A stretch of DNA of 64,000 nucleotides, from positions 1,240,001 to 1,304,000 of the forward strand of contig NZ_CP056087.1 in assembly GCF_001839655.2 (NCBI RefSeq). The letters run 5' to 3'. This stretch comes from Pseudomonas argentinensis (GTDB lineage Bacteria; Pseudomonadota; Gammaproteobacteria; Pseudomonadales; Pseudomonadaceae). A program made the translations under genes and the position numbers. The stretch's first letter is position 1, and each line of letters starts with the position of its first letter. Shown one piece after another: positions 1 through 64,000 of this stretch. The notes beneath the pieces are model-generated. The model ran no database searches. It was given only the letters and a program-made list of their open reading frames with translations, and was not told the DNA's origin.

Positions 1-435
1 GCTGCCGTTGGCGGCGTACATGCCGGAGCGCCTACCTACACCTATACCCGCGGTCCGGATGGCAAGCGCTATGCCTCCGGCGGTGAGGTGAGCATCGATG
101 TCGGCGCGGTCGCCAATGACCCGCAGGCCACCCTGACCAAGATGGAAATCGTCATTCGTGCGGCGCTGGCGCCTGCCGAGCCTTCCGCCCAGGATCGCAG
201 CGTGGCCAGCCAGGCCCAGGCGCAGATGGCAGTGGCGCGCGCCGAGCTGGCGGCCATGCAGCGCAGCGAGGCAGAAGCCCCCCAAGCCTCTGCCGACGAA
301 GACGCCGAAAAAAGCGACGACCCGTCGGTCACATCCGATGCCTCCACGAGTCCGTTCGCGCTTGCGGGCATCAGCCTCTATGCCGCGTCCGCGAACGAGC
401 AGCGGCCATCCGGGTTGCTCGATCTTCACGCTTGA
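1..435 (+). CDS. SprA-type putative metalloprotease, C-terminal part (5' end outside window)
   Basis: The frame is open from base 1 to a TGA at 433-435, so only about 144 C-terminal residues are present. The start contains a YTRGPDGKRYASGGEV stretch followed by a helix with SAQDRSVASQAQAQMAVARAEL. This is the conserved core of the SprA-related putative metalloprotease catalytic family (PF12118), where the helix after the GPDGKxYAxGGEV strand is diagnostic. The tail is acidic and low in complexity. The biochemical role of the family is unproven; it is named from a proposed metalloprotease fold. The next gene is 150 bp downstream behind its own promoter, so this gene is probably its own unit. 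Confidence 0.75.
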   Translation, partial: AAVGGVHAGAPTYTYTRGPDGKRYASGGEVSIDVGAVANDPQATLTKMEIVIRAALAPAEPSAQDRSVASQAQAQMAVARAELAAMQRSEAEAPQASADEDAEKSDDPSVTSDASTSPFALAGISLYAASANEQRPSGLLDLHA

Positions 436-451
436 GCGCCCATACGCGGCC

Positions 452-496
452 TTGACAGTCATTGGGCGTAAACGTATGTTTCAAACATGTGTTTGA
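452..496 (+). promoter_or_regulatory. Sigma-70 promoter with overlapping PsrA-type operator for the first acyl-CoA dehydrogenase
   Basis: TTGACA (452-457), a 17-bp spacer and TATGTT (475-480) form a near-consensus sigma-70 promoter. Directly after the -10 lies the perfect inverted repeat TCAAACATGTGTTTGA (481-496). Its core CAAAC-N4-GTTTG fits the published binding motif of the fatty-acid-responsive TetR-family repressor PsrA. The position at the start point suggests repression relieved by long-chain acyl-CoA. The promoter and palindrome are seen directly; the regulator is inferred. Confidence 0.75.
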
Positions 497-585
497 GAGG
501 AGCGATCTTCTCCCCATGCCCATTCTGCAAACGACCGCCCCCCGGCCATCCCAAACAAAAGAGACCACCCGCAGAGGTACCCGCT

Positions 586-2391
586 ATGCCTGATTACAAG
601 GCCCCCTTGCGCGATATCCGTTTCGTACGTGACGAGCTGCTCGGTTATGACGCGCACTACCAGAGCCTGCCCGGCTGCCAGGACGCCACGCCAGACATGG
701 TCGACGCGATTCTCGAAGAAGGCGCCAAGTTCTGCGAGCAGGTGCTCTCTCCGCTGAACCGCGTCGGCGACACCGAAGGCTGCACCTGGAGCGAATCCGG
801 CGTGAAGACGCCGACCGGCTTCAAGGAAGCCTACAAGCAGTTCGTGGAAGGCGGCTGGCCGAGCCTGGCTCATGATGTGGAGCATGGTGGTCAGGGCCTG
901 CCTGAATCGCTGGGCCTGGCGGTCAGCGAGATGGTCGGCACCGCCAACTGGTCGTGGGGCATGTACCCGGGCCTGTCCCATGGTGCGATGAACACCATTT
1001 CCGCCCACGGCACCGCCGAGCAGCAGCACACCTACCTGACCAAGCTGGTATCCGGCGAGTGGACCGGCACCATGTGCCTGACCGAACCGCATTGCGGTAC
1101 CGACCTGGGCATGCTGCGCACCAAGGCCGAGCCCCAGGCCGATGGCTCCTACAGCATTTCCGGCACCAAGATCTTCATCTCCGCCGGTGAGCACGACATG
1201 GCCGACAACATCGTCCATATCGTCCTGGCTCGCCTGCCCGATGCGCCGGCCGGCACCAAGGGGATTTCCCTGTTCATCGTGCCCAAGTTCCTGCCCGGTG
1301 CCGACGGTGGCGTGGGCGAGCGCAATGGCGTGAGCTGCGGCTCCATCGAGCACAAGATGGGCATCCACGGCAACGCCACCTGCGTGATGAACTTCGATTC
1401 GGCCACCGGCTTCCTGATCGGCCCGCCGAACAAGGGCCTGAATTGCATGTTCACCTTCATGAACACCGCACGCCTGGGTACCGCGCTGCAGGGCCTGGCC
1501 CATGCCGAACTGGGTTTCCAGGGCGCCATCAAGTACGCCCGCGAGCGTCTGCAGATGCGTTCGCTGACCGGCCCGAAAGCACCGGACAAGGCCGCCGACC
1601 CGATCATCGTGCACCCGGACGTGCGCCGCATGCTGCTGACCATGAAGGCCTTCGCCGAGGGCAACCGGGCGATGGTCTACTTCACCGCCAAGCAGGTGGA
1701 CATCGTCAAGTACGCCCAGGACGAGGAGCAGAAGAAAGCGGCCGATGGCCTGCTGGCCTTCCTGACCCCGATCGCCAAGGCGTTCATGACCGAAGTGGGC
1801 TTCGAATCCGCTTCCCACGGCATGCAGGTGTACGGTGGTCACGGCTTCATCAGCGAGTGGGGCATGGAGCAGAACCTGCGCGACTGCCGCATCGCCATGA
1901 TGTACGAAGGCACCACCGGGGTTCAGGCCCTCGACCTGCTGGGCCGCAAGGTGCTGATGACCCAGGGCGAAGCGCTCAAGGGCTTCACCAAGATCGTCCA
2001 CAAGTTCTGCCAGGCCAACGAAGGTAACGAGGCGCTCAAGGCGTTCGTCGGGCCGCTGGCCGCGCTCAACAAGGAGTGGGGCGAAGTCACCATGAAGATC
2101 GGTATGGCCGCCATGAAGGATCGTGAGGAAGTCGGTGCCGCCTCGGTCGACTACCTGATGTATTCCGGTTATGCCTGCCTGGCCTACTTCTGGGCCGACA
2201 TGGCACGCGTGGCGGCCGAGAAGATCGCCGCCGGTGAAGGTGACCAGGCGTTCTACAAGGCCAAGCTGCAGACCGCGCAGTTCTACTACGCACGCATCCT
2301 GCCGCGCACCCGTACCCACGTGGCGGCCATGCTGTCCGGTGCCAGCAACCTGATGGACATGAGCGAAGAGGACTTCGCCCTCAGCTACTGA
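586..2391 (+). CDS. Acyl-CoA dehydrogenase, FadE type (about 600 aa)
   Basis: This 601-aa FAD flavoenzyme should carry out the first step of fatty-acid beta-oxidation, acyl-CoA to trans-2-enoyl-CoA. The start is the ATG at 586, with AGAGG 8 bp upstream and the family N-terminus MPDYKAPLRDIRF; in-frame codons further upstream lie in the promoter leader. The ACAD signature MCLTEPHCGTDLG is mid-protein. The catalytic Glu is probably E441 in YEGTTG, preceded by QVYGGHGF. Residues from about 480 onward match the extra C-terminal domain of long bacterial ACADs (PF12806). A close paralogue lies at 3918-5693. The promoter carries a PsrA-like box, which fits fatty-acid induction. Chain-length preference cannot be read from sequence. 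Confidence 0.93.
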   Translation: MPDYKAPLRDIRFVRDELLGYDAHYQSLPGCQDATPDMVDAILEEGAKFCEQVLSPLNRVGDTEGCTWSESGVKTPTGFKEAYKQFVEGGWPSLAHDVEHGGQGLPESLGLAVSEMVGTANWSWGMYPGLSHGAMNTISAHGTAEQQHTYLTKLVSGEWTGTMCLTEPHCGTDLGMLRTKAEPQADGSYSISGTKIFISAGEHDMADNIVHIVLARLPDAPAGTKGISLFIVPKFLPGADGGVGERNGVSCGSIEHKMGIHGNATCVMNFDSATGFLIGPPNKGLNCMFTFMNTARLGTALQGLAHAELGFQGAIKYARERLQMRSLTGPKAPDKAADPIIVHPDVRRMLLTMKAFAEGNRAMVYFTAKQVDIVKYAQDEEQKKAADGLLAFLTPIAKAFMTEVGFESASHGMQVYGGHGFISEWGMEQNLRDCRIAMMYEGTTGVQALDLLGRKVLMTQGEALKGFTKIVHKFCQANEGNEALKAFVGPLAALNKEWGEVTMKIGMAAMKDREEVGAASVDYLMYSGYACLAYFWADMARVAAEKIAAGEGDQAFYKAKLQTAQFYYARILPRTRTHVAAMLSGASNLMDMSEEDFALSY

Positions 2392-2409
2392 TCGGGCGAG
2401 TGGCAATCG

Positions 2410-2436
2410 AACCGCGGCCTGGTGCCGCGGTTTTTT
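2410..2436 (+). terminator. Rho-independent terminator
   Basis: The stem AACCGCGGC / GCCGCGGTT has a 5-nt loop and is followed by a T tract. It ends the preceding acyl-CoA dehydrogenase transcript. It also argues against a cyclase start at the ATG at 2435, which lies at the end of the T tract. Confidence 0.85.
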
Positions 2437-2530
2437 GTGCCCCTGGGTATACCGGACAGGCGCGGCGTGCGTCGGCAGCCAATTACAGGCAAAATGCCAG
2501 TCTCTTTTTTCGGTCACTGCGGAGCTCGCC

Positions 2531-3823
2531 TTGCCGCGTCTCGTCGCGTTGCGCTTGGGACATTTTCTGCCGGCATTGCTGCTGCTCGGCGGCGGTTTGC
2601 TGGCCGCGACCCTGCCGACCCTGACCGAATTCTTCACCTCGCTGTTCAACGTGTTGCCCACCTCGTTGCTGCTGCTCGGCGGCACCTTCTGCATGGTCTA
2701 CGGCCGTCAGCGCGAGCTGTTCATGTTGCTGGTGCTGTACCTGGGCTACTTCCTGCTCGACGAGCAGGCCGACTACTACCGTGAGTTCGGCCGGGTGCGC
2801 GATGACGCGGCGCTGGTGTTTCACCTCAGCAGCCTGTTGCTGCCGGCGCTCTATGGCCTGTTCGCGCTGTGGCGCGAGCGTACCCACCTGATCCAGGACC
2901 TGGTCGCCCGGGCGGCCGTCCTGCTGGCGGTCGGCGGTGTGGCAGCGGCGTTGGCGCGGCGTTATCCCCAGGGCCTGGAACAGTGGCTTTCGGTGATCCG
3001 CTGGCCGTCCCTGCATGCCGAGTGGATGAGCCTGGTGCAGCTGGCCTACCCGGTGTTCCTGCTGGTGATCATCGCGCTGCTGATCCAGTACCTGCGTACG
3101 CCGCGGCCGGTGCATGCCGTGCAGTTGGTCGGTGCGCTGGCACTGTTCTGGATGCTGCCCAATACCTTCATCCAGCCCCATGCGCTGCAGGTGATGTCCA
3201 GCGTGGTAATGCTGATGATCGTGGTCGGCGTGGCTCACGAGGCCTATCAGATGGCCTTTCGCGACGAGTTGACCGGGCTGCCCGGGCGCCGTGCGTTGAA
3301 CGAGCGCCTGCAGCGCCTGGGGCGCAATTACGTGATCGCCATGGCCGACGTCGATCACTTCAAGCGATTCAACGACACCCATGGCCATGACGTCGGCGAT
3401 CAGGTGCTGCGTGTGGTTGCCGGCCAGCTGCGCAAGGTGGGTGGTGGTGGCAAGGTGTATCGCTACGGCGGCGAGGAATTCACCCTGGTATTCGCCGGCA
3501 AGGACATCGAACAGTGCATGCCGCATCTGGAGGCGATACGCCAGGCGGTCGAGGGTTATCAGATCCAGCTACGCGATCGTCAGCAACGCCCGGCCGACGA
3601 CAAGGTTGGGCGCCAGCGCCGGGCGGGCTCTGGAGCGTCCCAGGTGTCGGTGACGGTGAGCATCGGCGTGGCCCAGCCCAGCGACGCGCATCGCAGCGTG
3701 GAGGAGGTGCTCAAGGCCGCCGACAAGGCGCTCTATGGCGCCAAGAGTGCGGGGCGCAACTGCGTGAGCAGCCAGGTGCAGCGCCGCCGCGGGGCGGTCA
3801 AGCTGAAGGCCGATCCAGGCTGA
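2531..3823 (+). CDS. Membrane-bound GGDEF diguanylate cyclase
   Basis: This 430-aa protein should make cyclic di-GMP from two GTP. About 250 N-terminal residues form a set of hydrophobic membrane segments, rich in LLLLGG and LLVIIALLI stretches, and a GGDEF domain follows. The active-site motif is YGGEEF (residues 312-317), a functional GGDEF variant, with the upstream substrate residues DVDHFKRFND also present. The autoinhibitory I-site RxxD, normally five residues before GGEEF, reads GGGG, so product inhibition is probably lost. The TTG at 2531 is chosen because GGAG sits 6 bp upstream; an ATG at 2435 overlaps the terminator of the previous gene. The gene sits between two FadE paralogues. 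The input signal is unknown. Confidence 0.88.
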   Translation: MPRLVALRLGHFLPALLLLGGGLLAATLPTLTEFFTSLFNVLPTSLLLLGGTFCMVYGRQRELFMLLVLYLGYFLLDEQADYYREFGRVRDDAALVFHLSSLLLPALYGLFALWRERTHLIQDLVARAAVLLAVGGVAAALARRYPQGLEQWLSVIRWPSLHAEWMSLVQLAYPVFLLVIIALLIQYLRTPRPVHAVQLVGALALFWMLPNTFIQPHALQVMSSVVMLMIVVGVAHEAYQMAFRDELTGLPGRRALNERLQRLGRNYVIAMADVDHFKRFNDTHGHDVGDQVLRVVAGQLRKVGGGGKVYRYGGEEFTLVFAGKDIEQCMPHLEAIRQAVEGYQIQLRDRQQRPADDKVGRQRRAGSGASQVSVTVSIGVAQPSDAHRSVEEVLKAADKALYGAKSAGRNCVSSQVQRRRGAVKLKADPG

Positions 3824-3917
3824 CCAATCAGTGGCTGATCGGTCACGACACGACCCTATGTGTCTGAAAAGTTGTTGGGCTAGACTCGGCTTCTGACCGT
3901 GCTTCCGAGGATTTCCC

Positions 3918-5693
<1,776 letters not shown>

Positions 5694-5703
5694 GGTGCGA
5701 GGC

Positions 5704-5727
5704 GCGTGTAGGCGATTGCTTACACGC
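5704..5727 (+). promoter_or_regulatory. GacA upstream activating sequence
   Basis: TGTAGG-CGATTG-CTTACA (5707-5724) matches the GacA element TGTAAG-N6-CTTACA with one mismatch. The symmetry extends by three more pairs (GCG...CGC, 5704-5727). It lies about 45 bp before a TAATCT -10 box (5769-5774), the spacing expected for GacA-activated rsm genes. Confidence 0.85.
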
Positions 5728-5780
5728 GGTTCTGCCTTTGCCCACTATTGGCCTTTGAGCGTCAGGCGTAATCTTCACTT

Positions 5781-5905
5781 CAAGGACTTAGCGCAGGAAG
5801 CGCGCTGAAGCAGACAGGGATATGTGGGAAGGTGCCAGGATGGCGCTCTGATCAAGGATGTCAGAATAGAGTCTGTAAACCCCGCCTCGGCGGGGTTTTC
5901 TTTTT
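5781..5905 (+). ncRNA. rsmY: RsmY-type regulatory sRNA (CsrA/RsmA sponge)
   Basis: About 125 nt between a TAATCT -10 box and a strong terminator (stem AACCCCGCC/GGCGGGGTT, 5878-5897, then T-rich). It holds six GGA motifs (5784, 5796, 5818, 5827, 5838, 5856). Several sit in hairpin loops, for example GCGC-AGGAA-GCGC (5791-5803) and CTGA...AAGGA...TCAG. Unpaired GGA in loops is how Rsm RNAs bind and sequester RsmA/CsrA. With the GacA element upstream this defines a Gac/Rsm sRNA. The block GCGCAGGAAGCGC near the 5' end and the length fit RsmY better than RsmZ. The exact +1 is estimated from the -10 box. Confidence 0.88.
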
Positions 5906-5971
5906 GCGCGCCGAAAATGCGCGTGCGTCGCGGCGGCAAGAGCCCGGTTGGGCCCTTGCGATGGTCCGGCG

Positions 5972-6526
5972 TTATGCGGTCTTTTCCACCCAGGCGGCAA
6001 AGGTGTCGATGTACTTCTGCAGGAAGGGCCTGATGCTGTCGCTGAGCTGGCCGCTTTCGTCGAAGAAGTTGCCCGCACCGCCCAGGTAGGCTTCCGGCTG
6101 CTGCAGCAGCGGCATGTCGAGGAACACCAGCGCCTGGCGCAGCTGGTGGTTGGCGCCGAAGCCACCGATGGCGCCAGGCGAGGCGCTGACCACACCGGCC
6201 GGTTTGCCGCTCAGGGCGCTCTGCCCGTAAGGGCGCGAGGCGACGTCCACGGCATTCTTCATCGGCGCGGGAATCGAGCGGTTGTATTCAGGGGTCACGA
6301 ACAGCACGGCGTCCGCGGCTTTGAGCGCGTTGCGAAAGGTGGTGTAGGCGGCCGGAGCCGGATCGACGTCGATGTCTTCGTTGTAAAGCGGCAGCTCGCC
6401 GATTTCGACGATCTGCAGTTTCAGGTTCTGCGGGGCCAGGTCGGCCAGGGCTAGAGCCAGCTTGCGGTTGATCGACGCCTTGCGCAGGCTGCCGACCAGT
6501 ACGGCCACATTGTAGGTTTTGCTCAT
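5972..6526 (-). CDS. NADPH-dependent FMN reductase (flavodoxin-fold quinone/chromate reductase family)
   Basis: A 184-aa cytoplasmic flavoprotein with one flavodoxin-like domain. The FMN-phosphate loop is GSLRKASINRKLA near the N-terminus, and the family signature TPEYNRSIPAPMKNAVD is mid-protein. Homologues reduce quinones, azo dyes or chromate with NAD(P)H, probably as an antioxidant activity; the natural substrate cannot be assigned here. The start is supported by AGGAGAG upstream. The gene converges on the RsmY sRNA and stands alone. Confidence 0.85.
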   Translation of the reverse strand: MSKTYNVAVLVGSLRKASINRKLALALADLAPQNLKLQIVEIGELPLYNEDIDVDPAPAAYTTFRNALKAADAVLFVTPEYNRSIPAPMKNAVDVASRPYGQSALSGKPAGVVSASPGAIGGFGANHQLRQALVFLDMPLLQQPEAYLGGAGNFFDESGQLSDSIRPFLQKYIDTFAAWVEKTA

Positions 6527-6726
6527 CGAAGCTCTCCTGAAAGGGGTGGAGCAGTTATAGACAGGGCCAGCACACTATAGACGCCGCACGGCGATGCGAA
6601 AGTAGCCGGGGCCATCTAGCTGGCGTCATGGCGGCGCCGGTCGGGCGATTTTTCTTGAACCGGATGTCGCCAGCGCCAGTCGATTGTGGGGTATCGCCCA
6701 GCTGGGCCCACTATAGGACTACCATC

Positions 6727-6885
6727 ATGGATCTGATCCGCATTCTGATCGCCATTCTTCTCCCGCCGCTGGGGGTTTTCCTGCAGGTCGGCTTCGCTGG
6801 CGCCTTCTGGTTGAACATCCTGCTGACGTTGCTCGGTTATTTTCCGGGCATCATTCACGCGGTGTATATCATCGCCAAACGCTGA
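6727..6885 (+). CDS. YqaE/Pmp3 family small membrane protein
   Basis: A 52-aa protein made of two hydrophobic helices: MDLIRILIAILLPPLGVFLQ, then a segment ending NILLTLLGYFPGIIHAVYII. The LPPLGVF and LGYFPGIIHA motifs are the hallmark of the Pmp3/UPF0057 family, linked in other organisms to salt or membrane-potential stress. AGGA lies 8 bp before the ATG at 6727; an upstream in-frame ATG would add an unrelated tail. It is followed by its own terminator. Confidence 0.88.
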   Translation: MDLIRILIAILLPPLGVFLQVGFAGAFWLNILLTLLGYFPGIIHAVYIIAKR

Positions 6886-6901
6886 GTTCCCGCTTCCTTG
6901 A

Positions 6902-6925
6902 AACCGCGCTTCGGCGCGGTTTTTT
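6902..6925 (+). terminator. Rho-independent terminator
   Basis: Stem AACCGCGC/GCGCGGTT with a TTCG loop and a T run, just after the Pmp3-type gene. From here to about 7200 the DNA is AT-richer and shows no gene I can support. Confidence 0.85.
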
Positions 6926-7205
6926 GTTGCCTGAAATTCGCAGGTCTCTTCGCATGCTGTACGACAACTTGCTCGAGTCGTCTTTTTCTGCCGCGCGTTT
7001 TGAAGGCTATCTAAGCGGGTAACAGGCTATTTTGTGGCGGATCGATGTGCTGCCCGATGGTCGGCGGTGGAGGGTATCCATCGTTCCGTATTCAAATTAA
7101 GGTGATGTTTTATATCGATTTATTTGTGATTTTCGTCCGGCTATGGATGCATCGTAATGGCATTTGCACATGTCATATGGAGGAAATTTTCTTCGTTACC
7201 GCTTC

Positions 7206-7262
7206 TTGACAGCGTTTTGGATTGGCGCAATTATCCGTCCATTCGCTGTATGACAACATACA
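7206..7262 (+). promoter_or_regulatory. Promoter and candidate GntR operator of the catabolic/transport cluster
   Basis: TTGACA (7206-7211), 17 bp, then AATTAT (7229-7234) gives a good sigma-70 promoter, with start expected near 7241. Just downstream lies the perfect inverted repeat TGTATG-ACAA-CATACA (7247-7262). The inner CTGTATGACAA fits the FadR-subfamily GntR pattern TNGTNNNACNA at five of six fixed positions. A FadR-type regulator is encoded at the far end of the cluster. Repression from this site is inferred from its position. Confidence 0.6.
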
Positions 7263-7302
7263 TCGAGCCACTCAAAATAATCACAAGATCCAAGGCGCGT
7301 TC

Positions 7303-8457
7303 ATGAAGATCACCCAGGTCAACGTCGAGGTTTTCACCTATCCCACCCGCCGCAGCGTCGATGCGGCCGGCCATGCCCACCCGGGCGAAGAGTCCCTGGC
7401 CAGGATGGCCATGCTGCGCATCGCCACCGAAGACGGCGTTGAAGGCTATGCCTTTGGCGCGCCCGAGCTGATTCGCCCGCACGTCATCGACAGCTTCGTG
7501 CGCAAGGTGCTGGTCGGCCAGAACGCCCTGGATCGCGAGAAGATCTGGCAGGATCTCGCCCACTGGCAGCGCGGCAGCGCCAGTCAGTTGACCGACCGCG
7601 CCCTGGCGCTGGTCGAGCAGGCGCTATGGGATTGGGCAGGGCGCAGGTTCAAGCAGCCGGTGCACAAGCTGATTGGCGGCTACCGCGACAAGGTGCTCGC
7701 CTACGGCTCCACCATGTGCGGCGACGACCTGCCAGGCGGCCTGTCGACGCCGGAAGAATACGGCCGCTTCGCCGAGCAACTGGTCGCCCGTGGTTACAAG
7801 GCGATCAAGCTGCACACCTGGATGCCGCCGATCTCCTTCGCGCCGGATCCGAAGATGGACGTGCGCGCCTGCGCCGCGGTGCGCGAGGCGGTTGGCCCGG
7901 ATATCGCCCTGATGCTCGATGGCTACCACTGGTACAGCCGCACCGACGCCCTGTACATCGGGCGTGAGCTGGAGAAACTGGATTTCGCCTGGTTCGAGGA
8001 GCCGATGATGGAAGAGTCCGCCGAGTCCTACGCCTGGCTGGCGGCCAACCTCGACATCCCGGTGCTGGGCCCTGAGTCGCTCGGCGGTAAGTACATGAGC
8101 CGTGCCAGCTGGGTCGGGCAGGGCGCCTGCGACATCCTGCGCGCCGGCGTGGCCGGGGTCGGTGGTATCGCGCCGTGCCTGAAGGTCGCTCACCTGGCCG
8201 AAGCCTATGGCATGCATTGCGAGATCCATGGCAACGGCGCCGCCAATCTGGCGGTGGTCGGGGCGATCAAGAATTGCGACTGGTACGAGCGCGGCCTGCT
8301 GCACCCCTTCCTCGAGTACGACGACGTGCCGGCCTACCTGAACAGCATCGTCGACCCGATGGACCGCGACGGCTACGTGCAGCTGCCGGATCGCCCGGGC
8401 CTGGGCGAGGACATCAACTTCGCCTACATCGAGACCAACACCGTCGACCGCTACTGA
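7303..8457 (+). CDS. Mandelate racemase/enolase superfamily enzyme (probable sugar-acid dehydratase or epimerase)
   Basis: A 384-aa protein with the N-terminal capping domain and TIM barrel of the enolase superfamily. Visible active-site residues are K169 and H171 (IKLH, second strand), the metal ligands D206 (LMLDGYHWY), E232/E233 (WFEEPM) and E258 (LGPES), and H309 (CEIHGNG). The place where mandelate racemase-like enzymes hold the dyad Asp (usual text QPD before V-GG) reads RAG, G282, so the general base seems altered. The ATG at 7303 matches the family start MKITQVNVEVF; upstream in-frame codons fall in the operator. It is the first gene of an operon with an ABC importer, so it probably acts on the imported compound. 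The substrate is not deducible. Confidence 0.8.
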   Translation: MKITQVNVEVFTYPTRRSVDAAGHAHPGEESLARMAMLRIATEDGVEGYAFGAPELIRPHVIDSFVRKVLVGQNALDREKIWQDLAHWQRGSASQLTDRALALVEQALWDWAGRRFKQPVHKLIGGYRDKVLAYGSTMCGDDLPGGLSTPEEYGRFAEQLVARGYKAIKLHTWMPPISFAPDPKMDVRACAAVREAVGPDIALMLDGYHWYSRTDALYIGRELEKLDFAWFEEPMMEESAESYAWLAANLDIPVLGPESLGGKYMSRASWVGQGACDILRAGVAGVGGIAPCLKVAHLAEAYGMHCEIHGNGAANLAVVGAIKNCDWYERGLLHPFLEYDDVPAYLNSIVDPMDRDGYVQLPDRPGLGEDINFAYIETNTVDRY

Positions 8458-8466
8458 TACATCGCT

Positions 8467-8488
8467 GCGCAGCCGAACGCGGCTGCGC
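8467..8488 (+). promoter_or_regulatory. Intercistronic hairpin
   Basis: Perfect 8-bp stem GCGCAGCC/GGCTGCGC with a 6-nt loop, between the enzyme gene and the first binding-protein gene, without a proper T run. It could be a weak terminator or an mRNA processing/stability element that sets different levels of enzyme and binding protein. Confidence 0.4.
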
Positions 8489-8525
8489 TGTTCTGAGAGT
8501 CGAATAACTATAAGAAGGCTATCTC

Positions 8526-10151
8526 ATGATCAAACCACTTCCCCATCTGCTGGCGGGCCTGCTGGCGGGCCTGCTGGCCGCTACCCTGGCTCTGGGCTCC
8601 GTGACCACGGCGCAGGCCAAGACACCCGCCGATCAGCTCATCGTCGGCATGAGCATGATCAACCTGTTGTCCCTCGACCCGGCGGCCGCCACCGGCCTGG
8701 ACGTGTCCGAGGTCAACGCCAACCTGTACGACATGCTGCTGGTGCAGGACGCCGCCGCGCCGGACAACCTGGTGCCGGCCCTGGCCGAACGCTGGGAAAT
8801 CAGCGATGACCACAAGACCCTGACCTTTCACCTGCGCAGCGGCGTCAAGTTCCATTCCGGCAACGAGCTGACCGCCAGGGACGTGATCTGGTCGCTGCAG
8901 CGCGTGCTCAAGCTCAACCTGGCCCTCGCCTCGACCTGGAAGGCCTATGGCTTCACCGCCGATAACGTCGAGCAGCAGATCCGCGCCCCCGATGACCACA
9001 CCGTGGTGATCGAGCTGGCGCGCCCGACCGACCCCATGCTGCTGCTCAACACCCTGGCCACCTCGCCCAGTGCCTTCATTCTCGACAAGAAAGAAGTGCT
9101 CAAGCATGCCAAGAATGGCGACATGGGCGGTGCCTGGCTGACCACCAACGCGGCGGGCAGCGGGCCCTTCGTGCTCAACGCCTGGCGCGCCAACGACGTG
9201 ATCCTGATGACCCGCTTCGAGGACTACTGGGATGGCCCGGCCAAGCTCAAGCGCGTGGTGATGCGCAACATGACCGAGTCGCAGTCCCTGCGCCTGATGG
9301 TCGAGCGCGGTGACCTGGACATCGCCCGCGGCATGTCCGCCCCGGACATCACCGCCCTGAGCAGCTCGGAAAAGGTCAAGACCCAGACCGTGCAGCGCGG
9401 TACGCTCTATTACGTGGCGCTGAGCACCAAGCAGCCGATGTTCGCCGACGCCCGCGTGCGCAAGGCGGTTCGCTCGCTGATCGACTACCAGGGCATCAAC
9501 GATGTGGTGATGCCGCACTACGGCACCCTCAACCAACGCCCGATGCCGCTCGGCCTACCGGCGCGCCTGGATGATCCGGGCTACCGCCTGAACGTCGAGG
9601 AGGCCAGGAAGCTGCTCGCCGAAGCCGGTTACCCGGACGGTTTCCAGACCACCATTCGCGTGCTCGCCGAGCCGCCGTTCATCAATATCGCTTCCAGCCT
9701 GCAGTCGACCCTGGCCCAGGCCGGGATCAAGGCGCGCATCGTCACCGGGACCGGCACCCAGGTCTATGGCTCCATGCGCGAGCGTACCTTCGGAATCATC
9801 GTTGGGCGCGGTGGCGGTGGCGCCGAGCGGCACCCCCATTCCAGCCTGCGCACCCTGGTCTACAACCCGGACAACCGTGACGAAGCCAAGCTGAGCAACT
9901 TCCAGGGCTGGCGTACCTCGTTCTACAGCCCCGAGCTGAACGCGTTGATCGAGCAGGCCGAGGTGGAGCCGGACAAGCAGAGGCAGATGGAGCTGTACCA
10001 CCGGTTCCAGAACCTCTACGACGAGCAGGTCGGCGCCATCATGCCGATCTCGCAAATGACCGACACCGTGGTGATCTACCACGACGTGGTCGGCTACGTC
10101 GGCCACAGCGCGGCGACCACGCGCTACAAGGATGTGCACAAGGATCGTTAA
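8526..10151 (+). CDS. ABC transporter periplasmic substrate-binding protein, Dpp/Opp family (copy 1)
   Basis: A 541-aa SBP_bac_5 protein that should capture the solute in the periplasm and deliver it to the adjacent permeases. A Sec signal peptide (charged start, leucine-rich core) ends at about AQA (residue 31). The mature start TPADQLIVGMS and the later ERWEISDDHKTLTFHLR are typical of the family. AAGAAGG precedes the start. A second copy at 11311-12918 is strikingly similar along its whole length, so the pair arose by duplication. The family binds peptides, nickel, opines or oligosaccharides; context here favours an acidic sugar or similar small molecule rather than peptides, but that is inference. 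Confidence 0.9.
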   Translation: MIKPLPHLLAGLLAGLLAATLALGSVTTAQAKTPADQLIVGMSMINLLSLDPAAATGLDVSEVNANLYDMLLVQDAAAPDNLVPALAERWEISDDHKTLTFHLRSGVKFHSGNELTARDVIWSLQRVLKLNLALASTWKAYGFTADNVEQQIRAPDDHTVVIELARPTDPMLLLNTLATSPSAFILDKKEVLKHAKNGDMGGAWLTTNAAGSGPFVLNAWRANDVILMTRFEDYWDGPAKLKRVVMRNMTESQSLRLMVERGDLDIARGMSAPDITALSSSEKVKTQTVQRGTLYYVALSTKQPMFADARVRKAVRSLIDYQGINDVVMPHYGTLNQRPMPLGLPARLDDPGYRLNVEEARKLLAEAGYPDGFQTTIRVLAEPPFINIASSLQSTLAQAGIKARIVTGTGTQVYGSMRERTFGIIVGRGGGGAERHPHSSLRTLVYNPDNRDEAKLSNFQGWRTSFYSPELNALIEQAEVEPDKQRQMELYHRFQNLYDEQVGAIMPISQMTDTVVIYHDVVGYVGHSAATTRYKDVHKDR

Positions 10152-10214
10152 GCGGCGGGCGGCCCCGGCCGCCTTTGCTGACACGAACTCGCTGCGATCA
10201 ATCGGGAGCTCCAT

Positions 10215-11252
10215 ATGTTTGCTTCGACTGCGTCTTTCTTCGGCACGCGGATGGGCGGCACCTCACGCCGTTTCGGGGCGGTGCTGATGACCCTGCTGGG
10301 CCTCCTGGCCATGACCTTCTTCATCGGCCGGGTGATGCCCCTCGACCCGGTGCTGGCGGTGGTCGGCCCGGATGCCGACAGCTCCACCTACGACCAGGTC
10401 TATCAGGCCATGGGCCTCGACCGGCCGCTGCTGGTGCAGTTCGGCTACTACCTGCGCGACCTGGCCCAGGGCAATTTCGGCAATGCGTTGCTCACCGGCC
10501 ATCCGGTGATCGAGGACATCGCCCGGGTATTCCCGGCGACCATCGAACTGGCCACCCTGGCGATCATCTTCGGTGTGGTGCTCGGCCTGCCGCTGGGTGT
10601 TTTCGCTGCCGCCAACCAGGGCCGCATGGGCGATCACCTGGCCCGCGTGGTCACCCTGTTCGGTTACTCCACGCCGATCTTCTGGCTGGGCATGATGGGC
10701 CTGCTGGTGTTCTACGCCTGGCTCGGCTGGGCCGGCGGGGCAGGGCGCATCGATCTGGCCTACGACGGCATGGTGCCCTCGGTGACCGGCATGCTGCTGA
10801 TCGACAGCGCCCTTGCTGGCGACTGGGAGGCCTTCTCCAGCGCGCTCAAGCACATCCTCCTGCCGGCGCTGATCCTGGGCCTCAACTCGGTGGCCTACAT
10901 CAGCCGCATGACCCGCAGCTTCATGCTCGAGCAGCTGTCCCAGGAGTACATCCTCACCGCCCGGGTCAAGGGCCTGCCGCGGCGCAAGGTGATCTGGGGC
11001 CATGCCTTTCGCAACATCCTGGTGCAGCTGCTCACCGTGGTGGCGCTGGCCTACGGCTCGCTGCTCGAAGGTGCGGTGCTGATCGAGACGGTGTTCGCCT
11101 GGCCCGGTTTCGGCCAGTACCTGACCAGCAGCCTGCTGCTCGGTGACATGAATGCGGTGATGGGCTGCGTGCTGGTGATCGGCTTCATCTTCGTCGGCCT
11201 CAACCTGCTCAGCGATGCGCTGTACAAGGTGTTCGATCCGCGCACCCGTTGA
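10215..11252 (+). CDS. ABC transporter permease, DppB-like
   Basis: A 345-aa inner-membrane permease with about six hydrophobic segments. The ABC-interaction EAA loop is visible as the region with YILTARVKGLPRRKVIWGHA (about residues 240-259). GGGAG lies just before the ATG. The arrangement binding protein, permease, second binding protein, second permease is unusual; most Dpp clusters have a single binding protein first. It should pair with the DppC-like protein at 12976-13890. Confidence 0.92.
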   Translation: MFASTASFFGTRMGGTSRRFGAVLMTLLGLLAMTFFIGRVMPLDPVLAVVGPDADSSTYDQVYQAMGLDRPLLVQFGYYLRDLAQGNFGNALLTGHPVIEDIARVFPATIELATLAIIFGVVLGLPLGVFAAANQGRMGDHLARVVTLFGYSTPIFWLGMMGLLVFYAWLGWAGGAGRIDLAYDGMVPSVTGMLLIDSALAGDWEAFSSALKHILLPALILGLNSVAYISRMTRSFMLEQLSQEYILTARVKGLPRRKVIWGHAFRNILVQLLTVVALAYGSLLEGAVLIETVFAWPGFGQYLTSSLLLGDMNAVMGCVLVIGFIFVGLNLLSDALYKVFDPRTR

Positions 11253-11310
11253 CCTGATACCCAATTAATCGATTGCAGCCCTTCAATAATTACAAAATAG
11301 GGATATCCGC

Positions 11311-12918
11311 ATGAAATCGTTTCGCTCCACCGTGCTGGGCACGGTGCTCGGTGCGCTGCTGTGCGCCGCTCCACTGCTGGGCCAGGCCAAGACACCAGAC
11401 GATCAGCTGATCGTCGGCATGAGCATGGCCAACCTGTTTTCCATCGACCCGGCCAACGCCCCGGGGCTGGATGCCTCGGGCATCAACGCCAACCTCTACG
11501 ACACCCTGATCCTGCGCAAGGACGGCAGCCCGGACGAGCACGTGCCACAACTGGCCGAGCGCTGGGAAGTCAGCGAGGACGGCCGCCAGCTGACGTTCCA
11601 CCTGCGCGGCGACGCGCGCTTTCATTCCGGCAACCCGGTGACCGCCGAAGACGTGGCCTGGTCGCTGTACCGCGTGCTCAAGCTCAACTACGGCCTGGCC
11701 ACCACCTGGAAAGCCTACGGCTACACCCTGGACAATATTGGGCAACTGATCCGCGCCGAGAACGATTCGACGCTGATCATCGACCTGCCGCAGCCCACCG
11801 ACCCGCTGCTGCTGATCGACACCCTGGCCACTTCGCCAAGCGCCGTGGTGCTGGATCGCAAGACCGTGCTCGAGCACGAGAAGAATGGCGACCTGGGCGC
11901 GGCCTGGCTGGTGACCAACGAAGCCGGCAGCGGCCCTTTCACGCTCAGTTCCTGGCGTGCCAACGACACCCTGGTGATGAGCGCCTTCGCCGATTACTGG
12001 GGTGGCGCCAGCAAGCTCAAGCGCGTGCTGATCCGCCATATCACCGAGTCGCAGTCGCTGCGCCTGATGCTCGAGCGCGGTGATCTGGACATGGGCTACG
12101 GCATGGCCGCCTCCGACCTCCAGGCGCTGGCCGCCAAGGGCCAGATGCAGATCCAGACCCTGCCGCGCGGCACCATGTACTACGTGGCGATGAGCATGAA
12201 GTCGGCGCCGTTCGAGGACATCCGCGTGCGCAAGGCCGTGCGCTCGCTGATCGACTACCAGGGCCTCGACAAGGTGGTGATGCCCTATTACGGCACGCTC
12301 AACCAGCAGCCGATGCAGCTGGGCCTGGAGGCGCGCCTGCCGGACCCGGGCTACCAGCTGGACGTCGAGGCCGCCAAGCGGCTGCTGGCCGAGGCCGGCC
12401 ACCCGCAGGGCTTCAAGACCACCATCCGCACCCTGGCCGAGCCGCCTTTCGTGAATATCGCCGCCAGCCTGCAATCGACCCTGGCCCAGGCCGGCATCCA
12501 GGCGAGCATCATCACCGGTACCGGCAACCAGGTGTACGGCGCCATGCGTGCACGCAACTTCGAGATCATCGTGGCCCGCGGCGCCGAGCGCTATCCGCAC
12601 CCTTACTTCAGCCTGCGCACCTTCGTCTACAACCCGGACAACCGCGATGACGCCGGTATCGCCAACTTCCAGGGCTGGCGCGCGGCCTTCCAGGACGCCG
12701 AGCTCAACGGCCTGATCGACAGGCTCGGCGTGGAGCGTGACGAGGCCGCCAAGCTGAGCATGTACCACCGCGTGCAGCAGCGTTACGACCAGCTGGCGGG
12801 GCCGATCATGATGATCTCGCAGATGACCGATCCGGTGGTCAGCGCGGCTGACGTCAAGGGATTCCAGGGGGCCGACGCCGAGGCGACGCGTTACCTGGGT
12901 GTGTACAAGCAGCGTTGA
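11311..12918 (+). CDS. ABC transporter periplasmic substrate-binding protein, Dpp/Opp family (copy 2)
   Basis: A 535-aa SBP_bac_5 protein with a signal peptide ending near GQA (residue 26). It is paralogous to the upstream binding protein: both share the blocks VRKAVRSLIDYQG, FQGWR and NIA(S)SLQSTLAQAGI. A notable difference is the segment after the ERxPHP motif, where this copy reads YFSLRTF and copy 1 reads SSLRTL after an extra GGG insertion. The two probably feed the same permease with related ligands. AGGGA lies about 9 bp upstream of the ATG. Confidence 0.9.
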   Translation: MKSFRSTVLGTVLGALLCAAPLLGQAKTPDDQLIVGMSMANLFSIDPANAPGLDASGINANLYDTLILRKDGSPDEHVPQLAERWEVSEDGRQLTFHLRGDARFHSGNPVTAEDVAWSLYRVLKLNYGLATTWKAYGYTLDNIGQLIRAENDSTLIIDLPQPTDPLLLIDTLATSPSAVVLDRKTVLEHEKNGDLGAAWLVTNEAGSGPFTLSSWRANDTLVMSAFADYWGGASKLKRVLIRHITESQSLRLMLERGDLDMGYGMAASDLQALAAKGQMQIQTLPRGTMYYVAMSMKSAPFEDIRVRKAVRSLIDYQGLDKVVMPYYGTLNQQPMQLGLEARLPDPGYQLDVEAAKRLLAEAGHPQGFKTTIRTLAEPPFVNIAASLQSTLAQAGIQASIITGTGNQVYGAMRARNFEIIVARGAERYPHPYFSLRTFVYNPDNRDDAGIANFQGWRAAFQDAELNGLIDRLGVERDEAAKLSMYHRVQQRYDQLAGPIMMISQMTDPVVSAADVKGFQGADAEATRYLGVYKQR

Positions 12919-12975
12919 ACGATCAGGCGCCGCCCGGCGCCCGCTACCGAGCGAACCGAGTCACGGAGGCATACG

Positions 12976-13890
12976 ATGATTGCCAACATCTCTTCATCTT
13001 CATCCATCAAGCGGGCGAACGGCCAGGTGCCGGTTTCCGCGTTCCAGGCGTTCTGCCTGAGCAGCGTACGGGTGATGCAGCACCTGCTGCGCAACCCCAT
13101 GACGCTGATGGGCTCCACGGTGGTCATGCTGCTGATTCTGGTGGCGGCCTTCGCACCGTGGATCGCCACCCACGACCCGATCGTGCAGAACCTCGGCAAC
13201 GCCCTGCAGGCGCCGAGCGCGGCGCACTGGTTCGGCACCGACGAGTTCGGCCGCGACGTGTTCAGCCGACTGGTGTACGGCTCGCGTATCACCCTGTACA
13301 TCATTGCCCTGGTGACCATCATCGTCGGCCCGATCGGCCTGCTGGTCGGCACCGTCTCCGGTTACTTCGGCGGCTTCGTCGACGCGCTGTTCATGCGTAT
13401 CACCGACATCTTCATCTCGTTTCCCAGCCTGGTCCTGGCGCTGGCCTTCATCGCCGCTCTCGGCCCGGGCCTGGAGCATGCGGTGATCGCCATCGCGCTG
13501 ACCTCCTGGCCGCCCATCGCACGCCTGGCCCGGGCGGAAACCCTGTCGCTGCGCAACGCCGACTTCGTGGTCGCCGTGCAGCTGCAGGGCGCCTCGTCGC
13601 CGCGCATCATCCTGCGCCACATCATGCCCATGTGCCTGTCGTCGGTGATCATCCGCCTGACCATGAACATGGCCAGCATCATCCTCACCGCCGCCGCCCT
13701 GGGCTTTCTCGGCCTCGGTGCCCAGGCGCCGCTGCCGGAGTGGGGCGCGATGATCTCCACCGGGCGCCGCTACATGCTCGAGTGCTGGTGGCTGGTAGCC
13801 GTTCCGGGGGCGACCATCATGCTGGTCAGTCTGGCGTTCAATCTGTTGGGTGACGGTCTGCGCGACGTCCTCGACCCGCGCAGCAATTAA
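12976..13890 (+). CDS. ABC transporter permease, DppC-like
   Basis: A 304-aa inner-membrane permease. An N-terminal OppC/DppC-type segment ([20 protein letters not shown]) precedes the first membrane helix, the conserved [19 protein letters not shown] follows, and the EAA-like loop lies near residue 200. GGAGG lies 6 bp before the ATG. It forms the heterodimeric channel with the DppB-like protein and is followed by the ATPase gene after 9 bp. Confidence 0.92.
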
Positions 13891-13899
13891 GGAGGCAGC

Positions 13900-14739
13900 A
13901 TGTCTGCGATCAAACTCGACGTGCAGGATCTCTGCGTGCGCTTCACCAGTGGCCGCAAGGAGGTCGACGCGGTGCGCAACGTCTCCTTCAGCCTGGGCCG
14001 CGAAAAGCTGGCCATCGTCGGCGAGTCCGGCTCGGGCAAGTCCACCGTGGGCCGCAGCCTGCTGCGCCTGCACCCGGCCAGCGCGCGAATCACCGCCAAG
14101 GCCATGACCCTGGGCGACGTCGACCTGCTGACCGCCAGCGAGAAACAGGTGCAGGCGGTTCGCGGCAAGCGCATCTCGATGATCATGCAGGACCCCAAGT
14201 ACTCGCTGAACCCGGTGGTGCGGGTCGGCGAGCAGATCGCCGAGGCCTACCTGGCGCACCACCGCGCCAGCAAGGCCGAGGCCCGCGAGCGGGTGCTGGA
14301 CATGCTCGACAAGGTGCATATCCGTGATCCGCAACGGGTGTACGGCCTGTATCCGCACGAAGTCTCGGGCGGCATGGCGCAGCGCATCATGATCGCCATG
14401 ATGGTGATCACCGACCCCGACATCATCGTAGCCGACGAGCCGACTTCGGCGCTCGACGTCTCGGTGCGCCGCCAGGTGCTCAGCGTGCTCGACGAGCTGG
14501 TCAGCCAGCGCGACCTGGGGCTGATCCTGATCAGCCACGACCTCAACATGGTGCGCAGCTTCTGCGACCGCGTGCTGGTGATGTACGCCGGCCGTGTGGT
14601 CGAGGCGCTGGACGCCGCTGACCTGGACAACGCCAGGCATCCCTACACCCAGGGCCTGCTGGCTGCATTGCCAAGCATCGACCGCCCCCGTCCGCGCCTG
14701 CCCAATCTGCAGCGCGATCCCCTCTGGCTGACCCACTGA
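13900..14739 (+). CDS. ABC transporter ATP-binding protein, DppD-like
   Basis: A 279-aa ATPase with Walker [10 protein letters not shown], signature EVSGGMAQR and Walker [13 protein letters not shown]. The C-terminal part has the [12 protein letters not shown] stretch found in the oligopeptide/nickel ABC subfamily; the full Fe-S-binding DppD tail is short. AAGGAGG precedes the start. It works with the DppF-like ATPase 10 bp downstream to power import. Confidence 0.92.
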
Positions 14740-14749
14740 GGAGCATCCC

Positions 14750-15514
14750 ATGGCCATGATCGAAGTGGATTCACTCAACCTCAGTTTCGGTGACAGCGCC
14801 GCGCGCAGTCAGGTGCTCTACGACGTCGCCCTGCGCGTCGAGGAGGGCGAGTCGTTCGGCCTGGTCGGCGAGTCCGGCTCGGGCAAGACCACGGTGCTGC
14901 GCTGCCTGGCCGGGCAGTACCGGCACTGGGAAGGGCAACTGCGCATCGCCGGGCGCGGTTTGCGCCACAAGCTGGACCTGGCGCATTTCCGTCAGGTGCA
15001 GATGGTCTTCCAGGACCCCTACGGCTCGCTGCACCCGCGGCACACCATCGACTCGGCGCTCAGCGAACCGCTGGCCGTGCATGGCATCGGCAACCGCGCG
15101 GATCGGGTCACCACGATTCTCAACAAGGTCGGCCTCAACGACAGCTTCCGCTATCGCTATCCCCATCAGTTGTCCGGTGGCCAGCGCCAGCGCGTGGCCA
15201 TCGCCCGTGCCTTGATTCTCGAGCCGCGTGTGCTGCTGCTCGACGAGCCGACTTCGGCGCTGGACGTGTCCGTGCAGGCGGAGATCCTCAACCTGCTCTC
15301 CGATCTGCGCGAGCAGGAAGGCCTGACCTACCTGATGGTTACCCATGACCTGGGCGTGGTCGCCCACCTCTGCGATCGCGTGGCGGTGATGCAGCACGGG
15401 CGCATCGTCGAAACCCTCGACACCGCGCTGCTGGGGCAGAACCGTGCCGAGCACGCCTACACCCAGTTGCTGGTCGATGCCAGCCGCGACATCGGCGCCG
15501 TCGCACCGCCCTGA
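14750..15514 (+). CDS. ABC transporter ATP-binding protein, DppF-like
   Basis: A 254-aa ATPase with Walker A GESGSGKTT, signature QLSGGQRQR and Walker [12 protein letters not shown]. It is the second nucleotide-binding subunit of the importer. TGAGGAG precedes the start. The gene ends 229 bp before the porin gene. That gap holds a small hairpin (TCAGGC/GCCTGA, 15534-15549) that may reduce read-through. Confidence 0.92.
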   Translation: MAMIEVDSLNLSFGDSAARSQVLYDVALRVEEGESFGLVGESGSGKTTVLRCLAGQYRHWEGQLRIAGRGLRHKLDLAHFRQVQMVFQDPYGSLHPRHTIDSALSEPLAVHGIGNRADRVTTILNKVGLNDSFRYRYPHQLSGGQRQRVAIARALILEPRVLLLDEPTSALDVSVQAEILNLLSDLREQEGLTYLMVTHDLGVVAHLCDRVAVMQHGRIVETLDTALLGQNRAEHAYTQLLVDASRDIGAVAPP

Positions 15515-15743
15515 TGGGGCAATACCCGAGCGCTCAGGCGAAGGCCTGACGCGCCCCACCGCGTCTTAGCGCGTTTGCTGCAAGACCTCTGAAACGGGCC
15601 CTCGGGCTCGCGGCACGGGCTCGCCTGCGCGGTGGTTTTACCTGGAATCCGAACATGCGGGCATGGCGCTGCAGGGCGGCGCTTTGCCAGAAAACCGGGC
15701 AACACAAACTCAACCCATAGAAAACAATAAGAAGGTCACCACG

Positions 15744-16478
15744 ATGAACAAGAACACACTCACGCTGCGTCTGCTCGCCTGCCTGCTGTCCACTGCCGCC
15801 GCCGGCAGTGCATGGGCCGACAGCGCCTCGATCAACTACCGCCACCAGTACCTGGACGACGACCGCATGCATGCCGACCGGGTCAAGCTGTCATACCGCA
15901 TGGACAACGGTTGGGGGTTCGAAGGGGAGCTCAAGTACCGCACCGCCGGTGATCGCAAGGACGTCGCCTTCGACAACATGGTGTCGAGCGGCCACGAGCT
16001 GACCACCAGCTACCAGTACAAGCCCAACGCGGTATCGACCTGGCAGCCGGCCATCCAGCTGGAAAGCACCGAGAACGGCACCACCTACAAATTCGGCGTG
16101 CGCTACACCCACAGGCTCAACGACCAGTTCTACGTCGCCGCCCGCTATCGCTTCGACGCCCTGAAGCTGAACCGCGACCGCATCGACGAAGACGTGCCGG
16201 ACCGCGGCTCCGACAACCGCAACACCCAGCGATACGAGGGCTGGTTGGGCTACACCCCGGCCGGCAGGCTGTCGTACGAATACCAGTACATCCACTTCAA
16301 GACCGACTATATCCGCTACGACAACAAGAAGAGCGACTACGAACAGAACCTGGTGGTGAAGTACAAGTGGGACAAGTCCTGGGCACCGTTCTTCGAGATC
16401 GGCGATATCCGCGTCAGCCCCACCGAGGATGACCGTCAGATGCGCTGGCGTGTCGGGGTGCAGTACAACTTCATGTAA
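15744..16478 (+). CDS. KdgM-like outer-membrane porin
   Basis: A 244-aa protein with a signal peptide cleaved after AWA (residue 25), then alternating amphipathic strands rich in Tyr and charged residues ending YNF plus one residue. This pattern and length fit the small 12-strand oligogalacturonate porin family KdgM/NanC, which passes acidic sugars. The ATG at 15744 has AAGAAGG 8 bp upstream. Together with the upstream importer and the enolase-superfamily enzyme it suggests uptake of an anionic carbohydrate-like compound, but family membership alone does not fix the substrate. Confidence 0.82.
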   Translation: MNKNTLTLRLLACLLSTAAAGSAWADSASINYRHQYLDDDRMHADRVKLSYRMDNGWGFEGELKYRTAGDRKDVAFDNMVSSGHELTTSYQYKPNAVSTWQPAIQLESTENGTTYKFGVRYTHRLNDQFYVAARYRFDALKLNRDRIDEDVPDRGSDNRNTQRYEGWLGYTPAGRLSYEYQYIHFKTDYIRYDNKKSDYEQNLVVKYKWDKSWAPFFEIGDIRVSPTEDDRQMRWRVGVQYNFM

Positions 16479-16566
16479 ACCTGTTCAAGGTCTTAAGCTC
16501 AGGTTCGTCGATTTTGGCAGCTGAGTGGCGGGAGCAGCCGCGAGGCGCTCCCACAATGAATCAGGC

Positions 16567-16641
16567 GTAGGGTGGACGACGCTTCTCCCGTCCACCGCCC
16601 TGCGATCCCATGGTGGACAAAAAGAGCGTTGTCCACCCTAC
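16567..16641. repeat. Dispersed GTAGGGTGGA repeat, short copy with terminal inverted repeats
   Basis: A 75-bp element starting GTAGGGTGGACGACGCT and ending with its inverse (one mismatch), with inner GTCCACC/GGTGGAC pairs. Related copies lie in the 36.8-37.6 kb array and at 53431-53583. The rest of the gap 16479-16953 holds the terminator listed next and no supported gene. Confidence 0.75.
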
Positions 16642-16734
16642 ATAGGGAACGGCTGCTTTTGCCTTGTAGCAGCTTCTTTCATGTCGTCTAAAAAGATCGT
16701 GGACAGGCTCCAAGAAGAAACTGACCACCGCAAA

Positions 16735-16776
16735 CCAACGCCGGGGCTTGGCCATAGCCCCGGCGTTGGTATTTTT
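16735..16776 (+). terminator. Strong rho-independent terminator
   Basis: Perfect 14-bp stem CCAACGCCGGGGCT/AGCCCCGGCGTTGG with a 7-nt loop and a TATTTTT tail. It is oriented to end rightward transcription, so it probably closes the porin transcript before the convergent gntR gene. Confidence 0.8.
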
Positions 16777-16953
16777 GGGATATGCCAGGTGGTCATGGGG
16801 GCATGATCGGCGCCGGGTCGGGGCTCCTGTCTGATTGCATGCGCCCCACCCGTAGGCGCGCCGCCCCGGCGCGAAGCAATGGCGGCCATTCAGCGTTACC
16901 GGCGTTTGCGGCGCGATTCATTCTGCCGCGAGGGCGACTCGCCCCGCGCCTGC

Positions 16954-17700
16954 TCAGGCGCGGCGCTGGGCCTTGAGCAGGCGCTCGCGGCTGTTGATCA
17001 GGTGCAACTGCATGGCCGCCCGGGCGCAGTCGACGTCGCCGCGGGCAATGGACTCGTAGATCATCTCGTGCTCGAGGCTGAGGTTTTCCTTGTAGGCCTC
17101 GCCGTCCTCATGGGCCTTGTAGGCCGAGTTGAACTTGTTGCGCGGGATCTGCTTGGCGCCCAGGTGCTTCATGATATCGAGCAGGTGCGGGTTCTCGGCC
17201 GCCTTGGCGATCTTGATATGGAACTGGAAGTCCGCACTGATCGGCAGGCCCGCCGGCAGCTGCACGGCGCCTTGCTGGATGGCATCCAGCGCCACGCGAA
17301 TCTCCTGCAGCGACTCGGGCGTGCGCCGCTGCGCCGCCAGGCCAACCGCCGCCACCTCCAGGCTCATGCGCAACTCCAGCAGCTCCAGCACGTCCTCGGC
17401 GGTACTGATGGTCGCCGGGCCAAGCTTGAGCTCGGGCGCTGCCGGCATGTCGCACACGAAGGTGCCGACACCACGACGCGTTTCCACCAGGCCCGCCACC
17501 TGCAAGCGCGACAGCGCATCGCGCACCACGGTACGGCTGACCCCTTCGGCGCGCATGATATCCAGCTCGGCCGGCAGCTTCTCGCCACGCTTGAGCGTGC
17601 CGTCGCGCATGTGCTGGGAAATCTTCGCAACCAGGTCTTCAGCCAGGCGGCTGCGCTGCTTGCGCGGGGGGAGCGTCCAAATCGGATTGTCCTGCATCAT
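16954..17700 (-). CDS. GntR-family transcriptional regulator, FadR/FCD subfamily
   Basis: A 248-aa regulator with an N-terminal winged helix (residues about 15-85, with LPAELDIMRAEGVSRTVVRDAL) and a C-terminal helical FCD ligand domain. FCD metal-site residues are suggested by ADFQFH, EHEMIYESI and MQLHL. FCD members usually repress catabolic operons and release DNA on binding a carboxylate or sugar acid. It converges on the transport cluster, so the likely target is the operator at 7247-7262. A weaker GTACGAC half-match lies in its own upstream region. Confidence 0.88.
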   Translation of the reverse strand: MMQDNPIWTLPPRKQRSRLAEDLVAKISQHMRDGTLKRGEKLPAELDIMRAEGVSRTVVRDALSRLQVAGLVETRRGVGTFVCDMPAAPELKLGPATISTAEDVLELLELRMSLEVAAVGLAAQRRTPESLQEIRVALDAIQQGAVQLPAGLPISADFQFHIKIAKAAENPHLLDIMKHLGAKQIPRNKFNSAYKAHEDGEAYKENLSLEHEMIYESIARGDVDCARAAMQLHLINSRERLLKAQRRA

Positions 17701-17889
17701 CGATCCGTTGTTGTTTCGTTATCGGCGTACGACCGCAATGCTGGCGATTTGGTCGCATCGAATGACAGGGGGTGATAGTAGCAGTAGCGAGGGGAGATGC
17801 ACTTGTTAAGGCTTGATGCTTTCGCCTTCATCAATAAAGTTGAGAGGCGCCTGACTACCTGTTATGGCAGCCAGCACCTGTCTACTGAG

Positions 17890-18294
17890 TCACTTCCAGC
17901 AATCAGCAACCGATGCCGTTCCTGTCTTCGATTTGACTCCCGCCTGGTTCAGACCGAGGTTTGCACATTTGCTATCACGCCTCTGCGCTCCTTTCGCGGT
18001 AGCAGTTAGAGTATAGGTCGAGGCAGTCACATCCCCGATAGTCAGCGTGTAAAACCCGCTGGGTGAATCATCTTTCATACCCAACTTTGCTGCTGTATCG
18101 GCATATGAGTTGTTCTGAGCAAAGAAGCGCTCCTGGCGAGCAGCCGCATCATTGAGCATTGCCATGCCCTCGGTGCGGTTGCCTCGCAGCACATATTCCT
18201 GATAACTCGGGTAAGCGATGGCCGCGAGTATGCCGATGATTGCTACCGTGATCATCAGCTCGATCAGCGTGAAGCCAGTTTCCTGATGTCGCAT
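17890..18294 (-). CDS. pilE: Type IV minor pilin PilE
   Basis: A 134-aa prepilin. A six-residue leader ends at Gly7, then [29 protein letters not shown] N-methylation helix with the Glu at +5. The mature domain has two C-terminal-half Cys residues. It is the last gene of the minor pilin operon, where PilE helps prime pilus assembly at the tip and links PilY1 complexes to PilA. AAGGA lies upstream of the ATG. P. aeruginosa has pilY2 before pilE; no equivalent is seen here. Confidence 0.9.
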
Positions 18295-18339
18295 CTCATG
18301 TCCTTCCTATAGGGCCGGTAGCGCCGGCCCCTTGGTTAA

Positions 18340-21300
18340 TCAAGGGCTGGTAGTGGTTTCCGGGATTACACGCCAGGACTGTCTGCCAATCGAGCCAGGC
18401 CCTGGGCTGACGCCGAGGCATTTGCCATCCGGACCTATCAAACAGGCGCCTGTACCTTCGTTCCCACCTGGGTTATTCACAATAATGAAGCCACCTGCGC
18501 CGCCCGATGTACCGGAAACCACAGAGCCATTATTACTATCCGAAGCGTCCACTTTCCCGTCACCATTAAGGTCGAATACGTTGAATTTCGTACGGCTGCC
18601 AGTGGCGGGGTTCAGTCCGTAGTAAAAGCCGTCTACGCCTGATGCGCAGGGGTCACTGTTCGGTGTACGGGTCGCGACAATAAGTGCTTCACCGAAAACG
18701 ATCATCTTGTCGACGATCCTTTCCCCTCTCAGCGTGTCGCCAACCTTGAGATCCAGAAACCACCCGTACTTTCCGGTGCTTCCCGATGCACCCGTATTCC
18801 AGTTGATTGCGGTTTCACTGATCATGCGTACTGTCTGCGATGTAGTAACTCCGGCATTGGTAAAGGTCGCCGTGGTTGACGAAATACTCTGGGCCTGCAG
18901 ATTCGAGCGAGCGAGAGCAGGCGTGCTGGTTGCGCTTTGTCCAATTGTCTGACGATCCCACACACCATATAGGGTCTGCAACGCCGTGCTTGTCTTGTCA
19001 GTACTCTCGTAATACTTGCCTGTGCCGAAAATGATGATGTAGCCCTGTTTGGACGGGTGTCGCACTACAGAAGGAACTGTCGTTATGGGCTGCACTACGC
19101 CGTCTGCGCTTTTCGCGGTATACAGCGGGGTTCCCCGAAGGATACTCGCATGTTGGCGGCACTGGCTGTTGTACTCTTGTTCAGATTGCTATTAGTCGAG
19201 TCGTACAGATCGAATCGCCACAGGTTGCCGAGTAGGTCTCCGGCGTACGCATAGTCAGCGTTACCGTCACTGTTGTTGTCGACGAGCAAAGGCGTTGAAA
19301 GCCCGTTGGCTGTATTGGCAGTGCCTTGTGCATCAAGCCTTCTGATCAGTGCGCCCGTCTGGATGTTCAGTGAGAACAACACCGCTTTTCCACTGGTTGA
19401 GTTCGGGCTGTCGTATCCGTTGCCGAAGACCGCTGCCCAGGTACCGTTGTGTAGGCGAGCGATGGTTGGAGTACCTATGCCGTAGCCCATGTCACTGGGG
19501 CGACAGGTAGCGATATTTTGCGCCGTACACAGTCCGGTTCCGTCCGCATTCAGCTTGCTGCCGATACTGTCGGTATTGAATTCCCACAGCAGTTTGATTG
19601 CATCTGGGTCGGTTACATCGAGAGCAAATATTTCCCGGCCGCCAGCACCTAGTGTCGCGACCAGCACGGTGCGCCATGCTCCACCAAAGTAAACATCGTC
19701 GACGACAATGGAACCATCTACATAGAACTTATGGTTATCACTGGTTTTGCTGGCATAGTCAGTGGCCGTATAACTTGGCAATTTTGCAATGATTGCAGTA
19801 GGTACGAACGCGAATTTCTCTACGCCAGTAGCCGCATCGAAAGCATGCAGCATGCCGTCGTTGGCACCCACATAAACTTGAGCGCGGCGAGTTTGGGCTT
19901 TGAAGGCAGCGTATGTGCCAGCGCTGCCATCATAGGAGTCTGCCACGTAGCTGAGCTTCTGTGGCTGGGCCACGACTACCGGGCTTGAGCCGACAATGTC
20001 GCCGAGCTTGGGTGCGTTGCTGCGCAAGGTTGCGCAGCCAGTGAGGCTCGAGCAACTTTCGCCCCGAATGACACTTACTCGAGCTGCGCCATAGTTATCG
20101 GTGGTGCCACTGGCGTTTTTGTTGAGCTCTGTCTGCAGATTGACCCCGTTAAACGTTTTATCCGCCAGATTGCTCCAATTGAAGGTCTGCATCTTGGAGG
20201 CGGCAGTGCCTCCTGCCAGATTGATATTACGAGAGGCTGGTATTTTCTCGCTGGCTTTCCAGGCAATCGTCCTAACGCCGGTAGCTGAGACATTTTCTTT
20301 TATCAGGTCGCCAGACCAGTTCTCGATATCGAAGGTCGTTCTGTAAACTGCCTGTGCCGTGGACGTAGAGCCACTCACTGGCTCACGCCCAGCTGCCGGG
20401 CGAGATACCGAAGCATTTCGCTGCGAGAGATCATTGAAGGCCTTGGCCAGTTGATCCTTCAGCGTCAACGCGTTAGTAACCAGGAAATAGTTATCAGGCA
20501 CACCATCCCCTGTGGTATCCCAGTTGGCGGCAGTAGTGCCATATTTGGCCGCGTACCAAAGTGGATCCTTGAGAATCGTAGCCCCGATACCTGTAGCGGT
20601 GAACTGACGATCCGCTGTAGGTGGCAAACCTGTGCACTCGGAGCTGTTTTGGTTGGCGATGCACCAACCTGCCGGTCTGCCGGGTGGAGTGTTAAGGCGA
20701 TAGGAGGTCTGGCCGTCACAGTCACTTCGTTGGCCGCTATTGCTTATACCGTCGCGCAGGTCACATATTTCCAAGTAAAGGCCGTCAGCGTTTGTGCCTG
20801 AAATGGTGTAACCCATATGTTGCTTGGCGCCACCCGCAGCATATTCGGATTTCAGATTTACGTTCAGCTTGCCCGCGTTATCGACCGCCAGAGTATAGAG
20901 CGCAATCGCATCCATATCGAAGTCAGCGCCTTGTTCGCTATCCTCCCAATTGATGCGGAACTCTGCATAAGGGTTGCCATTGTTCACTGTAGGATCGGAA
21001 TTTGTTGGTGAGGTGTTTGCGATCTTCTGAACATAGAAGTCGACCAGTTGGTTGGTAGCCTGGTATTGGTTCGCTGCCGGGTTTTGCACCGACTTCGCAA
21101 ACGGTACAAGCGTGATTTTATTTTCCCCCACCGGGAATTCGATTTTGGGAAATGGCGAGGCCAACGCGACGGCATAGGTCAGCAACGGCTTAGAGCCGCC
21201 AATATTGTTATTGGCTCCAAAACGTGCGACACCTGCCGAGTAATAGGTGCCCTGTTTGCCAGGCTCTTCAGGCGCCAAGCCACGAATGCTGGCTAGTGTG

Positions 21301-23444
21301 TCGATTGTTTTCTGCGTCGGCGCGCTATCCGCGGTGGTGCCGGACTCGCCAATAAATACCGATGTTCCGTGTAGCCCTTCGGTTGCGCCGATTGCATTCG
21401 TTTCAGTGCTGACGTTGAAACTGCTGATAGAGCTGGGATTGCCAGTACCCGTTACCGTGGTAGTCCAATTACTGCCAGGCAATTTCCAGTCATAGTTAGG
21501 ATTGATGTCGCTGAGCACTGTCATTGCCGGAACAGAACAGCTCGGGCGGCCAGCACCTGTAGGGGCTGCGGCATACGGCGGAACCCAATCGGGTTTGGCA
21601 AGACCAAGGCTGGAGTCAGGCGTCGTACCCGAATAGTCATATTCGCTGGTGGGCGCAGTTGCTCCAGCAAAATAGCGCATTGCTTCGTACATCATCTCGG
21701 CGGTGGGTGTGCCCCACATATAGCATGGGTCAGCACTGAGATTAGAGGTTGGGTTCATGTTGTAAGTGCAGCGATCAGTATTGTACTCATAACTGTTGTA
21801 ATTGAAGCCATACGTGCGCAGGCGGTTGATATTGTCGACAATGCCGCTGACGTTGGTGCTGGCTGTCCCGCAGTTTCCGTTCAGGCAAAACTGACCGGTG
21901 CTGGTGGTTAATTCACGTGCGAAACTCTGTACGTTCGTTCTGAGAGTGCCACCGTTAAAGTGCTGCTTGTAAGAGCCCGTCAATAGACCGAACAGCATTC
22001 TTTCTGTCTGGCCATAGTCGTGAAGAATACCGGTTGGCTTGTAGTTGCCATTGGTATATATAGCGCAGTTTGATTCCCGTAGTGCTGCCCTGGATGTGGT
22101 GGTTGATCCTGATCTTGTGTCGTTAGGGCAGGTGAGCACCTGAATGTTGTAGTCTGTACGTGTCGAGGCATCGGCGGTTTCTCCAGGAACTTGCCAGTAT
22201 AAACCCCAGTTATCGCCGCCATCACCTTCCTCATGGCGGAAGGTGATATCGTAGACTCCTGCGTTCAGTGCAATTGTTTGGGAGCGGGTGTCTGTGCCCG
22301 AGCCGTTGCTCCCATGACCACCGTACCAGCCAAAAGTGCTGGTCCCAATTGTTACATCAACAGCATCGTCGCCATCGATGGAAAATTTATAATTTCCATT
22401 TTTGGGTATAATTATTTTTCCTTCAATTCGCGTGATGTAAAAATCGTGGGTGCATGTTTGGCCGCCGGTGGTTCTCACTCCTGCGAATGGATTATTATTG
22501 GAACCAGTGGTGTAAATTTGATCAATGCTCTTGATTCCGCAGCGGCGCGAGGTTGTCCCGTCATTCGTGAACAAAGAATCCATGCCGGCTTTGTTGTTTG
22601 GGTGTGTGCCGTTTGCTTTTGCCCACGTTGTAATCTGCAGGTTTGAGAGGTTAGCAGCAGGAACAAGTGCCCAGCCGTTTTTAGGTCCGGCATTGAGACA
22701 GGTAATTCTTGAGCCTCCGGCATTAACGCATTCATCACCAGCCACCGGACGTTCGATAGACACCCAGTTCCATGCTCGAAGCGGCGTGTTAGTCATTACT
22801 CGCAGCTTTGGTATAGCGTTATCAGATAAGGAGGCAGCGGCAATAAGATGCCGGTAGCCTGTGCTCGGGGCTGATAAAGGCGCGAAATCACTTATGTTAT
22901 AGCCATCGACAGCCTGACTCGTGTATTCCTTTCCCCAGGTATGGGCATCCTGAGGAATGAATGCGCCTTGAAGTACAGTCTCGGATGCGCTATCAGTGCT
23001 TCGATAGCCACCGTAGAGGACCTTCCGAAGAGCGTCCATACGGGACGTGGCCAAGTAGTTGAGGAAGTCTCCACTCCAAGCGTTGGAGCATTGTTTACCT
23101 GTCGCACCGGTGCCTGTTGATACAGGTTCGAATCTGCTGTTCTGATAGGTATAACAGACTTTGGAATTGAAGTAGCCGTAATAGTCTATTACTGAGGTTG
23201 TGACGTTGTTGACGGTTTTGGTTCGATAGCCCTTGTAGCCGATGTCGATAACGCCATCACCATCCAGATCCGAACTATCGTTATAGGCTTCATAGTAGAG
23301 TTTGTGATCACGTCCCATGACAAGCATGTTAAGCGGTGGTACGGACGCGCTGACGAAAATCGGGCTCTGCGCGGGTGCAGCGAGTATATTCGCTGAAAAC
23401 AAAGAGACGCCCAGAGCAAGGCTGGCGATAAGTGTGTTGTTCAT
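18340..23444 (-). pseudogene. pilY1: pilY1, type IV pilus tip adhesin, interrupted by one frameshift
   Basis: The large pilus tip/biogenesis protein, about 1,700 aa if the frame is restored. The ATG at 23444 gives a signal peptide ending ILAA. The first frame stops at 19095, after MRVSFGEPRC; the other frame continues homology as GTPLYTAKSADGVVQPIT. The switch falls at a run of four C (plus strand 19133-19136); one added base would mend it. Features: a DLDGDGVID calcium-type loop (residues 59-67), a PA14-like domain (about 337-422), the C-terminal PilC/PilY1 beta-propeller with DNNSDGNAD, and after the shift DLNGDGKVD. Typical PilY1 is about 1,160 aa, so this is a long form. Whether the shift is real, reversible or a sequencing error is open. 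Confidence 0.85.
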
Positions 23445-23457
23445 GGGGTGCTCCGGG

Positions 23458-24021
23458 TTAGTCGGTATAAAGGCGGACGACAACCGACCGCAGGCAAATG
23501 ACATCTATCGTGCAGCTTGCGGCTGCACTCGAAGCGCTGGAATTGTAGGCTTGGCTGTTTATTTCATAGTATTTGGCCGTGACCCCGCCGCCGCTTCTGC
23601 TCCCGCTTGCTGCGCCATAGGTTGGGTCGATAGCCTGGCTCTCTGCAGCGCCTGCGCCGGTATCTCTGATATACCAGTGCACATTTCTGGACATTGCTGT
23701 CGCACCATCCACCCCGCTATAGGCATGTGCAGTGCTGAAGTCAGTGGTGTAAGTAGTCGCTACACCTTTGATACAGGGGATACTGCCGCACGAGTCCAGT
23801 GGGCTGGCGGATAGTGCGATGCGCCGCTCACCTTCACGCAGCCCCGCCTCGGCCGCGTTGAACAAGCGTTTGCTTTCGATGGTATTGGCAGTTATGCGTG
23901 CCTCCAATGTCGACTCACGCATGCTCGAGATGGCTAAAGCCGTGATGATCAGCAGTAGAATCAAGGCAATGAACAGCGCAGCGCCCCGCTGTTGTCTGGC
24001 TTTAAAGTGATAGCGGCTCAT
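23458..24021 (-). CDS. pilX: Type IV minor pilin PilX
   Basis: A 187-aa prepilin with leader ending at Gly13, followed by a hydrophobic helix AALFIALILLLIITALAIS. There is no Glu at +5, as is usual for the PilX/GspK-like tip subunit. The downstream RxxLFNAAEAGLREGE block is typical of PilX. Its start overlaps the pilW stop by 4 bp, so translation is coupled. It should cap the pilus with PilV, PilW and PilY1. Confidence 0.92.
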   Translation of the reverse strand: MSRYHFKARQQRGAALFIALILLLIITALAISSMRESTLEARITANTIESKRLFNAAEAGLREGERRIALSASPLDSCGSIPCIKGVATTYTTDFSTAHAYSGVDGATAMSRNVHWYIRDTGAGAAESQAIDPTYGAASGSRSGGGVTAKYYEINSQAYNSSASSAAASCTIDVICLRSVVVRLYTD

Positions 24022-24803
24022 GGCATCTGATTCCGTAGCATTACCGTATTCCTGATGATCTGGTACGCACGCCCATTAGTGGGGGTGTTTGCCTCAGAGC
24101 CATACCATTCTTTGTAGGTTTTGAACGCTGCATCTTGGCTGATGTTTTCCAGCGATGTATTCATCAATGCCGAGTACCGCACTGTGCGAATGGACTCGCT
24201 GGCAGCTGGCTCTGCCTTGTAGCTACTTATTGTTCTGCTGCCTGCGGCGCTAACACCATAGTCAAAGCGAAAATCTTCTATACCTTCGATAAGAGTGCCG
24301 CTTTGTGCAGTATCGGATGCACTGCTACTGCAAATTAATTGACGAGCATTATTAATGCTGAGCTTCTCAACGAAAGATACCGCCGGGGTTGTGTAGGGGG
24401 TGACGATAACACTCGCGTTTGCAGGGCGACCATTACCTAAACAGTCAACCTCTGCTGGGTCTCTCGGCTGGAATCTAATACAGATGGTTTTTGCGTCAAC
24501 CCGCTTTATGACTTCTCCAACGTTGAATGCGCATCCGGTAGGCGTGTCCGTCAATGCAGGGAATGCCGTATCCATGCTATCCGTTGGCTCACGGCGATAC
24601 CCTGTTTTTGCCAAGTGCTGTTCAAGTATCTGCATCGTGAACCGGCCGTTTTCCTGGTTCTCGGCCTGGCCTTGTTGAAACAGGTAGTTTTTCTTGTTAT
24701 CGATGTAAATCTGGGTCACGCCGAGAATGAGAAAGCTACTGATCGCCATGGCGACCATCAGCTCGATCAAGGACAAACCTGCCTGCTGTTTCTTGTTCAT
24801 CAT
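24018..24803 (-). CDS. pilW: Type IV minor pilin PilW
   Basis: A 261-aa prepilin: short leader ending at Gly9, then LSLIELMVAMAISSFLILG with Glu at +5. The length and the ENGRFTMQILEQHLAKTGYR stretch fit PilW. It sits between pilV (6 bp upstream) and pilX (overlap). It is part of the minor pilin tip complex. Confidence 0.93.
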   Translation of the reverse strand: MMNKKQQAGLSLIELMVAMAISSFLILGVTQIYIDNKKNYLFQQGQAENQENGRFTMQILEQHLAKTGYRREPTDSMDTAFPALTDTPTGCAFNVGEVIKRVDAKTICIRFQPRDPAEVDCLGNGRPANASVIVTPYTTPAVSFVEKLSINNARQLICSSSASDTAQSGTLIEGIEDFRFDYGVSAAGSRTISSYKAEPAASESIRTVRYSALMNTSLENISQDAAFKTYKEWYGSEANTPTNGRAYQIIRNTVMLRNQMP

Positions 24804-24809
24804 CTGCCT

Positions 24810-25358
24810 CTAGAGCTCGCTGCGCAGCCGGTAACGGCAGATTGTCAGATCGGAGTCGGATGCAGCATTGCTATCGAGGCATTCGCCGCTTTTGACTTTC
24901 CAAGCCAGCTGAATCTCTATCGCCGATCCATTCGAGCTGCAGGTGCCAACCGCAGCCGAGCGGCAAACATAGAACTCACTGTTGAGAATATCGCTAGCCC
25001 CTGGAAGTCGCCTGGCTGCCTCTCTGGCCCAACAGGCCAGTTGCCGCGATGCGATTGTCGAGGTCGTAGCGCAGTTCGCATCCGTTACTGCACCGAAGTC
25101 CGCGCCCTTGGCCTTGTAATAGCCTGAAGTGGACTTGGGCAGGCCGTTGGCGCCAAGGGTCTCATTGAGGTTGGCTCGCATAAGCTCCAGCAGATCATCG
25201 GCCAGCATTGCGGCTGTGTTTCTCTGCACGGAGTCTTGCGTATAGCCGATGGCACGCCCCTGCAAGGCAATCATGCCAAGGATGCCGATGGTGATGAGAA
25301 GGAAGGTGACCAACACTTCGATCATGCTAAAGCCGGTCTGGCGCCTGCGGTTCTTCAT
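24810..25358 (-). CDS. pilV: Type IV minor pilin PilV
   Basis: A 182-aa prepilin with leader ending at Gly9, FSMIEVLVTFLLITIGILGM, and Glu at +5. The block ADDLLELMRANL is typical of PilV. Its start overlaps the fimU stop by 4 bp (ATGA-type). It forms the tip complex with PilW, PilX and PilY1. Confidence 0.92.
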   Translation of the reverse strand: MKNRRRQTGFSMIEVLVTFLLITIGILGMIALQGRAIGYTQDSVQRNTAAMLADDLLELMRANLNETLGANGLPKSTSGYYKAKGADFGAVTDANCATTSTIASRQLACWAREAARRLPGASDILNSEFYVCRSAAVGTCSSNGSAIEIQLAWKVKSGECLDSNAASDSDLTICRYRLRSEL

Positions 25359-25846
25359 GATGTGCAGCTCGTTAATGCGACTGTGTTATTCGCCGCGGTC
25401 TTGCCACGCTGTGAGAGGCGGCTGGAGCCTGTTATGGCGACGGCTACCTCATAACCATTGGCAAAGTCGGTGCCGCTGCAGAGCGTAAACTTCGCCGCAG
25501 CCGATGCCGTGCCGTCGGGTCTGAACGCCACGCTCGTCGGGTTCGCCGAAACGTTCACGGTGTTGGCGGTGAACGAGCGCAGCGTCGTCGTGGTATTGCC
25601 GCTGGTAATACTTGCTGCCCAGACGCCTTGCGTATTGCTGAACGTTACGATGGTGCGGCGCGTCACCGCTTCGCTACGCGCGTAGGCCAGCAAGCTTTGC
25701 AGCTCGGCACTGTCCCCCTGAACACGGTTGTTCTTAATCAGGGATGAAAAACTGGGCAGTGCGATTGCAGCGAAAATACCCAATAGGGCAACCACGACCA
25801 TGAGCTCAATGAGCGTAAAGCCCAGTTGATGGCGATATTTCGGCAT
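25355..25846 (-). CDS. fimU: Type IV minor pilin FimU
   Basis: A 163-aa GspH/FimT-domain prepilin with leader ending at Gly9, FTLIELMVVVALLGIFAAI, and Glu at +5. AYARSEAVTRR is the conserved GspH-type helix. FimU is thought to join the PilVWX-Y1 tip complex to the PilE/PilA shaft. It lies 119 bp after fimT and is translationally coupled to pilV. Confidence 0.9.
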   Translation of the reverse strand: MPKYRHQLGFTLIELMVVVALLGIFAAIALPSFSSLIKNNRVQGDSAELQSLLAYARSEAVTRRTIVTFSNTQGVWAASITSGNTTTTLRSFTANTVNVSANPTSVAFRPDGTASAAAKFTLCSGTDFANGYEVAVAITGSSRLSQRGKTAANNTVALTSCTS

Positions 25847-25965
25847 GAAAAGATTCCCGAATCCTGAGCCTGCATTTTCGCTTTGCTGCTGAGGGCTTGT
25901 CTTAATCCCGTAGACAGACGGATATCCGAAGTGGATGACCGGTTTATAGAGATAGGGCGGGTCGC

Positions 25966-26472
25966 TCAGGACGACTCGGCTATGCAGCAGGCATTGCCTT
26001 CGCTAGGCCTGGCCTGGCGAACACGGCCCTGACGATTTAGGACTAGGTGCCAGCTCGCTATCCCCCCATCACACAATGCGAAGCGCCCGTTACTGGTCGG
26101 ACTGGTGCCATTCGGATGATAGGTAATAGATTTATCCTGCCTGCTCCAACAGAGGTTTTTTCTTGTGTTCAGCTGGTGCCAGTGTAGCGGCGCATCGTCT
26201 GCACTCTTCAGTACCAGCCAATTGCTGCTCCAATCACCATCGCAAATAATCCCGTCCGAGGAACCGCATAGTATGTAGGGGCGATTATTAGTGACGGCAT
26301 GCATCCTGGTTTGAGATAGATGCGAAAGAAGCAAATTACGCAGTGCTTCGTCTTGATTTTTTTGAATGATGCTGCGTAATTCCGGAATTGCTAGGCTCAC
26401 TACAATGCTGAGTACTGTCAGAGTGACCAGCAGATCCACTAACCCTACAGCTTTCTGTTGATCTCTATTCAT
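25966..26472 (-). CDS. fimT: FimT-like minor pilin (GspH family) with atypical cleavage region
   Basis: A 168-aa prepilin, first gene of the minor pilin cluster. The leader ends at Gly10, followed by LVDLLVTLTVLSIVVSLAIP. The Glu normally at +5 is missing; the only acid nearby is Asp at +3. The later block LLSHLSQTRMHAVTNNRPYILC and several Cys fit GspH/FimT proteins. FimT proteins bind DNA during natural transformation in some bacteria; whether this one does is unknown. It diverges from thiO. Confidence 0.82.
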   Translation of the reverse strand: MNRDQQKAVGLVDLLVTLTVLSIVVSLAIPELRSIIQKNQDEALRNLLLSHLSQTRMHAVTNNRPYILCGSSDGIICDGDWSSNWLVLKSADDAPLHWHQLNTRKNLCWSRQDKSITYHPNGTSPTSNGRFALCDGGIASWHLVLNRQGRVRQARPSEGNACCIAESS

Positions 26473-26567
26473 GATGCACCTCCCTATGCGCGTATCATTA
26501 GCGGCCTTCCTGGCTGCTTTTTCTGTTTACACCCTCAGGTGTCACTGTCAAGGCATGCCGTCAGGCG

Positions 26568-27677
26568 ATGGGGTGGGTTGTGCGTACGGATGTAATCGTT
26601 ATCGGCGGTGGGATCATCGGGTTGTTATCGGCGTATCTGCTGGCGGGCGCGGGCAAGCGGGTCACGCTGGTGGATCGCGGGCCGGTCGGGGGAGAGGCGT
26701 CCTGGGCGGGGGGCGGAATTGTTTCGCCGCTTTACCCGTGGCGCTATAGCCAGGCGGTAACGGCCCTGGCGCACTGGTCGCAGGATTACTATCCGGGCTT
26801 TGGCGAGCGCCTGCTGGCGACCACTGGCATTGATCCCGAAGTGCATGTCACAGGGCTGTACTGGCTGGATCTGGACGACCAGGCCGAAGCGCTGGCCTGG
26901 GCGCAACGAGCGAGGCGGCCGCTGCATGAGGTGCCTGTCGAGTCCGCCTATGCCCAGGTCCCTGTACTGGGTGAAGGATTCGAGCGCGCCATTTATATGC
27001 CCGGCGTGGCCAATGTGCGTAACCCGCGGCTGGTCAAGGCGCTGCGAGCCGCCCTGCAGAATTTGCCGAACGTTACGCTGCTTGAACACAGCCCGGTGTT
27101 GCAGTTTGTCCGTGATGACGAGCGCATAATCGGGGTTCGTACCGCTGAGGGCGAGATGCTGGCCGAGCAGGTGGTTGTCGCTGCTGGAGCCTGGAGCGGG
27201 GAGGTTCTGCAGAGCCTCGGGCTGGCGCTGCCCGTGGAGCCGGTCAAGGGGCAGATGATCCTGTTCAAGTGCGCCGAAGACTTCCTGCCGAGCATGGTAC
27301 TGGCTGGCGGGCGTTATGCGATTCCGCGGCGCGACGGGCACATCCTGGTGGGCAGTACGCTGGAGCATGCCGGCTTCGACAAGACACCAACCGATGAGGC
27401 GTTGGCCAGCCTGCGGGCTTCTGCCGAGACGCTGCTACCGGCGTTGCGCGATGCCGAGGTGGTGGGCCACTGGGCCGGACTGCGCCCCGGCTCCCCCGAG
27501 GGCATTCCGTTTATTGGTGAGGTGCCGAAGCATCCGGGCTTGTGGCTGAATTGCGGGCATTACCGCAATGGGCTGGTGCTGGCGCCGGCATCCTGCCAGT
27601 TGCTGGCGGATCTGATGTTGGGACGCGAGCCGATCATCGACCCGGCACCGTACTCACCGGCGGGGCGCTTGCAGTAA
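26568..27677 (+). CDS. thiO: Glycine/D-amino-acid oxidase, ThiO type
   Basis: A 369-aa FAD-dependent oxidoreductase of the DAO family with the dinucleotide-binding motif VIGGGIIGLLSAYLL at the N-terminus and the C-terminal HWAGLRPGSPEGIPFIG block. ThiO oxidises glycine to the imine used for the thiazole ring of thiamine. It normally lies between the pilSR genes and fimT in pseudomonads, as here. The start is uncertain: the ATG at 26568 has only a weak AGGCG nearby, and a GTG at 26580 is possible. Confidence 0.85.
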   Translation: MGWVVRTDVIVIGGGIIGLLSAYLLAGAGKRVTLVDRGPVGGEASWAGGGIVSPLYPWRYSQAVTALAHWSQDYYPGFGERLLATTGIDPEVHVTGLYWLDLDDQAEALAWAQRARRPLHEVPVESAYAQVPVLGEGFERAIYMPGVANVRNPRLVKALRAALQNLPNVTLLEHSPVLQFVRDDERIIGVRTAEGEMLAEQVVVAAGAWSGEVLQSLGLALPVEPVKGQMILFKCAEDFLPSMVLAGGRYAIPRRDGHILVGSTLEHAGFDKTPTDEALASLRASAETLLPALRDAEVVGHWAGLRPGSPEGIPFIGEVPKHPGLWLNCGHYRNGLVLAPASCQLLADLMLGREPIIDPAPYSPAGRLQ

Positions 27678-27738
27678 GGGGCGAACTGCCAGATCGCAAG
27701 CACCTGGGTATCGCTTCGCTCAACCGCAGGCTACGGTC

Positions 27739-29076
27739 TCAGTCGATGCCCAGTTTCTTGAGGCGATAGCGCATCGAGCGGAAGCTCAGGCCCAGGCGCT
27801 GCGCTGCTGCCGTGCGGTTCCAGCGGGTTTCTTCCAGGGCCTGCATGATCAGCTTGCGTTCGACGTCTTCCAGGTAATCCTCGATATTGTCGATCTGCGC
27901 CAGGCTGGCGTCGCCGTTCTCACCAGCCGGCGCGGCGTCCGCCAGGCGCAGGTCGTTGGCGCAGATCACGTCGCCTTCGCACAGGGTGTAGGCGCGCTCC
28001 AGCATGTTTTCCAATTCGCGCACGTTGCCGGGGAAGCGGTAGCTCTTGAGCTTCTCCAGCGCCGGGCCGTCGAGCTTGACCGGTGGCAGGCCGATGCCTT
28101 CGTTGAGGCGCTTGAGCATCACGTCGGCCAGCAGGGGAATGTCCTCGCGGCGCTCGCGCAGCGGCGGTACGCGCAGCTCGATGACGTTGAGGCGGTAGTA
28201 GAGATCCTGGCGGAAGCGGCCGGCCGCCACTTCGGCGGCCAGGTCCTTGTGGGTGGCGCAGAGGATGCGGGTGTCGACCACCACTTCCTGCTGGCCGCCA
28301 ACGGCGCGGATGGCCTTTTCCTGAATGGCGCGCAGCAGCTTGACCTGCATGGTCAGCGGCAGGTCGGCCACTTCATCGAGGAACAGGCTGCCGCCATTGG
28401 CGGCCTGGAACAGGCCCTGTTTGTCTTCGACGGCGCCGGTGAAGCTGCCCTTCTTGTGGCCGAAGAATTCGCTTTCCATCAGCTCGGAGGGAATCGCGCC
28501 GCAGTTGACCGGCACGAAGGCACGCTCGCGGCGCGGGCCCTGTTCGTGGATCAGCCGGGCGACCAGTTCCTTGCCGCTGCCCGACTCCCCGCTGATGTAC
28601 ACCGGCGCCTGGCTGCGCGCGAGCTTCTGGATCTGCCCGCGCAGCGCGCGCATCGGTGGCGACTCGCCCAGCAGGCGGCTGCTGCCCGGTGCTTCGCCTT
28701 CCTCGGCGGCATGCAGGCGCAGGGCGGTGTTCACCAGTTCGCGCAGGCGGCCCAGGTCGACCGGCTTGGTCAGGAAGTCGAAGGCGCCGGCCTTGAGGGC
28801 GTTGATCGCCGTGTCGACGCTGCCGAACGCGGTGATCATCGCCACCGGCGTTTGCGGATGGCGCTGCTGGATATGCTGCACGATGTCCAGGCCGCTGCCG
28901 TCGGGCAGGCGCATGTCGGTCAGGCACAGGTCGAACGGCTCCTTGGCCAGCCACTCGCGTGCTTCCTTGACGTTGCGGGCGCTGCGGGTGTCGAGTTTCA
29001 TGCGCCCGAGGGTGATCTCCAGCAGTTCGCGGATATCGGGTTCGTCGTCGACAATCAGGGCTCTCTGGCGATTCAT
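27739..29076 (-). CDS. pilR: PilR, sigma-54-dependent response regulator for pilin
   Basis: A 445-aa NtrC-type regulator. Receiver domain with phospho-acceptor D54 (CLTDMRLPDG), central AAA+ domain with Walker A GESGSGKE and the sigma-54 contact loop GSFTGA (a Ser variant of GAFTGA), and a Fis-type helix-turn-helix at the end (RTAAAQRLGLSFRSMRYRLKKLG). It activates pilA with RpoN; a matching -24/-12 promoter lies at 60610 in this window. The ATG at 29076 is 8 bp after the pilS stop. Confidence 0.95.
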   Translation of the reverse strand: MNRQRALIVDDEPDIRELLEITLGRMKLDTRSARNVKEAREWLAKEPFDLCLTDMRLPDGSGLDIVQHIQQRHPQTPVAMITAFGSVDTAINALKAGAFDFLTKPVDLGRLRELVNTALRLHAAEEGEAPGSSRLLGESPPMRALRGQIQKLARSQAPVYISGESGSGKELVARLIHEQGPRRERAFVPVNCGAIPSELMESEFFGHKKGSFTGAVEDKQGLFQAANGGSLFLDEVADLPLTMQVKLLRAIQEKAIRAVGGQQEVVVDTRILCATHKDLAAEVAAGRFRQDLYYRLNVIELRVPPLRERREDIPLLADVMLKRLNEGIGLPPVKLDGPALEKLKSYRFPGNVRELENMLERAYTLCEGDVICANDLRLADAAPAGENGDASLAQIDNIEDYLEDVERKLIMQALEETRWNRTAAAQRLGLSFRSMRYRLKKLGID

Positions 29077-29084
29077 CAGGTCGT

Positions 29085-30677
29085 TCAGCTCAGTTTTCGC
29101 GGATGCGCGAAGGTGATACGGAAGCAGGCGCCGCCGCCTTCGCGTGGTTGATAGTGAAGATGAGCCTGGTTGCTTTCGCAAAGCTCGCGGGAAATATACA
29201 GGCCCAGGCCGGTGCCTTTGTTCTCCGTGGTATAGAACGGCTCGAAGATGTGATGCAGTTGGTCTGCCGGCACCCCGGCGCCGTCATCGAGTACCTCGAG
29301 CACCGGCAGATCGCTGCGCGGGTCGCGAAACAGCTTCAGCCACACCTGGCCCTTGGGGTTGAGCTTGGCGCTGTGGCGCAGGCCGTTCTGTACCAGATTG
29401 GTGATGACCTGGTTGAGCTGGTTGGGGTCCATGCGCGTCTGGATGCTGCTGCCTTCGATGGCCAGGTGCAGCACCTTGGAGGCCGGGGCGGTGCTGCGGA
29501 ACTCGGCGGCGAAACGGTGCAGCCAGTACTTGAGGTCGAGCAGTTGCGGCTCGGCCTGGCGGCGCCGTGACAGCTGCAGCACGTTCTCGATGATCAGGTT
29601 CATGCGCCGCGAGTGGTCCTGGATGATCTGCGCCAGGCGCTGATCCGGCCCGTGCAGGTCTTCGGACTCCTGCAGCAGCTGCGCCGCATGGCTGATGGCG
29701 CCCAGGGGGTTGCGAATCTCGTGGGCGATGCCGGCGGTCAGTCGGCCGAGGGCCACCAGCTTGAGTTGCTGGGCCTGCTGGGCGATCTGCGAGATGTCGT
29801 CGAGCAGGATCAGGATATGCCGCTGGCCGCCGCGCTGCAGCGCGATGAAGCTGGGCTGCAGGGTCGGGCCGTCGCTGAGCGTCTGCAGGCTGGCCGGGCG
29901 CAGGCTGCTGTTTTCCTGCCAGTGTTGCAAGCGCTTGACCAGCTCGGTGCAGTGCGGGTCAAGAATCTTGCCCGCCAGGTTCTGCTGGCCCAGCAAGCCC
30001 AGCGCCGCCTGGTTGGCCAGCAGCACGCGGCGCTGTTCGTCCACCACCAGAATGCCGGTGCGCATGCGCTGCAGGATCAGGTTGTTGAGGGTTTCCAGGT
30101 CCGCGACGTCGGCGGCGCGTTGTTCGGCCAGTCTCTCACTGACCTGCAGGCGCCGGGTCAGGCCCTGTACGAACAGTGCCGCAGCGAAGCACAGCGCGCC
30201 CAGTGCACCGACCTGCACATACTGGCTGCTGGCCTGGGGGTGGTTGAGGCTCAGGTAGAAGGTCAGGTAGATCATGCCGATCGCGGCGGCAGCGGCGATC
30301 AGTACGCCGAAGCGACCGCGCAGCAGGATGTTGGCGATCGCCACGGAGACGATCAGCAGGTTGCCGATGCCGCTCGGCGTGCCGCCCCCTGCGTAGAACA
30401 GCGCCGAGAGCAGCATCACGTCGCCCAGCGCCACGGCGAATACCGGCAGCAGGCGATCGGGCGTATGGATGGTCAGCGCGATCAGGATGTTGAGCGTCAG
30501 GTAGACCCAGCTGGCGCCGCGAAACAGCGGCACGTGGGCCAGCTCCAGCAACTCGGAGTCGAGGTTGGCCGACACCAGCAGCACCAGCACCACGCCGATG
30601 ACCAGGCGGTAGAGGTGGTACAGCCGGAAGATACGATGCCCCTGGGGGCCTCGTACCGCGAGGGCGCTATTGGGCAC
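29085..30677 (-). CDS. pilS: PilS, membrane sensor histidine kinase
   Basis: A 530-aa kinase with six N-terminal membrane helices, a PAS domain (about residues 195-300), a HisKA domain with AGIAHEIRNPLGAISHA, and an ATPase domain ending with GTGLGLYISREL. It senses pilin in the inner membrane and controls PilR. I chose the GTG at 30677: it leaves 12 residues before the conserved QGHRIFRLYHLYRL, matching the family length. This overlaps the upstream small gene by 11 bp. The in-frame extension further upstream is a shadow of that gene. Confidence 0.9.
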   Translation of the reverse strand: MPNSALAVRGPQGHRIFRLYHLYRLVIGVVLVLLVSANLDSELLELAHVPLFRGASWVYLTLNILIALTIHTPDRLLPVFAVALGDVMLLSALFYAGGGTPSGIGNLLIVSVAIANILLRGRFGVLIAAAAAIGMIYLTFYLSLNHPQASSQYVQVGALGALCFAAALFVQGLTRRLQVSERLAEQRAADVADLETLNNLILQRMRTGILVVDEQRRVLLANQAALGLLGQQNLAGKILDPHCTELVKRLQHWQENSSLRPASLQTLSDGPTLQPSFIALQRGGQRHILILLDDISQIAQQAQQLKLVALGRLTAGIAHEIRNPLGAISHAAQLLQESEDLHGPDQRLAQIIQDHSRRMNLIIENVLQLSRRRQAEPQLLDLKYWLHRFAAEFRSTAPASKVLHLAIEGSSIQTRMDPNQLNQVITNLVQNGLRHSAKLNPKGQVWLKLFRDPRSDLPVLEVLDDGAGVPADQLHHIFEPFYTTENKGTGLGLYISRELCESNQAHLHYQPREGGGACFRITFAHPRKLS

Positions 30678-30912
30678 CGGGCTTGGGGCCTTGTTCCAGG
30701 TGGGCCTGGCTGCAGTACCAGCGTTGCGCCAGTTGTACGGCGTGCTGTTGCGGCGTGTGCACGCCGCAGTGGGCGCAGCGCACCATGGGCGCGGGATTAT
30801 CCGAGGGCGGTGTGGCCTTCTGGCGCTGGCGGGAGGCACTGACATAGCGCCGCCACAGCCAGATGGCGGCAAAGATGATGGCAATCCAGAACAGCAGGCG
30901 GAACAGGCCCAT
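30667..30912 (-). CDS. PP0621-family small membrane protein with zinc-ribbon-like tail
   Basis: An 81-aa protein: one N-terminal membrane helix (MGLFRLLFWIAIIFAAIWLW), a charged linker, and a small metal-type motif MVRCAHCGVHTP...WYCSQ (CxxC plus a later C). The family is uncharacterised and usually sits directly before pilS. It shares its stop region with the pilS start, so the two are likely co-translated and it may be a pilS partner. Function unknown. Confidence 0.85.
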   Translation of the reverse strand: MGLFRLLFWIAIIFAAIWLWRRYVSASRQRQKATPPSDNPAPMVRCAHCGVHTPQQHAVQLAQRWYCSQAHLEQGPKPGAQ

Positions 30913-31005
30913 GGCGCTCTCTTCGTGTCGAGGGATGGGGCAGTTTAGCTAAGGACGCCCTGGGCGGACAGTTACCCGGTCAGCGTTTTTGCGGGGCCAG
31001 AAAGC

Positions 31006-31033
31006 ACGATGCCAGTCGCTTGACTGGCATCGT
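31006..31033 (-). terminator. Terminator hairpin after bamD
   Basis: Perfect 12-bp stem ACGATGCCAGTC/GACTGGCATCGT with a GCTT loop, just past the bamD stop on the minus strand, followed there by a weak GCTTTCT tract. Probably the bamD terminator. Confidence 0.65.
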
Positions 31034-31057
31034 TGGCAGAACGGCTGAAACTGGGTC

Positions 31058-32050
31058 TTAGTCGAACAGACCAAAGGTCATGTAGCTGAACCACGAGCGC
31101 TTGGGCGCCTGTTGCTCCTCACCCTGCTCGGCGGATTTCAGCTCTGCCGGCATCTGGTCGACCGCTTCCTGATACTGGCGCTGCACGTCCTGGCTGGCCT
31201 GGGTCTGGCTCGGTGGCGGCGGCACGTCGCTTTCGATCAGGCCCAGGGTGGCCTTGGCCAGCCACGAGCGCTCGTCGGCAGCTTCTTCACGCGGCACGAA
31301 CTCGCCGTTTTCCAGGCTCGGGTGATCCGGGTAGTTGAGCTTCAGGGTTTCCAGGCTGGTAGCGGCCAGGTCGTCCAGGGTCAGGCGCTGATAGGCCTCG
31401 ACCATCACGGCCAGGCCGTCGCCGACCGATGGGGTTTCCTGGAAGTTTTCCACCACGTAGCGGCCGCGGTTGGCAGCGGCCACATAGGCGTGGCGGGTCA
31501 GGTAATAGTGGGCCACGTGGACTTCGTAGGCGGCCAGCAGGTTGCGCAGGTAGATCATGCGCTGCTTGGCGTCCGGGGCATAACGGCTGTTGGGGTAACG
31601 GTTGGTGAGCTGAGCGAACTCGTTGTAGGAGTCGCGGGCGGCGCCCGGGTCACGCTTGGTCATGTCCAGCGGCAGGAAGCGGGCGACGATGCCGCGGTCC
31701 TGGTCGAACGAGGCCAGGCCCTTCAGGTAGTAGGCGTAGTCGACGTTCGGGTGCTGCGGGTGCAGGCGGATGAAGCGCTCGGCAGCGGCACGGGCGGCTT
31801 CCGGCTCGGCGTTCTTGTAGTTGGCGTAGATCAGCTCGAGCTGCGACTGCTCGGCATAGCGGCCGAAGGGGTAACGCGATTCGAGGGCCTTGAGCTTGGT
31901 CACGGCGCTGGTGTAGCTGCCATTGTCCAGGTCTTGCTGAGCCTGCTGGTAGAGTTCTGCCTCGCTGAGGTTTTCGTCCAGTACTTCCTTGGACGAACAG
32001 GCGGCGGTGAGGGCGAGGATGGCGATCAGCAGCAGGTGTTTCACTTGCAT
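31058..32050 (-). CDS. bamD: BamD, outer membrane assembly lipoprotein
   Basis: A 330-aa lipoprotein with lipobox LTAAC (lipidated C18), followed by TPR-like helices; the opening [22 protein letters not shown] and the block [21 protein letters not shown] are diagnostic. It is an essential part of the BAM complex that folds outer-membrane proteins. It is longer than the E. coli protein because of a C-terminal tail rich in Pro and Gln. It diverges from rluD. Confidence 0.95.
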
Positions 32051-32197
32051 GGCGGCTTGCGTCCCTGGGACGGCGGCTGTCTTGGGCAGGGCCGTCCTGT
32101 TATGATGAGCGCCCCCGGTACCCCTGGGGCAAAGACGCCGTATTTAACCACAAGCGTGTAGCCGAAACCAAAGGCTATGCCCCCGCCGTTGCCGAGC

Positions 32198-33172
32198 ATG
32201 TCATCTATTAATAAGCAGGCCATTGAGTTAACCGCCGAGGTCCCCGCCGATCTGGGCGGTCAGCGCCTCGACCAAGTCGCCGCCCAGCTGTTCGCCGAGC
32301 ACTCGCGCTCGCGTCTTTCCGGCTGGATCAAGGAGGGCAACCTGACCGTCGACGGCCAGGTGCTGCGTCCGCGCGATATCGTCCACGGCGGCGCCGTGCT
32401 GGCGCTGGCCGCCGAGCAGGAAGCCCAGGGCGAGTGGATCGCCCAGGACATCGAGCTCGATATCGTCTACGAGGACGAGCAGATCCTGGTGATCGACAAG
32501 CCTGCCGGGCTGGTCGTGCACCCGGCTGCCGGGCATGCCGACGGCACCCTGCTCAATGCCCTGCTGCACCACGTGCCGGACATCGTCAACGTGCCACGCG
32601 CCGGCATCGTGCACCGCCTGGACAAGGACACCACCGGCCTGATGGTAGTCGCCAAGACCATCGAGGCGCAGACCCGCCTGGTCGATCAACTGCAGAAGCG
32701 CACCGTGAGCCGCATCTACGAATGCATCGTCATCGGGGTGATCACCTCGGGCGGCAAGATCAACGCGCCGATCGGCCGCAGCTCGTCCCAGCGTCAGCGC
32801 ATGGCCGTGACCGATGGCGGCAAGCCGGCGGTCAGCCATTACCGTGTGCTCGAGCGTTTCCGCTCGCACACCCATGCACGGGTCAAGCTGGAAACCGGGC
32901 GCACCCACCAGATCCGCGTGCACATGAGCCATATCGGTTTCCCGCTGGTGGGCGACCCGGTGTATGCCGGGCGCTTCCGCATTCCGCCGGCTGCCAGCCA
33001 GACCATGGTGCAGAACCTCAAGGAGTTCCCGCGCCAGGCCCTGCATGCGCGCTTCCTGGAGCTGGATCATCCGATCTCCGGTGAGCGCATGAAGTGGCAA
33101 TCGCCGCTGCCCGATGACTTCGTCTGGTTGCTGACCCTGCTGCGCCAGGATCGCGAGGCGTTCATCGGATGA
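32198..33172 (+). CDS. rluD: RluD, 23S rRNA pseudouridine synthase
   Basis: A 324-aa enzyme: N-terminal S4 domain (GGQRLDQVAAQLFAEHSRSRL) and a catalytic domain with the active-site Asp in HRLDKDTTGLM. It makes pseudouridines in helix 69 of 23S rRNA. The family start is MSxINKxAIEL-like, so the ATG at 32198 is preferred; an in-frame ATG at 32177 would add seven residues and neither has a good ribosome site. It overlaps pgeF by 4 bp. Confidence 0.93.
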   Translation: MSSINKQAIELTAEVPADLGGQRLDQVAAQLFAEHSRSRLSGWIKEGNLTVDGQVLRPRDIVHGGAVLALAAEQEAQGEWIAQDIELDIVYEDEQILVIDKPAGLVVHPAAGHADGTLLNALLHHVPDIVNVPRAGIVHRLDKDTTGLMVVAKTIEAQTRLVDQLQKRTVSRIYECIVIGVITSGGKINAPIGRSSSQRQRMAVTDGGKPAVSHYRVLERFRSHTHARVKLETGRTHQIRVHMSHIGFPLVGDPVYAGRFRIPPAASQTMVQNLKEFPRQALHARFLELDHPISGERMKWQSPLPDDFVWLLTLLRQDREAFIG

Positions 33173-33909
33173 GTGACAAGGCCCATGACTGGCTGACGCC
33201 TCATTGGCCGGCGCCCGAGTGGGTACGCGCCTGCGTGACCACCCGGGCTGGCGGTGTGAGCGCGGCGCCGTACGACAGCTTCAACCTGGCCGCCCATGTC
33301 GAGGACGACCCGGCAGCGGTGGCCAAGAATCGCCAGCGCCTGGTCAGCCAGCTCGGCTGTCGCCCGGCCTGGCTGCAGCAGGTGCACGGCATTGCCGTCG
33401 CCCAGGCCGACCCGGAAACGCTGGTCGAGGCCGACGCCAGCTGGACGGCGACACCCGGCATCGCCGCCACGGTGATGACCGCCGATTGCCTGCCCGTGCT
33501 GTTCTGCGACCGCGCCGGCAGCCGCGTGGGCGCCGCCCATGCCGGCTGGCGTGGCCTGGCAAGCGGCGTGCTGGAAGCCACCCTGGAGGCACTGGCCATC
33601 GACGCTGACGACGTGCTCGTCTGGCTGGGCCCGGCCATCGGCCCCCAGGCCTTCGAGGTCGGCGCCGAGGTGCGCGAGGCCTTCGTCAGCCAGCACGCCC
33701 AGGCGGCCGGCGCGTTCATGCCGAGCCAGAATGCCGGGCGCTTCATGGCCGATATCTACCAGCTGGCGCGCATCCGCCTGGCGGCGCGTGGCATCAATGC
33801 CGTATACGGCGGCGGCTTCTGCACCGTCAGCGATGCGCGCTTCTATTCCTACCGTCGTGCGGCCCGGACCGGACGCTTCGCCTCGCTGATCTGGCTGGCG
33901 GATCGCTGA
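33169..33909 (+). CDS. pgeF: PgeF (YfiH), peptidoglycan editing factor, laccase-domain protein
   Basis: A 246-aa single-domain protein with the family's metal residues visible in QQVHG, MTADCLPVLFCD and GAAHAGWRGL. YfiH removes wrongly incorporated L-Ser-containing peptidoglycan precursors in E. coli; other members show polyphenol oxidase or purine nucleoside activity. Its ATG overlaps the rluD stop (ATGA), so it is co-translated with rluD. Confidence 0.92.
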   Translation: MSDKAHDWLTPHWPAPEWVRACVTTRAGGVSAAPYDSFNLAAHVEDDPAAVAKNRQRLVSQLGCRPAWLQQVHGIAVAQADPETLVEADASWTATPGIAATVMTADCLPVLFCDRAGSRVGAAHAGWRGLASGVLEATLEALAIDADDVLVWLGPAIGPQAFEVGAEVREAFVSQHAQAAGAFMPSQNAGRFMADIYQLARIRLAARGINAVYGGGFCTVSDARFYSYRRAARTGRFASLIWLADR

Positions 33910-33921
33910 TCGGCTTGCGCC

Positions 33922-33968
33922 GCGCTCAACCAGGGCTGGTGAGCTATCCGCAGCCTGGCGTTGAGCGC
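33922..33968 (+). other. Long imperfect hairpin between pgeF and clpB
   Basis: GCGCTCAACCAGGGCTG pairs with CAGCCTGGCGTTGAGCGC across a 12-nt loop. There is no T run, so it may be a rho-dependent end or an mRNA stabiliser for the rluD-pgeF transcript. Confidence 0.5.
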
Positions 33969-34027
33969 AGCGATACCTAGGGCAACCCGTTCGGCACCGC
34001 TGCTGACCGCGATCAAACCGCCTCCCG

Positions 34028-34055
34028 CTTGAAACCCGCACAATCGGCCTCATCT
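34028..34055 (+). promoter_or_regulatory. Sigma-32 (heat-shock) promoter of clpB
   Basis: CTTGAAA (34028-34034), 13 bp, then CCTCATCT (34048-34055). This matches the RpoH consensus CTTGAAA-N11-16-CCCCATNT and lies about 75 bp before clpB, the expected target. Confidence 0.82.
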
Positions 34056-34130
34056 ATGCTGCATCTCGGCAGGTTCTTCAGTTAGGCGCATTCATCGCGC
34101 TGGCCTGCCTCCAAGAGGAAGGATGACGCC

Positions 34131-36695
34131 ATGCGAATCGACCGTTTGACCAGCAAGTTGCAACTTGCCCTTTCCGATGCCCAGTCCCTGGCCGTCGGCC
34201 ACGATCATCCCGCCATCGAGCCGCTGCACCTGATGCAGGCGCTGCTCGACCAGCAGGGCGGTTCCATTCGCCCGCTGCTGATGCAGGTGGGCTTCGATGT
34301 GAACAGCCTGCGCCAGGCCTTGAGCAAAGAGCTCGACCAATTGCCCAAGATCCAGAACCCCACCGGCGACGTCAGCCTGTCCCAGGATCTGGCGCGCCTG
34401 CTCAACCAGGCCGACCGCCTGTCGCAGCAGAAGGGTGATCAGTTCATCTCCAGCGAACTGCTGCTGCTCGCCGCCATGGACGAGAACACCAGGCTCGGCA
34501 AGCTGCTGCTCGCCCAGGGCGTGAGCCGCAAGGCGCTGGAAAACGCGGTGAACAACCTGCGTGGCGGCGATGCGGTCAACGACCCGAACATCGAGGAATC
34601 GCGCCAGGCGCTCGACAAGTACACCGTCGACCTGACCAAGCGTGCCGAAGAGGGCAAACTCGACCCGGTGATCGGCCGTGACGACGAGATCCGCCGTACC
34701 ATCCAGGTGCTGCAGCGCCGCACCAAGAACAACCCGGTACTGATCGGCGAGCCTGGCGTCGGCAAGACCGCCATTGCCGAGGGCCTGGCCCAGCGTATCG
34801 TCAACGGCGAAGTGCCGGACGGCCTCAAGGACAAGCGCCTGCTGTCCCTGGATATGGGCGCGCTGATCGCCGGCGCCAAGTTCCGCGGCGAGTTCGAGGA
34901 GCGCCTCAAGGCGGTGCTCAACGAGCTGTCCAAGCAGGAAGGCCGGGTGATCCTGTTCATCGACGAGCTGCACACCATGGTCGGCGCCGGCAAGGCCGAG
35001 GGCGCCATGGACGCCGGCAACATGCTCAAGCCGTCCCTGGCCCGCGGCGAGCTGCACTGCGTGGGCGCCACCACGCTGAACGAGTACCGCCAGTTCATCG
35101 AGAAGGACGCCGCCCTGGAGCGCCGCTTCCAGAAGGTGCTGGTCGACGAGCCGAGCGAGGAAGACACCATCGCCATCCTGCGCGGCCTCAAGGAGCGCTA
35201 CGAGGTGCACCACAAGGTGGCCATCACCGACGGGGCGATCATCGCCGCGGCCAAGCTCAGCCACCGCTATATCACCGACCGCCAGCTGCCGGACAAGGCC
35301 ATCGACCTGATCGACGAAGCCGCCAGCCGCATCCGCATGGAGATCGACTCCAAGCCCGAGGTGCTCGATCGCCTGGATCGCCGCCTGATCCAGCTCAAGG
35401 TCGAAGCCCAGGCGCTGAAGAAGGAAGAAGACGAAGCGGCCAAGAAGCGCTTCGTCAAACTGCAGGAAGACATCGCCAAGCTGGAGAAGGAATACGCCGA
35501 TCTGGAAGACATCTGGAAGTCGGAAAAAGCCGAAGTCCAGGGCTCGGCGCAGATCCAGCAGCGTATCGAACAGGCCAAGACCGAGCTCGAAGCGGCCCGC
35601 CGCAAGGGCGACCTCAACCGCATGGCCGAGCTGCAGTACGGGGTGATTCCCGATCTGGAGCGCAGCCTGCAGATGGTCGACCAGCACGGCACCACGGAAA
35701 ACCAGCTGCTGCGCAGCAAGGTTACCGAGGAGGAAATCGCCGAGGTGGTTTCCAAGTGGACCGGTATCCCGGTAGCCAAGATGCTCGAAGGCGAGCGCGA
35801 CAAGCTGCTGAAGATGGAAGGCCTGCTGCACCAGCGCGTGATCGGCCAGGACGAGGCCGTGGTGGCGGTGGCCAACGCCGTGCGCCGCTCCCGTGCCGGG
35901 CTGTCGGATCCGAACCGGCCCAGCGGCTCGTTCCTGTTCCTCGGCCCCACCGGGGTGGGCAAGACCGAGCTGTGCAAGGCGCTGGCCGAGTTCCTGTTCG
36001 ACACCGAAGACGCCCTGGTGCGCATCGACATGTCCGAGTTCATGGAGAAGCACTCCGTGGCCCGTCTGATCGGTGCGCCGCCGGGCTACGTCGGCTACGA
36101 GGAGGGCGGTTACCTGACCGAGGCGGTACGCCGCAAACCCTACTCGGTGGTGCTGATGGACGAGGTGGAAAAGGCCCATCCGGACGTGTTCAACGTGCTG
36201 CTGCAGGTGCTAGAAGATGGCCGCCTGACCGACAGCCATGGCCGCACCGTGGACTTCAAGAACACGGTGATCGTGATGACCTCCAACCTGGGCTCGGCGC
36301 AGATCCAGGAGCTGGTCGGCGACCGCGAGGCGCAGCGCGCGGCAGTGATGGATGCGGTGGGCAACCACTTCCGGCCTGAGTTCGTGAACCGCATCGACGA
36401 GGTGGTGGTGTTCGAGCCCCTGGCCCGCGAGCAGATCGCCGGTATCGCGCGCATCCAGCTCAGCCGCCTGCTGCAGCGCCTGGCCGAACGCGACCTGAGC
36501 CTGGAGCTGAGCGACGAGGCGATGGACAAGCTGATTGCCGTGGGCTACGACCCGGTCTACGGCGCGCGACCGCTGAAGCGCGCCATCCAGCGCTGGATCG
36601 AGAACCCGCTGGCGCAGATGATTCTGGCCGGCAAGTTCAGCCCCGGCAGCACGGTGACCGGCAAGGTCGAAAACGACGAGATCGTATTCGTCTAA
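34131..36695 (+). CDS. clpB: ClpB, protein disaggregase
   Basis: An 854-aa AAA+ chaperone that works with DnaK to dissolve aggregates. N-domain (1-150), first ATPase with Walker A GEPGVGKT, the coiled-coil middle domain (about 400-520, rich in Lys/Glu), and second ATPase with GPTGVGKT. The sensor and arginine-finger blocks are intact and the length is normal. GAGGAAGGA precedes the start. Regulated by the sigma-32 promoter upstream. Confidence 0.97.
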
Positions 36696-36717
36696 AGCCA
36701 GCATTGCAGCAAAAAAG

Positions 36718-36752
36718 AACGGCCGGTGTGAGTGATCACGCCGGCCGTTTTT
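36718..36752 (+). terminator. Rho-independent terminator of clpB
   Basis: 14-bp stem beginning AACGGCCGG and ending CCGGCCGTT, one G-T pair, loop GTGA, then five T. Confidence 0.9.
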
Positions 36753-36800
36753 AGTGGGCGTACAGGCTAGAGCAGAGTCGTAATGCGATATCAGGCAACT

Positions 36801-37611
36801 GCGCAATCCTGTGGGAAGGGGCGGGGACGCCTGGTCCATGCCCGTGACTGTTTCGCGGGCATGGCCCGCTCCCACAATGAATTGCAAACGCCGTGATCAG
36901 TGGGTAGGGTGGACGACGCTTCATCCGTCCACCAATTGGTAACCGCCGCGGTGGATGAAAACAGCGTCAGCTACGCGCCCCGATCCACCCTAGATGGCTA
37001 CGAGCAGGAGCACGGCTAGCAAAGCGATGACGGGCCGCTGCATCCCTGCGGGATCAGGCGGGGACGCCTGGTCCAAGCCCAGGCTTTTTCGCGGGCATGG
37101 CCCGCTCCCACAATGAATTGCAAGCGCCGTGATCAGTGGGTAGGGTGGACGACGCTTCATCCGTCCACCAATTGGTAACCGCCGCGGTGGATGAAACAGC
37201 GTCAGCTACGCGCCCCGATCCACCCTGCATGGCTACGAGCAGGAGCACGGCTAGCAAAGCGATGACGGGGCGCTGCATCCCTGTGGGAACGGGCGGGGAC
37301 GCCTGGTCCAAGCCCATGGCTTTTTCGCGGGCATGGCCCGCTCCTACAATGAATGGCAAGCGCCGTGATCAGTGGGTAGGGTGGACGACGCTTCATCCGT
37401 CCACCAATTGGTAACCGCCGCGGTGGATGAAACAGCGTCAGCTACGCGCCCCGATCCACCCTAGATGGCTACGAGCAGGAGCACGGCTAGCAAAGCGATG
37501 ACGGGCCGCTGTATCCCTGTGGGAACGGGCGGGACGCCTGGTCCAAGCCCATGGCTTTTTCGCGGGCATGGCCCGCTTCCACCATGGATTGCAAACGCCG
37601 TGATCAGTGAT
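36801..37611. repeat. Tandem array of a 236-bp composite repeat (about 3.4 copies)
   Basis: The marker GTAGGGTGGACGACGCTTCA recurs at 36904, 37140 and 37376, a period of exactly 236 bp; a fourth unit is cut off near 37611. Each unit joins a REP-like palindrome (TTTCGCGGGCATGGCCCGCT), the dispersed GTAGGGTGGA element (for example 36904-36993) and a linker with GATGACGGGCCGCTGCATCC. Copies are nearly identical, so the expansion is recent. Short open frames inside are repeats of each other and not gene-like. Confidence 0.92.
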
Positions 37612-37613
37612 GA

Positions 37614-38243
37614 TCAGGGCTTGCTGCTAGCCGGCGCATTGCGCCGGCCTTCCTGCACCACCCAATCCAGCATCTGCCGCGACAGCTGGTCATTGGCGAT
37701 GCCGAAGGTCTTGACCACCGACTCCACCGCCGTGTCACTAGCGATCTGGCGGACCTCGAAGCGGCGGCTGGCGAGGATGCGCTGGTTTCCGGCCTGCACC
37801 AGACGCGCATCGAGCAGGATATGCACTTCGGGTCGGCCGTTGCGGTACTCGCTCTGGAAGGCGCGCAGGTCGCTGCTCAGCTCCAGGTCGGCCTGCAGGC
37901 GGCTGTCGTCGCTGCTGACGGCGCCGATGCGGCCGTCGTCGAGAAAGGCGCTGATCAGCCGGTCGCGAAACAGCGCAGGCGCGCGGTCGCTCCAGCGTGC
38001 GCCCTGATAGGCGCTGATCCGGTCGCCTTGCGGCAGCACGGCGATGCGCGGGCTGTCCAGCAACTGGCTGCTCTGCGGGCGATTGACCCGTAACGACCAG
38101 CTTTCCCGCGGCGCCTCGGCGGCGCGGACCGGCAGGTTGCTCGGCAGCAGGTACACATCGAGCGCCTCGCCCGTGGGAATAATCGAGCAGGCGCTGAGCA
38201 GGCCGGTCAGCAGCAGGGCGCCGGCGGTGGCGAGTGCCTTCAT
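37614..38243 (-). CDS. ABC-type transport auxiliary lipoprotein (PqiC/LetB-type partner)
   Basis: A 209-aa lipoprotein, lipobox LLSAC near residue 19, of the ABC_trans_aux family (PF03886). The PRIAVLPQGDRISAYQGARWSDRAP block is diagnostic. It is the outer-membrane part of an MCE lipid transport system. Its start overlaps the MCE gene stop by 4 bp. The tandem repeat array ends right after its stop. Confidence 0.88.
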   Translation of the reverse strand: MKALATAGALLLTGLLSACSIIPTGEALDVYLLPSNLPVRAAEAPRESWSLRVNRPQSSQLLDSPRIAVLPQGDRISAYQGARWSDRAPALFRDRLISAFLDDGRIGAVSSDDSRLQADLELSSDLRAFQSEYRNGRPEVHILLDARLVQAGNQRILASRRFEVRQIASDTAVESVVKTFGIANDQLSRQMLDWVVQEGRRNAPASSKP

Positions 38244-39157
38244 GGTTGAAACTCCTTGATGCTGTCGCTGCGCAGCAGATAGCCGGCCGGGTCTTCCTCC
38301 AGGCGCCGCGAGAAGGAGCGTAGCGAGCCCAGGGTGTCCCGCAGCTCGTTGATCGCCGGGCCCAGTTCGCCGATGCCCTGCATGCCGCCGTCGAGGGCCG
38401 CGCGGTTGTCCTGCAGCAGTTGTTCGATATTGCTGCTGCTGCGCTCCAGCGAGGCGGCCAGGCGCTCGGCGCTCTCCAGGGTGTTCTGCGCCGGGCCGCT
38501 GAACACCCGGTTGGCGTTGTTCATCAGGGCGCTGGCCTCGCGTCCCGCGGCGGCCATTTGCGCGAGGGCTTCGCGCAGCTCTTCGCGTTGCTCGGACACA
38601 CTGGCGGTGATCTGCTCCAGGTTATGCAGGGTCTTGGCGATGTTCTCGGTGTTCTCCCGGGAGAACATGGCGTTGGCGCGGTCGAGCAGGCGGGTCACGC
38701 TGATCATCAGGTCCTCGCCGTTGGCCATCAGCCGCGACAGCGGGGAGCGGTCGGCGATGATCACCGGCGTGCGACCATCGCGGGCTTTCAGCGCCGGGCT
38801 TTCGGGCGAGCCGCCGTGCAGCTGGATCACCGCACCGCCGGTGATATTGGTGATGGTCAGGCGCGCGCGGGTATCTTCCTTGATCGGCGTGGTGCCGGTG
38901 ATGCGGATATTGGCGTGTACCTTGCGCGGGTCCTGCGGGTCTAGGGTCAGGCTGGTGACGTCGCCGACGCGGATGCCGCTGTACTGCACCGCGCTACCCT
39001 GGGAAAGGCCGCTGACCGCTTCGGTGAAGATCACCTCGTAGTAGTTGAACTGCTTGTCGGCGCTGGTCTTGCCCAGCCACAGGGCGAACACCAGGATGGC
39101 GCTGACGATCGCCACCGTGAACATGCCGATCAAGACGTGATGGGCGCGTGGTTCCAT
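38240..39157 (-). CDS. MCE/MlaD-family lipid transport protein
   Basis: A 305-aa protein anchored by one N-terminal helix (VLIGMFTVAIVSAILVFALWLG), with a single MCE domain (about residues 38-118, VQYSGIRVGDV) and a long C-terminal helical region (about 150-290). It should form a periplasmic hexameric ring that carries lipid between membranes. It sits immediately after the ATPase gene. The system is separate from the ttg2/mla locus usual in pseudomonads. Confidence 0.9.
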   Translation of the reverse strand: MEPRAHHVLIGMFTVAIVSAILVFALWLGKTSADKQFNYYEVIFTEAVSGLSQGSAVQYSGIRVGDVTSLTLDPQDPRKVHANIRITGTTPIKEDTRARLTITNITGGAVIQLHGGSPESPALKARDGRTPVIIADRSPLSRLMANGEDLMISVTRLLDRANAMFSRENTENIAKTLHNLEQITASVSEQREELREALAQMAAAGREASALMNNANRVFSGPAQNTLESAERLAASLERSSSNIEQLLQDNRAALDGGMQGIGELGPAINELRDTLGSLRSFSRRLEEDPAGYLLRSDSIKEFQP

Positions 39158-39937
39158 TCAGCTAATCCTCGCTGCAGCCTGTTCGGCCGCGCGTCCGCGC
39201 GGGCCATGGAAGTAGTCGTGTATCCAGGGATCGTCGGTGGCGGCGACCACGTCCAGCGTGTCGGCCACCAGCACCCGCTTCTGTGACAACACGGCCACGC
39301 GGTCGCACAGGGTGTAGAGCGTATCCAGGTCGTGGGTGACCAGAAACACGCTGAGCCCGAGGGCGTCGCGCAGGGTGCGGATCAGCTGGTCGAAGGCCGC
39401 CGCGCCGATCGGGTCGAGGCCTGCGGTCGGCTCGTCGAGAAACAGGATGTCCGGCTCCAGCGCCAGGGCGCGGGCCAGGGCGGCGCGCTTGACCATGCCG
39501 CCGGACAGCTCGGTCGGGTACTTGTCGCCGGCGTGGGCCGGCAGGCCGACCAGCGCCACCTTGGACTCGGCCAGGCGCTCGGCCTGGGCGCGAGTGAGGC
39601 CCGCATGCTCGATCAATGGCAGGGCGATGTTCTCCAGCACGGTGAGCGACGAGAACAGCGCGCCGCGCTGGTAGAGCACGCCGAAGCGGCGCTCCAGCTC
39701 GGAGCGGCGCCCTGCGGGCAGGGTCAGCAGGTCTTCGCCGAATACCCGCACGTTTCCGGCATTCGGCTCGCGCAGGCCAACGATGGTGCGCAGCAGTACC
39801 GACTTGCCGGTACCCGAGCCACCCACCACGCCGAGTACCTCGCCGCGGTAGAGATCCAGGTCCAGGTGCTGGTGCACCACCTGCGGGCCAAACCGGTTGG
39901 TCAGGTCGCGGACCTGGATGATCGCTTCGCCACTCAC
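39158..39937 (-). CDS. MlaF-like ABC ATPase
   Basis: A 259-aa ATPase with Walker A GGSGTGKSV, signature ELSGGMVKR and Walker B ILFLDEPTAGLDPIGA. It starts at the GTG at 39937, which overlaps the permease stop (TGGTGA); GGAGA is 9 bp upstream. A longer in-frame reading runs backward through the permease gene and is a shadow. It powers the MCE system. Confidence 0.9.
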   Translation of the reverse strand: MSGEAIIQVRDLTNRFGPQVVHQHLDLDLYRGEVLGVVGGSGTGKSVLLRTIVGLREPNAGNVRVFGEDLLTLPAGRRSELERRFGVLYQRGALFSSLTVLENIALPLIEHAGLTRAQAERLAESKVALVGLPAHAGDKYPTELSGGMVKRAALARALALEPDILFLDEPTAGLDPIGAAAFDQLIRTLRDALGLSVFLVTHDLDTLYTLCDRVAVLSQKRVLVADTLDVVAATDDPWIHDYFHGPRGRAAEQAAARIS

Positions 39938-41064
39938 CAGCCCATCTCCATCAGGAACAGTGCGGCCACCGCATCGACCACGATGACCACGAAGATCGAC
40001 TGCACCACGCTCGAGGTGGTGCGTTCGCCCACCGACTGCGCGCTGCCGGTGACCTTGAAGCCTTCCAGGCAGCCGATCACCGCGATCAGGAAGGCGAAGA
40101 TCGGCGCCTTGCCCATGCCGACCAGAAAATGCGTGAGCGGGATGTTTTCCTGCAGCAGGTACAGGAACATCGACGGCGAGATATCCAGCGTGATCAGGCA
40201 CACCATGGCGCCGCCGAGCATGCCGCAGAGCATGGCGACGAAGGTCAGCAGCGGCAGGGCGATCAGCATGGCGAACACCCGCGGCAGCACCAGCAATTCC
40301 ATGGGGTCGAGGCCCAGGGTGCGGATCGCGTCGATCTCCTCGTTGGCCTTCATCGAGCCAATCTGCGCGGTGAAGGCGCTCGCGGTACGGCCGGCCATGA
40401 GGATGGCGGTCAGCAGCACGCCGAACTCGCGCAGAAAGGAAAACGCCACCAGGTCGACCGTGTAGATGGTCGCGCCGAAGTCCCGCAGGATGGTGGCGCC
40501 GAGAAAGGCCACCACGGCGCCGACCAGAAAGGTCAGCAGGGCGATGATCGGCACGGCGTTGAGGCCGATCTGCTCGAGGTGCGAGGCCAGCGACGTCAGG
40601 CGCCAGCGGCGCGGGTTGAGCAGGATCAGCAGCATGCTGCTGAGGGTCAGGCCGACGAAGCCCAGAAGGCCCACGGCCTTGTGCCAGACGCCTTCGACCA
40701 CCTCGCCGATATGCCCGAAGAACTCGCGCCAACTGGAACGGCGCACGTGCTCGACCAGCTGCTGATTCTGCAGCATGGCCGTGGCGACGGTGTGCAACAG
40801 GGCGCGGCGCTCGTCACTGAGCGCACCCTCGGGCAGCAGCCCGATCAGCCGCTCGGCGCCCAGCAACTCGACCAGCAGGCTGGCACCGGCGGTGTCCAGG
40901 GCGTCGAGTTCGCTGAGGTCGATACGGCAGTGTTCATCCAGCGCCGGCCGAGCCCCGTCGACCTGAGGCAGCAGCGCGGCATAGTGGGCGAGCGTCCAGT
41001 CGCCACCTGGCTTCAGCGCATCGGCGTCGGCAGTGGGCAGGCTGATGTAGGGCGATTGGGTCAT
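39934..41064 (-). CDS. MlaE-like permease with N-terminal STAS-type domain
   Basis: A 376-aa protein. The first roughly 100 residues form a STAS-like domain (IDLSELDALDTAGASLLVEL). The MlaE/YrbE permease follows with about five membrane segments and the conserved EIDAIRTLGLDPMELLVLPR. In classic Mla systems the STAS protein (MlaB) is separate, so the fusion matters for function. First gene of the four-gene cassette. Confidence 0.9.
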   Translation of the reverse strand: MTQSPYISLPTADADALKPGGDWTLAHYAALLPQVDGARPALDEHCRIDLSELDALDTAGASLLVELLGAERLIGLLPEGALSDERRALLHTVATAMLQNQQLVEHVRRSSWREFFGHIGEVVEGVWHKAVGLLGFVGLTLSSMLLILLNPRRWRLTSLASHLEQIGLNAVPIIALLTFLVGAVVAFLGATILRDFGATIYTVDLVAFSFLREFGVLLTAILMAGRTASAFTAQIGSMKANEEIDAIRTLGLDPMELLVLPRVFAMLIALPLLTFVAMLCGMLGGAMVCLITLDISPSMFLYLLQENIPLTHFLVGMGKAPIFAFLIAVIGCLEGFKVTGSAQSVGERTTSSVVQSIFVVIVVDAVAALFLMEMGW

Positions 41065-41307
41065 GGGCGACAGCTTAGCGCTCGAGGCTTGCGTTGGAAC
41101 AGTCGTGAATGGGGCATGGCGGCGTTGCCTCGGGCAGCCCTGGGCAGGGCGGGTTAGCTCCGATCGGCTCTGGGTAATCGACTCACCCGTGGCGGCAGCG
41201 GTTCGGATAAATCGTTACAGGCGATGAATTCCATCGGAATACCCCAGTGGCGCTGGCGCTTCGGCTTGCCTAGCATGGGGCGGTTTTCCATTCCTCTGGA
41301 GTTTGTC

Positions 41308-41910
41308 ATGCATATCGATGAAGCCATCCGCAGCCGCCGCGCCGTGAAGGGTTACGACGCCGGGTTTACCCTGAGCGCTGAAGAAAAGAACGAATTGCTG
41401 CAGCTGGCGCTGCTCGCGCCAACCGCCTTCAACCTGCAGCACGTGCGCCTGGTGGAGGTCAGCGACCCGGCCTTGCGTCAGCAGATCCGCGAGGTCGGCT
41501 GGGGCCAGGCGCAGATGACCGATGCCTCGATGCTGGTGGTGGTGTGCGCCCAGCTCGACAGTTGGGAAAAGAACGTCAGCCGTGTGTGGGACGGCGCGCC
41601 GGTCGAGGTGCAGCAGTTCATGGCCGGGGCCATCGACAACTATTACCGCGACAAGCCCCAGGTGCAGCGCGACGAGACCATGCGCAGCTGCGGCCTGGTG
41701 GCCCAGACCCTGATGCTCGCCGCGCGCGGCAAGGGTCTGGACTCCTGTCCCATGGACGGCTTCGATTTCGACGCCGTGGCCAAGCTGATCAACCTGCCGG
41801 ACAACCATGTGATCGGTTTGATGGTCGCCGTGGGCAAGAAGGCCATCGACGCCAAGCCGCGTATCGGCAAACTGCCGTTCGACGAGGTGGTGATCCGCGA
41901 TCGCTTCTGA
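41308..41910 (+). CDS. Nitroreductase family protein
   Basis: A 200-aa FMN-binding protein. It opens AIRSRRAVKGYD, the family phosphate-binding motif, with LLAPTAFNLQHVRLVEV next and the C-terminal VIGLMVAVGKKA. Members reduce nitroaromatics, quinones or enones with NAD(P)H. The ATG at 41308 has TGGAG 6 bp upstream. Physiological substrate unknown; stands alone. Confidence 0.88.
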   Translation: MHIDEAIRSRRAVKGYDAGFTLSAEEKNELLQLALLAPTAFNLQHVRLVEVSDPALRQQIREVGWGQAQMTDASMLVVVCAQLDSWEKNVSRVWDGAPVEVQQFMAGAIDNYYRDKPQVQRDETMRSCGLVAQTLMLAARGKGLDSCPMDGFDFDAVAKLINLPDNHVIGLMVAVGKKAIDAKPRIGKLPFDEVVIRDRF

Positions 41911-42022
41911 GCACGCCCGGGCGCGCCGCTGCCGTACCCGCCGGTAGCGGCGGCAATCAGCAGGAACCTAGTCATGATCGGCTGCCTCCAAGCCTGTAGA
42001 CCCGTCAGAAGCGAGGAATACC

Positions 42023-42445
42023 ATGCAAGTTCATGTGAACAGCAACCATATCGAAGGCAGTGCGCGTCTCCAGGAATGGGTGGGCGCATCGGTGGCGGAT
42101 CGACTGGAACGCTTTGAAGAATTCCTGTCGCGGGTAGAAGTACATATTGGTGACGAGAATGGCAGCAAGAGCGGCGCCGATGACAAGCGCTGCCAGATCG
42201 AGGTGCGCCCCAAGGGCCATCAGCCGTTGTCCGTGACCCACAAGGCCGAGTCGCTGGAGCAGGCCATCGAAGGCGCGGCCGAGAAGATGCGCCATGCTCT
42301 CGAGCATCTGGTGGGCAAACTGGAAAGCAAGCCGGTCGGTACCGGTCATCTGCAGCAACAACTCGAAAGCGGGGAAGCGGAAAACGCCGATGCGCTGCTG
42401 CAGGAAGAGTTTCTGCAGCGCCAGGAAGCACTGGGTAAGGAGTGA
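42023..42445 (+). CDS. HPF/RaiA-family ribosome-associated protein
   Basis: A 140-aa protein with the beta-alpha HPF/RaiA fold pattern: MQVHVNSNHIEGSARLQEWV, RFEEFLSRVEVHIGDENG and SLEQAIEGAAEKMRHALEHL. Relatives bind the 30S subunit and silence ribosomes in stationary phase. This one is a divergent paralogue, not the rpoN-linked hpf. It is followed by a strong terminator shared with the convergent gene. Confidence 0.78.
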   Translation: MQVHVNSNHIEGSARLQEWVGASVADRLERFEEFLSRVEVHIGDENGSKSGADDKRCQIEVRPKGHQPLSVTHKAESLEQAIEGAAEKMRHALEHLVGKLESKPVGTGHLQQQLESGEAENADALLQEEFLQRQEALGKE

Positions 42446-42507
42446 AATGATGGGCGTCCACTCCAGCGAGTAAACGCCCTTTCCCGATGCGGGACGTAAA
42501 AACAACC

Positions 42508-42560
42508 GGGCCCTCAGCTGTACCGTGATCCACGATACAGTTGAGGACCCAATTTTTTTT
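42508..42560. terminator. Bidirectional terminator
   Basis: Imperfect stem from GGGCCCTCAGCTGTA and TACAGTTGAGGACCC followed by AATTTTTTTT. It separates the HPF-like gene from the convergent coiled-coil gene. Confidence 0.85.
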
Positions 42561-42568
42561 GGGTGCTG

Positions 42569-43072
42569 TCAGGCAACCAGACTGCGACCGATAAAGTCCG
42601 GGGATTCGGTCTGGCGATAGGTGGAAATCGCCTCGGCAGCGAACCGCGGGCTGATTTGCGGATTGTTTACCGCCTGCGGGGTTATCTCCGTTTGCACCCG
42701 TTGCCTGGCGAGGCTTTCGGCGGACAGTGGATCGAGCACTTCCCGGCGTTGCTCTTGAAGTGTCTCAAGCCGCTGCTCGCGTAATTGCTCATCCAGGGCA
42801 CGAGCCGCCTCCTGGCGTTCCTGGCGCACTTGCAGAGCCCGTTCTTCCTCCAGCTCCTGCTGAGCGATGCGCTCTTCACGCGCTTCACGCAGCTGATCCT
42901 GGCGCTCCTGATCGAGACGCCGACGTTCGAGCAACTGCGTCTGCTCATCGTTCAGCCGTTGTGCCGGGGACGTTACGCGATCCAGAGCGTTGGTTTGCTG
43001 CTCGCTGTTGATATTGCCAACTGGCCGATAGCTGTACTGGCCGATATTCATGCCGTCGATGGAAAGGGGCAT
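42569..43072 (-). CDS. Uncharacterised coiled-coil protein
   Basis: A 167-aa protein I do not recognise. The middle (about residues 30-115) is a highly charged Gln/Glu/Arg helix with heptads (ERRRLDQERQDQLREAREER), probably a long coiled coil. The ends are less charged, including SIDGMNIGQYSYRP at the start and SPRFAAEAISTYRQ at the end. No signal peptide, Cys or membrane segment. AGGTGA precedes the ATG. The start resembles secreted or surface-linked Pseudomonas proteins of the SprA-type in style only. Confidence 0.65.
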   Translation of the reverse strand: MPLSIDGMNIGQYSYRPVGNINSEQQTNALDRVTSPAQRLNDEQTQLLERRRLDQERQDQLREAREERIAQQELEEERALQVRQERQEAARALDEQLREQRLETLQEQRREVLDPLSAESLARQRVQTEITPQAVNNPQISPRFAAEAISTYRQTESPDFIGRSLVA

Positions 43073-43479
43073 GATTCACCTCCGTCTTTCACTTCGATGG
43101 TTTCAGTCTAAGCCGGGTGAACGGCAGGCTTTAGGCAGTTATGTCATAACCCCAAGAACAGGATGGACTAGCACTTTTTCTGGGGCAATTGTCGCCTTCA
43201 GCCGCGATCTTCGTGATTATGGCTGAAGGCCGCGTAGTTATTGGCCTGGGCAAGTCCGCCTGGATCAGATGTCCAGCCACGGGGCAGAAGGTGGCGATGC
43301 AGCCGGCGCGATGGCGGTCGCCAGGCAATCGACGAACGGCGGTCATCTCGCGCTTTTCCAGGCAGATATGGGGCCACGGCCTACTATGAACAGAGGCCTT
43401 GCCAGGACGCTGCGATCCGAGGGTGAAAGAGGCACGGTCTCTCGCGCGATTTCGCGCCGCATCAGAAGAGGAACGCGCC
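43073..43479. other. 407-bp gap without a supported gene; contains an inverted repeat
   Basis: GCCTTCAGCC (43194-43203) and GGCTGAAGGC (43221-43230) form a perfect 10-bp inverted repeat with a 17-nt loop. Short frames on both strands are rich in Arg/Pro and look non-coding. Probably promoters for the two divergent genes. Confidence 0.6.
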
Positions 43480-44643
43480 ATGCAGCCATTCAGTTTTGCG
43501 ACAGCCGCCCATCTTATCTGCGAGCCCGGGGCCGTTCAGCGCCTGGTGCCCTTGTGCCAGGCCTGGGGGGCTCGCTCCGTGGCACTGGTTACCGATGCCG
43601 GCATCGCCCGCCAGGATTTCTTCGAGGCGGTGCGCAGCGCCTTTGCCAACAGTGGCGTGGCGCTGCATGTTTTCGATGGCGTGCTCGCCGGCGCGCCGGA
43701 GAACGTGATCAACCGCGCTGCGCAGTTCGCCAGAGAGGTTCAGGCGAGCCTGGTCATCGGCTTTGGTGGCGGCAGCTCACTGGATGTGGCCAAGCTGACT
43801 GCGCAGCTGGCCCATCCCGATTGTCGACAGCAGCTGGGTGACCTCTACGGTATCGACAAGGCGGTGGGGCAGCGTCTGCCGCTGATTCAGGTCCCGACCA
43901 CGGCCGGCAGCGGGTCCGAGGTGACGCCCATTGCCGTGGTGACGACGGGGCAGGCGACTCGGGTCGCGGTGGTCTCGGCACGGCTGTTGCCGGATCTGGC
44001 ATTGCTCGATGCCGAGCTCACCCTGCAATTGCCGGCGCCGGTGACCGCCGCCGGCGGCATGTTGGCCATGGGGCACGCGGTGGAGGCCTACACCGGTGCG
44101 CGGCGCAAGAATCCGCTCTCCGACATGTTCGCTCGTGAAGCCTTGACCCTGCTCGGTGCCAACCTGGACGAAGCCGTGCACAACGGTACCAATCGCGAGG
44201 CCCGGCAAGCCATGCTGCTGGGCGCCTGCCTGGCCGGGCAGGCCTATGCCAACGCACCGCTGGCGGCGGTGCATGCACTGGCCTATCCGCTGGGCGGCCA
44301 CTGCCAGGTGCCCCATGGGGTCAGCACAGCGGTGCTGCTGCCCCATGTGCTTGGCTTCAACGCCTCGGTGGCTGCGCCGCTCTACGAGGAGTTGGCGCCG
44401 CTGCTGTTGGGCGAGCGCCTGCGCAGTGGCGATGCGACCGATCACACCGAGCAGTTCATCATCGAACTGGCGGATCTCAGCGAGCGCAGCGGTCTGCCGG
44501 CGCGTCTGCGTGATGTGGGCGTCGAGCAATCGCTGTTACCGCGCCTGGCCACCGACGCCATGCTGCATGAGCGCCTGCTGGCCAACAATCCGCGGGAGAT
44601 GACCCAGGCCCATGCGCTGGCCATCTATCAAGTCGCGTACTAG
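43480..44643 (+). CDS. Iron-containing alcohol dehydrogenase family protein with altered metal site
   Basis: A 387-aa Fe-ADH fold protein. NAD-binding residues FGGGSSLDVAKL and TTAGSGSEVTP are intact. Two metal-site His (HALAYPLGGH, VPHG) and the third in GHAVEAY are present. But the usual TGMDALTHA reads GGMLAMGHA, so the metal-ligand Asp is replaced by Leu. The protein may use another metal geometry, be metal-free, or be inactive as an ADH. The ATG at 43480 follows AGAGGA. Likely followed by a thioesterase gene 71 bp later. Confidence 0.85.
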   Translation: MQPFSFATAAHLICEPGAVQRLVPLCQAWGARSVALVTDAGIARQDFFEAVRSAFANSGVALHVFDGVLAGAPENVINRAAQFAREVQASLVIGFGGGSSLDVAKLTAQLAHPDCRQQLGDLYGIDKAVGQRLPLIQVPTTAGSGSEVTPIAVVTTGQATRVAVVSARLLPDLALLDAELTLQLPAPVTAAGGMLAMGHAVEAYTGARRKNPLSDMFAREALTLLGANLDEAVHNGTNREARQAMLLGACLAGQAYANAPLAAVHALAYPLGGHCQVPHGVSTAVLLPHVLGFNASVAAPLYEELAPLLLGERLRSGDATDHTEQFIIELADLSERSGLPARLRDVGVEQSLLPRLATDAMLHERLLANNPREMTQAHALAIYQVAY

Positions 44644-44714
44644 GTCAGGCAGGTTGTCACCGGACGATGAGGCCGGCACCATGCCGGCTCTTGTCCTTTG
44701 CGAGGTGGCAGCCC

Positions 44715-45149
44715 ATGCAACAGCCGCAGCATTTGCGCGAGCACTACCGGCATTTCCAGCCGATCACCACGCGCTGGCACGACAACGACCTGTATGGTCA
44801 CGTCAATAACGTCACCTACTACGGCTATTTCGACACGGCGGTGAACAGCTACCTGATCGAAATGGGCGGCCTGGATATCCATCGCGGTGAAGTCGTCGGT
44901 TTCGTGGTCAGCTCGAGCTGCGACTATTTCGAGTCGATCGCTTTTCCGGAGCGCATCGAAGTCGGCCTGCGTATCGGCAAGCTGGGCAATAGCTCGGTGC
45001 AGTACGAACTGGCGGTGTTTCGGGAAGGAGAGATGCAGGCCTGTGCGGCGGGGCGCTTCGTCCACGTGTTCGTGGAGCGGCAGAGCAACCAGCCGGTTTC
45101 GATTCCGCAGCCACTGCGCCAGGCAATGGAGTTGCTGCTGCCGGCCTGA
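44715..45149 (+). CDS. 4-hydroxybenzoyl-CoA thioesterase-like hotdog acyl-CoA thioesterase
   Basis: A 144-aa hotdog protein with the family motif RWHDNDLYGHVNNVTYYGYFD near the start, where the Asp in HDND is the expected catalytic residue. It hydrolyses acyl-CoA thioesters; substrate unknown. The ATG at 44715 has GAGGTGG 6 bp upstream. Possibly co-transcribed with the alcohol dehydrogenase homologue. Confidence 0.86.
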   Translation: MQQPQHLREHYRHFQPITTRWHDNDLYGHVNNVTYYGYFDTAVNSYLIEMGGLDIHRGEVVGFVVSSSCDYFESIAFPERIEVGLRIGKLGNSSVQYELAVFREGEMQACAAGRFVHVFVERQSNQPVSIPQPLRQAMELLLPA

Positions 45150-45155
45150 ACGACC

Positions 45156-45175
45156 AAGGGCGCCGAAGCGCCCTT
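45156..45175. terminator. Hairpin terminator between convergent genes
   Basis: Stem AAGGGCGC/GCGCCCTT with a CGAA loop between the thioesterase and glycine-zipper genes. T run weak on both sides. Confidence 0.6.
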
Positions 45176-45191
45176 GATGGTGAAATGATGG

Positions 45192-45626
45192 TTAGCGGTG
45201 ACGATGCTTGTGGTGACGTTTGTGGTGCTTCTTGCCATGGCGATGGCCGTTGTCGCGATAGCGGGATTCATGGCGGTTGCTGTCGGCCACCTCGTTGGCC
45301 AGCGCACCACCGGCGGCACCACCCAGGCCGGCGCCAATGGTCGAGCCGGTGCTGCCGCCGAACTGGTTACCCAGTACCGAGCCACCTGCTGCGCCCAGGC
45401 CGCCGCCCAGGGCCGCTTCGGTCTTGTTGCGGGAGCTGATGGCGCCGCCTGCTGCGCCGCCCAGGCCGGCGCCGATGGTAGCGCCCGTGCTGCCGCCCAG
45501 GTGCTGGCCGACGATATTGCCCAGCGCGCCGCCCACCCCGCTGCCGATGGCAGTCTTGGTGGTATCGGCATAAGCCAGGGGGGAAACCATTGCACTGAAG
45601 GCCAGTGCAGTAAGGAATGTACGCAT
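45192..45626 (-). CDS. Secreted glycine-zipper protein with histidine-rich tail
   Basis: A 144-aa protein with a signal peptide (MRTFLTALAFSAMVSPLAYA). It contains three repeats of the GSTGATIGAGLGGAAGGA type, a glycine zipper of short helical hairpins found in outer-membrane lipoprotein-like proteins. The last 25 residues are His/Lys/Arg rich (HRHGKKHHKRHHKHRHR), a likely metal- or polyanion-binding tail. The ATG at 45626 is chosen for its signal peptide and GAGGG site. Function unknown. Confidence 0.8.
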   Translation of the reverse strand: MRTFLTALAFSAMVSPLAYADTTKTAIGSGVGGALGNIVGQHLGGSTGATIGAGLGGAAGGAISSRNKTEAALGGGLGAAGGSVLGNQFGGSTGSTIGAGLGGAAGGALANEVADSNRHESRYRDNGHRHGKKHHKRHHKHRHR

Positions 45627-45757
45627 CGCGCAACCCTCGAAAATGACCCTTGCGGGCGTAGCCATAGCGCTGCCATGGTTCCAGCGGTCATCGTGCTGTG
45701 CCGATGACATCTCCTTAGAGGGCGCAAGCGGGCGAAATTCCCGAAGCGGGGATTAAA

Positions 45758-45777
45758 GATACATTTATGAATGTATC
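45758..45777. promoter_or_regulatory. Perfect inverted repeat, operator-like
   Basis: GATACATT-TATG-AATGTATC, 8-bp arms, in the AT-rich gap between the glycine-zipper gene and the porin-like gene. It could be an operator for the former or a terminator for the latter; no T run supports the second. Confidence 0.45.
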
Positions 45778-45827
45778 AAGATGTGTTTATGTTTCAGAGG
45801 CGCCGCGTTTTTGTCTTGAAGCTATAG

Positions 45828-46547
45828 CTAGAACAGCGATCTCGAGGCTTTGATGGAGAACCAGCCCTCGCACTCGGTGTTATGGCCCGAGTAGGCCGAG
45901 CAGGCATCGCCGCTGAGGCTCGAATCCGAGTAGGAAAAGTCGAAATCGATACCCTTCCACGGCCGTGAAAGGCTCAGTGACCAGTCATTGAACGAGCTGA
46001 CCTGGCCGCCGCTGGAAATCTGCTTGGGGTTGTCGAGCAGGTGGTTACCATAGCGTACGACGACCGCCATACCCAGTACGCTGACGCGGCCCAGGTCGGC
46101 CAGCACCGTACTGTTGAAGCGGTTCGGGTCATTGCTGAAGGAAAACCCGAAACGCCGCGCGTCGTAGGTCAGGCCGGCATAGACGTCCTGGCTGTCGAGG
46201 TAGGTGTAGCCCGGATGGCTATAGCGGATGGTGCCAACTTCGTAGCCCAGCGAGTCGACGAACTGCTGGCGATAGCCGACGTAGCTGTTGAGCTCCATGC
46301 GACTGCCCGGGCTGATGCCCAGGTTGGGCGACCACTGGCCCAGGTACCAGCCGCTCGGGTGGCTCAGGTCGAGCCCGCCGTGAAAGTCACCGCCGCTCTG
46401 GGGTTTGACCAGCCCCTGGGCCATGCTGCGGCTCGGCGTGGTGCCCAGATTGAGTTCGTAGTCGCCCAGCTCGCGCTCCATGATCGCTGCCTGGGCATGG
46501 ACGCCGAGCAGCGCCGCCCCAAGCAGGACGGCAGATGAAAACCGCAT
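45828..46547 (-). CDS. TorF-family putative porin
   Basis: A 239-aa protein with a signal peptide ending VHAQA, then alternating strands with aromatic ends and a C-terminal Phe, as expected of an outer-membrane beta barrel. The GYRQQF, GTIRYSHPGYTY and YAGLTYDARRFGFSFS blocks fit the Gcw_chp/TorF family (PF09694). Two Cys near the end (CSAYSGHNTEC) may be disulfide-linked. AGGGGA precedes the ATG. Substrate unknown. Confidence 0.75.
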   Translation of the reverse strand: MRFSSAVLLGAALLGVHAQAAIMERELGDYELNLGTTPSRSMAQGLVKPQSGGDFHGGLDLSHPSGWYLGQWSPNLGISPGSRMELNSYVGYRQQFVDSLGYEVGTIRYSHPGYTYLDSQDVYAGLTYDARRFGFSFSNDPNRFNSTVLADLGRVSVLGMAVVVRYGNHLLDNPKQISSGGQVSSFNDWSLSLSRPWKGIDFDFSYSDSSLSGDACSAYSGHNTECEGWFSIKASRSLF

Positions 46548-46813
46548 GGTATCCCCTCCCGTTGCAGGCCAATGACATCGGTACCAGGCGGCTTTTCAGA
46601 AGCCTGGTAGTCAGTGGCACGGTTGTCGCTCGTCTGGCAGAAACCCGAAAGGCCACATCGTGGCTTGGGCTGGAACTACGCGCTTCGCTCGAGCGCTTGG
46701 TGGGCACGTTAACCGACATAGGTGACGGCAAGGGGACATCAGAGGCGATTTTCGGCGATCAGCGCCACAGTTTCCGACGAACTGCAGGCTGATGTAGCAG
46801 GAGAGGGCAGTAG

Positions 46814-46844
46814 TCCCACCTCGGGCCAGCGGCCCGACGTGGGA
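46814..46844. other. Strong hairpin in the 312-bp gap after the formate dehydrogenase-like gene
   Basis: TCCCACCTCGGGCC pairs with GGCCCGACGTGGGA around a short loop. It lies just past the stop of the minus-strand molybdoenzyme gene, so it may act as its terminator although no T run is seen. The rest of 46548-46859 shows no supported gene. Confidence 0.5.
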
Positions 46845-46859
46845 GGCGATGCGCAGCCC

Positions 46860-49177
<2,318 letters not shown>

Positions 49178-49181
<4 letters not shown>

Positions 49182-50029
49182 GGCTGTTCTTCTCTTGCAG
49201 GCGGTGCGGGGCTGTATACCCGCGGCGCGCTGTGGTGGGGCAAATGGATCAGGTTGAGATTGTGCCGGCGCGCCCATTGCACGGTCAGGGCGGTCGGAGC
49301 CGACAGGCTGACCAGGTTGCCGATACCGGCCCTGACCGCCTTGTGAATCAGTTCCAGGCTGCAGCGGCTGGTGACCACTGCAAAGCCCTGGCGCACATCG
49401 TATTTCTCGCGCAGCAGGGCGCCGATCAGCTTGTCCAGCGCGTTGTGCCGGCCGATGTCTTCGCGGCAGGCGCGAATCGCTCCGCAGGCGTCGACATACA
49501 GCGCGGCGTGCAGGGCGCCGCTGCGGCGGGCCAGGTCCTGTACGGCGGCGATGCGTTCGCGCAGGTCGACCAGGTGCGCAGCTTGCGGCAGCTGGGTTGG
49601 GACCAGGGTCGTCAGCTGAGGCAGCGCCTGGTCGAGCGCTTCTACACCGCATAGGCCACAACCACTGGTGCCGGCCAGTTGCCTGCGCTGCTGTTTCATC
49701 GCCCAGAAGGCGCGGCTGCTGATCTCGACCTCGGCGCTGATGGCCGGGCCAAGGTGGTGCAGGCGAATGTCATAAATATCGTCGATGGAATCGACGACCG
49801 CGCTACTGAGGCTGAACCCGGTGATGAAGTCTTCCACGGCAGTGGGCGACACCATCATCACGGCATGGCTGATGCCGTTGTAGGCGATGGCCAGGGCGCT
49901 CTCCTGGGCCAGCACGGCTGAACCCTCGGCTACAGCGTTGCCCAGCTCGGCATAGGCATAGCCTTCGGCCTGCCCGGCGGCAGGTTCGGTAGGGCTGGCA
50001 ATGGCGGAAATCTCGGCTGACCGGGGCAC
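49178..50029 (-). CDS. fdhD: FdhD, sulfurtransferase for formate dehydrogenase activation
   Basis: A 283-aa accessory protein that passes sulfur from the cysteine desulfurase to the molybdenum cofactor. The catalytic Cys pair is visible as GCGLCG, and DIGRHNALDKLIG and VTSRCSLELIHKAV are conserved blocks. It starts at a GTG (50029) with GGGGAG upstream. Its direct overlap with the molybdoenzyme gene shows it serves that enzyme. Confidence 0.93.
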
Positions 50030-50123
50030 GGCAAGCTCCCCTGCGACGGATTGACACAGAGAAGCCTAGGCGTTTGCCGGGCAAGCGTCTAATCGCTGTT
50101 GCCGATGCCTTGATCGATACTGT

Positions 50124-50510
50124 CTATCGGTTGGGTGGGAAACGCTCTAAGACAAGGCCTGAGCTGCAGATGTCGGCCTGGTTTATGGCCTGCAAATACT
50201 CGAGAATCCCTTGCAATTTCCGGGTATTGAGCGCGTCTATGTCAATGATGTGATAGCCCGCCCAGGACTGCTGGCCAATGGCGCCCCCGCGGCTCCATAA
50301 ACAGTCGGCGGTGAAACGCACCTCGTCCATGCCGTCTCCCACCAGCCGGCACTCCACCAGCGTATCGGCCGCGTGGGGCGTCGTGCTGCACAGCATGAAG
50401 CCTTCACTGGACAGGTCGGCGATCCGGCCCAGATAGGTTTCGCTGTGCTGCTCGTAGACTTCGAGCAGCGAGGCGGCCCGATAGCGCGGATGCTGGCGAC
50501 GATCATCCAT
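50124..50510 (-). CDS. PilZ-domain c-di-GMP-binding protein
   Basis: A 128-aa protein with the two PilZ motifs: RRQHPRYR at the N-terminus (RxxxR) and DLSSEG (D/NxSxxG) about 25 residues later. These bind c-di-GMP. It lies 9 bp after a DUF1631 gene, probably co-transcribed, so it likely acts with that partner. Confidence 0.9.
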   Translation of the reverse strand: MDDRRQHPRYRAASLLEVYEQHSETYLGRIADLSSEGFMLCSTTPHAADTLVECRLVGDGMDEVRFTADCLWSRGGAIGQQSWAGYHIIDIDALNTRKLQGILEYLQAINQADICSSGLVLERFPPNR

Positions 50511-50519
50511 GGGCGATCC

Positions 50520-52796
50520 TCAGGTGGTTCGTCCGGTCAGTTGCTGAAGCACACGATAGACGGCGTGCAGTGCACGGTCGACCATCGGCGCCGAGCGCTC
50601 GGGGCTGCTGTGCCGTGCGGTGCCCTGCTGCATCTCTTCGGCCAGTTGATCCACCGACTTGACCGCGGCGCGCTGGCCGTTACGGTCGACGAACAGGTAG
50701 TTGTGGGTCGTGGGGCTGTACCAGGACAGCTTCAGGGTTTGTCGTTTGCCGCCCAGGATGAAGTCGAACCAGGTGCCGAACTCGAGTTTCTCCAGCTCGC
50801 GAAGCAGGCTCCTGTCGGTCGACTGGCGCTGACCTTTGCGTGATGTGGCGAGAAGTGCCGACTCATCGTCCAGCATGGCGCCTAGCGGGTTGGGGCTCGG
50901 CGGCAGGCTCAGCTTCGCGGCGAGTTGAGGCTGGCCTGCCTGGACAGCGTGCTGGCAGGCAACCAGGTCCTGCAGCAGGCGGCGTATATCGTCCTGGTGG
51001 TAACCACCCAGCAACATCAGGCCGTTGCGCAGTTCGCCGAGCATGTCGACGCGCAGGCCCTGCAGGCGATCGCGCTGCGCGGCATCAAGGGCGGTTCCAC
51101 TCCAGGCCAGGTGCTCGGCCGCTTCGCAGGCGCGCTGCCATTGCTGGCTGGCAGCACCGTGGCGCAACTGGATGAACACCAGCACGTCGATCCAGGTGCG
51201 CTCGAGGAACTGCCGGATGAGCGGCGGTGGCGAGCGCTTGGCCAGCGATTGGGCGATCGCCTGCGCGGCATCTTGACGGGCGGCGAGCAGCTTGTCGCGC
51301 CCCTTGGCCGTTTCCACGGCGCGGCGCTCCTGAAGCTCCACCCGCTGCCTAATCCCGCGGGTGAACTCCTCGAACTCGCCGAGCAGCAGCTCGAACAGGC
51401 GCAGGTCGCCACTGAAATGCTGCACCACCTTGCGCACCACCCACTGCACCTTGGCCAGTAAGCCGTAGGTATCCTCCTGGGCGCCGTACAGCACGCCGGC
51501 CTGGGCCATGGCATCGATCAGCCGGCGCGTCGGGTGATGAGGCTGGCTGAACAGGGCACGATCGAGCAGCGCCACTTTCAAGCAGGGCGTATGCAGGTGG
51601 GAGAGGGCGACCTTATAGGGTTGCGGCAGGTTCTCGTCATCGAGAATGAAGTCGAAGATCATCCCCACCAGATCGATGGCATCGGTTTCCTGGTTGCCCA
51701 CGCGGTGCTGCTGGGGCGCGTCGCTATGGCCGGCCAACTGGCGGTGCAGGTCGCTCTTCAGATCGTTCACACGCAGCGGACGATCAGGGTGCTGCGTCAG
51801 TTCGGCGGCGGAGGCTTGTTGCAGCCGATCGAGGGCTTCGAGCAGTTCGCCTGCCTCATAGGTGCGCCTGGCGCCCGGCGGCGCGAAGCTGGCCATGCTC
51901 GGCGAGCCGTTGAGCAGGCCGATGGCGTGCTGCTGTTTACGGTATTCGGCCAGCAATCTGTCGAGTCCGGCGGCCAGGTGTTCGGCATCGGCAGGTGGGC
52001 TTGCGGCCAGGTCGACAGGTGAAGACGCGTGGCGGGTTTCTGTGCTGTTGGCCGAAGAGCTACTGGCGGCAGGTGATGAAGTATCCTGAGTGCGTGCCGC
52101 GGAGAACTTCAGATTGGGCAGCACCCCCGCTTCGATCAGGCGGGCGTTGAGGGCCTCATAGAGTGCGTCCAGCCCCTGCATCAATTGCTTGTCGAACAGG
52201 CCGTAAAGCACCAGCTTGATTCGCAGTGGTAGCTCGCTCGGTTGCATCGCCGTCAGCAGGGCGTGGGCAATGTTTTTCGGGGAAAACGGGTTGGCCTCGG
52301 CAGGCACCGGCTGGCCGTTATTGAGCAGGGCCAGGCGCTTGTCCAGCGCAAACAGGGCCTGCGCACAGCGCGTCTGCACCTGCTGGGCCATGTTGGTGAC
52401 CTGCAGCGCTTCCTCGTACGCCTCGTTATCGACCAGCGCCAGGTCTTCGGCCGGAGCCTCCAACGCCTGACTGGCAACCAGCTTGCCGTCGAGGAAATCG
52501 GCGATGCCTCGGGAGACGCTCAGGTGATAGCGGCGTTCGATCTGCGGCCGCAATCGGCGCACTTCGCGCATGCTGTCGAAGAACATGGCCTGGACCTGGT
52601 TGTTCTCCGCCTGCTCGGCGCATTGAAAGAGGGTGTCGTCGACCTGGGCAAAGGTGCGCGTCAAGTGATCGGCCAGGTGGTTGAGCACCAGCTTGCGGCA
52701 GCTCTGCCCCAGCGCGCTGAAGCGCGGCTGGATGCCTCTGCTGGCCAGCGTGCTGGAGCTGCTGGCGGATGACGGCGGCGTGCCCTGAGTGCTCAT
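50520..52796 (-). CDS. DUF1631 family protein
   Basis: A 758-aa protein of the Pseudomonas DUF1631 family: Ser-rich start, an N-terminal helical part (DHLTRTFAQVDDTLFQCAEQAENN), a low-complexity Ser/Ala linker near residues 230-265 and a C-terminal part ending LKLSWYSPTTHNYLFVDRNGQ, which looks like a small beta domain of PilZ style. No enzyme motif is seen. Family function is unknown; the PilZ gene 9 bp downstream points to c-di-GMP signalling. Confidence 0.85.
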   Translation of the reverse strand: MSTQGTPPSSASSSSTLASRGIQPRFSALGQSCRKLVLNHLADHLTRTFAQVDDTLFQCAEQAENNQVQAMFFDSMREVRRLRPQIERRYHLSVSRGIADFLDGKLVASQALEAPAEDLALVDNEAYEEALQVTNMAQQVQTRCAQALFALDKRLALLNNGQPVPAEANPFSPKNIAHALLTAMQPSELPLRIKLVLYGLFDKQLMQGLDALYEALNARLIEAGVLPNLKFSAARTQDTSSPAASSSSANSTETRHASSPVDLAASPPADAEHLAAGLDRLLAEYRKQQHAIGLLNGSPSMASFAPPGARRTYEAGELLEALDRLQQASAAELTQHPDRPLRVNDLKSDLHRQLAGHSDAPQQHRVGNQETDAIDLVGMIFDFILDDENLPQPYKVALSHLHTPCLKVALLDRALFSQPHHPTRRLIDAMAQAGVLYGAQEDTYGLLAKVQWVVRKVVQHFSGDLRLFELLLGEFEEFTRGIRQRVELQERRAVETAKGRDKLLAARQDAAQAIAQSLAKRSPPPLIRQFLERTWIDVLVFIQLRHGAASQQWQRACEAAEHLAWSGTALDAAQRDRLQGLRVDMLGELRNGLMLLGGYHQDDIRRLLQDLVACQHAVQAGQPQLAAKLSLPPSPNPLGAMLDDESALLATSRKGQRQSTDRSLLRELEKLEFGTWFDFILGGKRQTLKLSWYSPTTHNYLFVDRNGQRAAVKSVDQLAEEMQQGTARHSSPERSAPMVDRALHAVYRVLQQLTGRTT

Positions 52797-52909
52797 CGGT
52801 GATCCTGATTAAGGCCTGGAGCGGTGCGCCAGGCTGTGCAGGTATGCCTCGAAGTTAAATCAAATGGCTACCCGTTCGCAAAGCATTGTCATAAAAGCAA
52901 TTTAGGGGG

Positions 52910-52937
52910 TTGACAGCTGTTTGCGAAACCGTAAAAT
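52910..52937 (+). promoter_or_regulatory. tRNA operon promoter with GC-rich discriminator
   Basis: TTGACA (52910-52915), 16 bp, TAAAAT (52932-52937), then GGCGCGCC. The GC-rich discriminator is typical of stringently controlled stable RNA promoters. It serves the three tRNAs that follow. Confidence 0.8.
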
Positions 52938-52986
52938 GGCGCGCCTCTGCAGCGGCAACGCAAACAGAGAAAAGAAAGAGCATAGT

Positions 52987-53062
52987 TCCGCGATAGCTCA
53001 GTCGGTAGAGCAAATGACTGTTAATCATTGGGTCCCTGGTTCGAGTCCAGGTCGCGGAGCCA
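52987..53062 (+). tRNA. tRNA-Asn (GTT)
   Basis: 76 nt with acceptor stem TCCGCGA/TCGCGGA, D-loop AGCTCAGTCGGTAGAGC, anticodon GTT in GACTGTTAATC, TTCGAGTCC arm and encoded CCA. Confidence 0.98.
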
Positions 53063-53071
53063 ATCTTTCCT

Positions 53072-53148
53072 CGGGGTGTAGCGCAGTCCGGTAGCGCGCC
53101 TGCTTTGGGAGCAGGATGTCAGGAGTTCGAATCCCCTCACCCCGACCA
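53072..53148 (+). tRNA. tRNA-Pro (TGG)
   Basis: 77 nt with acceptor stem CGGGGTG/CACCCCG, D-loop AGCGCAGTCCGGTAGCGC, anticodon TGG in GCTTTGGGAGC, T arm GTTCGAATCC and encoded CCA. Confidence 0.98.
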
Positions 53149-53153
53149 TATTT

Positions 53154-53229
53154 GGGTCGTTAGCTCAGTTGGTAGAGCAGTTGGCTTTTAACCAATTGGT
53201 CGTAGGTTCGAATCCTACACGACCCACCA
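53154..53229 (+). tRNA. tRNA-Lys (TTT)
   Basis: 76 nt with acceptor stem GGGTCGT/ACGACCC, D-loop AGCTCAGTTGGTAGAGC, anticodon TTT in GGCTTTTAACC, T arm GTTCGAATCC and encoded CCA. Confidence 0.98.
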
Positions 53230-53252
53230 TTTCAAGCACTGCTTGAGTAAAG

Positions 53253-53276
53253 AACCCGCCAAAAGGCGGGTTTTTT
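53253..53276 (+). terminator. Rho-independent terminator of the tRNA operon
   Basis: Stem AACCCGCC/GGCGGGTT with an AAAA loop and a run of T directly after the third tRNA. Confidence 0.92.
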
Positions 53277-53430
53277 GCTTTCTGGGCCTAGCCGGCGTAG
53301 CCCGCTCCACCGGGCATGGCGCGGCAGGCGCCGTGGGCTTCACCCACCCCAGGGGGTTCAATGAAAGGGGCGCGCTTTCCGTGGGAGCGCGCCATGCGCG
53401 CGAAATGGCGGGCGTGGCGCGGATCCAGCC

Positions 53431-53583
53431 GTAGGGTGGACAACGCTCTTTTTGTCCACCATTGCGATCGCAAAGGGAAGTAAGAGAATCGGCTCGAGCA
53501 GCCGATGCTTTCTTCATCCACCAATGCGTTTGCAGAGTGGTGGACGGATAAAAGCGTCGGCTACGCGCCCCGATCCAACCTAC
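53431..53583. repeat. Dispersed GTAGGGTGGA repeat, long copy
   Basis: Starts GTAGGGTGGACAACGCT and ends with a decayed inverse (GATCCAACCTAC); the centre differs from other copies (ATTGCGATCGCAAAGGGA), but GTCCACC pairs and AGCGTCGGCTACGCGCCCCG are shared. A REP-like palindrome (GGGAGCGCGCCATGCGCGCG) precedes it. No gene is supported between the tRNA terminator and ndh. Confidence 0.75.
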
Positions 53584-53601
53584 GACAGGCTGCCCTTGGG
53601 A

Positions 53602-54900
53602 TCAGTGCAGCTTCAGGCGCGGGTCGGTACTGCGCCCAATGCGATCGCTGAGCATCAACAGCAGCGTGCGGAAGGCGCCGTACAGCGCCATCTGGTGCAT
53701 GCGATACAGCGAGATATAGAACATCCGCGCCAGCCAGCCTTCCAGCTTTACACTGCCCATTAGGTTGCCCATCAGATTGCCGACAGCGCTGAAGCTCGAC
53801 AGCGAAATCAGCGAGCCGTAATCCTTGTAGGTGTAGCTCGGCAGCGGCTGGTTCTGCAGGCGCAGGGCGAGCGACTTGACCAGCAGCGAAGCCTGCTGGT
53901 GGGCTGCCTGGGCGCGCGGCGGAACGTTACGCTCGCTGCCATCACCCATCGGGCAGGCCGCGCAGTCACCAAAGGCGAAGATATTTTCGTCGCGCGTCGT
54001 CTGCAGCGTACTGGTGACGACCAACTGGTTGATGCGGTTGCTTTCCAAGCCATCCAGGTCTTTCAGAAAGGCTGGCGCACGGATGCCGGCGGCCCACACC
54101 TTGATGCTGGCCAGGATGGTTTCGCCATTGGCGAGCACCAAGCCTTCGCTAGTCACTTCCTGCACTGCAGCGCCGGTCATCACATTGACGCCGAGCTTCT
54201 GCAGGGTCTTGTGGACAGGGGCGCTGATGCGCTCCGGCAGGGCCGGCAGCACGCGCGGCCCGGCTTCGACGAGGCTGATGCGCATGTTCTCCGGGCGAAT
54301 GCGGTCCAGCCCGTAGGCCGCCAGTTCCCGTGCGGCATGGTGCAGCTCGGCGGCCAGCTCGACCCCGGTGGCGCCAGCGCCGACGATGGCGACACTGACC
54401 TGATCGTTGTCACCGGTGCCCGCGTGGGCGCGCAGGTAGTGGCTGAGCAACTTGCGGTGGAAGCGCTCGGCCTGCTCACGGGTATCGAGGAAAATGCAGT
54501 GGTTGGCCGCGCCTTCGGTGCCGAAATCATTGGTGGTGCTGCCGACTGCAATCACCAGGGTGTCGTAAGACAGTTCGCGGGCGGGCACCAGCTCGCGGTT
54601 GTCTTCGTCCAGGGTGGCGGCCAGCTGAATGGTCTTGCGTTCGCGGTCCAGCCCGCTCATGCGGCCGAGCTGGAATTCGAAGTGGTTCCACTTGGCCTGG
54701 GCCACGTAGTTCAGCTCGTTCTCCGTGGAGTTAAGCGAGCCGGCGGCCACTTCGTGCAGTAGCGGCTTCCAGATATGGGTGAGGTTGGCGTCGGCGAGGG
54801 TGACGTGCGCCTTGCCGCGCTTGCCGAGTTTCTGGCCCAGGCGGGTAGCCAACTCCAGGCCGCCGGCGCCGCCGCCGACAATAACGATTCGATGGGTCAT
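53602..54900 (-). CDS. ndh: Type II NADH:quinone oxidoreductase
   Basis: A 432-aa membrane-associated FAD enzyme that passes electrons from NADH to quinone without pumping protons. Two Rossmann motifs, VIVGGGAGGLELA at the N-terminus and VAIVGAGATGVELAAEL mid-protein, plus the FAD-binding IFAFGDCA. The C-terminal hydrophobic part is the membrane anchor. The start follows the family opening MTHRIVIVGGG; an upstream extension is leader sequence. GTGAG precedes the ATG. Confidence 0.95.
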   Translation of the reverse strand: MTHRIVIVGGGAGGLELATRLGQKLGKRGKAHVTLADANLTHIWKPLLHEVAAGSLNSTENELNYVAQAKWNHFEFQLGRMSGLDRERKTIQLAATLDEDNRELVPARELSYDTLVIAVGSTTNDFGTEGAANHCIFLDTREQAERFHRKLLSHYLRAHAGTGDNDQVSVAIVGAGATGVELAAELHHAARELAAYGLDRIRPENMRISLVEAGPRVLPALPERISAPVHKTLQKLGVNVMTGAAVQEVTSEGLVLANGETILASIKVWAAGIRAPAFLKDLDGLESNRINQLVVTSTLQTTRDENIFAFGDCAACPMGDGSERNVPPRAQAAHQQASLLVKSLALRLQNQPLPSYTYKDYGSLISLSSFSAVGNLMGNLMGSVKLEGWLARMFYISLYRMHQMALYGAFRTLLLMLSDRIGRSTDPRLKLH

Positions 54901-55141
54901 GGTGAGTCTCACAAGGCTAGGAAAAAGGTGGCGAGTCCGGGCGAGCCAAGCTCCAGCGCCGGGCGACTCATATGCCAATCCGCGCAGGCAGTGCCTGCGC
55001 GTTATAAATCAGATGTTGCTGCGTCAAGGCAGCCTGTCTTACGCCAACTCATCGACAGAAGGCGGGGCGCCTGGGTTCAATTGGTCGGCGATGCGTCCGC
55101 ACATTCTAACAGCGTGGCGCGCACCGGGAGCGAGGGCGTGG

Positions 55142-55669
55142 CTATTGCAGCTGCTCCAGCGGCTCGACCTCGAGCGAGTCGCCCAGGCGAATGATGCCGC
55201 TGTGGATCACCCGCGCGGTAATCCCGCCATGGCCACGAACGGCCTGGAACGTGCCAAGGCCCAGGCGCTGTTCGAGCTTGGCACAGGGCTGGCACCAGCC
55301 GGTGGTTTCCAGGATCGCCTGGCCGATACGAAAGCGCCGGCCCTTGAGGCTGAACAGATTGATGCCGCTGATGGCGATATTGCGCCTGAGATCTTCGGGC
55401 GTTATCCCATGCTGAGCATCGCGGCCGAGCAGCGCACTGATCACGGCCAGGTGCTCCCACTGGATCAGCGTGACCTGGCGTGCATTGCGCGGGCCGGGGC
55501 GAGCATGGTCGCCGGTCAGGCCCGCTTCACGGCGAGCCTCGACCGCATCGAGGATTAGCATGTCGCCAAGCCTTTCAGGTCGCACGCCGATCCAGCGCAC
55601 TTGGCCCTGCTGCGGCACAGCGGCGATAAGTGCCTGGAACGGGCTGGCCGGGTAGGTGTCAGGCCTCAA
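55142..55669 (-). CDS. MOSC domain protein
   Basis: A 175-aa single MOSC domain with the sulfur-carrier-type Cys in TTGWCQPCAKLE and the blocks GDHARPG and ITARVIHSGIIRLGD. MOSC proteins transfer sulfur or reduce N-hydroxylated substrates with a molybdenum cofactor. The reading starts at a TTG (55669) with GGCGGA about 11 bp upstream; a GTG at residue 18 is an alternative. Specific function unknown. Confidence 0.82.
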   Translation of the reverse strand: MRPDTYPASPFQALIAAVPQQGQVRWIGVRPERLGDMLILDAVEARREAGLTGDHARPGPRNARQVTLIQWEHLAVISALLGRDAQHGITPEDLRRNIAISGINLFSLKGRRFRIGQAILETTGWCQPCAKLEQRLGLGTFQAVRGHGGITARVIHSGIIRLGDSLEVEPLEQLQ

Positions 55670-55708
55670 GGCGTGGTTCCGCCGTCACGCTGGACAAGGA
55701 GCGTTGGC

Positions 55709-55909
55709 TCAGTGCCGGCTGGGCGGCAGGTCGTCGGAGAACAGATCGTCCTCGAGCGGATTGCCCGGGATCGCATGTTCTTCCGAGGCCCAGGCACCCA
55801 GGTCGATCAGCTTGCAGCGCTCGGAGCAGAAGGGCCGGCTCGGGCTCTGCGGGCCCCATTCCACGGGCGCTGCGCAGGTCGGGCAGGCGACGAGAGTAGG
55901 TGTGGTCAT
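55709..55909 (-). CDS. yacG: YacG, DNA gyrase inhibitor / zinc-binding protein
   Basis: A 66-aa protein with four Cys zinc ligands: CPTC near the start and CSERC later, the YacG pattern, with the conserved [12 protein letters not shown] after them. In E. coli YacG binds GyrB and inhibits gyrase. Its start overlaps the coaE stop by 4 bp. Confidence 0.95.
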
Positions 55910-56514
55910 GGTTGGCCTCCGTTCAAGGTCAGGTAAAAGGCATGCAGGCGTTCGACCTCCTGTTTGACCCAGGCCAGGTCACGGTCGTTTATCAGTACGT
56001 CATCGGCATGGTTCAGGCGGGCCTCGCGGGTGGCCTGGGCGGCCATGATCGCGTGCACCTGCCCGGCAGACAACCGATCACGTTGCATGGTGCGTTCGAT
56101 CTGCAATTGCTCGGGTACATCGACCACCAGGATGCGCTGGGCCAGCTTGTACTGGCCGGACTCGATCAGCAGTGGCGAGACCGTGATGGCGTAGGGCGAT
56201 TTGGCGTTGGCCAGAAATTGCGCCACCTCTTTGGCAATCAGTGGATGCAGCAGACGCTCCAGCCAGCCCCGCTCGGCGGGTGATTCGAAGATCAGCTCAC
56301 GCAGTGCGGCCCGGTTCAGCTGGCCATTGGCCTGCAGCACTTGGTCGCCAAAGTGCTCGGCTATCGCTGCCAGTGCCGGCCGACCCGGCTCGACAACCCA
56401 GCGAGCGGCCTGGTCCGAGTCGACCACGTCGACGCCCAGCGCGGCGAATTGCGCAGCCACGGCACTTTTGCCGCTGCCGATACCGCCGGTAAGCCCGAGC
56501 GTCCAGGGTTTCAT
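55906..56514 (-). CDS. coaE: Dephospho-CoA kinase
   Basis: A 202-aa kinase for the last step of coenzyme A synthesis. P-loop [14 protein letters not shown], the CoA-binding [10 protein letters not shown], and the C-terminal [10 protein letters not shown] block. The ATG at 56514 has GAGGGG 9 bp upstream; a TTG two codons earlier is less likely. Part of the pilD-coaE-yacG order common in pseudomonads. Confidence 0.95.
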
Positions 56515-56622
56515 GGTCAACTGCCCCTCAGAAAATCAGGGGCGGATTGTAAGGGAGTCGGGCGTATGTGGCGAATCAGGGCGACCGTAGACAGGATTAA
56601 AGCGTCAGGGCCACTGGGCGTG

Positions 56623-57495
56623 TCAGTTGAAACCCGCGAACCGCAGATAACCTTCGGTAATCTGCTTGCCCCAGAGCAGCGCGATAAAGCCTGCAATGGC
56701 CAGGTACGGGCCAAACGGAATCGGCGTGCTGGTGCTCGCATCACGCAGGCGCAGCATGATCACCCCGAGCACGGCACCGACCACCGAAGACAGCAGAATG
56801 GTCAGCGGCAGAATCTGCCACCCGCCCCAGGCGCCGAGCATGGCGAGCAGCTTGAAGTCGCCATAGCCCATGCCTTCCTTGCCGGTTACCAGCTTGAACA
56901 GCCAGAAGACCGACCACAGGCTCAGGTAGCCTGCCACAGCGCCCCATAGGGCATCTTCCAGGCTGGTAAAGAGCCCGAAGTTATTGGCAATCAAGCCCAG
57001 CCACAACAGCGGCAGTACCAGAGTGTCCGGCAGCAACTGGTGATCGGCATCGATCAGGCTCATCGCCAACAAGCCCCAGGCCAGCACCAGCATGCCTGCC
57101 GCTTGCCAGCCAAAGCCGAAATGCCAGGCGATATAGGCCGAGAGCAGGCCGCAGCTCAACTCGACCAGCGGATAGCGCAGGCTGATCGTCGCCTTGCAGC
57201 CGGCGCATTTGCCGCGCAGAAACAGATAGCTGATGACCGGGATATTTTCCCAAGGGCGGATTTCATGCTGGCAATGGGGACAGCTGGAATGGGGGAGCAC
57301 CAGATTGTAGGTTTCCCCGGTAGGCTCAGCGGGTAATTCCAGTACTTCCCGCGCCTGGATGCGCCAGTCGCGCAGCATCATCTTCGGCAGGCGATGGATG
57401 ACCACATTGAGAAAGCTGCCGACCAGCAGGCCGACGATAAGTGTGCAGAAAACGAAGGCCGGCGTATTGTCGGCCAGGAAGTCGTATATGGTCAT
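56623..57495 (-). CDS. pilD: PilD, prepilin peptidase and N-methylase
   Basis: A 290-aa polytopic aspartic protease. An N-terminal cytoplasmic loop carries the two CxxC pairs (CPHC and CAGC), then the catalytic Asp residues in SLIDADHQLLPD and GMGYGDFKLLA. It cleaves and methylates PilA, the minor pilins and type II secretion pseudopilins. It sits 3 bp from pilC. Confidence 0.96.
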   Translation of the reverse strand: MTIYDFLADNTPAFVFCTLIVGLLVGSFLNVVIHRLPKMMLRDWRIQAREVLELPAEPTGETYNLVLPHSSCPHCQHEIRPWENIPVISYLFLRGKCAGCKATISLRYPLVELSCGLLSAYIAWHFGFGWQAAGMLVLAWGLLAMSLIDADHQLLPDTLVLPLLWLGLIANNFGLFTSLEDALWGAVAGYLSLWSVFWLFKLVTGKEGMGYGDFKLLAMLGAWGGWQILPLTILLSSVVGAVLGVIMLRLRDASTSTPIPFGPYLAIAGFIALLWGKQITEGYLRFAGFN

Positions 57496-57498
57496 GGA

Positions 57499-58722
57499 CT
57501 AGACAACGGAGCCGAGCTGGAAGATCGGAAGGTACATCGCGATGATCAGTCCGCCGACGAGTACGCCAAGTACCGACATGATCAGCGGTTCCATCAGCGA
57601 AGTGAGGCCGTCAACAGCATTGTCCACTTCTGCCTCGTAATAGCTGGCAACCTTGTCGAGCATGGTGTCCAGGGCGCCGGACTCTTCGCCGATAGCGGTC
57701 ATTTGTACGGCCATGGCTGGGAAGGCATTGGTGGAGCGCATGGAGAAGTTCAGCTGCATGCCGCTGGTGACATCCTGCTTGACCTTGGCTACGGCGTTGC
57801 GGAAAACCACGTTGCCGGTCGCGCCGGCAACGGAGTCCAGTGCTTCGACAAGGGGTACGCCTGCGGCGAAGGTTGTCGATAGGGTGCGTGCGTAACGCGC
57901 TACTGCAGCCTTGTAAACGATATTGCCCACGATAGGCGCCTTGAGAATGGTGCGATCAAGGGCATCACGGAATTTCTCCGAGCGTTGTTTGGCCTGCATG
58001 AATGCGTAGCCTGCTCCGATCAGGGCAATCAGGAAAATGAACCACCACTCCTGCAGTCCCTCGGATATGCCGATAACAAAAAGCGTAAAGGCTGGTAGCT
58101 CGGCGCCAAAGCTGGAAAAGACTTCTTTGAACTGCGGCACTACTTTGATAAGCAGGATGCACGAGACAATGATTGCGACTGCAATGACCGCAATCGGATA
58201 GTTCATTGCCTTCTTGATCTTGGCCTTGAGTGCTTCGGTTTTTTCTTTATATGTAGCCACTCGGTCAAGGAGGCTCTCCAGTGCGCCGGATTGCTCACCT
58301 GCATCAACTAGGTTGCAGAACAGGTCGTCGAAATACTGAGGCTTGGTGCGTAGCGCGGCAGCAAAGCTGTTACCTGCAGCTACATGCTGTTTGAGCTCGT
58401 CTACCAGCTTGCGCATACTTGGCTTTTCAACACCATCGGCAATGATGTCGAACGACTGCAGCAAGGGCACGCCTGCTTTCATCATGGTTGCCATCTGCCG
58501 AGCAAACAGGGCGATATCCAGCGGCTTGATCTTCTTGCCGGCACCGCCCAGGCTCATGCCTTTCTTGCGAACCTTTGTTGGATTAATGCCTTGTTTGCGC
58601 AACTGCGCCTTGACCAGAGCCGGGTTCTGGCCGCTGAGCTCGCCCTTGACGATGCTGCCCTTGCGATCCTTGCCTTCCCAGACGAACGTGCTGGTCTTGG
58701 GCGCTTTTGCTGCTGCTGCCAT
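57499..58722 (-). CDS. pilC: PilC, inner-membrane platform protein
   Basis: A 407-aa GspF-family protein with two repeated cytoplasmic domains (about residues 65-185 and 270-390) and three membrane segments. The IALFARQMATMMKAGVPLLQSF block is typical. It is the platform on which PilB turns to build the pilus. Starts 2 bp after the pilB stop. Confidence 0.95.
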   Translation of the reverse strand: MAAAAKAPKTSTFVWEGKDRKGSIVKGELSGQNPALVKAQLRKQGINPTKVRKKGMSLGGAGKKIKPLDIALFARQMATMMKAGVPLLQSFDIIADGVEKPSMRKLVDELKQHVAAGNSFAAALRTKPQYFDDLFCNLVDAGEQSGALESLLDRVATYKEKTEALKAKIKKAMNYPIAVIAVAIIVSCILLIKVVPQFKEVFSSFGAELPAFTLFVIGISEGLQEWWFIFLIALIGAGYAFMQAKQRSEKFRDALDRTILKAPIVGNIVYKAAVARYARTLSTTFAAGVPLVEALDSVAGATGNVVFRNAVAKVKQDVTSGMQLNFSMRSTNAFPAMAVQMTAIGEESGALDTMLDKVASYYEAEVDNAVDGLTSLMEPLIMSVLGVLVGGLIIAMYLPIFQLGSVV

Positions 58723-58724
58723 GG

Positions 58725-60428
58725 TTAATCCTTGGTCACGCGGTTGACTTCCTCAAGGCTGGTCACGCCTTGCATGGCCTTTACAAGGGCCGAGGTGCGC
58801 AGGTCGTTAAAGCCGTCTTTGCGCATTTGCGCGGCAATATCGATGGAGTTGCCTTCCTCCATGATAATCCGCTGCAGGCTCGGCGTGTTTTTAACCACTT
58901 CATAAATACCGACACGACCTTTATAGCCGCCCTTGCAGTTTTCGCAGCCAACCGGGCCGTAGATCTTGAAGCTACCTATCTTGTCTTCCGGGAAGCCTTC
59001 CTCCAGCAATGCTTCGCGCGGGATATCGACTTCCTTTTTGCAGGACGAACACAGCTTGCGCGCCAGGCGCTGGGCAATGATCAGGTTGACCGAGGTGGCA
59101 ATGTTGAACGAGGGCACACCCATATTACGTAGGCGAGTTAGCGTCTCCGCAGCGCTATTGGTGTGCAGGGTCGACATCACCATATGGCCGGTCTGCGCGG
59201 CCTTGATGGCGATGGAGGCGGTGTCCAGGTCACGAATCTCACCGACCATGATGATATCCGGATCCTGACGCAGGAAGGCGCGCAGTGCCTGGGTAAAGTC
59301 CATCCCCTGTTTGGGGTTGACGTTGACTTGGTTGATGCCTTCCAGGTTGATTTCCACAGGGTCTTCAGCCGTGGAAATATTCACATCTGGGGTATTGAGA
59401 ATATTGAGGCCGGTATACAGAGATACCGTCTTGCCCGAGCCGGTCGGGCCGGTCACCAGGATCATGCCTTGCGGCTGCTTGAGGGCGTTGAGGTACAGTT
59501 CCTTCTGGTCTTCCTCGTAACCCAGGGCGTCGATACCCATCTGTGCGCTGGCAGAATCGAGAATCCGCATCACGATCTTCTCGCCCCACAGCGTCGGCAA
59601 GGTGTTGACGCGGAAGTCGATGGATTTGCTCTTGGAAATCTTCATCTTGATACGGCCGTCCTGCGGCTTGCGCCGCTCGGAGATATCAAGGCCGGCCATG
59701 ACCTTCAGGCGCGCGGAAATGCGCGGTGCCAGCTGGATAGGCGGGCGCGCCGTCTCGTGCAGGATGCCGTCAGTACGAAAACGCACGCGGTAAGCGCGCT
59801 CATAGGGCTCGAAGTGCAGATCCGAGGAGCCACCTTTGATGGCATCGAGCAGCATCTTGTTGACGAAACGAACCACCGGGGCATCATCGGCGTCCTGGCC
59901 ACCACCGTCGCTCTTTTTGTCGTCATCGACCGACTCGGTTTCCAGGCCATCGAGATCAACGTCGGCCATGTCTTCCAGCCCCGTATGGCCGGTATCGAAA
60001 AACTTATCGATGGCGTCGCCCAGCTTGTCGTCCTCAACCAGCAACGCTTCTGTAGAGAGTCCTGTGCTGAACTGGATATCGGTAACGACTTGGTGATTGG
60101 AGGGATCCGAGATGCCTACGAACAGCTTGTTGCCACGGCGCCATAAGGGCAGCGCGCGATGCTGGCGCACCAGCTTTTCACTGACCAGATCCTTGGGCTG
60201 ACTTTCCTTGTCTAGCGCGCTGAGGTCGAAATAAGCGATGCCAAATTGATCCGCAGTCAGCTCTGCCAGTGCGCGACTTTTCACCAGCTTGTTCTGAGCC
60301 AGGTAATGAACCAGAGACAGTTTGTTTCGCTTAGCTTGTACTTGGGCCTGTTGAGCGGCCTTCTCGTCCAGCAGCTCAGCTAGCACTACCTGCTTGGCCA
60401 GGCCGGAAAGGGGGATGCTCTCGCTCAT
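58725..60428 (-). CDS. pilB: PilB, pilus assembly ATPase
   Basis: A 567-aa hexameric ATPase. N-terminal T2SSE/MshEN-like region, Walker A TGPTGSGKTVS, Asp box and Walker B DPDIIMVGEIRD, and a zinc-type tetracysteine (CSSC...CENC). It drives pilus extension with PilC. The gene diverges from pilA as usual in Pseudomonas. Confidence 0.96.
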   Translation of the reverse strand: MSESIPLSGLAKQVVLAELLDEKAAQQAQVQAKRNKLSLVHYLAQNKLVKSRALAELTADQFGIAYFDLSALDKESQPKDLVSEKLVRQHRALPLWRRGNKLFVGISDPSNHQVVTDIQFSTGLSTEALLVEDDKLGDAIDKFFDTGHTGLEDMADVDLDGLETESVDDDKKSDGGGQDADDAPVVRFVNKMLLDAIKGGSSDLHFEPYERAYRVRFRTDGILHETARPPIQLAPRISARLKVMAGLDISERRKPQDGRIKMKISKSKSIDFRVNTLPTLWGEKIVMRILDSASAQMGIDALGYEEDQKELYLNALKQPQGMILVTGPTGSGKTVSLYTGLNILNTPDVNISTAEDPVEINLEGINQVNVNPKQGMDFTQALRAFLRQDPDIIMVGEIRDLDTASIAIKAAQTGHMVMSTLHTNSAAETLTRLRNMGVPSFNIATSVNLIIAQRLARKLCSSCKKEVDIPREALLEEGFPEDKIGSFKIYGPVGCENCKGGYKGRVGIYEVVKNTPSLQRIIMEEGNSIDIAAQMRKDGFNDLRTSALVKAMQGVTSLEEVNRVTKD

Positions 60429-60609
60429 GGGAACCTCACTTATTTAGTGGGTGCGTTATAGCGCAGATGCCAAAAGCTGCCAAACTTCAAAATCGATGCC
60501 GACAAAAAGTGTCACTTGATGCTCATGCAGGCCACTCGGCAGGTGGCATATTGATCGGCTGGACGAGCCTAGGATGCGAAATAGGCTTTGGAAGGGTGCA
60601 GTCCAGGGT

Positions 60610-60625
60610 TGGCACAGTTTATGCC
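60610..60625 (+). promoter_or_regulatory. Sigma-54 (RpoN) promoter of pilA
   Basis: TGGCAC-AGTTT-ATGCC matches the -24/-12 pattern TGGCAC-N5-TTGCW, with the key GG and GC exactly 10 bp apart. It lies about 45 bp before pilA. A GTGTC half-site near 60507 could be a PilR contact. PilR itself is encoded in this window. Confidence 0.82.
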
Positions 60626-60671
60626 TTTTTTTTGCAGGCTTGTCTGCCTGATTTCAATATTGGAGAACGTA

Positions 60672-61097
60672 ATGAAAGCTCAAAAAGGTTTTACTCTCAT
60701 CGAGCTGATGATCGTGGTTGCGATCATTGGGATCCTCGCCGCCATCGCACTGCCTGCTTATCAGGATTACACCACTCGGACCAAAGTTTCTGAAGGGTTA
60801 ACGCTGGCCTCGGCTGCGCGTACTGCTGTTTCTGAGCATCGTCTTTCGATGAATGCATGGCCGGCAACCAGTGCTGCCGCTGGTTACACCAGCCCCAATA
60901 CTAAATATGTAAATAATATCACCATCGGTAGCGGTGTAATTACTATTCAGTATAAGGCCGCAGCAGGCGTGGCGGCTAACTCCACGCTTGTTCTTTCTCC
61001 GATTTCTGCGACCGGTGGCGCAATCGATTGGAAGTGTAAGCCTGGCACCACTACTGCCGTAGAAGCCAAGTATCTGCCTTCTAACTGCCGCACTTAA
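60672..61097 (+). CDS. pilA: PilA, type IV major pilin
   Basis: A 141-aa prepilin. Leader MKAQKG, then [24 protein letters not shown] with Glu at +5. Two C-terminal Cys (C122 and C139) form the disulfide loop of Pseudomonas pilins. It ends NCRT, so the last residue is a hydroxyl residue as in glycosylated group I pilins, where it is Ser. TGGAGAA lies 4 bp before the ATG. Driven by a sigma-54 promoter. Confidence 0.95.
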
Positions 61098-61111
61098 TAA
61101 GGTGGCTGTCG

Positions 61112-61141
61112 CCCCGGCCTCTTTAGGCCGGGGTTTTTTTT
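61112..61141 (+). terminator. Rho-independent terminator after pilA
   Basis: Stem CCCCGGCCT/AGGCCGGGG with loop CTTT and eight T. It limits read-through from the strongly expressed pilA into the downstream transferase gene. Confidence 0.92.
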
Positions 61142-61158
61142 GGGGGGGGATGTGCTCA

Positions 61159-63099
61159 ATGGTTTTCAGTGTTTTAGGCAAAACTCAAGAGCGCTGGCAA
61201 TGCCTCTTTTTATTTGGTCTTCTGATTATTTCTTATATGGTGTACGTCCCTGGTCTATCTGGGGATTTTATTTTCGACGACTTCCCTAATTTGGCTCCAC
61301 TTGCGCAATCGGGTGCTGGTGGAGGTTGGGATGCATTTCTAAATTTTGTATCTGGCGGCTTTTCCGGCCCAACTGGTAGACCTGTCGCGCTGGCAAGTTT
61401 TTTTATTGATGACAACGCATGGCCCAGCCAGGCAATTTATTTTAAAGAAACCAATCTCTATATACACCTGTTGTGCGGATTGACTTTAGCTTGGTCTACT
61501 TTACTGCTGATGCGCTTATGGGGAGTGTCGGAGCATCAGGCAGTCTGGATCGCGTTGTTGAATATGGGAATATGGCTTCTGCATCCCATGATGGTCTCGA
61601 CCACTTTATATGTGGTTCAGCGTATGGCCCAGTTGGCAGCCCTGTTTATGTTCGCTGGCCTGGCTGGGTATCTGTATGGGCGGTTGCTCTTGCAGCGGCG
61701 CCCTCGAGCTGCCTATCTATGGATGTCGTTTTCATTGTTGCTTGGCACTCTGCTAGCTACCTTGAGTAAGGAAAATGGCGCCTTGCTTCCATTGCTGGTT
61801 TGTATTGTTGAATTTTGTACATTATCCCCTCTTGAACGGTCGGTACCTGATCGTCGCTGGTCGCTGGTTTTTATTTGGTTACCTGCGCTGGCCGTATTCT
61901 TCTATCTACTTACGCGGATTGATTTTTCACCGACGCTATGGCCTGAGCGCCCGTTCAATCAGCCAGAGCGTTTGATGACGGAAGCACGTATCCTCTGGGA
62001 TTATCTGTTCCAGCTATGGGTGCCTCGAATAGAGGGCTACGGACTATTTCAGGATGGTTATCCCATCTCAAGGGATCTGCTGTCGCCTGCGACGACATGG
62101 ATATCAATATTTTCTCTGGCAGTGCTACTGGCTGTAGCTGTTCTGGTGCGTACTAGATATCCTGCTTTCAGCCTGGCTGTATTGTTCTTCCTAGCGGCGC
62201 ACTTGATTGAGTCCAGCGTGATTGGTCTCGAATTATACTTCGAGCACCGAAATTATGTGGCGGCTGCTTTTATGTTTATGCCATTGGTCGTTGGTTTACT
62301 GAGTTTAAAAAAGTATTTGAGTGGCTTTGCCATGTTCTTGTTGTGTGGGGCTCTGCTTTCTTTGCTTGCGGCATTTGCTTGGCAGCGCGCTACCTTGTGG
62401 GGCGATACAAACCGACTTCAGAGTTATTGGGCAGCTACGACCAGCGAGTCGGCACGGGCGCAAAATTACCTAGCCATTCAACTTTTCGAGCAGGGGAAGG
62501 TTGAAGAGGGATTTTGGTTTCTTGAGCAAGCTAGCCAGCGTCTGCCGGAAAGCTCGTTGCTTAGTATGCAGTGGCTACTGCAGCGCCTTAGATTCAATGT
62601 TGCTTCGAGCGCAGATTTCGAGCATGTGGCCCAGCAGCTAGCCAGGCAGCGTTTTGATGCTCAGACTGTCGCCGGAATGCGAGCAATTACCGAGTTTTTG
62701 ATTCAGCGCGATGGCCGCTCTGACTACAGGCAAGCAATGTTAGGCTTGTTGGAAAAGCTGAATGATTATCCTCGTTTTCAGCAGGCTTCAGTATATGCTC
62801 GTTTTTCGCCTTATTTCGAGGGGTTGTTGCTACTGGCTGAGCGGGATCTAGGGCGCGCTATGCCGGCCCTCTCGGAGGCGATTAAATTGCATACCGATGC
62901 GGATGTTGCATTTTCAATAGTTGCACATGTAGGAAGCGCAGGATATCCAGCCGAAGCATTGCAGTTGCTGGGGCAAATGGAAAGTATCTACATGTCGAGT
63001 TCAAGGAATGGCATTGGTTCGGTGTCTGCAAGCCGTGAGGTTGAAATGGCACGATTGAAACAGGTGCTTCGTGACGATGTATCGGTTAATAAGTTTTAA
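61159..63099 (+). CDS. Large polytopic GT-C-type membrane protein with helical repeat tail, probable pilin glycosyltransferase
   Basis: A 646-aa protein with about ten membrane helices over residues 1-425, then a soluble helical, TPR-like tail (about 430-646, e.g. NYLAIQLFEQGKVEEGFWFLEQASQRLPE). The first periplasmic loop has an acidic DFIFDD (36-41), as in GT-C sugar transferases that use polyprenyl-phosphate sugars. Base composition is clearly lower in GC than the pil genes. It follows pilA directly and precedes a polyprenyl-phosphate glycosyltransferase, like the TfpO and TfpW pilin modification genes of P. aeruginosa, so pilin is a likely target. The ATG at 61159 is chosen because earlier starts fall in the pilA terminator. 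The exact family is not certain. Confidence 0.7.
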   Translation: MVFSVLGKTQERWQCLFLFGLLIISYMVYVPGLSGDFIFDDFPNLAPLAQSGAGGGWDAFLNFVSGGFSGPTGRPVALASFFIDDNAWPSQAIYFKETNLYIHLLCGLTLAWSTLLLMRLWGVSEHQAVWIALLNMGIWLLHPMMVSTTLYVVQRMAQLAALFMFAGLAGYLYGRLLLQRRPRAAYLWMSFSLLLGTLLATLSKENGALLPLLVCIVEFCTLSPLERSVPDRRWSLVFIWLPALAVFFYLLTRIDFSPTLWPERPFNQPERLMTEARILWDYLFQLWVPRIEGYGLFQDGYPISRDLLSPATTWISIFSLAVLLAVAVLVRTRYPAFSLAVLFFLAAHLIESSVIGLELYFEHRNYVAAAFMFMPLVVGLLSLKKYLSGFAMFLLCGALLSLLAAFAWQRATLWGDTNRLQSYWAATTSESARAQNYLAIQLFEQGKVEEGFWFLEQASQRLPESSLLSMQWLLQRLRFNVASSADFEHVAQQLARQRFDAQTVAGMRAITEFLIQRDGRSDYRQAMLGLLEKLNDYPRFQQASVYARFSPYFEGLLLLAERDLGRAMPALSEAIKLHTDADVAFSIVAHVGSAGYPAEALQLLGQMESIYMSSSRNGIGSVSASREVEMARLKQVLRDDVSVNKF

Positions 63100-63143
63100 T
63101 TAGTGGCGTAGTTGGATTTATCTGGCAGCTCTAAGGGGTACAG

Positions 63144-63995
63144 ATGTTGTTAACGATTGTTTTGCCTGCAAAGAATGAATCTGGAGCAATAGGACGCACC
63201 TTAATGCGTTTGCGTGATTTGCTGCCTCAGGCAGAGCTCCTTGTCGTTAATGATGGGTCGAGCGATGGTACTGCTGAAATTGCAAGGGAGGCTGGCGCTC
63301 AGGTGATCAATCATCCTTATTCCAAAGGGAATGGCGCTGCGATTAAAACCGGTGCGCGTGCTGCTCGTGGTGATGTAATTATATTTATGGATGCCGACGG
63401 TCAGCATGATCCAGCGGACATTTCCGTCATGCTGGCTCTGATAGAGCAGGGGCATGATATGGCTGTAGGAGCCCGTCAGGAAGGATCGCAAGCTAGCCTG
63501 GTACGTGGCTTGGCCAATAAGTTTTACAATCGTCTGGCAAGCTGGATGACTGGGCATAAAGTGGAGGATCTGACCTCTGGTTTTCGTGCCGTGCGCGCGG
63601 ATAAATTTCGCGAGTTTCTTTATTTATTGCCCAATGGGTTCTCCTACCCTACTACCAGTACAATGGCATTTTTCAGAGCAGGTTACTCTGTTGCATATAC
63701 CCCAATTCACGCAGCTAAACGTGTCGGCAAAAGTCACATACGTCTTCTGCGTGATGGGTCGCGCTTCTTGTTGATCATTTTCAAGATCGGCACATTATTC
63801 TCACCGTTGAAGGTCTTTGCGCCGGTCGCTCTGCTCATGTTTATGCTGGCCTCGGTTTGGTATGGCTATACGCTATACAATTTTGGTCGCTTCACCAATA
63901 TGAGTGCGTTGCTTTATAGTGGATCGGTAATGGTCTTCTTGATGGGGCTTATCTCTGAGCAGATCACGGCACTGATGTATAGGGACAAGGACTGA
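63144..63995 (+). CDS. GT2 family glycosyltransferase, polyprenyl-phosphate sugar synthase type
   Basis: A 283-aa enzyme: GT-A domain opening MLLTIVLPAKNESGAIGRTL with the nucleotide-sugar site VVNDGSSDGTAE and the DxD motif MDADGQHDP, followed by two C-terminal membrane helices (about 220-275). This is the DPM1/GtrB layout, moving sugar from a nucleotide to undecaprenyl phosphate. It would charge the lipid donor for the GT-C protein just upstream. AAGGGG precedes the ATG. GC is low like its neighbour. The sugar is unknown. Confidence 0.85.
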   Translation: MLLTIVLPAKNESGAIGRTLMRLRDLLPQAELLVVNDGSSDGTAEIAREAGAQVINHPYSKGNGAAIKTGARAARGDVIIFMDADGQHDPADISVMLALIEQGHDMAVGARQEGSQASLVRGLANKFYNRLASWMTGHKVEDLTSGFRAVRADKFREFLYLLPNGFSYPTTSTMAFFRAGYSVAYTPIHAAKRVGKSHIRLLRDGSRFLLIIFKIGTLFSPLKVFAPVALLMFMLASVWYGYTLYNFGRFTNMSALLYSGSVMVFLMGLISEQITALMYRDKD

Positions 63996-64000
63996 GAGGC

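Follow-up and report, generated by a model that had tools for sequence, protein, structure and literature searches.

Layout of the pilA locus

The window, meaning the whole 64,000-nucleotide stretch analysed here, covers positions 1,240,001-1,304,000 of a single-contig genome of 5,076,637 bp. Four minus-strand genes, which we take from their sequences to be coaE, pilD, pilC and pilB, are followed on the plus strand by pilA, a hairpin, a gene for a GT-C protein and a gene for a GT2 protein (Table 1). The original prediction described this same series as pilA, a terminator, a 646-residue polytopic protein and a DPM1/GtrB-like transferase, and we confirmed both open reading frames and the hairpin. 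The hairpin is the best-paired terminator-like site in a region with 10 such sites, versus 4.9 +/- 2.2 in shuffled sequences, and a terminator has been reported at the same position for pilin genes with accessory genes after them (PMC11841053). The GT-C reading frame starts with the ATG at 61159, and a second in-frame ATG lies at 61150. PilA contains 28 serine and threonine residues, counted from the mature N-terminus onward.

Table 1. Features of the pilA locus, in window coordinates
Feature	Position	Strand	Details
pilD, pilC, pilB	56623..60428	-	Divergent from pilA; from the ORF list; later served as queries
pilA, major type IV pilin, proposed acceptor	60672..61097	+	141 aa; Pfam Pilin E 5.7e-21, N_methyl E 1.1e-10
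Terminator-like hairpin between pilA and GT-C gene	61111..61134	+	10 pairs, 8 of them GC, then a T-run
Candidate GT-C pilin glycosyltransferase	61159..63099	+	646 aa; 11 predicted TM segments and C-terminal helical-repeat tail
D40-D41, catalytic-type DD after first TM segment	61276..61281	+	Invariant in 30/30 family members
K204-E205	61768..61773	+	Invariant in 30/30; 27/27 in TfpW alignment; by-eye match to TMTC KE motif (M4)
R364 in EHRNY	62248..62250	+	Invariant in 30/30; 27/27 in TfpW alignment
C-terminal helical-repeat (TPR-like) tail	62446..63096	+	Residues about 430-646
Candidate GT2 polyprenyl-phosphate sugar synthase (DPM1/GtrB/ArnC type)	63144..63995	+	283 aa

Just past the window lies a Wzx-like gene (Pfam Polysacc_synt; L002 4234-5504, genome about 1304233-1305503), which here consists of two overlapping reading frames of 329 and 131 aa (L002 4234-5223 and 5109-5504). 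Intact relatives (412-433 aa) lie after the GT2 gene in the Pseudomonadaceae loci L115, L121, L135, L211, L214 and L217; with the window's own locus, this makes seven distinct Pseudomonadaceae loci in which a Wzx-like gene follows GT2 on the same strand (E below 1e-80 to the L217 query). A flippase gene was found within 6 kb in 16 of the 149 relatives' loci with room, and the window genome has no match to the GtrA family. Directly downstream of the two-gene cassette, the minus strand carries a polysaccharide-type cluster (L002 5430-12116), which encodes, by Pfam, a GT2, a methyltransferase, a UDP-GlcNAc 2-epimerase and a UDP-sugar dehydrogenase, with two more glycosyltransferase-like reading frames recognised by eye.

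The low GC content of the two cassette genes had been taken to suggest transfer. Their GC content is indeed low (0.488 for the GT-C gene and 0.487 for the GT2 gene, against 0.617 for the window), but as proof of transfer this is weak, because pilA (0.509), pilC (0.555) and pilB (0.567) also fall below the window value and relatives share the tendency. Over 57 of their loci, the GC content of pilB exceeds that of the accompanying GT-C gene by a mean of 3.5 points (range -4.4 to +16.5). The patchy distribution described below is better evidence. GC is also low at positions 18001-27000 of the window, where individual kilobases have 0.50-0.57 and the surrounding sequence mostly 0.60-0.67.

Fold and family of the GT-C protein

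The predicted model of the 646-residue protein has a GT-C core like those of STT3 and AglB, which gave the top structural scores in VIA-align, a re-alignment of Foldseek's own candidates only; AftD and AftB were also among the matches, and 14-3-3 rows in the output were read as generic helical resemblance. Foldseek alone returned no match to the model at E<=0.001; its list was headed by TPR proteins, and Pmt4 ranked third (E 0.011). A PDB sequence search with the single protein gave no match at E<=1; the family profile gave 26 at E<=10, among which TPR proteins scored best (from E 5.8e-5 upward). TPR_14 was the sole Pfam family at E<=10 in the window protein, at 17.5 bits below its cut-off of 23.5, and is matched at E<=10 by 28 of 30 family members (best 2e-7). 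The tail, proposed earlier as a helical repeat, is helical in the predicted model as well, and is probably periplasmic. A best match of the large protein to a non-transferase family had been named as an outcome that would speak against its proposed role; the model points instead to a GT-C core.

The scores for STT3 and AglB, and the polysaccharide-type cluster that adjoins the cassette, would fit an en bloc oligosaccharyltransferase that, in the manner of TfpO or PglB, places a pyrophosphate-linked glycan, for example an O-unit, on pilin. We consider this unlikely: the structural scores do not separate mono- from oligosaccharide transferases (Pmt4 lies within 2 of STT3), and such an enzyme would leave the GT2 protein without a role. 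The O-OTases TfpO, TfpM, PglS and PglL are moreover reported to carry O-antigen-ligase/WaaL-like domains (PMC12645811). Pfam finds no Wzy_C or O-antigen ligase domain in the window GT-C protein, and the one Wzy_C match of the genome lies about 372 kb from the cassette.

The conserved residues agree with a transferase of the GT-C type. D40-D41, in the first periplasmic loop, lines up with a DD pair shared by 27/27 sequences of the TfpW alignment and was placed by eye against motif M1 of the TMTC proteins as listed in PMC7801869; R364 was placed by eye against the arginine of TMTC motif M7 and of the HERF motif of TfpW. Within the acidic DFIFDD loop singled out by the original prediction, this DD pair stood up as invariant, but the first aspartate is mostly glycine in relatives.

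Profile comparison by hhalign aligned 548 columns of the window family with the TfpW family (E 9e-22), and no control fell below E 0.02; the tails alone aligned more weakly (65.1%, E 6e-5), and pairwise BLASTP of the window protein with TfpW gave 23% identity over 231 aa (E 2e-5). All 120 relatives listed for the window protein scored best with the HMM of its family, and all 121 listed TfpW-family proteins had their best score with that of TfpW, so the two are sister families rather than orthologues. By these sequence comparisons, the window GT-C protein is a member of a large sister family of TfpW. In the genome taken to be PA7, TfpW has 641 aa and 11 predicted TM segments, and its model, despite the absence of a Pfam TPR match in that protein, shows a helical tail. 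The earlier statement that TfpW lacks a repeat tail is contradicted by this model, in which a protein of the same length and TM number has a helical tail. Our literature search, whose reach stopped short of preprints and of Kus 2008 on TfpW, found no mention of a TPR tail in TfpW. In PA7, TfpX follows TfpW and the D-Araf pathway is remote (PMC12369383), whereas here the GT-C gene is followed by GT2. The adjacent GT2 gene is the real difference from the TfpW system. As encoding a sister family of TfpW, the cassette is not the wholly new kind of system that the word "undescribed" had implied, although its GT2 partner is distinctive; in the same kind of literature search, with preprints outside its reach, we found no publication on a pilA-linked GT-C/TPR and GT2 cassette. 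The accounts of TfpW available to us describe it for one Pseudomonas clade. Another aeruginosa-type genome encodes a second TfpW-family protein directly after pilA (L277 2532-4415; TfpW HMM E 1.7e-144).

The GT2 protein matches Pfam Glycos_transf_2 (E 1.6e-31) and has a DAD motif at residues 83-85 and two predicted C-terminal TM segments, so that all three GtrB-type features (GT2 domain, DXD, C-terminal TM segments) are present. Its PDB relatives are ArnC-type proteins (9.4e-15), the dolichol-P-mannose synthase 5mlz (9.3e-12) and sll0501 (4e-9); it falls under every NCBIfam equivalog cut-off, with AglJ best at 116 of 325 bits. By sequence it belongs with ArnC, dolichol-P-mannose synthase and GtrB, the polyprenyl-phosphate sugar loaders. 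This conserved partner, together with the GT-C fold and invariant GT-C-type residues of the larger protein, makes it very unlikely that the latter is a non-catalytic pilus-assembly accessory or chaperone like TfpY/FimB. Such proteins occupy the same chromosomal position, and TfpY is reported to promote pilus assembly while group III pilins are unmodified (PMC11841053), but TfpY and TfpZ, at 235-245 aa, are far smaller than 646 aa.

Distribution and genomic context of the cassette

In a sample of the class, 111 of 369 genomes had a match to the GT-C protein, five of these at E above 1e-6, and an alignment query of one-genome-per-species data located the family at 568 places. A single-protein query of named genomes had yielded 20 stretches that fit a pattern and none that was confirmed, and was later redone with the alignment. 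Within the genus, 3 of 398 genomes drawn were positive: the window's own genome, one with a 47% homologue and one with a weak fragment containing three stops. A draw from the family, a different sample searched with the alignment, gave matches in 20 of 398 genomes, three of them weak; nine of the 20 belong to the window's genus, namely its own genome, two weak matches and six further strong ones. The GT-C gene is therefore common in the class and rare and patchy in Pseudomonas, but not unique. Pilin, GT-C and GT2 genes occur together in loci of Acinetobacter, Comamonas, Lampropedia, Azonexus, Hydrogenophaga, Marinobacter and Halopseudomonas.

We assembled a context set from 60 regions hand-picked for contig room among the matches listed, the best 80 of the 568 one-genome-per-species loci, and 16 of the 20 family-search genomes (those left out being the window's own and the three weak ones). 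One locus, L052, was dropped since no reading frame over 900 bases passed E 1e-15, and removal of repeats left 150 distinct loci, in which lower-scoring relatives are under-sampled and the window's own locus is not counted. The original prediction had held that finding the gene pair away from pilA in all relatives would count against it; instead, 134 of the 150 loci lie at a pil locus, that is, beside pilA or with pilB, pilC or pilD in the stretch. With adjacency limits of our own choice, 500 bp upstream and 1 kb downstream, a pilin gene precedes the GT-C gene in 106 of 142 loci with room, GT2 follows it in 100 of 144, and both are present in 87 of 137. Of the loci with room, GT2 follows the GT-C gene in 87 of the 104 that are pilin-adjacent and in 8 of the 33 others.

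The 16 loci scored away from a pil locus include five with under 500 bases of upstream sequence, and L058, where a pilin gene lies 691 bp upstream. In 23 one-genome-per-species loci, many of them from Woeseiaceae, pilB, pilC or pilD is in the stretch and no pilA is adjacent; in the seven read in detail, pilC and pilB have the GT-C gene on their coaE/pilD side (names by eye). L150, L157, L162, L169, L180, L184 and L187, mostly Woeseiaceae MAGs, have a GT-C gene in that position and neither an adjacent pilA nor GT2, and in L157 the GT-C gene is in tandem. More than one GT-C gene was found in 26 of the 150 loci.

Several loci carry further genes. In L215 (6438-10302) a second small pilin gene lies between the GT-C and GT2 genes. 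In the aeruginosa-type loci L207 (5374-7339) and L208 (7920-10778), a UDP-GlcNAc 2-epimerase-like gene, assigned by a Pfam run on L207 only, and a further gene lie directly after GT2, giving a hint at the donor sugar there. A scan of eight accessory proteins from 20 aeruginosa-type pil loci showed that in at least 4 of the loci (L275, L276, L278 and L280) the gene after pilA encodes a Sulfatase-domain protein of 575-651 aa, one with a sub-threshold EptA/EptB N-terminus; we regard these as candidate pilin phospho-form transferases from their domain content. L287 (2476-5582) and L288 (3164-6257) contain a pilA-linked pair of a 641-646 aa protein with no Pfam match and a GT2-like protein of 384-386 aa, which neither the TfpW HMM nor the window-family HMM picked up.

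The regular presence beside pilA of a GT2 protein of the DPM/GtrB/ArnC type, in the 87 of 104 loci given above, bears on whether the GT-C protein might instead be a D-arabinofuranosyl transferase like TfpW, served by a polyprenyl-P-Araf pathway elsewhere, with another role for GT2. Homology to TfpW and the structural matches to AftD and AftB would suit that assignment, which we nevertheless judge very unlikely: PF04030, the sole D-Araf marker searched, has one match in the genome, which at 23.2 bits barely passes the cut-off of 23.1 and lies in a 463-aa reading frame whose neighbours, by eye, are not dprE2- or ubiA-like.

We compared pairwise identities, with permutations over related sequences, an approach that shows co-variation rather than contact. 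In 30 cassettes that are single-copy and have pilB in the stretch, the window's own among them, GT-C distances correlated with those of PilA (r 0.80), GT2 (0.58) and PilB (0.40); given PilB, partial r was 0.77 with PilA and 0.46 with GT2 (permutation p 0.001 each). In a set of 77 cassettes, mean pairwise identity was 63% for GT2, 46% for PilA and 32% for GT-C, and the correlation of GT-C was 0.60 for GT2 and 0.55 for PilA; because the ranks reverse here, only in the smaller set is GT-C tied more closely to PilA. On the simplest reading of these sequences, the donor enzyme would be fairly constant and the transferase would change with its acceptor. That GT-C distances track PilA more than PilB also argues against a role like that of gtr seroconversion systems, in which the GT-C/GT2 pair would act on the neighbouring O-antigen or exopolysaccharide. 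A polysaccharide-type cluster does lie directly downstream on the opposite strand, and a lipid-sugar synthase with a GT-C protein is the three-component layout (PMC11127046); with 134 of 150 loci at a pil locus and the relative of known function, TfpW, acting on pilin, this alternative appears distinctly unlikely.

Proposed pathway and comparison with known systems

Taken together, the GT-C and GT2 genes probably form a pilin-glycosylation cassette in which GT2 would load polyprenyl phosphate and the GT-C protein would modify PilA. The fold, the conserved residues and the retention of the cassette at the pil locus favour the single lipid-linked sugar pathway onto PilA put forward in the original prediction. 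We infer this function from a distant relative, TfpW; PilA is the likely acceptor because pilA is the usual neighbour and this relative modifies pilin. On the cytoplasmic side, GT2 would use a nucleotide donor to load undecaprenyl phosphate with one sugar, and a separate flippase would turn the lipid-linked sugar over the membrane. GT-C enzymes are described as using polyprenyl-phosphate-sugar donors on the outer side (PMC11127046); the window protein would take the sugar from polyprenyl phosphate at D40-D41, K204-E205 and R364 on the periplasmic side and pass it to a serine or threonine of membrane-held PilA prior to assembly. The TPR domain of FlmG is reported to bind a filament subunit (PMC7591256), which makes the TPR-like tail a plausible docking arm for pilin.

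These observations add to TfpW a large, widespread sister family that has an adjacent lipid-sugar synthase and a predicted tail, the latter shared by TfpW. The cassette predicts glycosylated pili in species of the seven genera from Acinetobacter to Halopseudomonas named above. Its sugar is directly testable because the donor enzyme is adjacent and well conserved, and the system would make bacteria a setting in which to study what a TPR tail contributes to the choice of protein acceptor. We put forward a broader possibility tentatively: that a GT-C/TPR protein with its own lipid-sugar synthase, rather than TfpO or TfpW, may be the commonest pilA-linked glycosylation machinery of the class and a bacterial counterpart of TMTC O-mannosylation, with one conserved donor enzyme and a GT-C protein that diversifies with the pilin it recognises. 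It might then move between genomes as a pilA cassette and provide a swappable sugar coat for the pilus, for example against pilus-specific phages.

Among known systems, the O-antigen-ligase-type O-OTases TfpO/PilO, TfpM and PglL also glycosylate pilin in the periplasm, and TfpO and TfpM are pilA-linked, but the window protein has no Wzy_C/WaaL-like domain. FlmG, the Caulobacter flagellin glycosyltransferase, likewise joins TPR repeats to a glycosyltransferase; it is a cytoplasmic GT-B enzyme whose catalytic domain is unrelated to the GT-C domain here. Three-component systems (GtrABC; GT136/MATE pentofuranose) pair a lipid-sugar synthase with a GT-C protein, as here, and a Wzx/MATE-type gene follows the cassette in some relatives; the constant neighbour, however, is a pilin gene rather than an O-antigen locus, and the adjacent flippase gene is broken here.

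The eukaryotic O-mannosyltransferases TMTC1-4, which we take to be family GT105, resemble the window protein in layout, an 11-TM GT-C domain followed by an extracytoplasmic TPR tail, and a polyprenyl-P-sugar-type donor. Motifs listed for the human proteins include DD, SHKSYRP, RxD, KE(T/Q)xxT and ERxxY (PMC7801869). Placed by eye, DD, RP, KE and Arg (M1, M2, M4 and M7) are present in the window protein, whereas motif M3, RxD, is absent (R155-M-A157) and the acceptor differs; TfpW keeps RxD (R153, D155) and, by eye, also has DD, RP, KE and Arg (HERF). Pfam found no DUF1736 match in the window protein, and in relatives DUF1736 was judged from the 25 of 49 Pfam families shown; a genome search with PF08409 was positive in 0 of 299 genomes with controls equally silent, and so says nothing on a link to TMTC. 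The resemblance to TMTC is architectural, with motifs compared by eye against published motif lists.

TfpW itself, the pilin D-Araf glycosyltransferase of PA7 and Pa5196 (P. aeruginosa group IV / P. paraeruginosa), is likewise encoded directly after pilA and has about 640 aa, 11 predicted TM segments, a GT-C core, a helical tail and the DD/RP/KE/R residues kept in the window family; at about 20% identity, it forms a separate family. By analogy, the cassette may work in the way of TfpW with an architecture like that of the eukaryotic TMTC O-mannosyltransferases.
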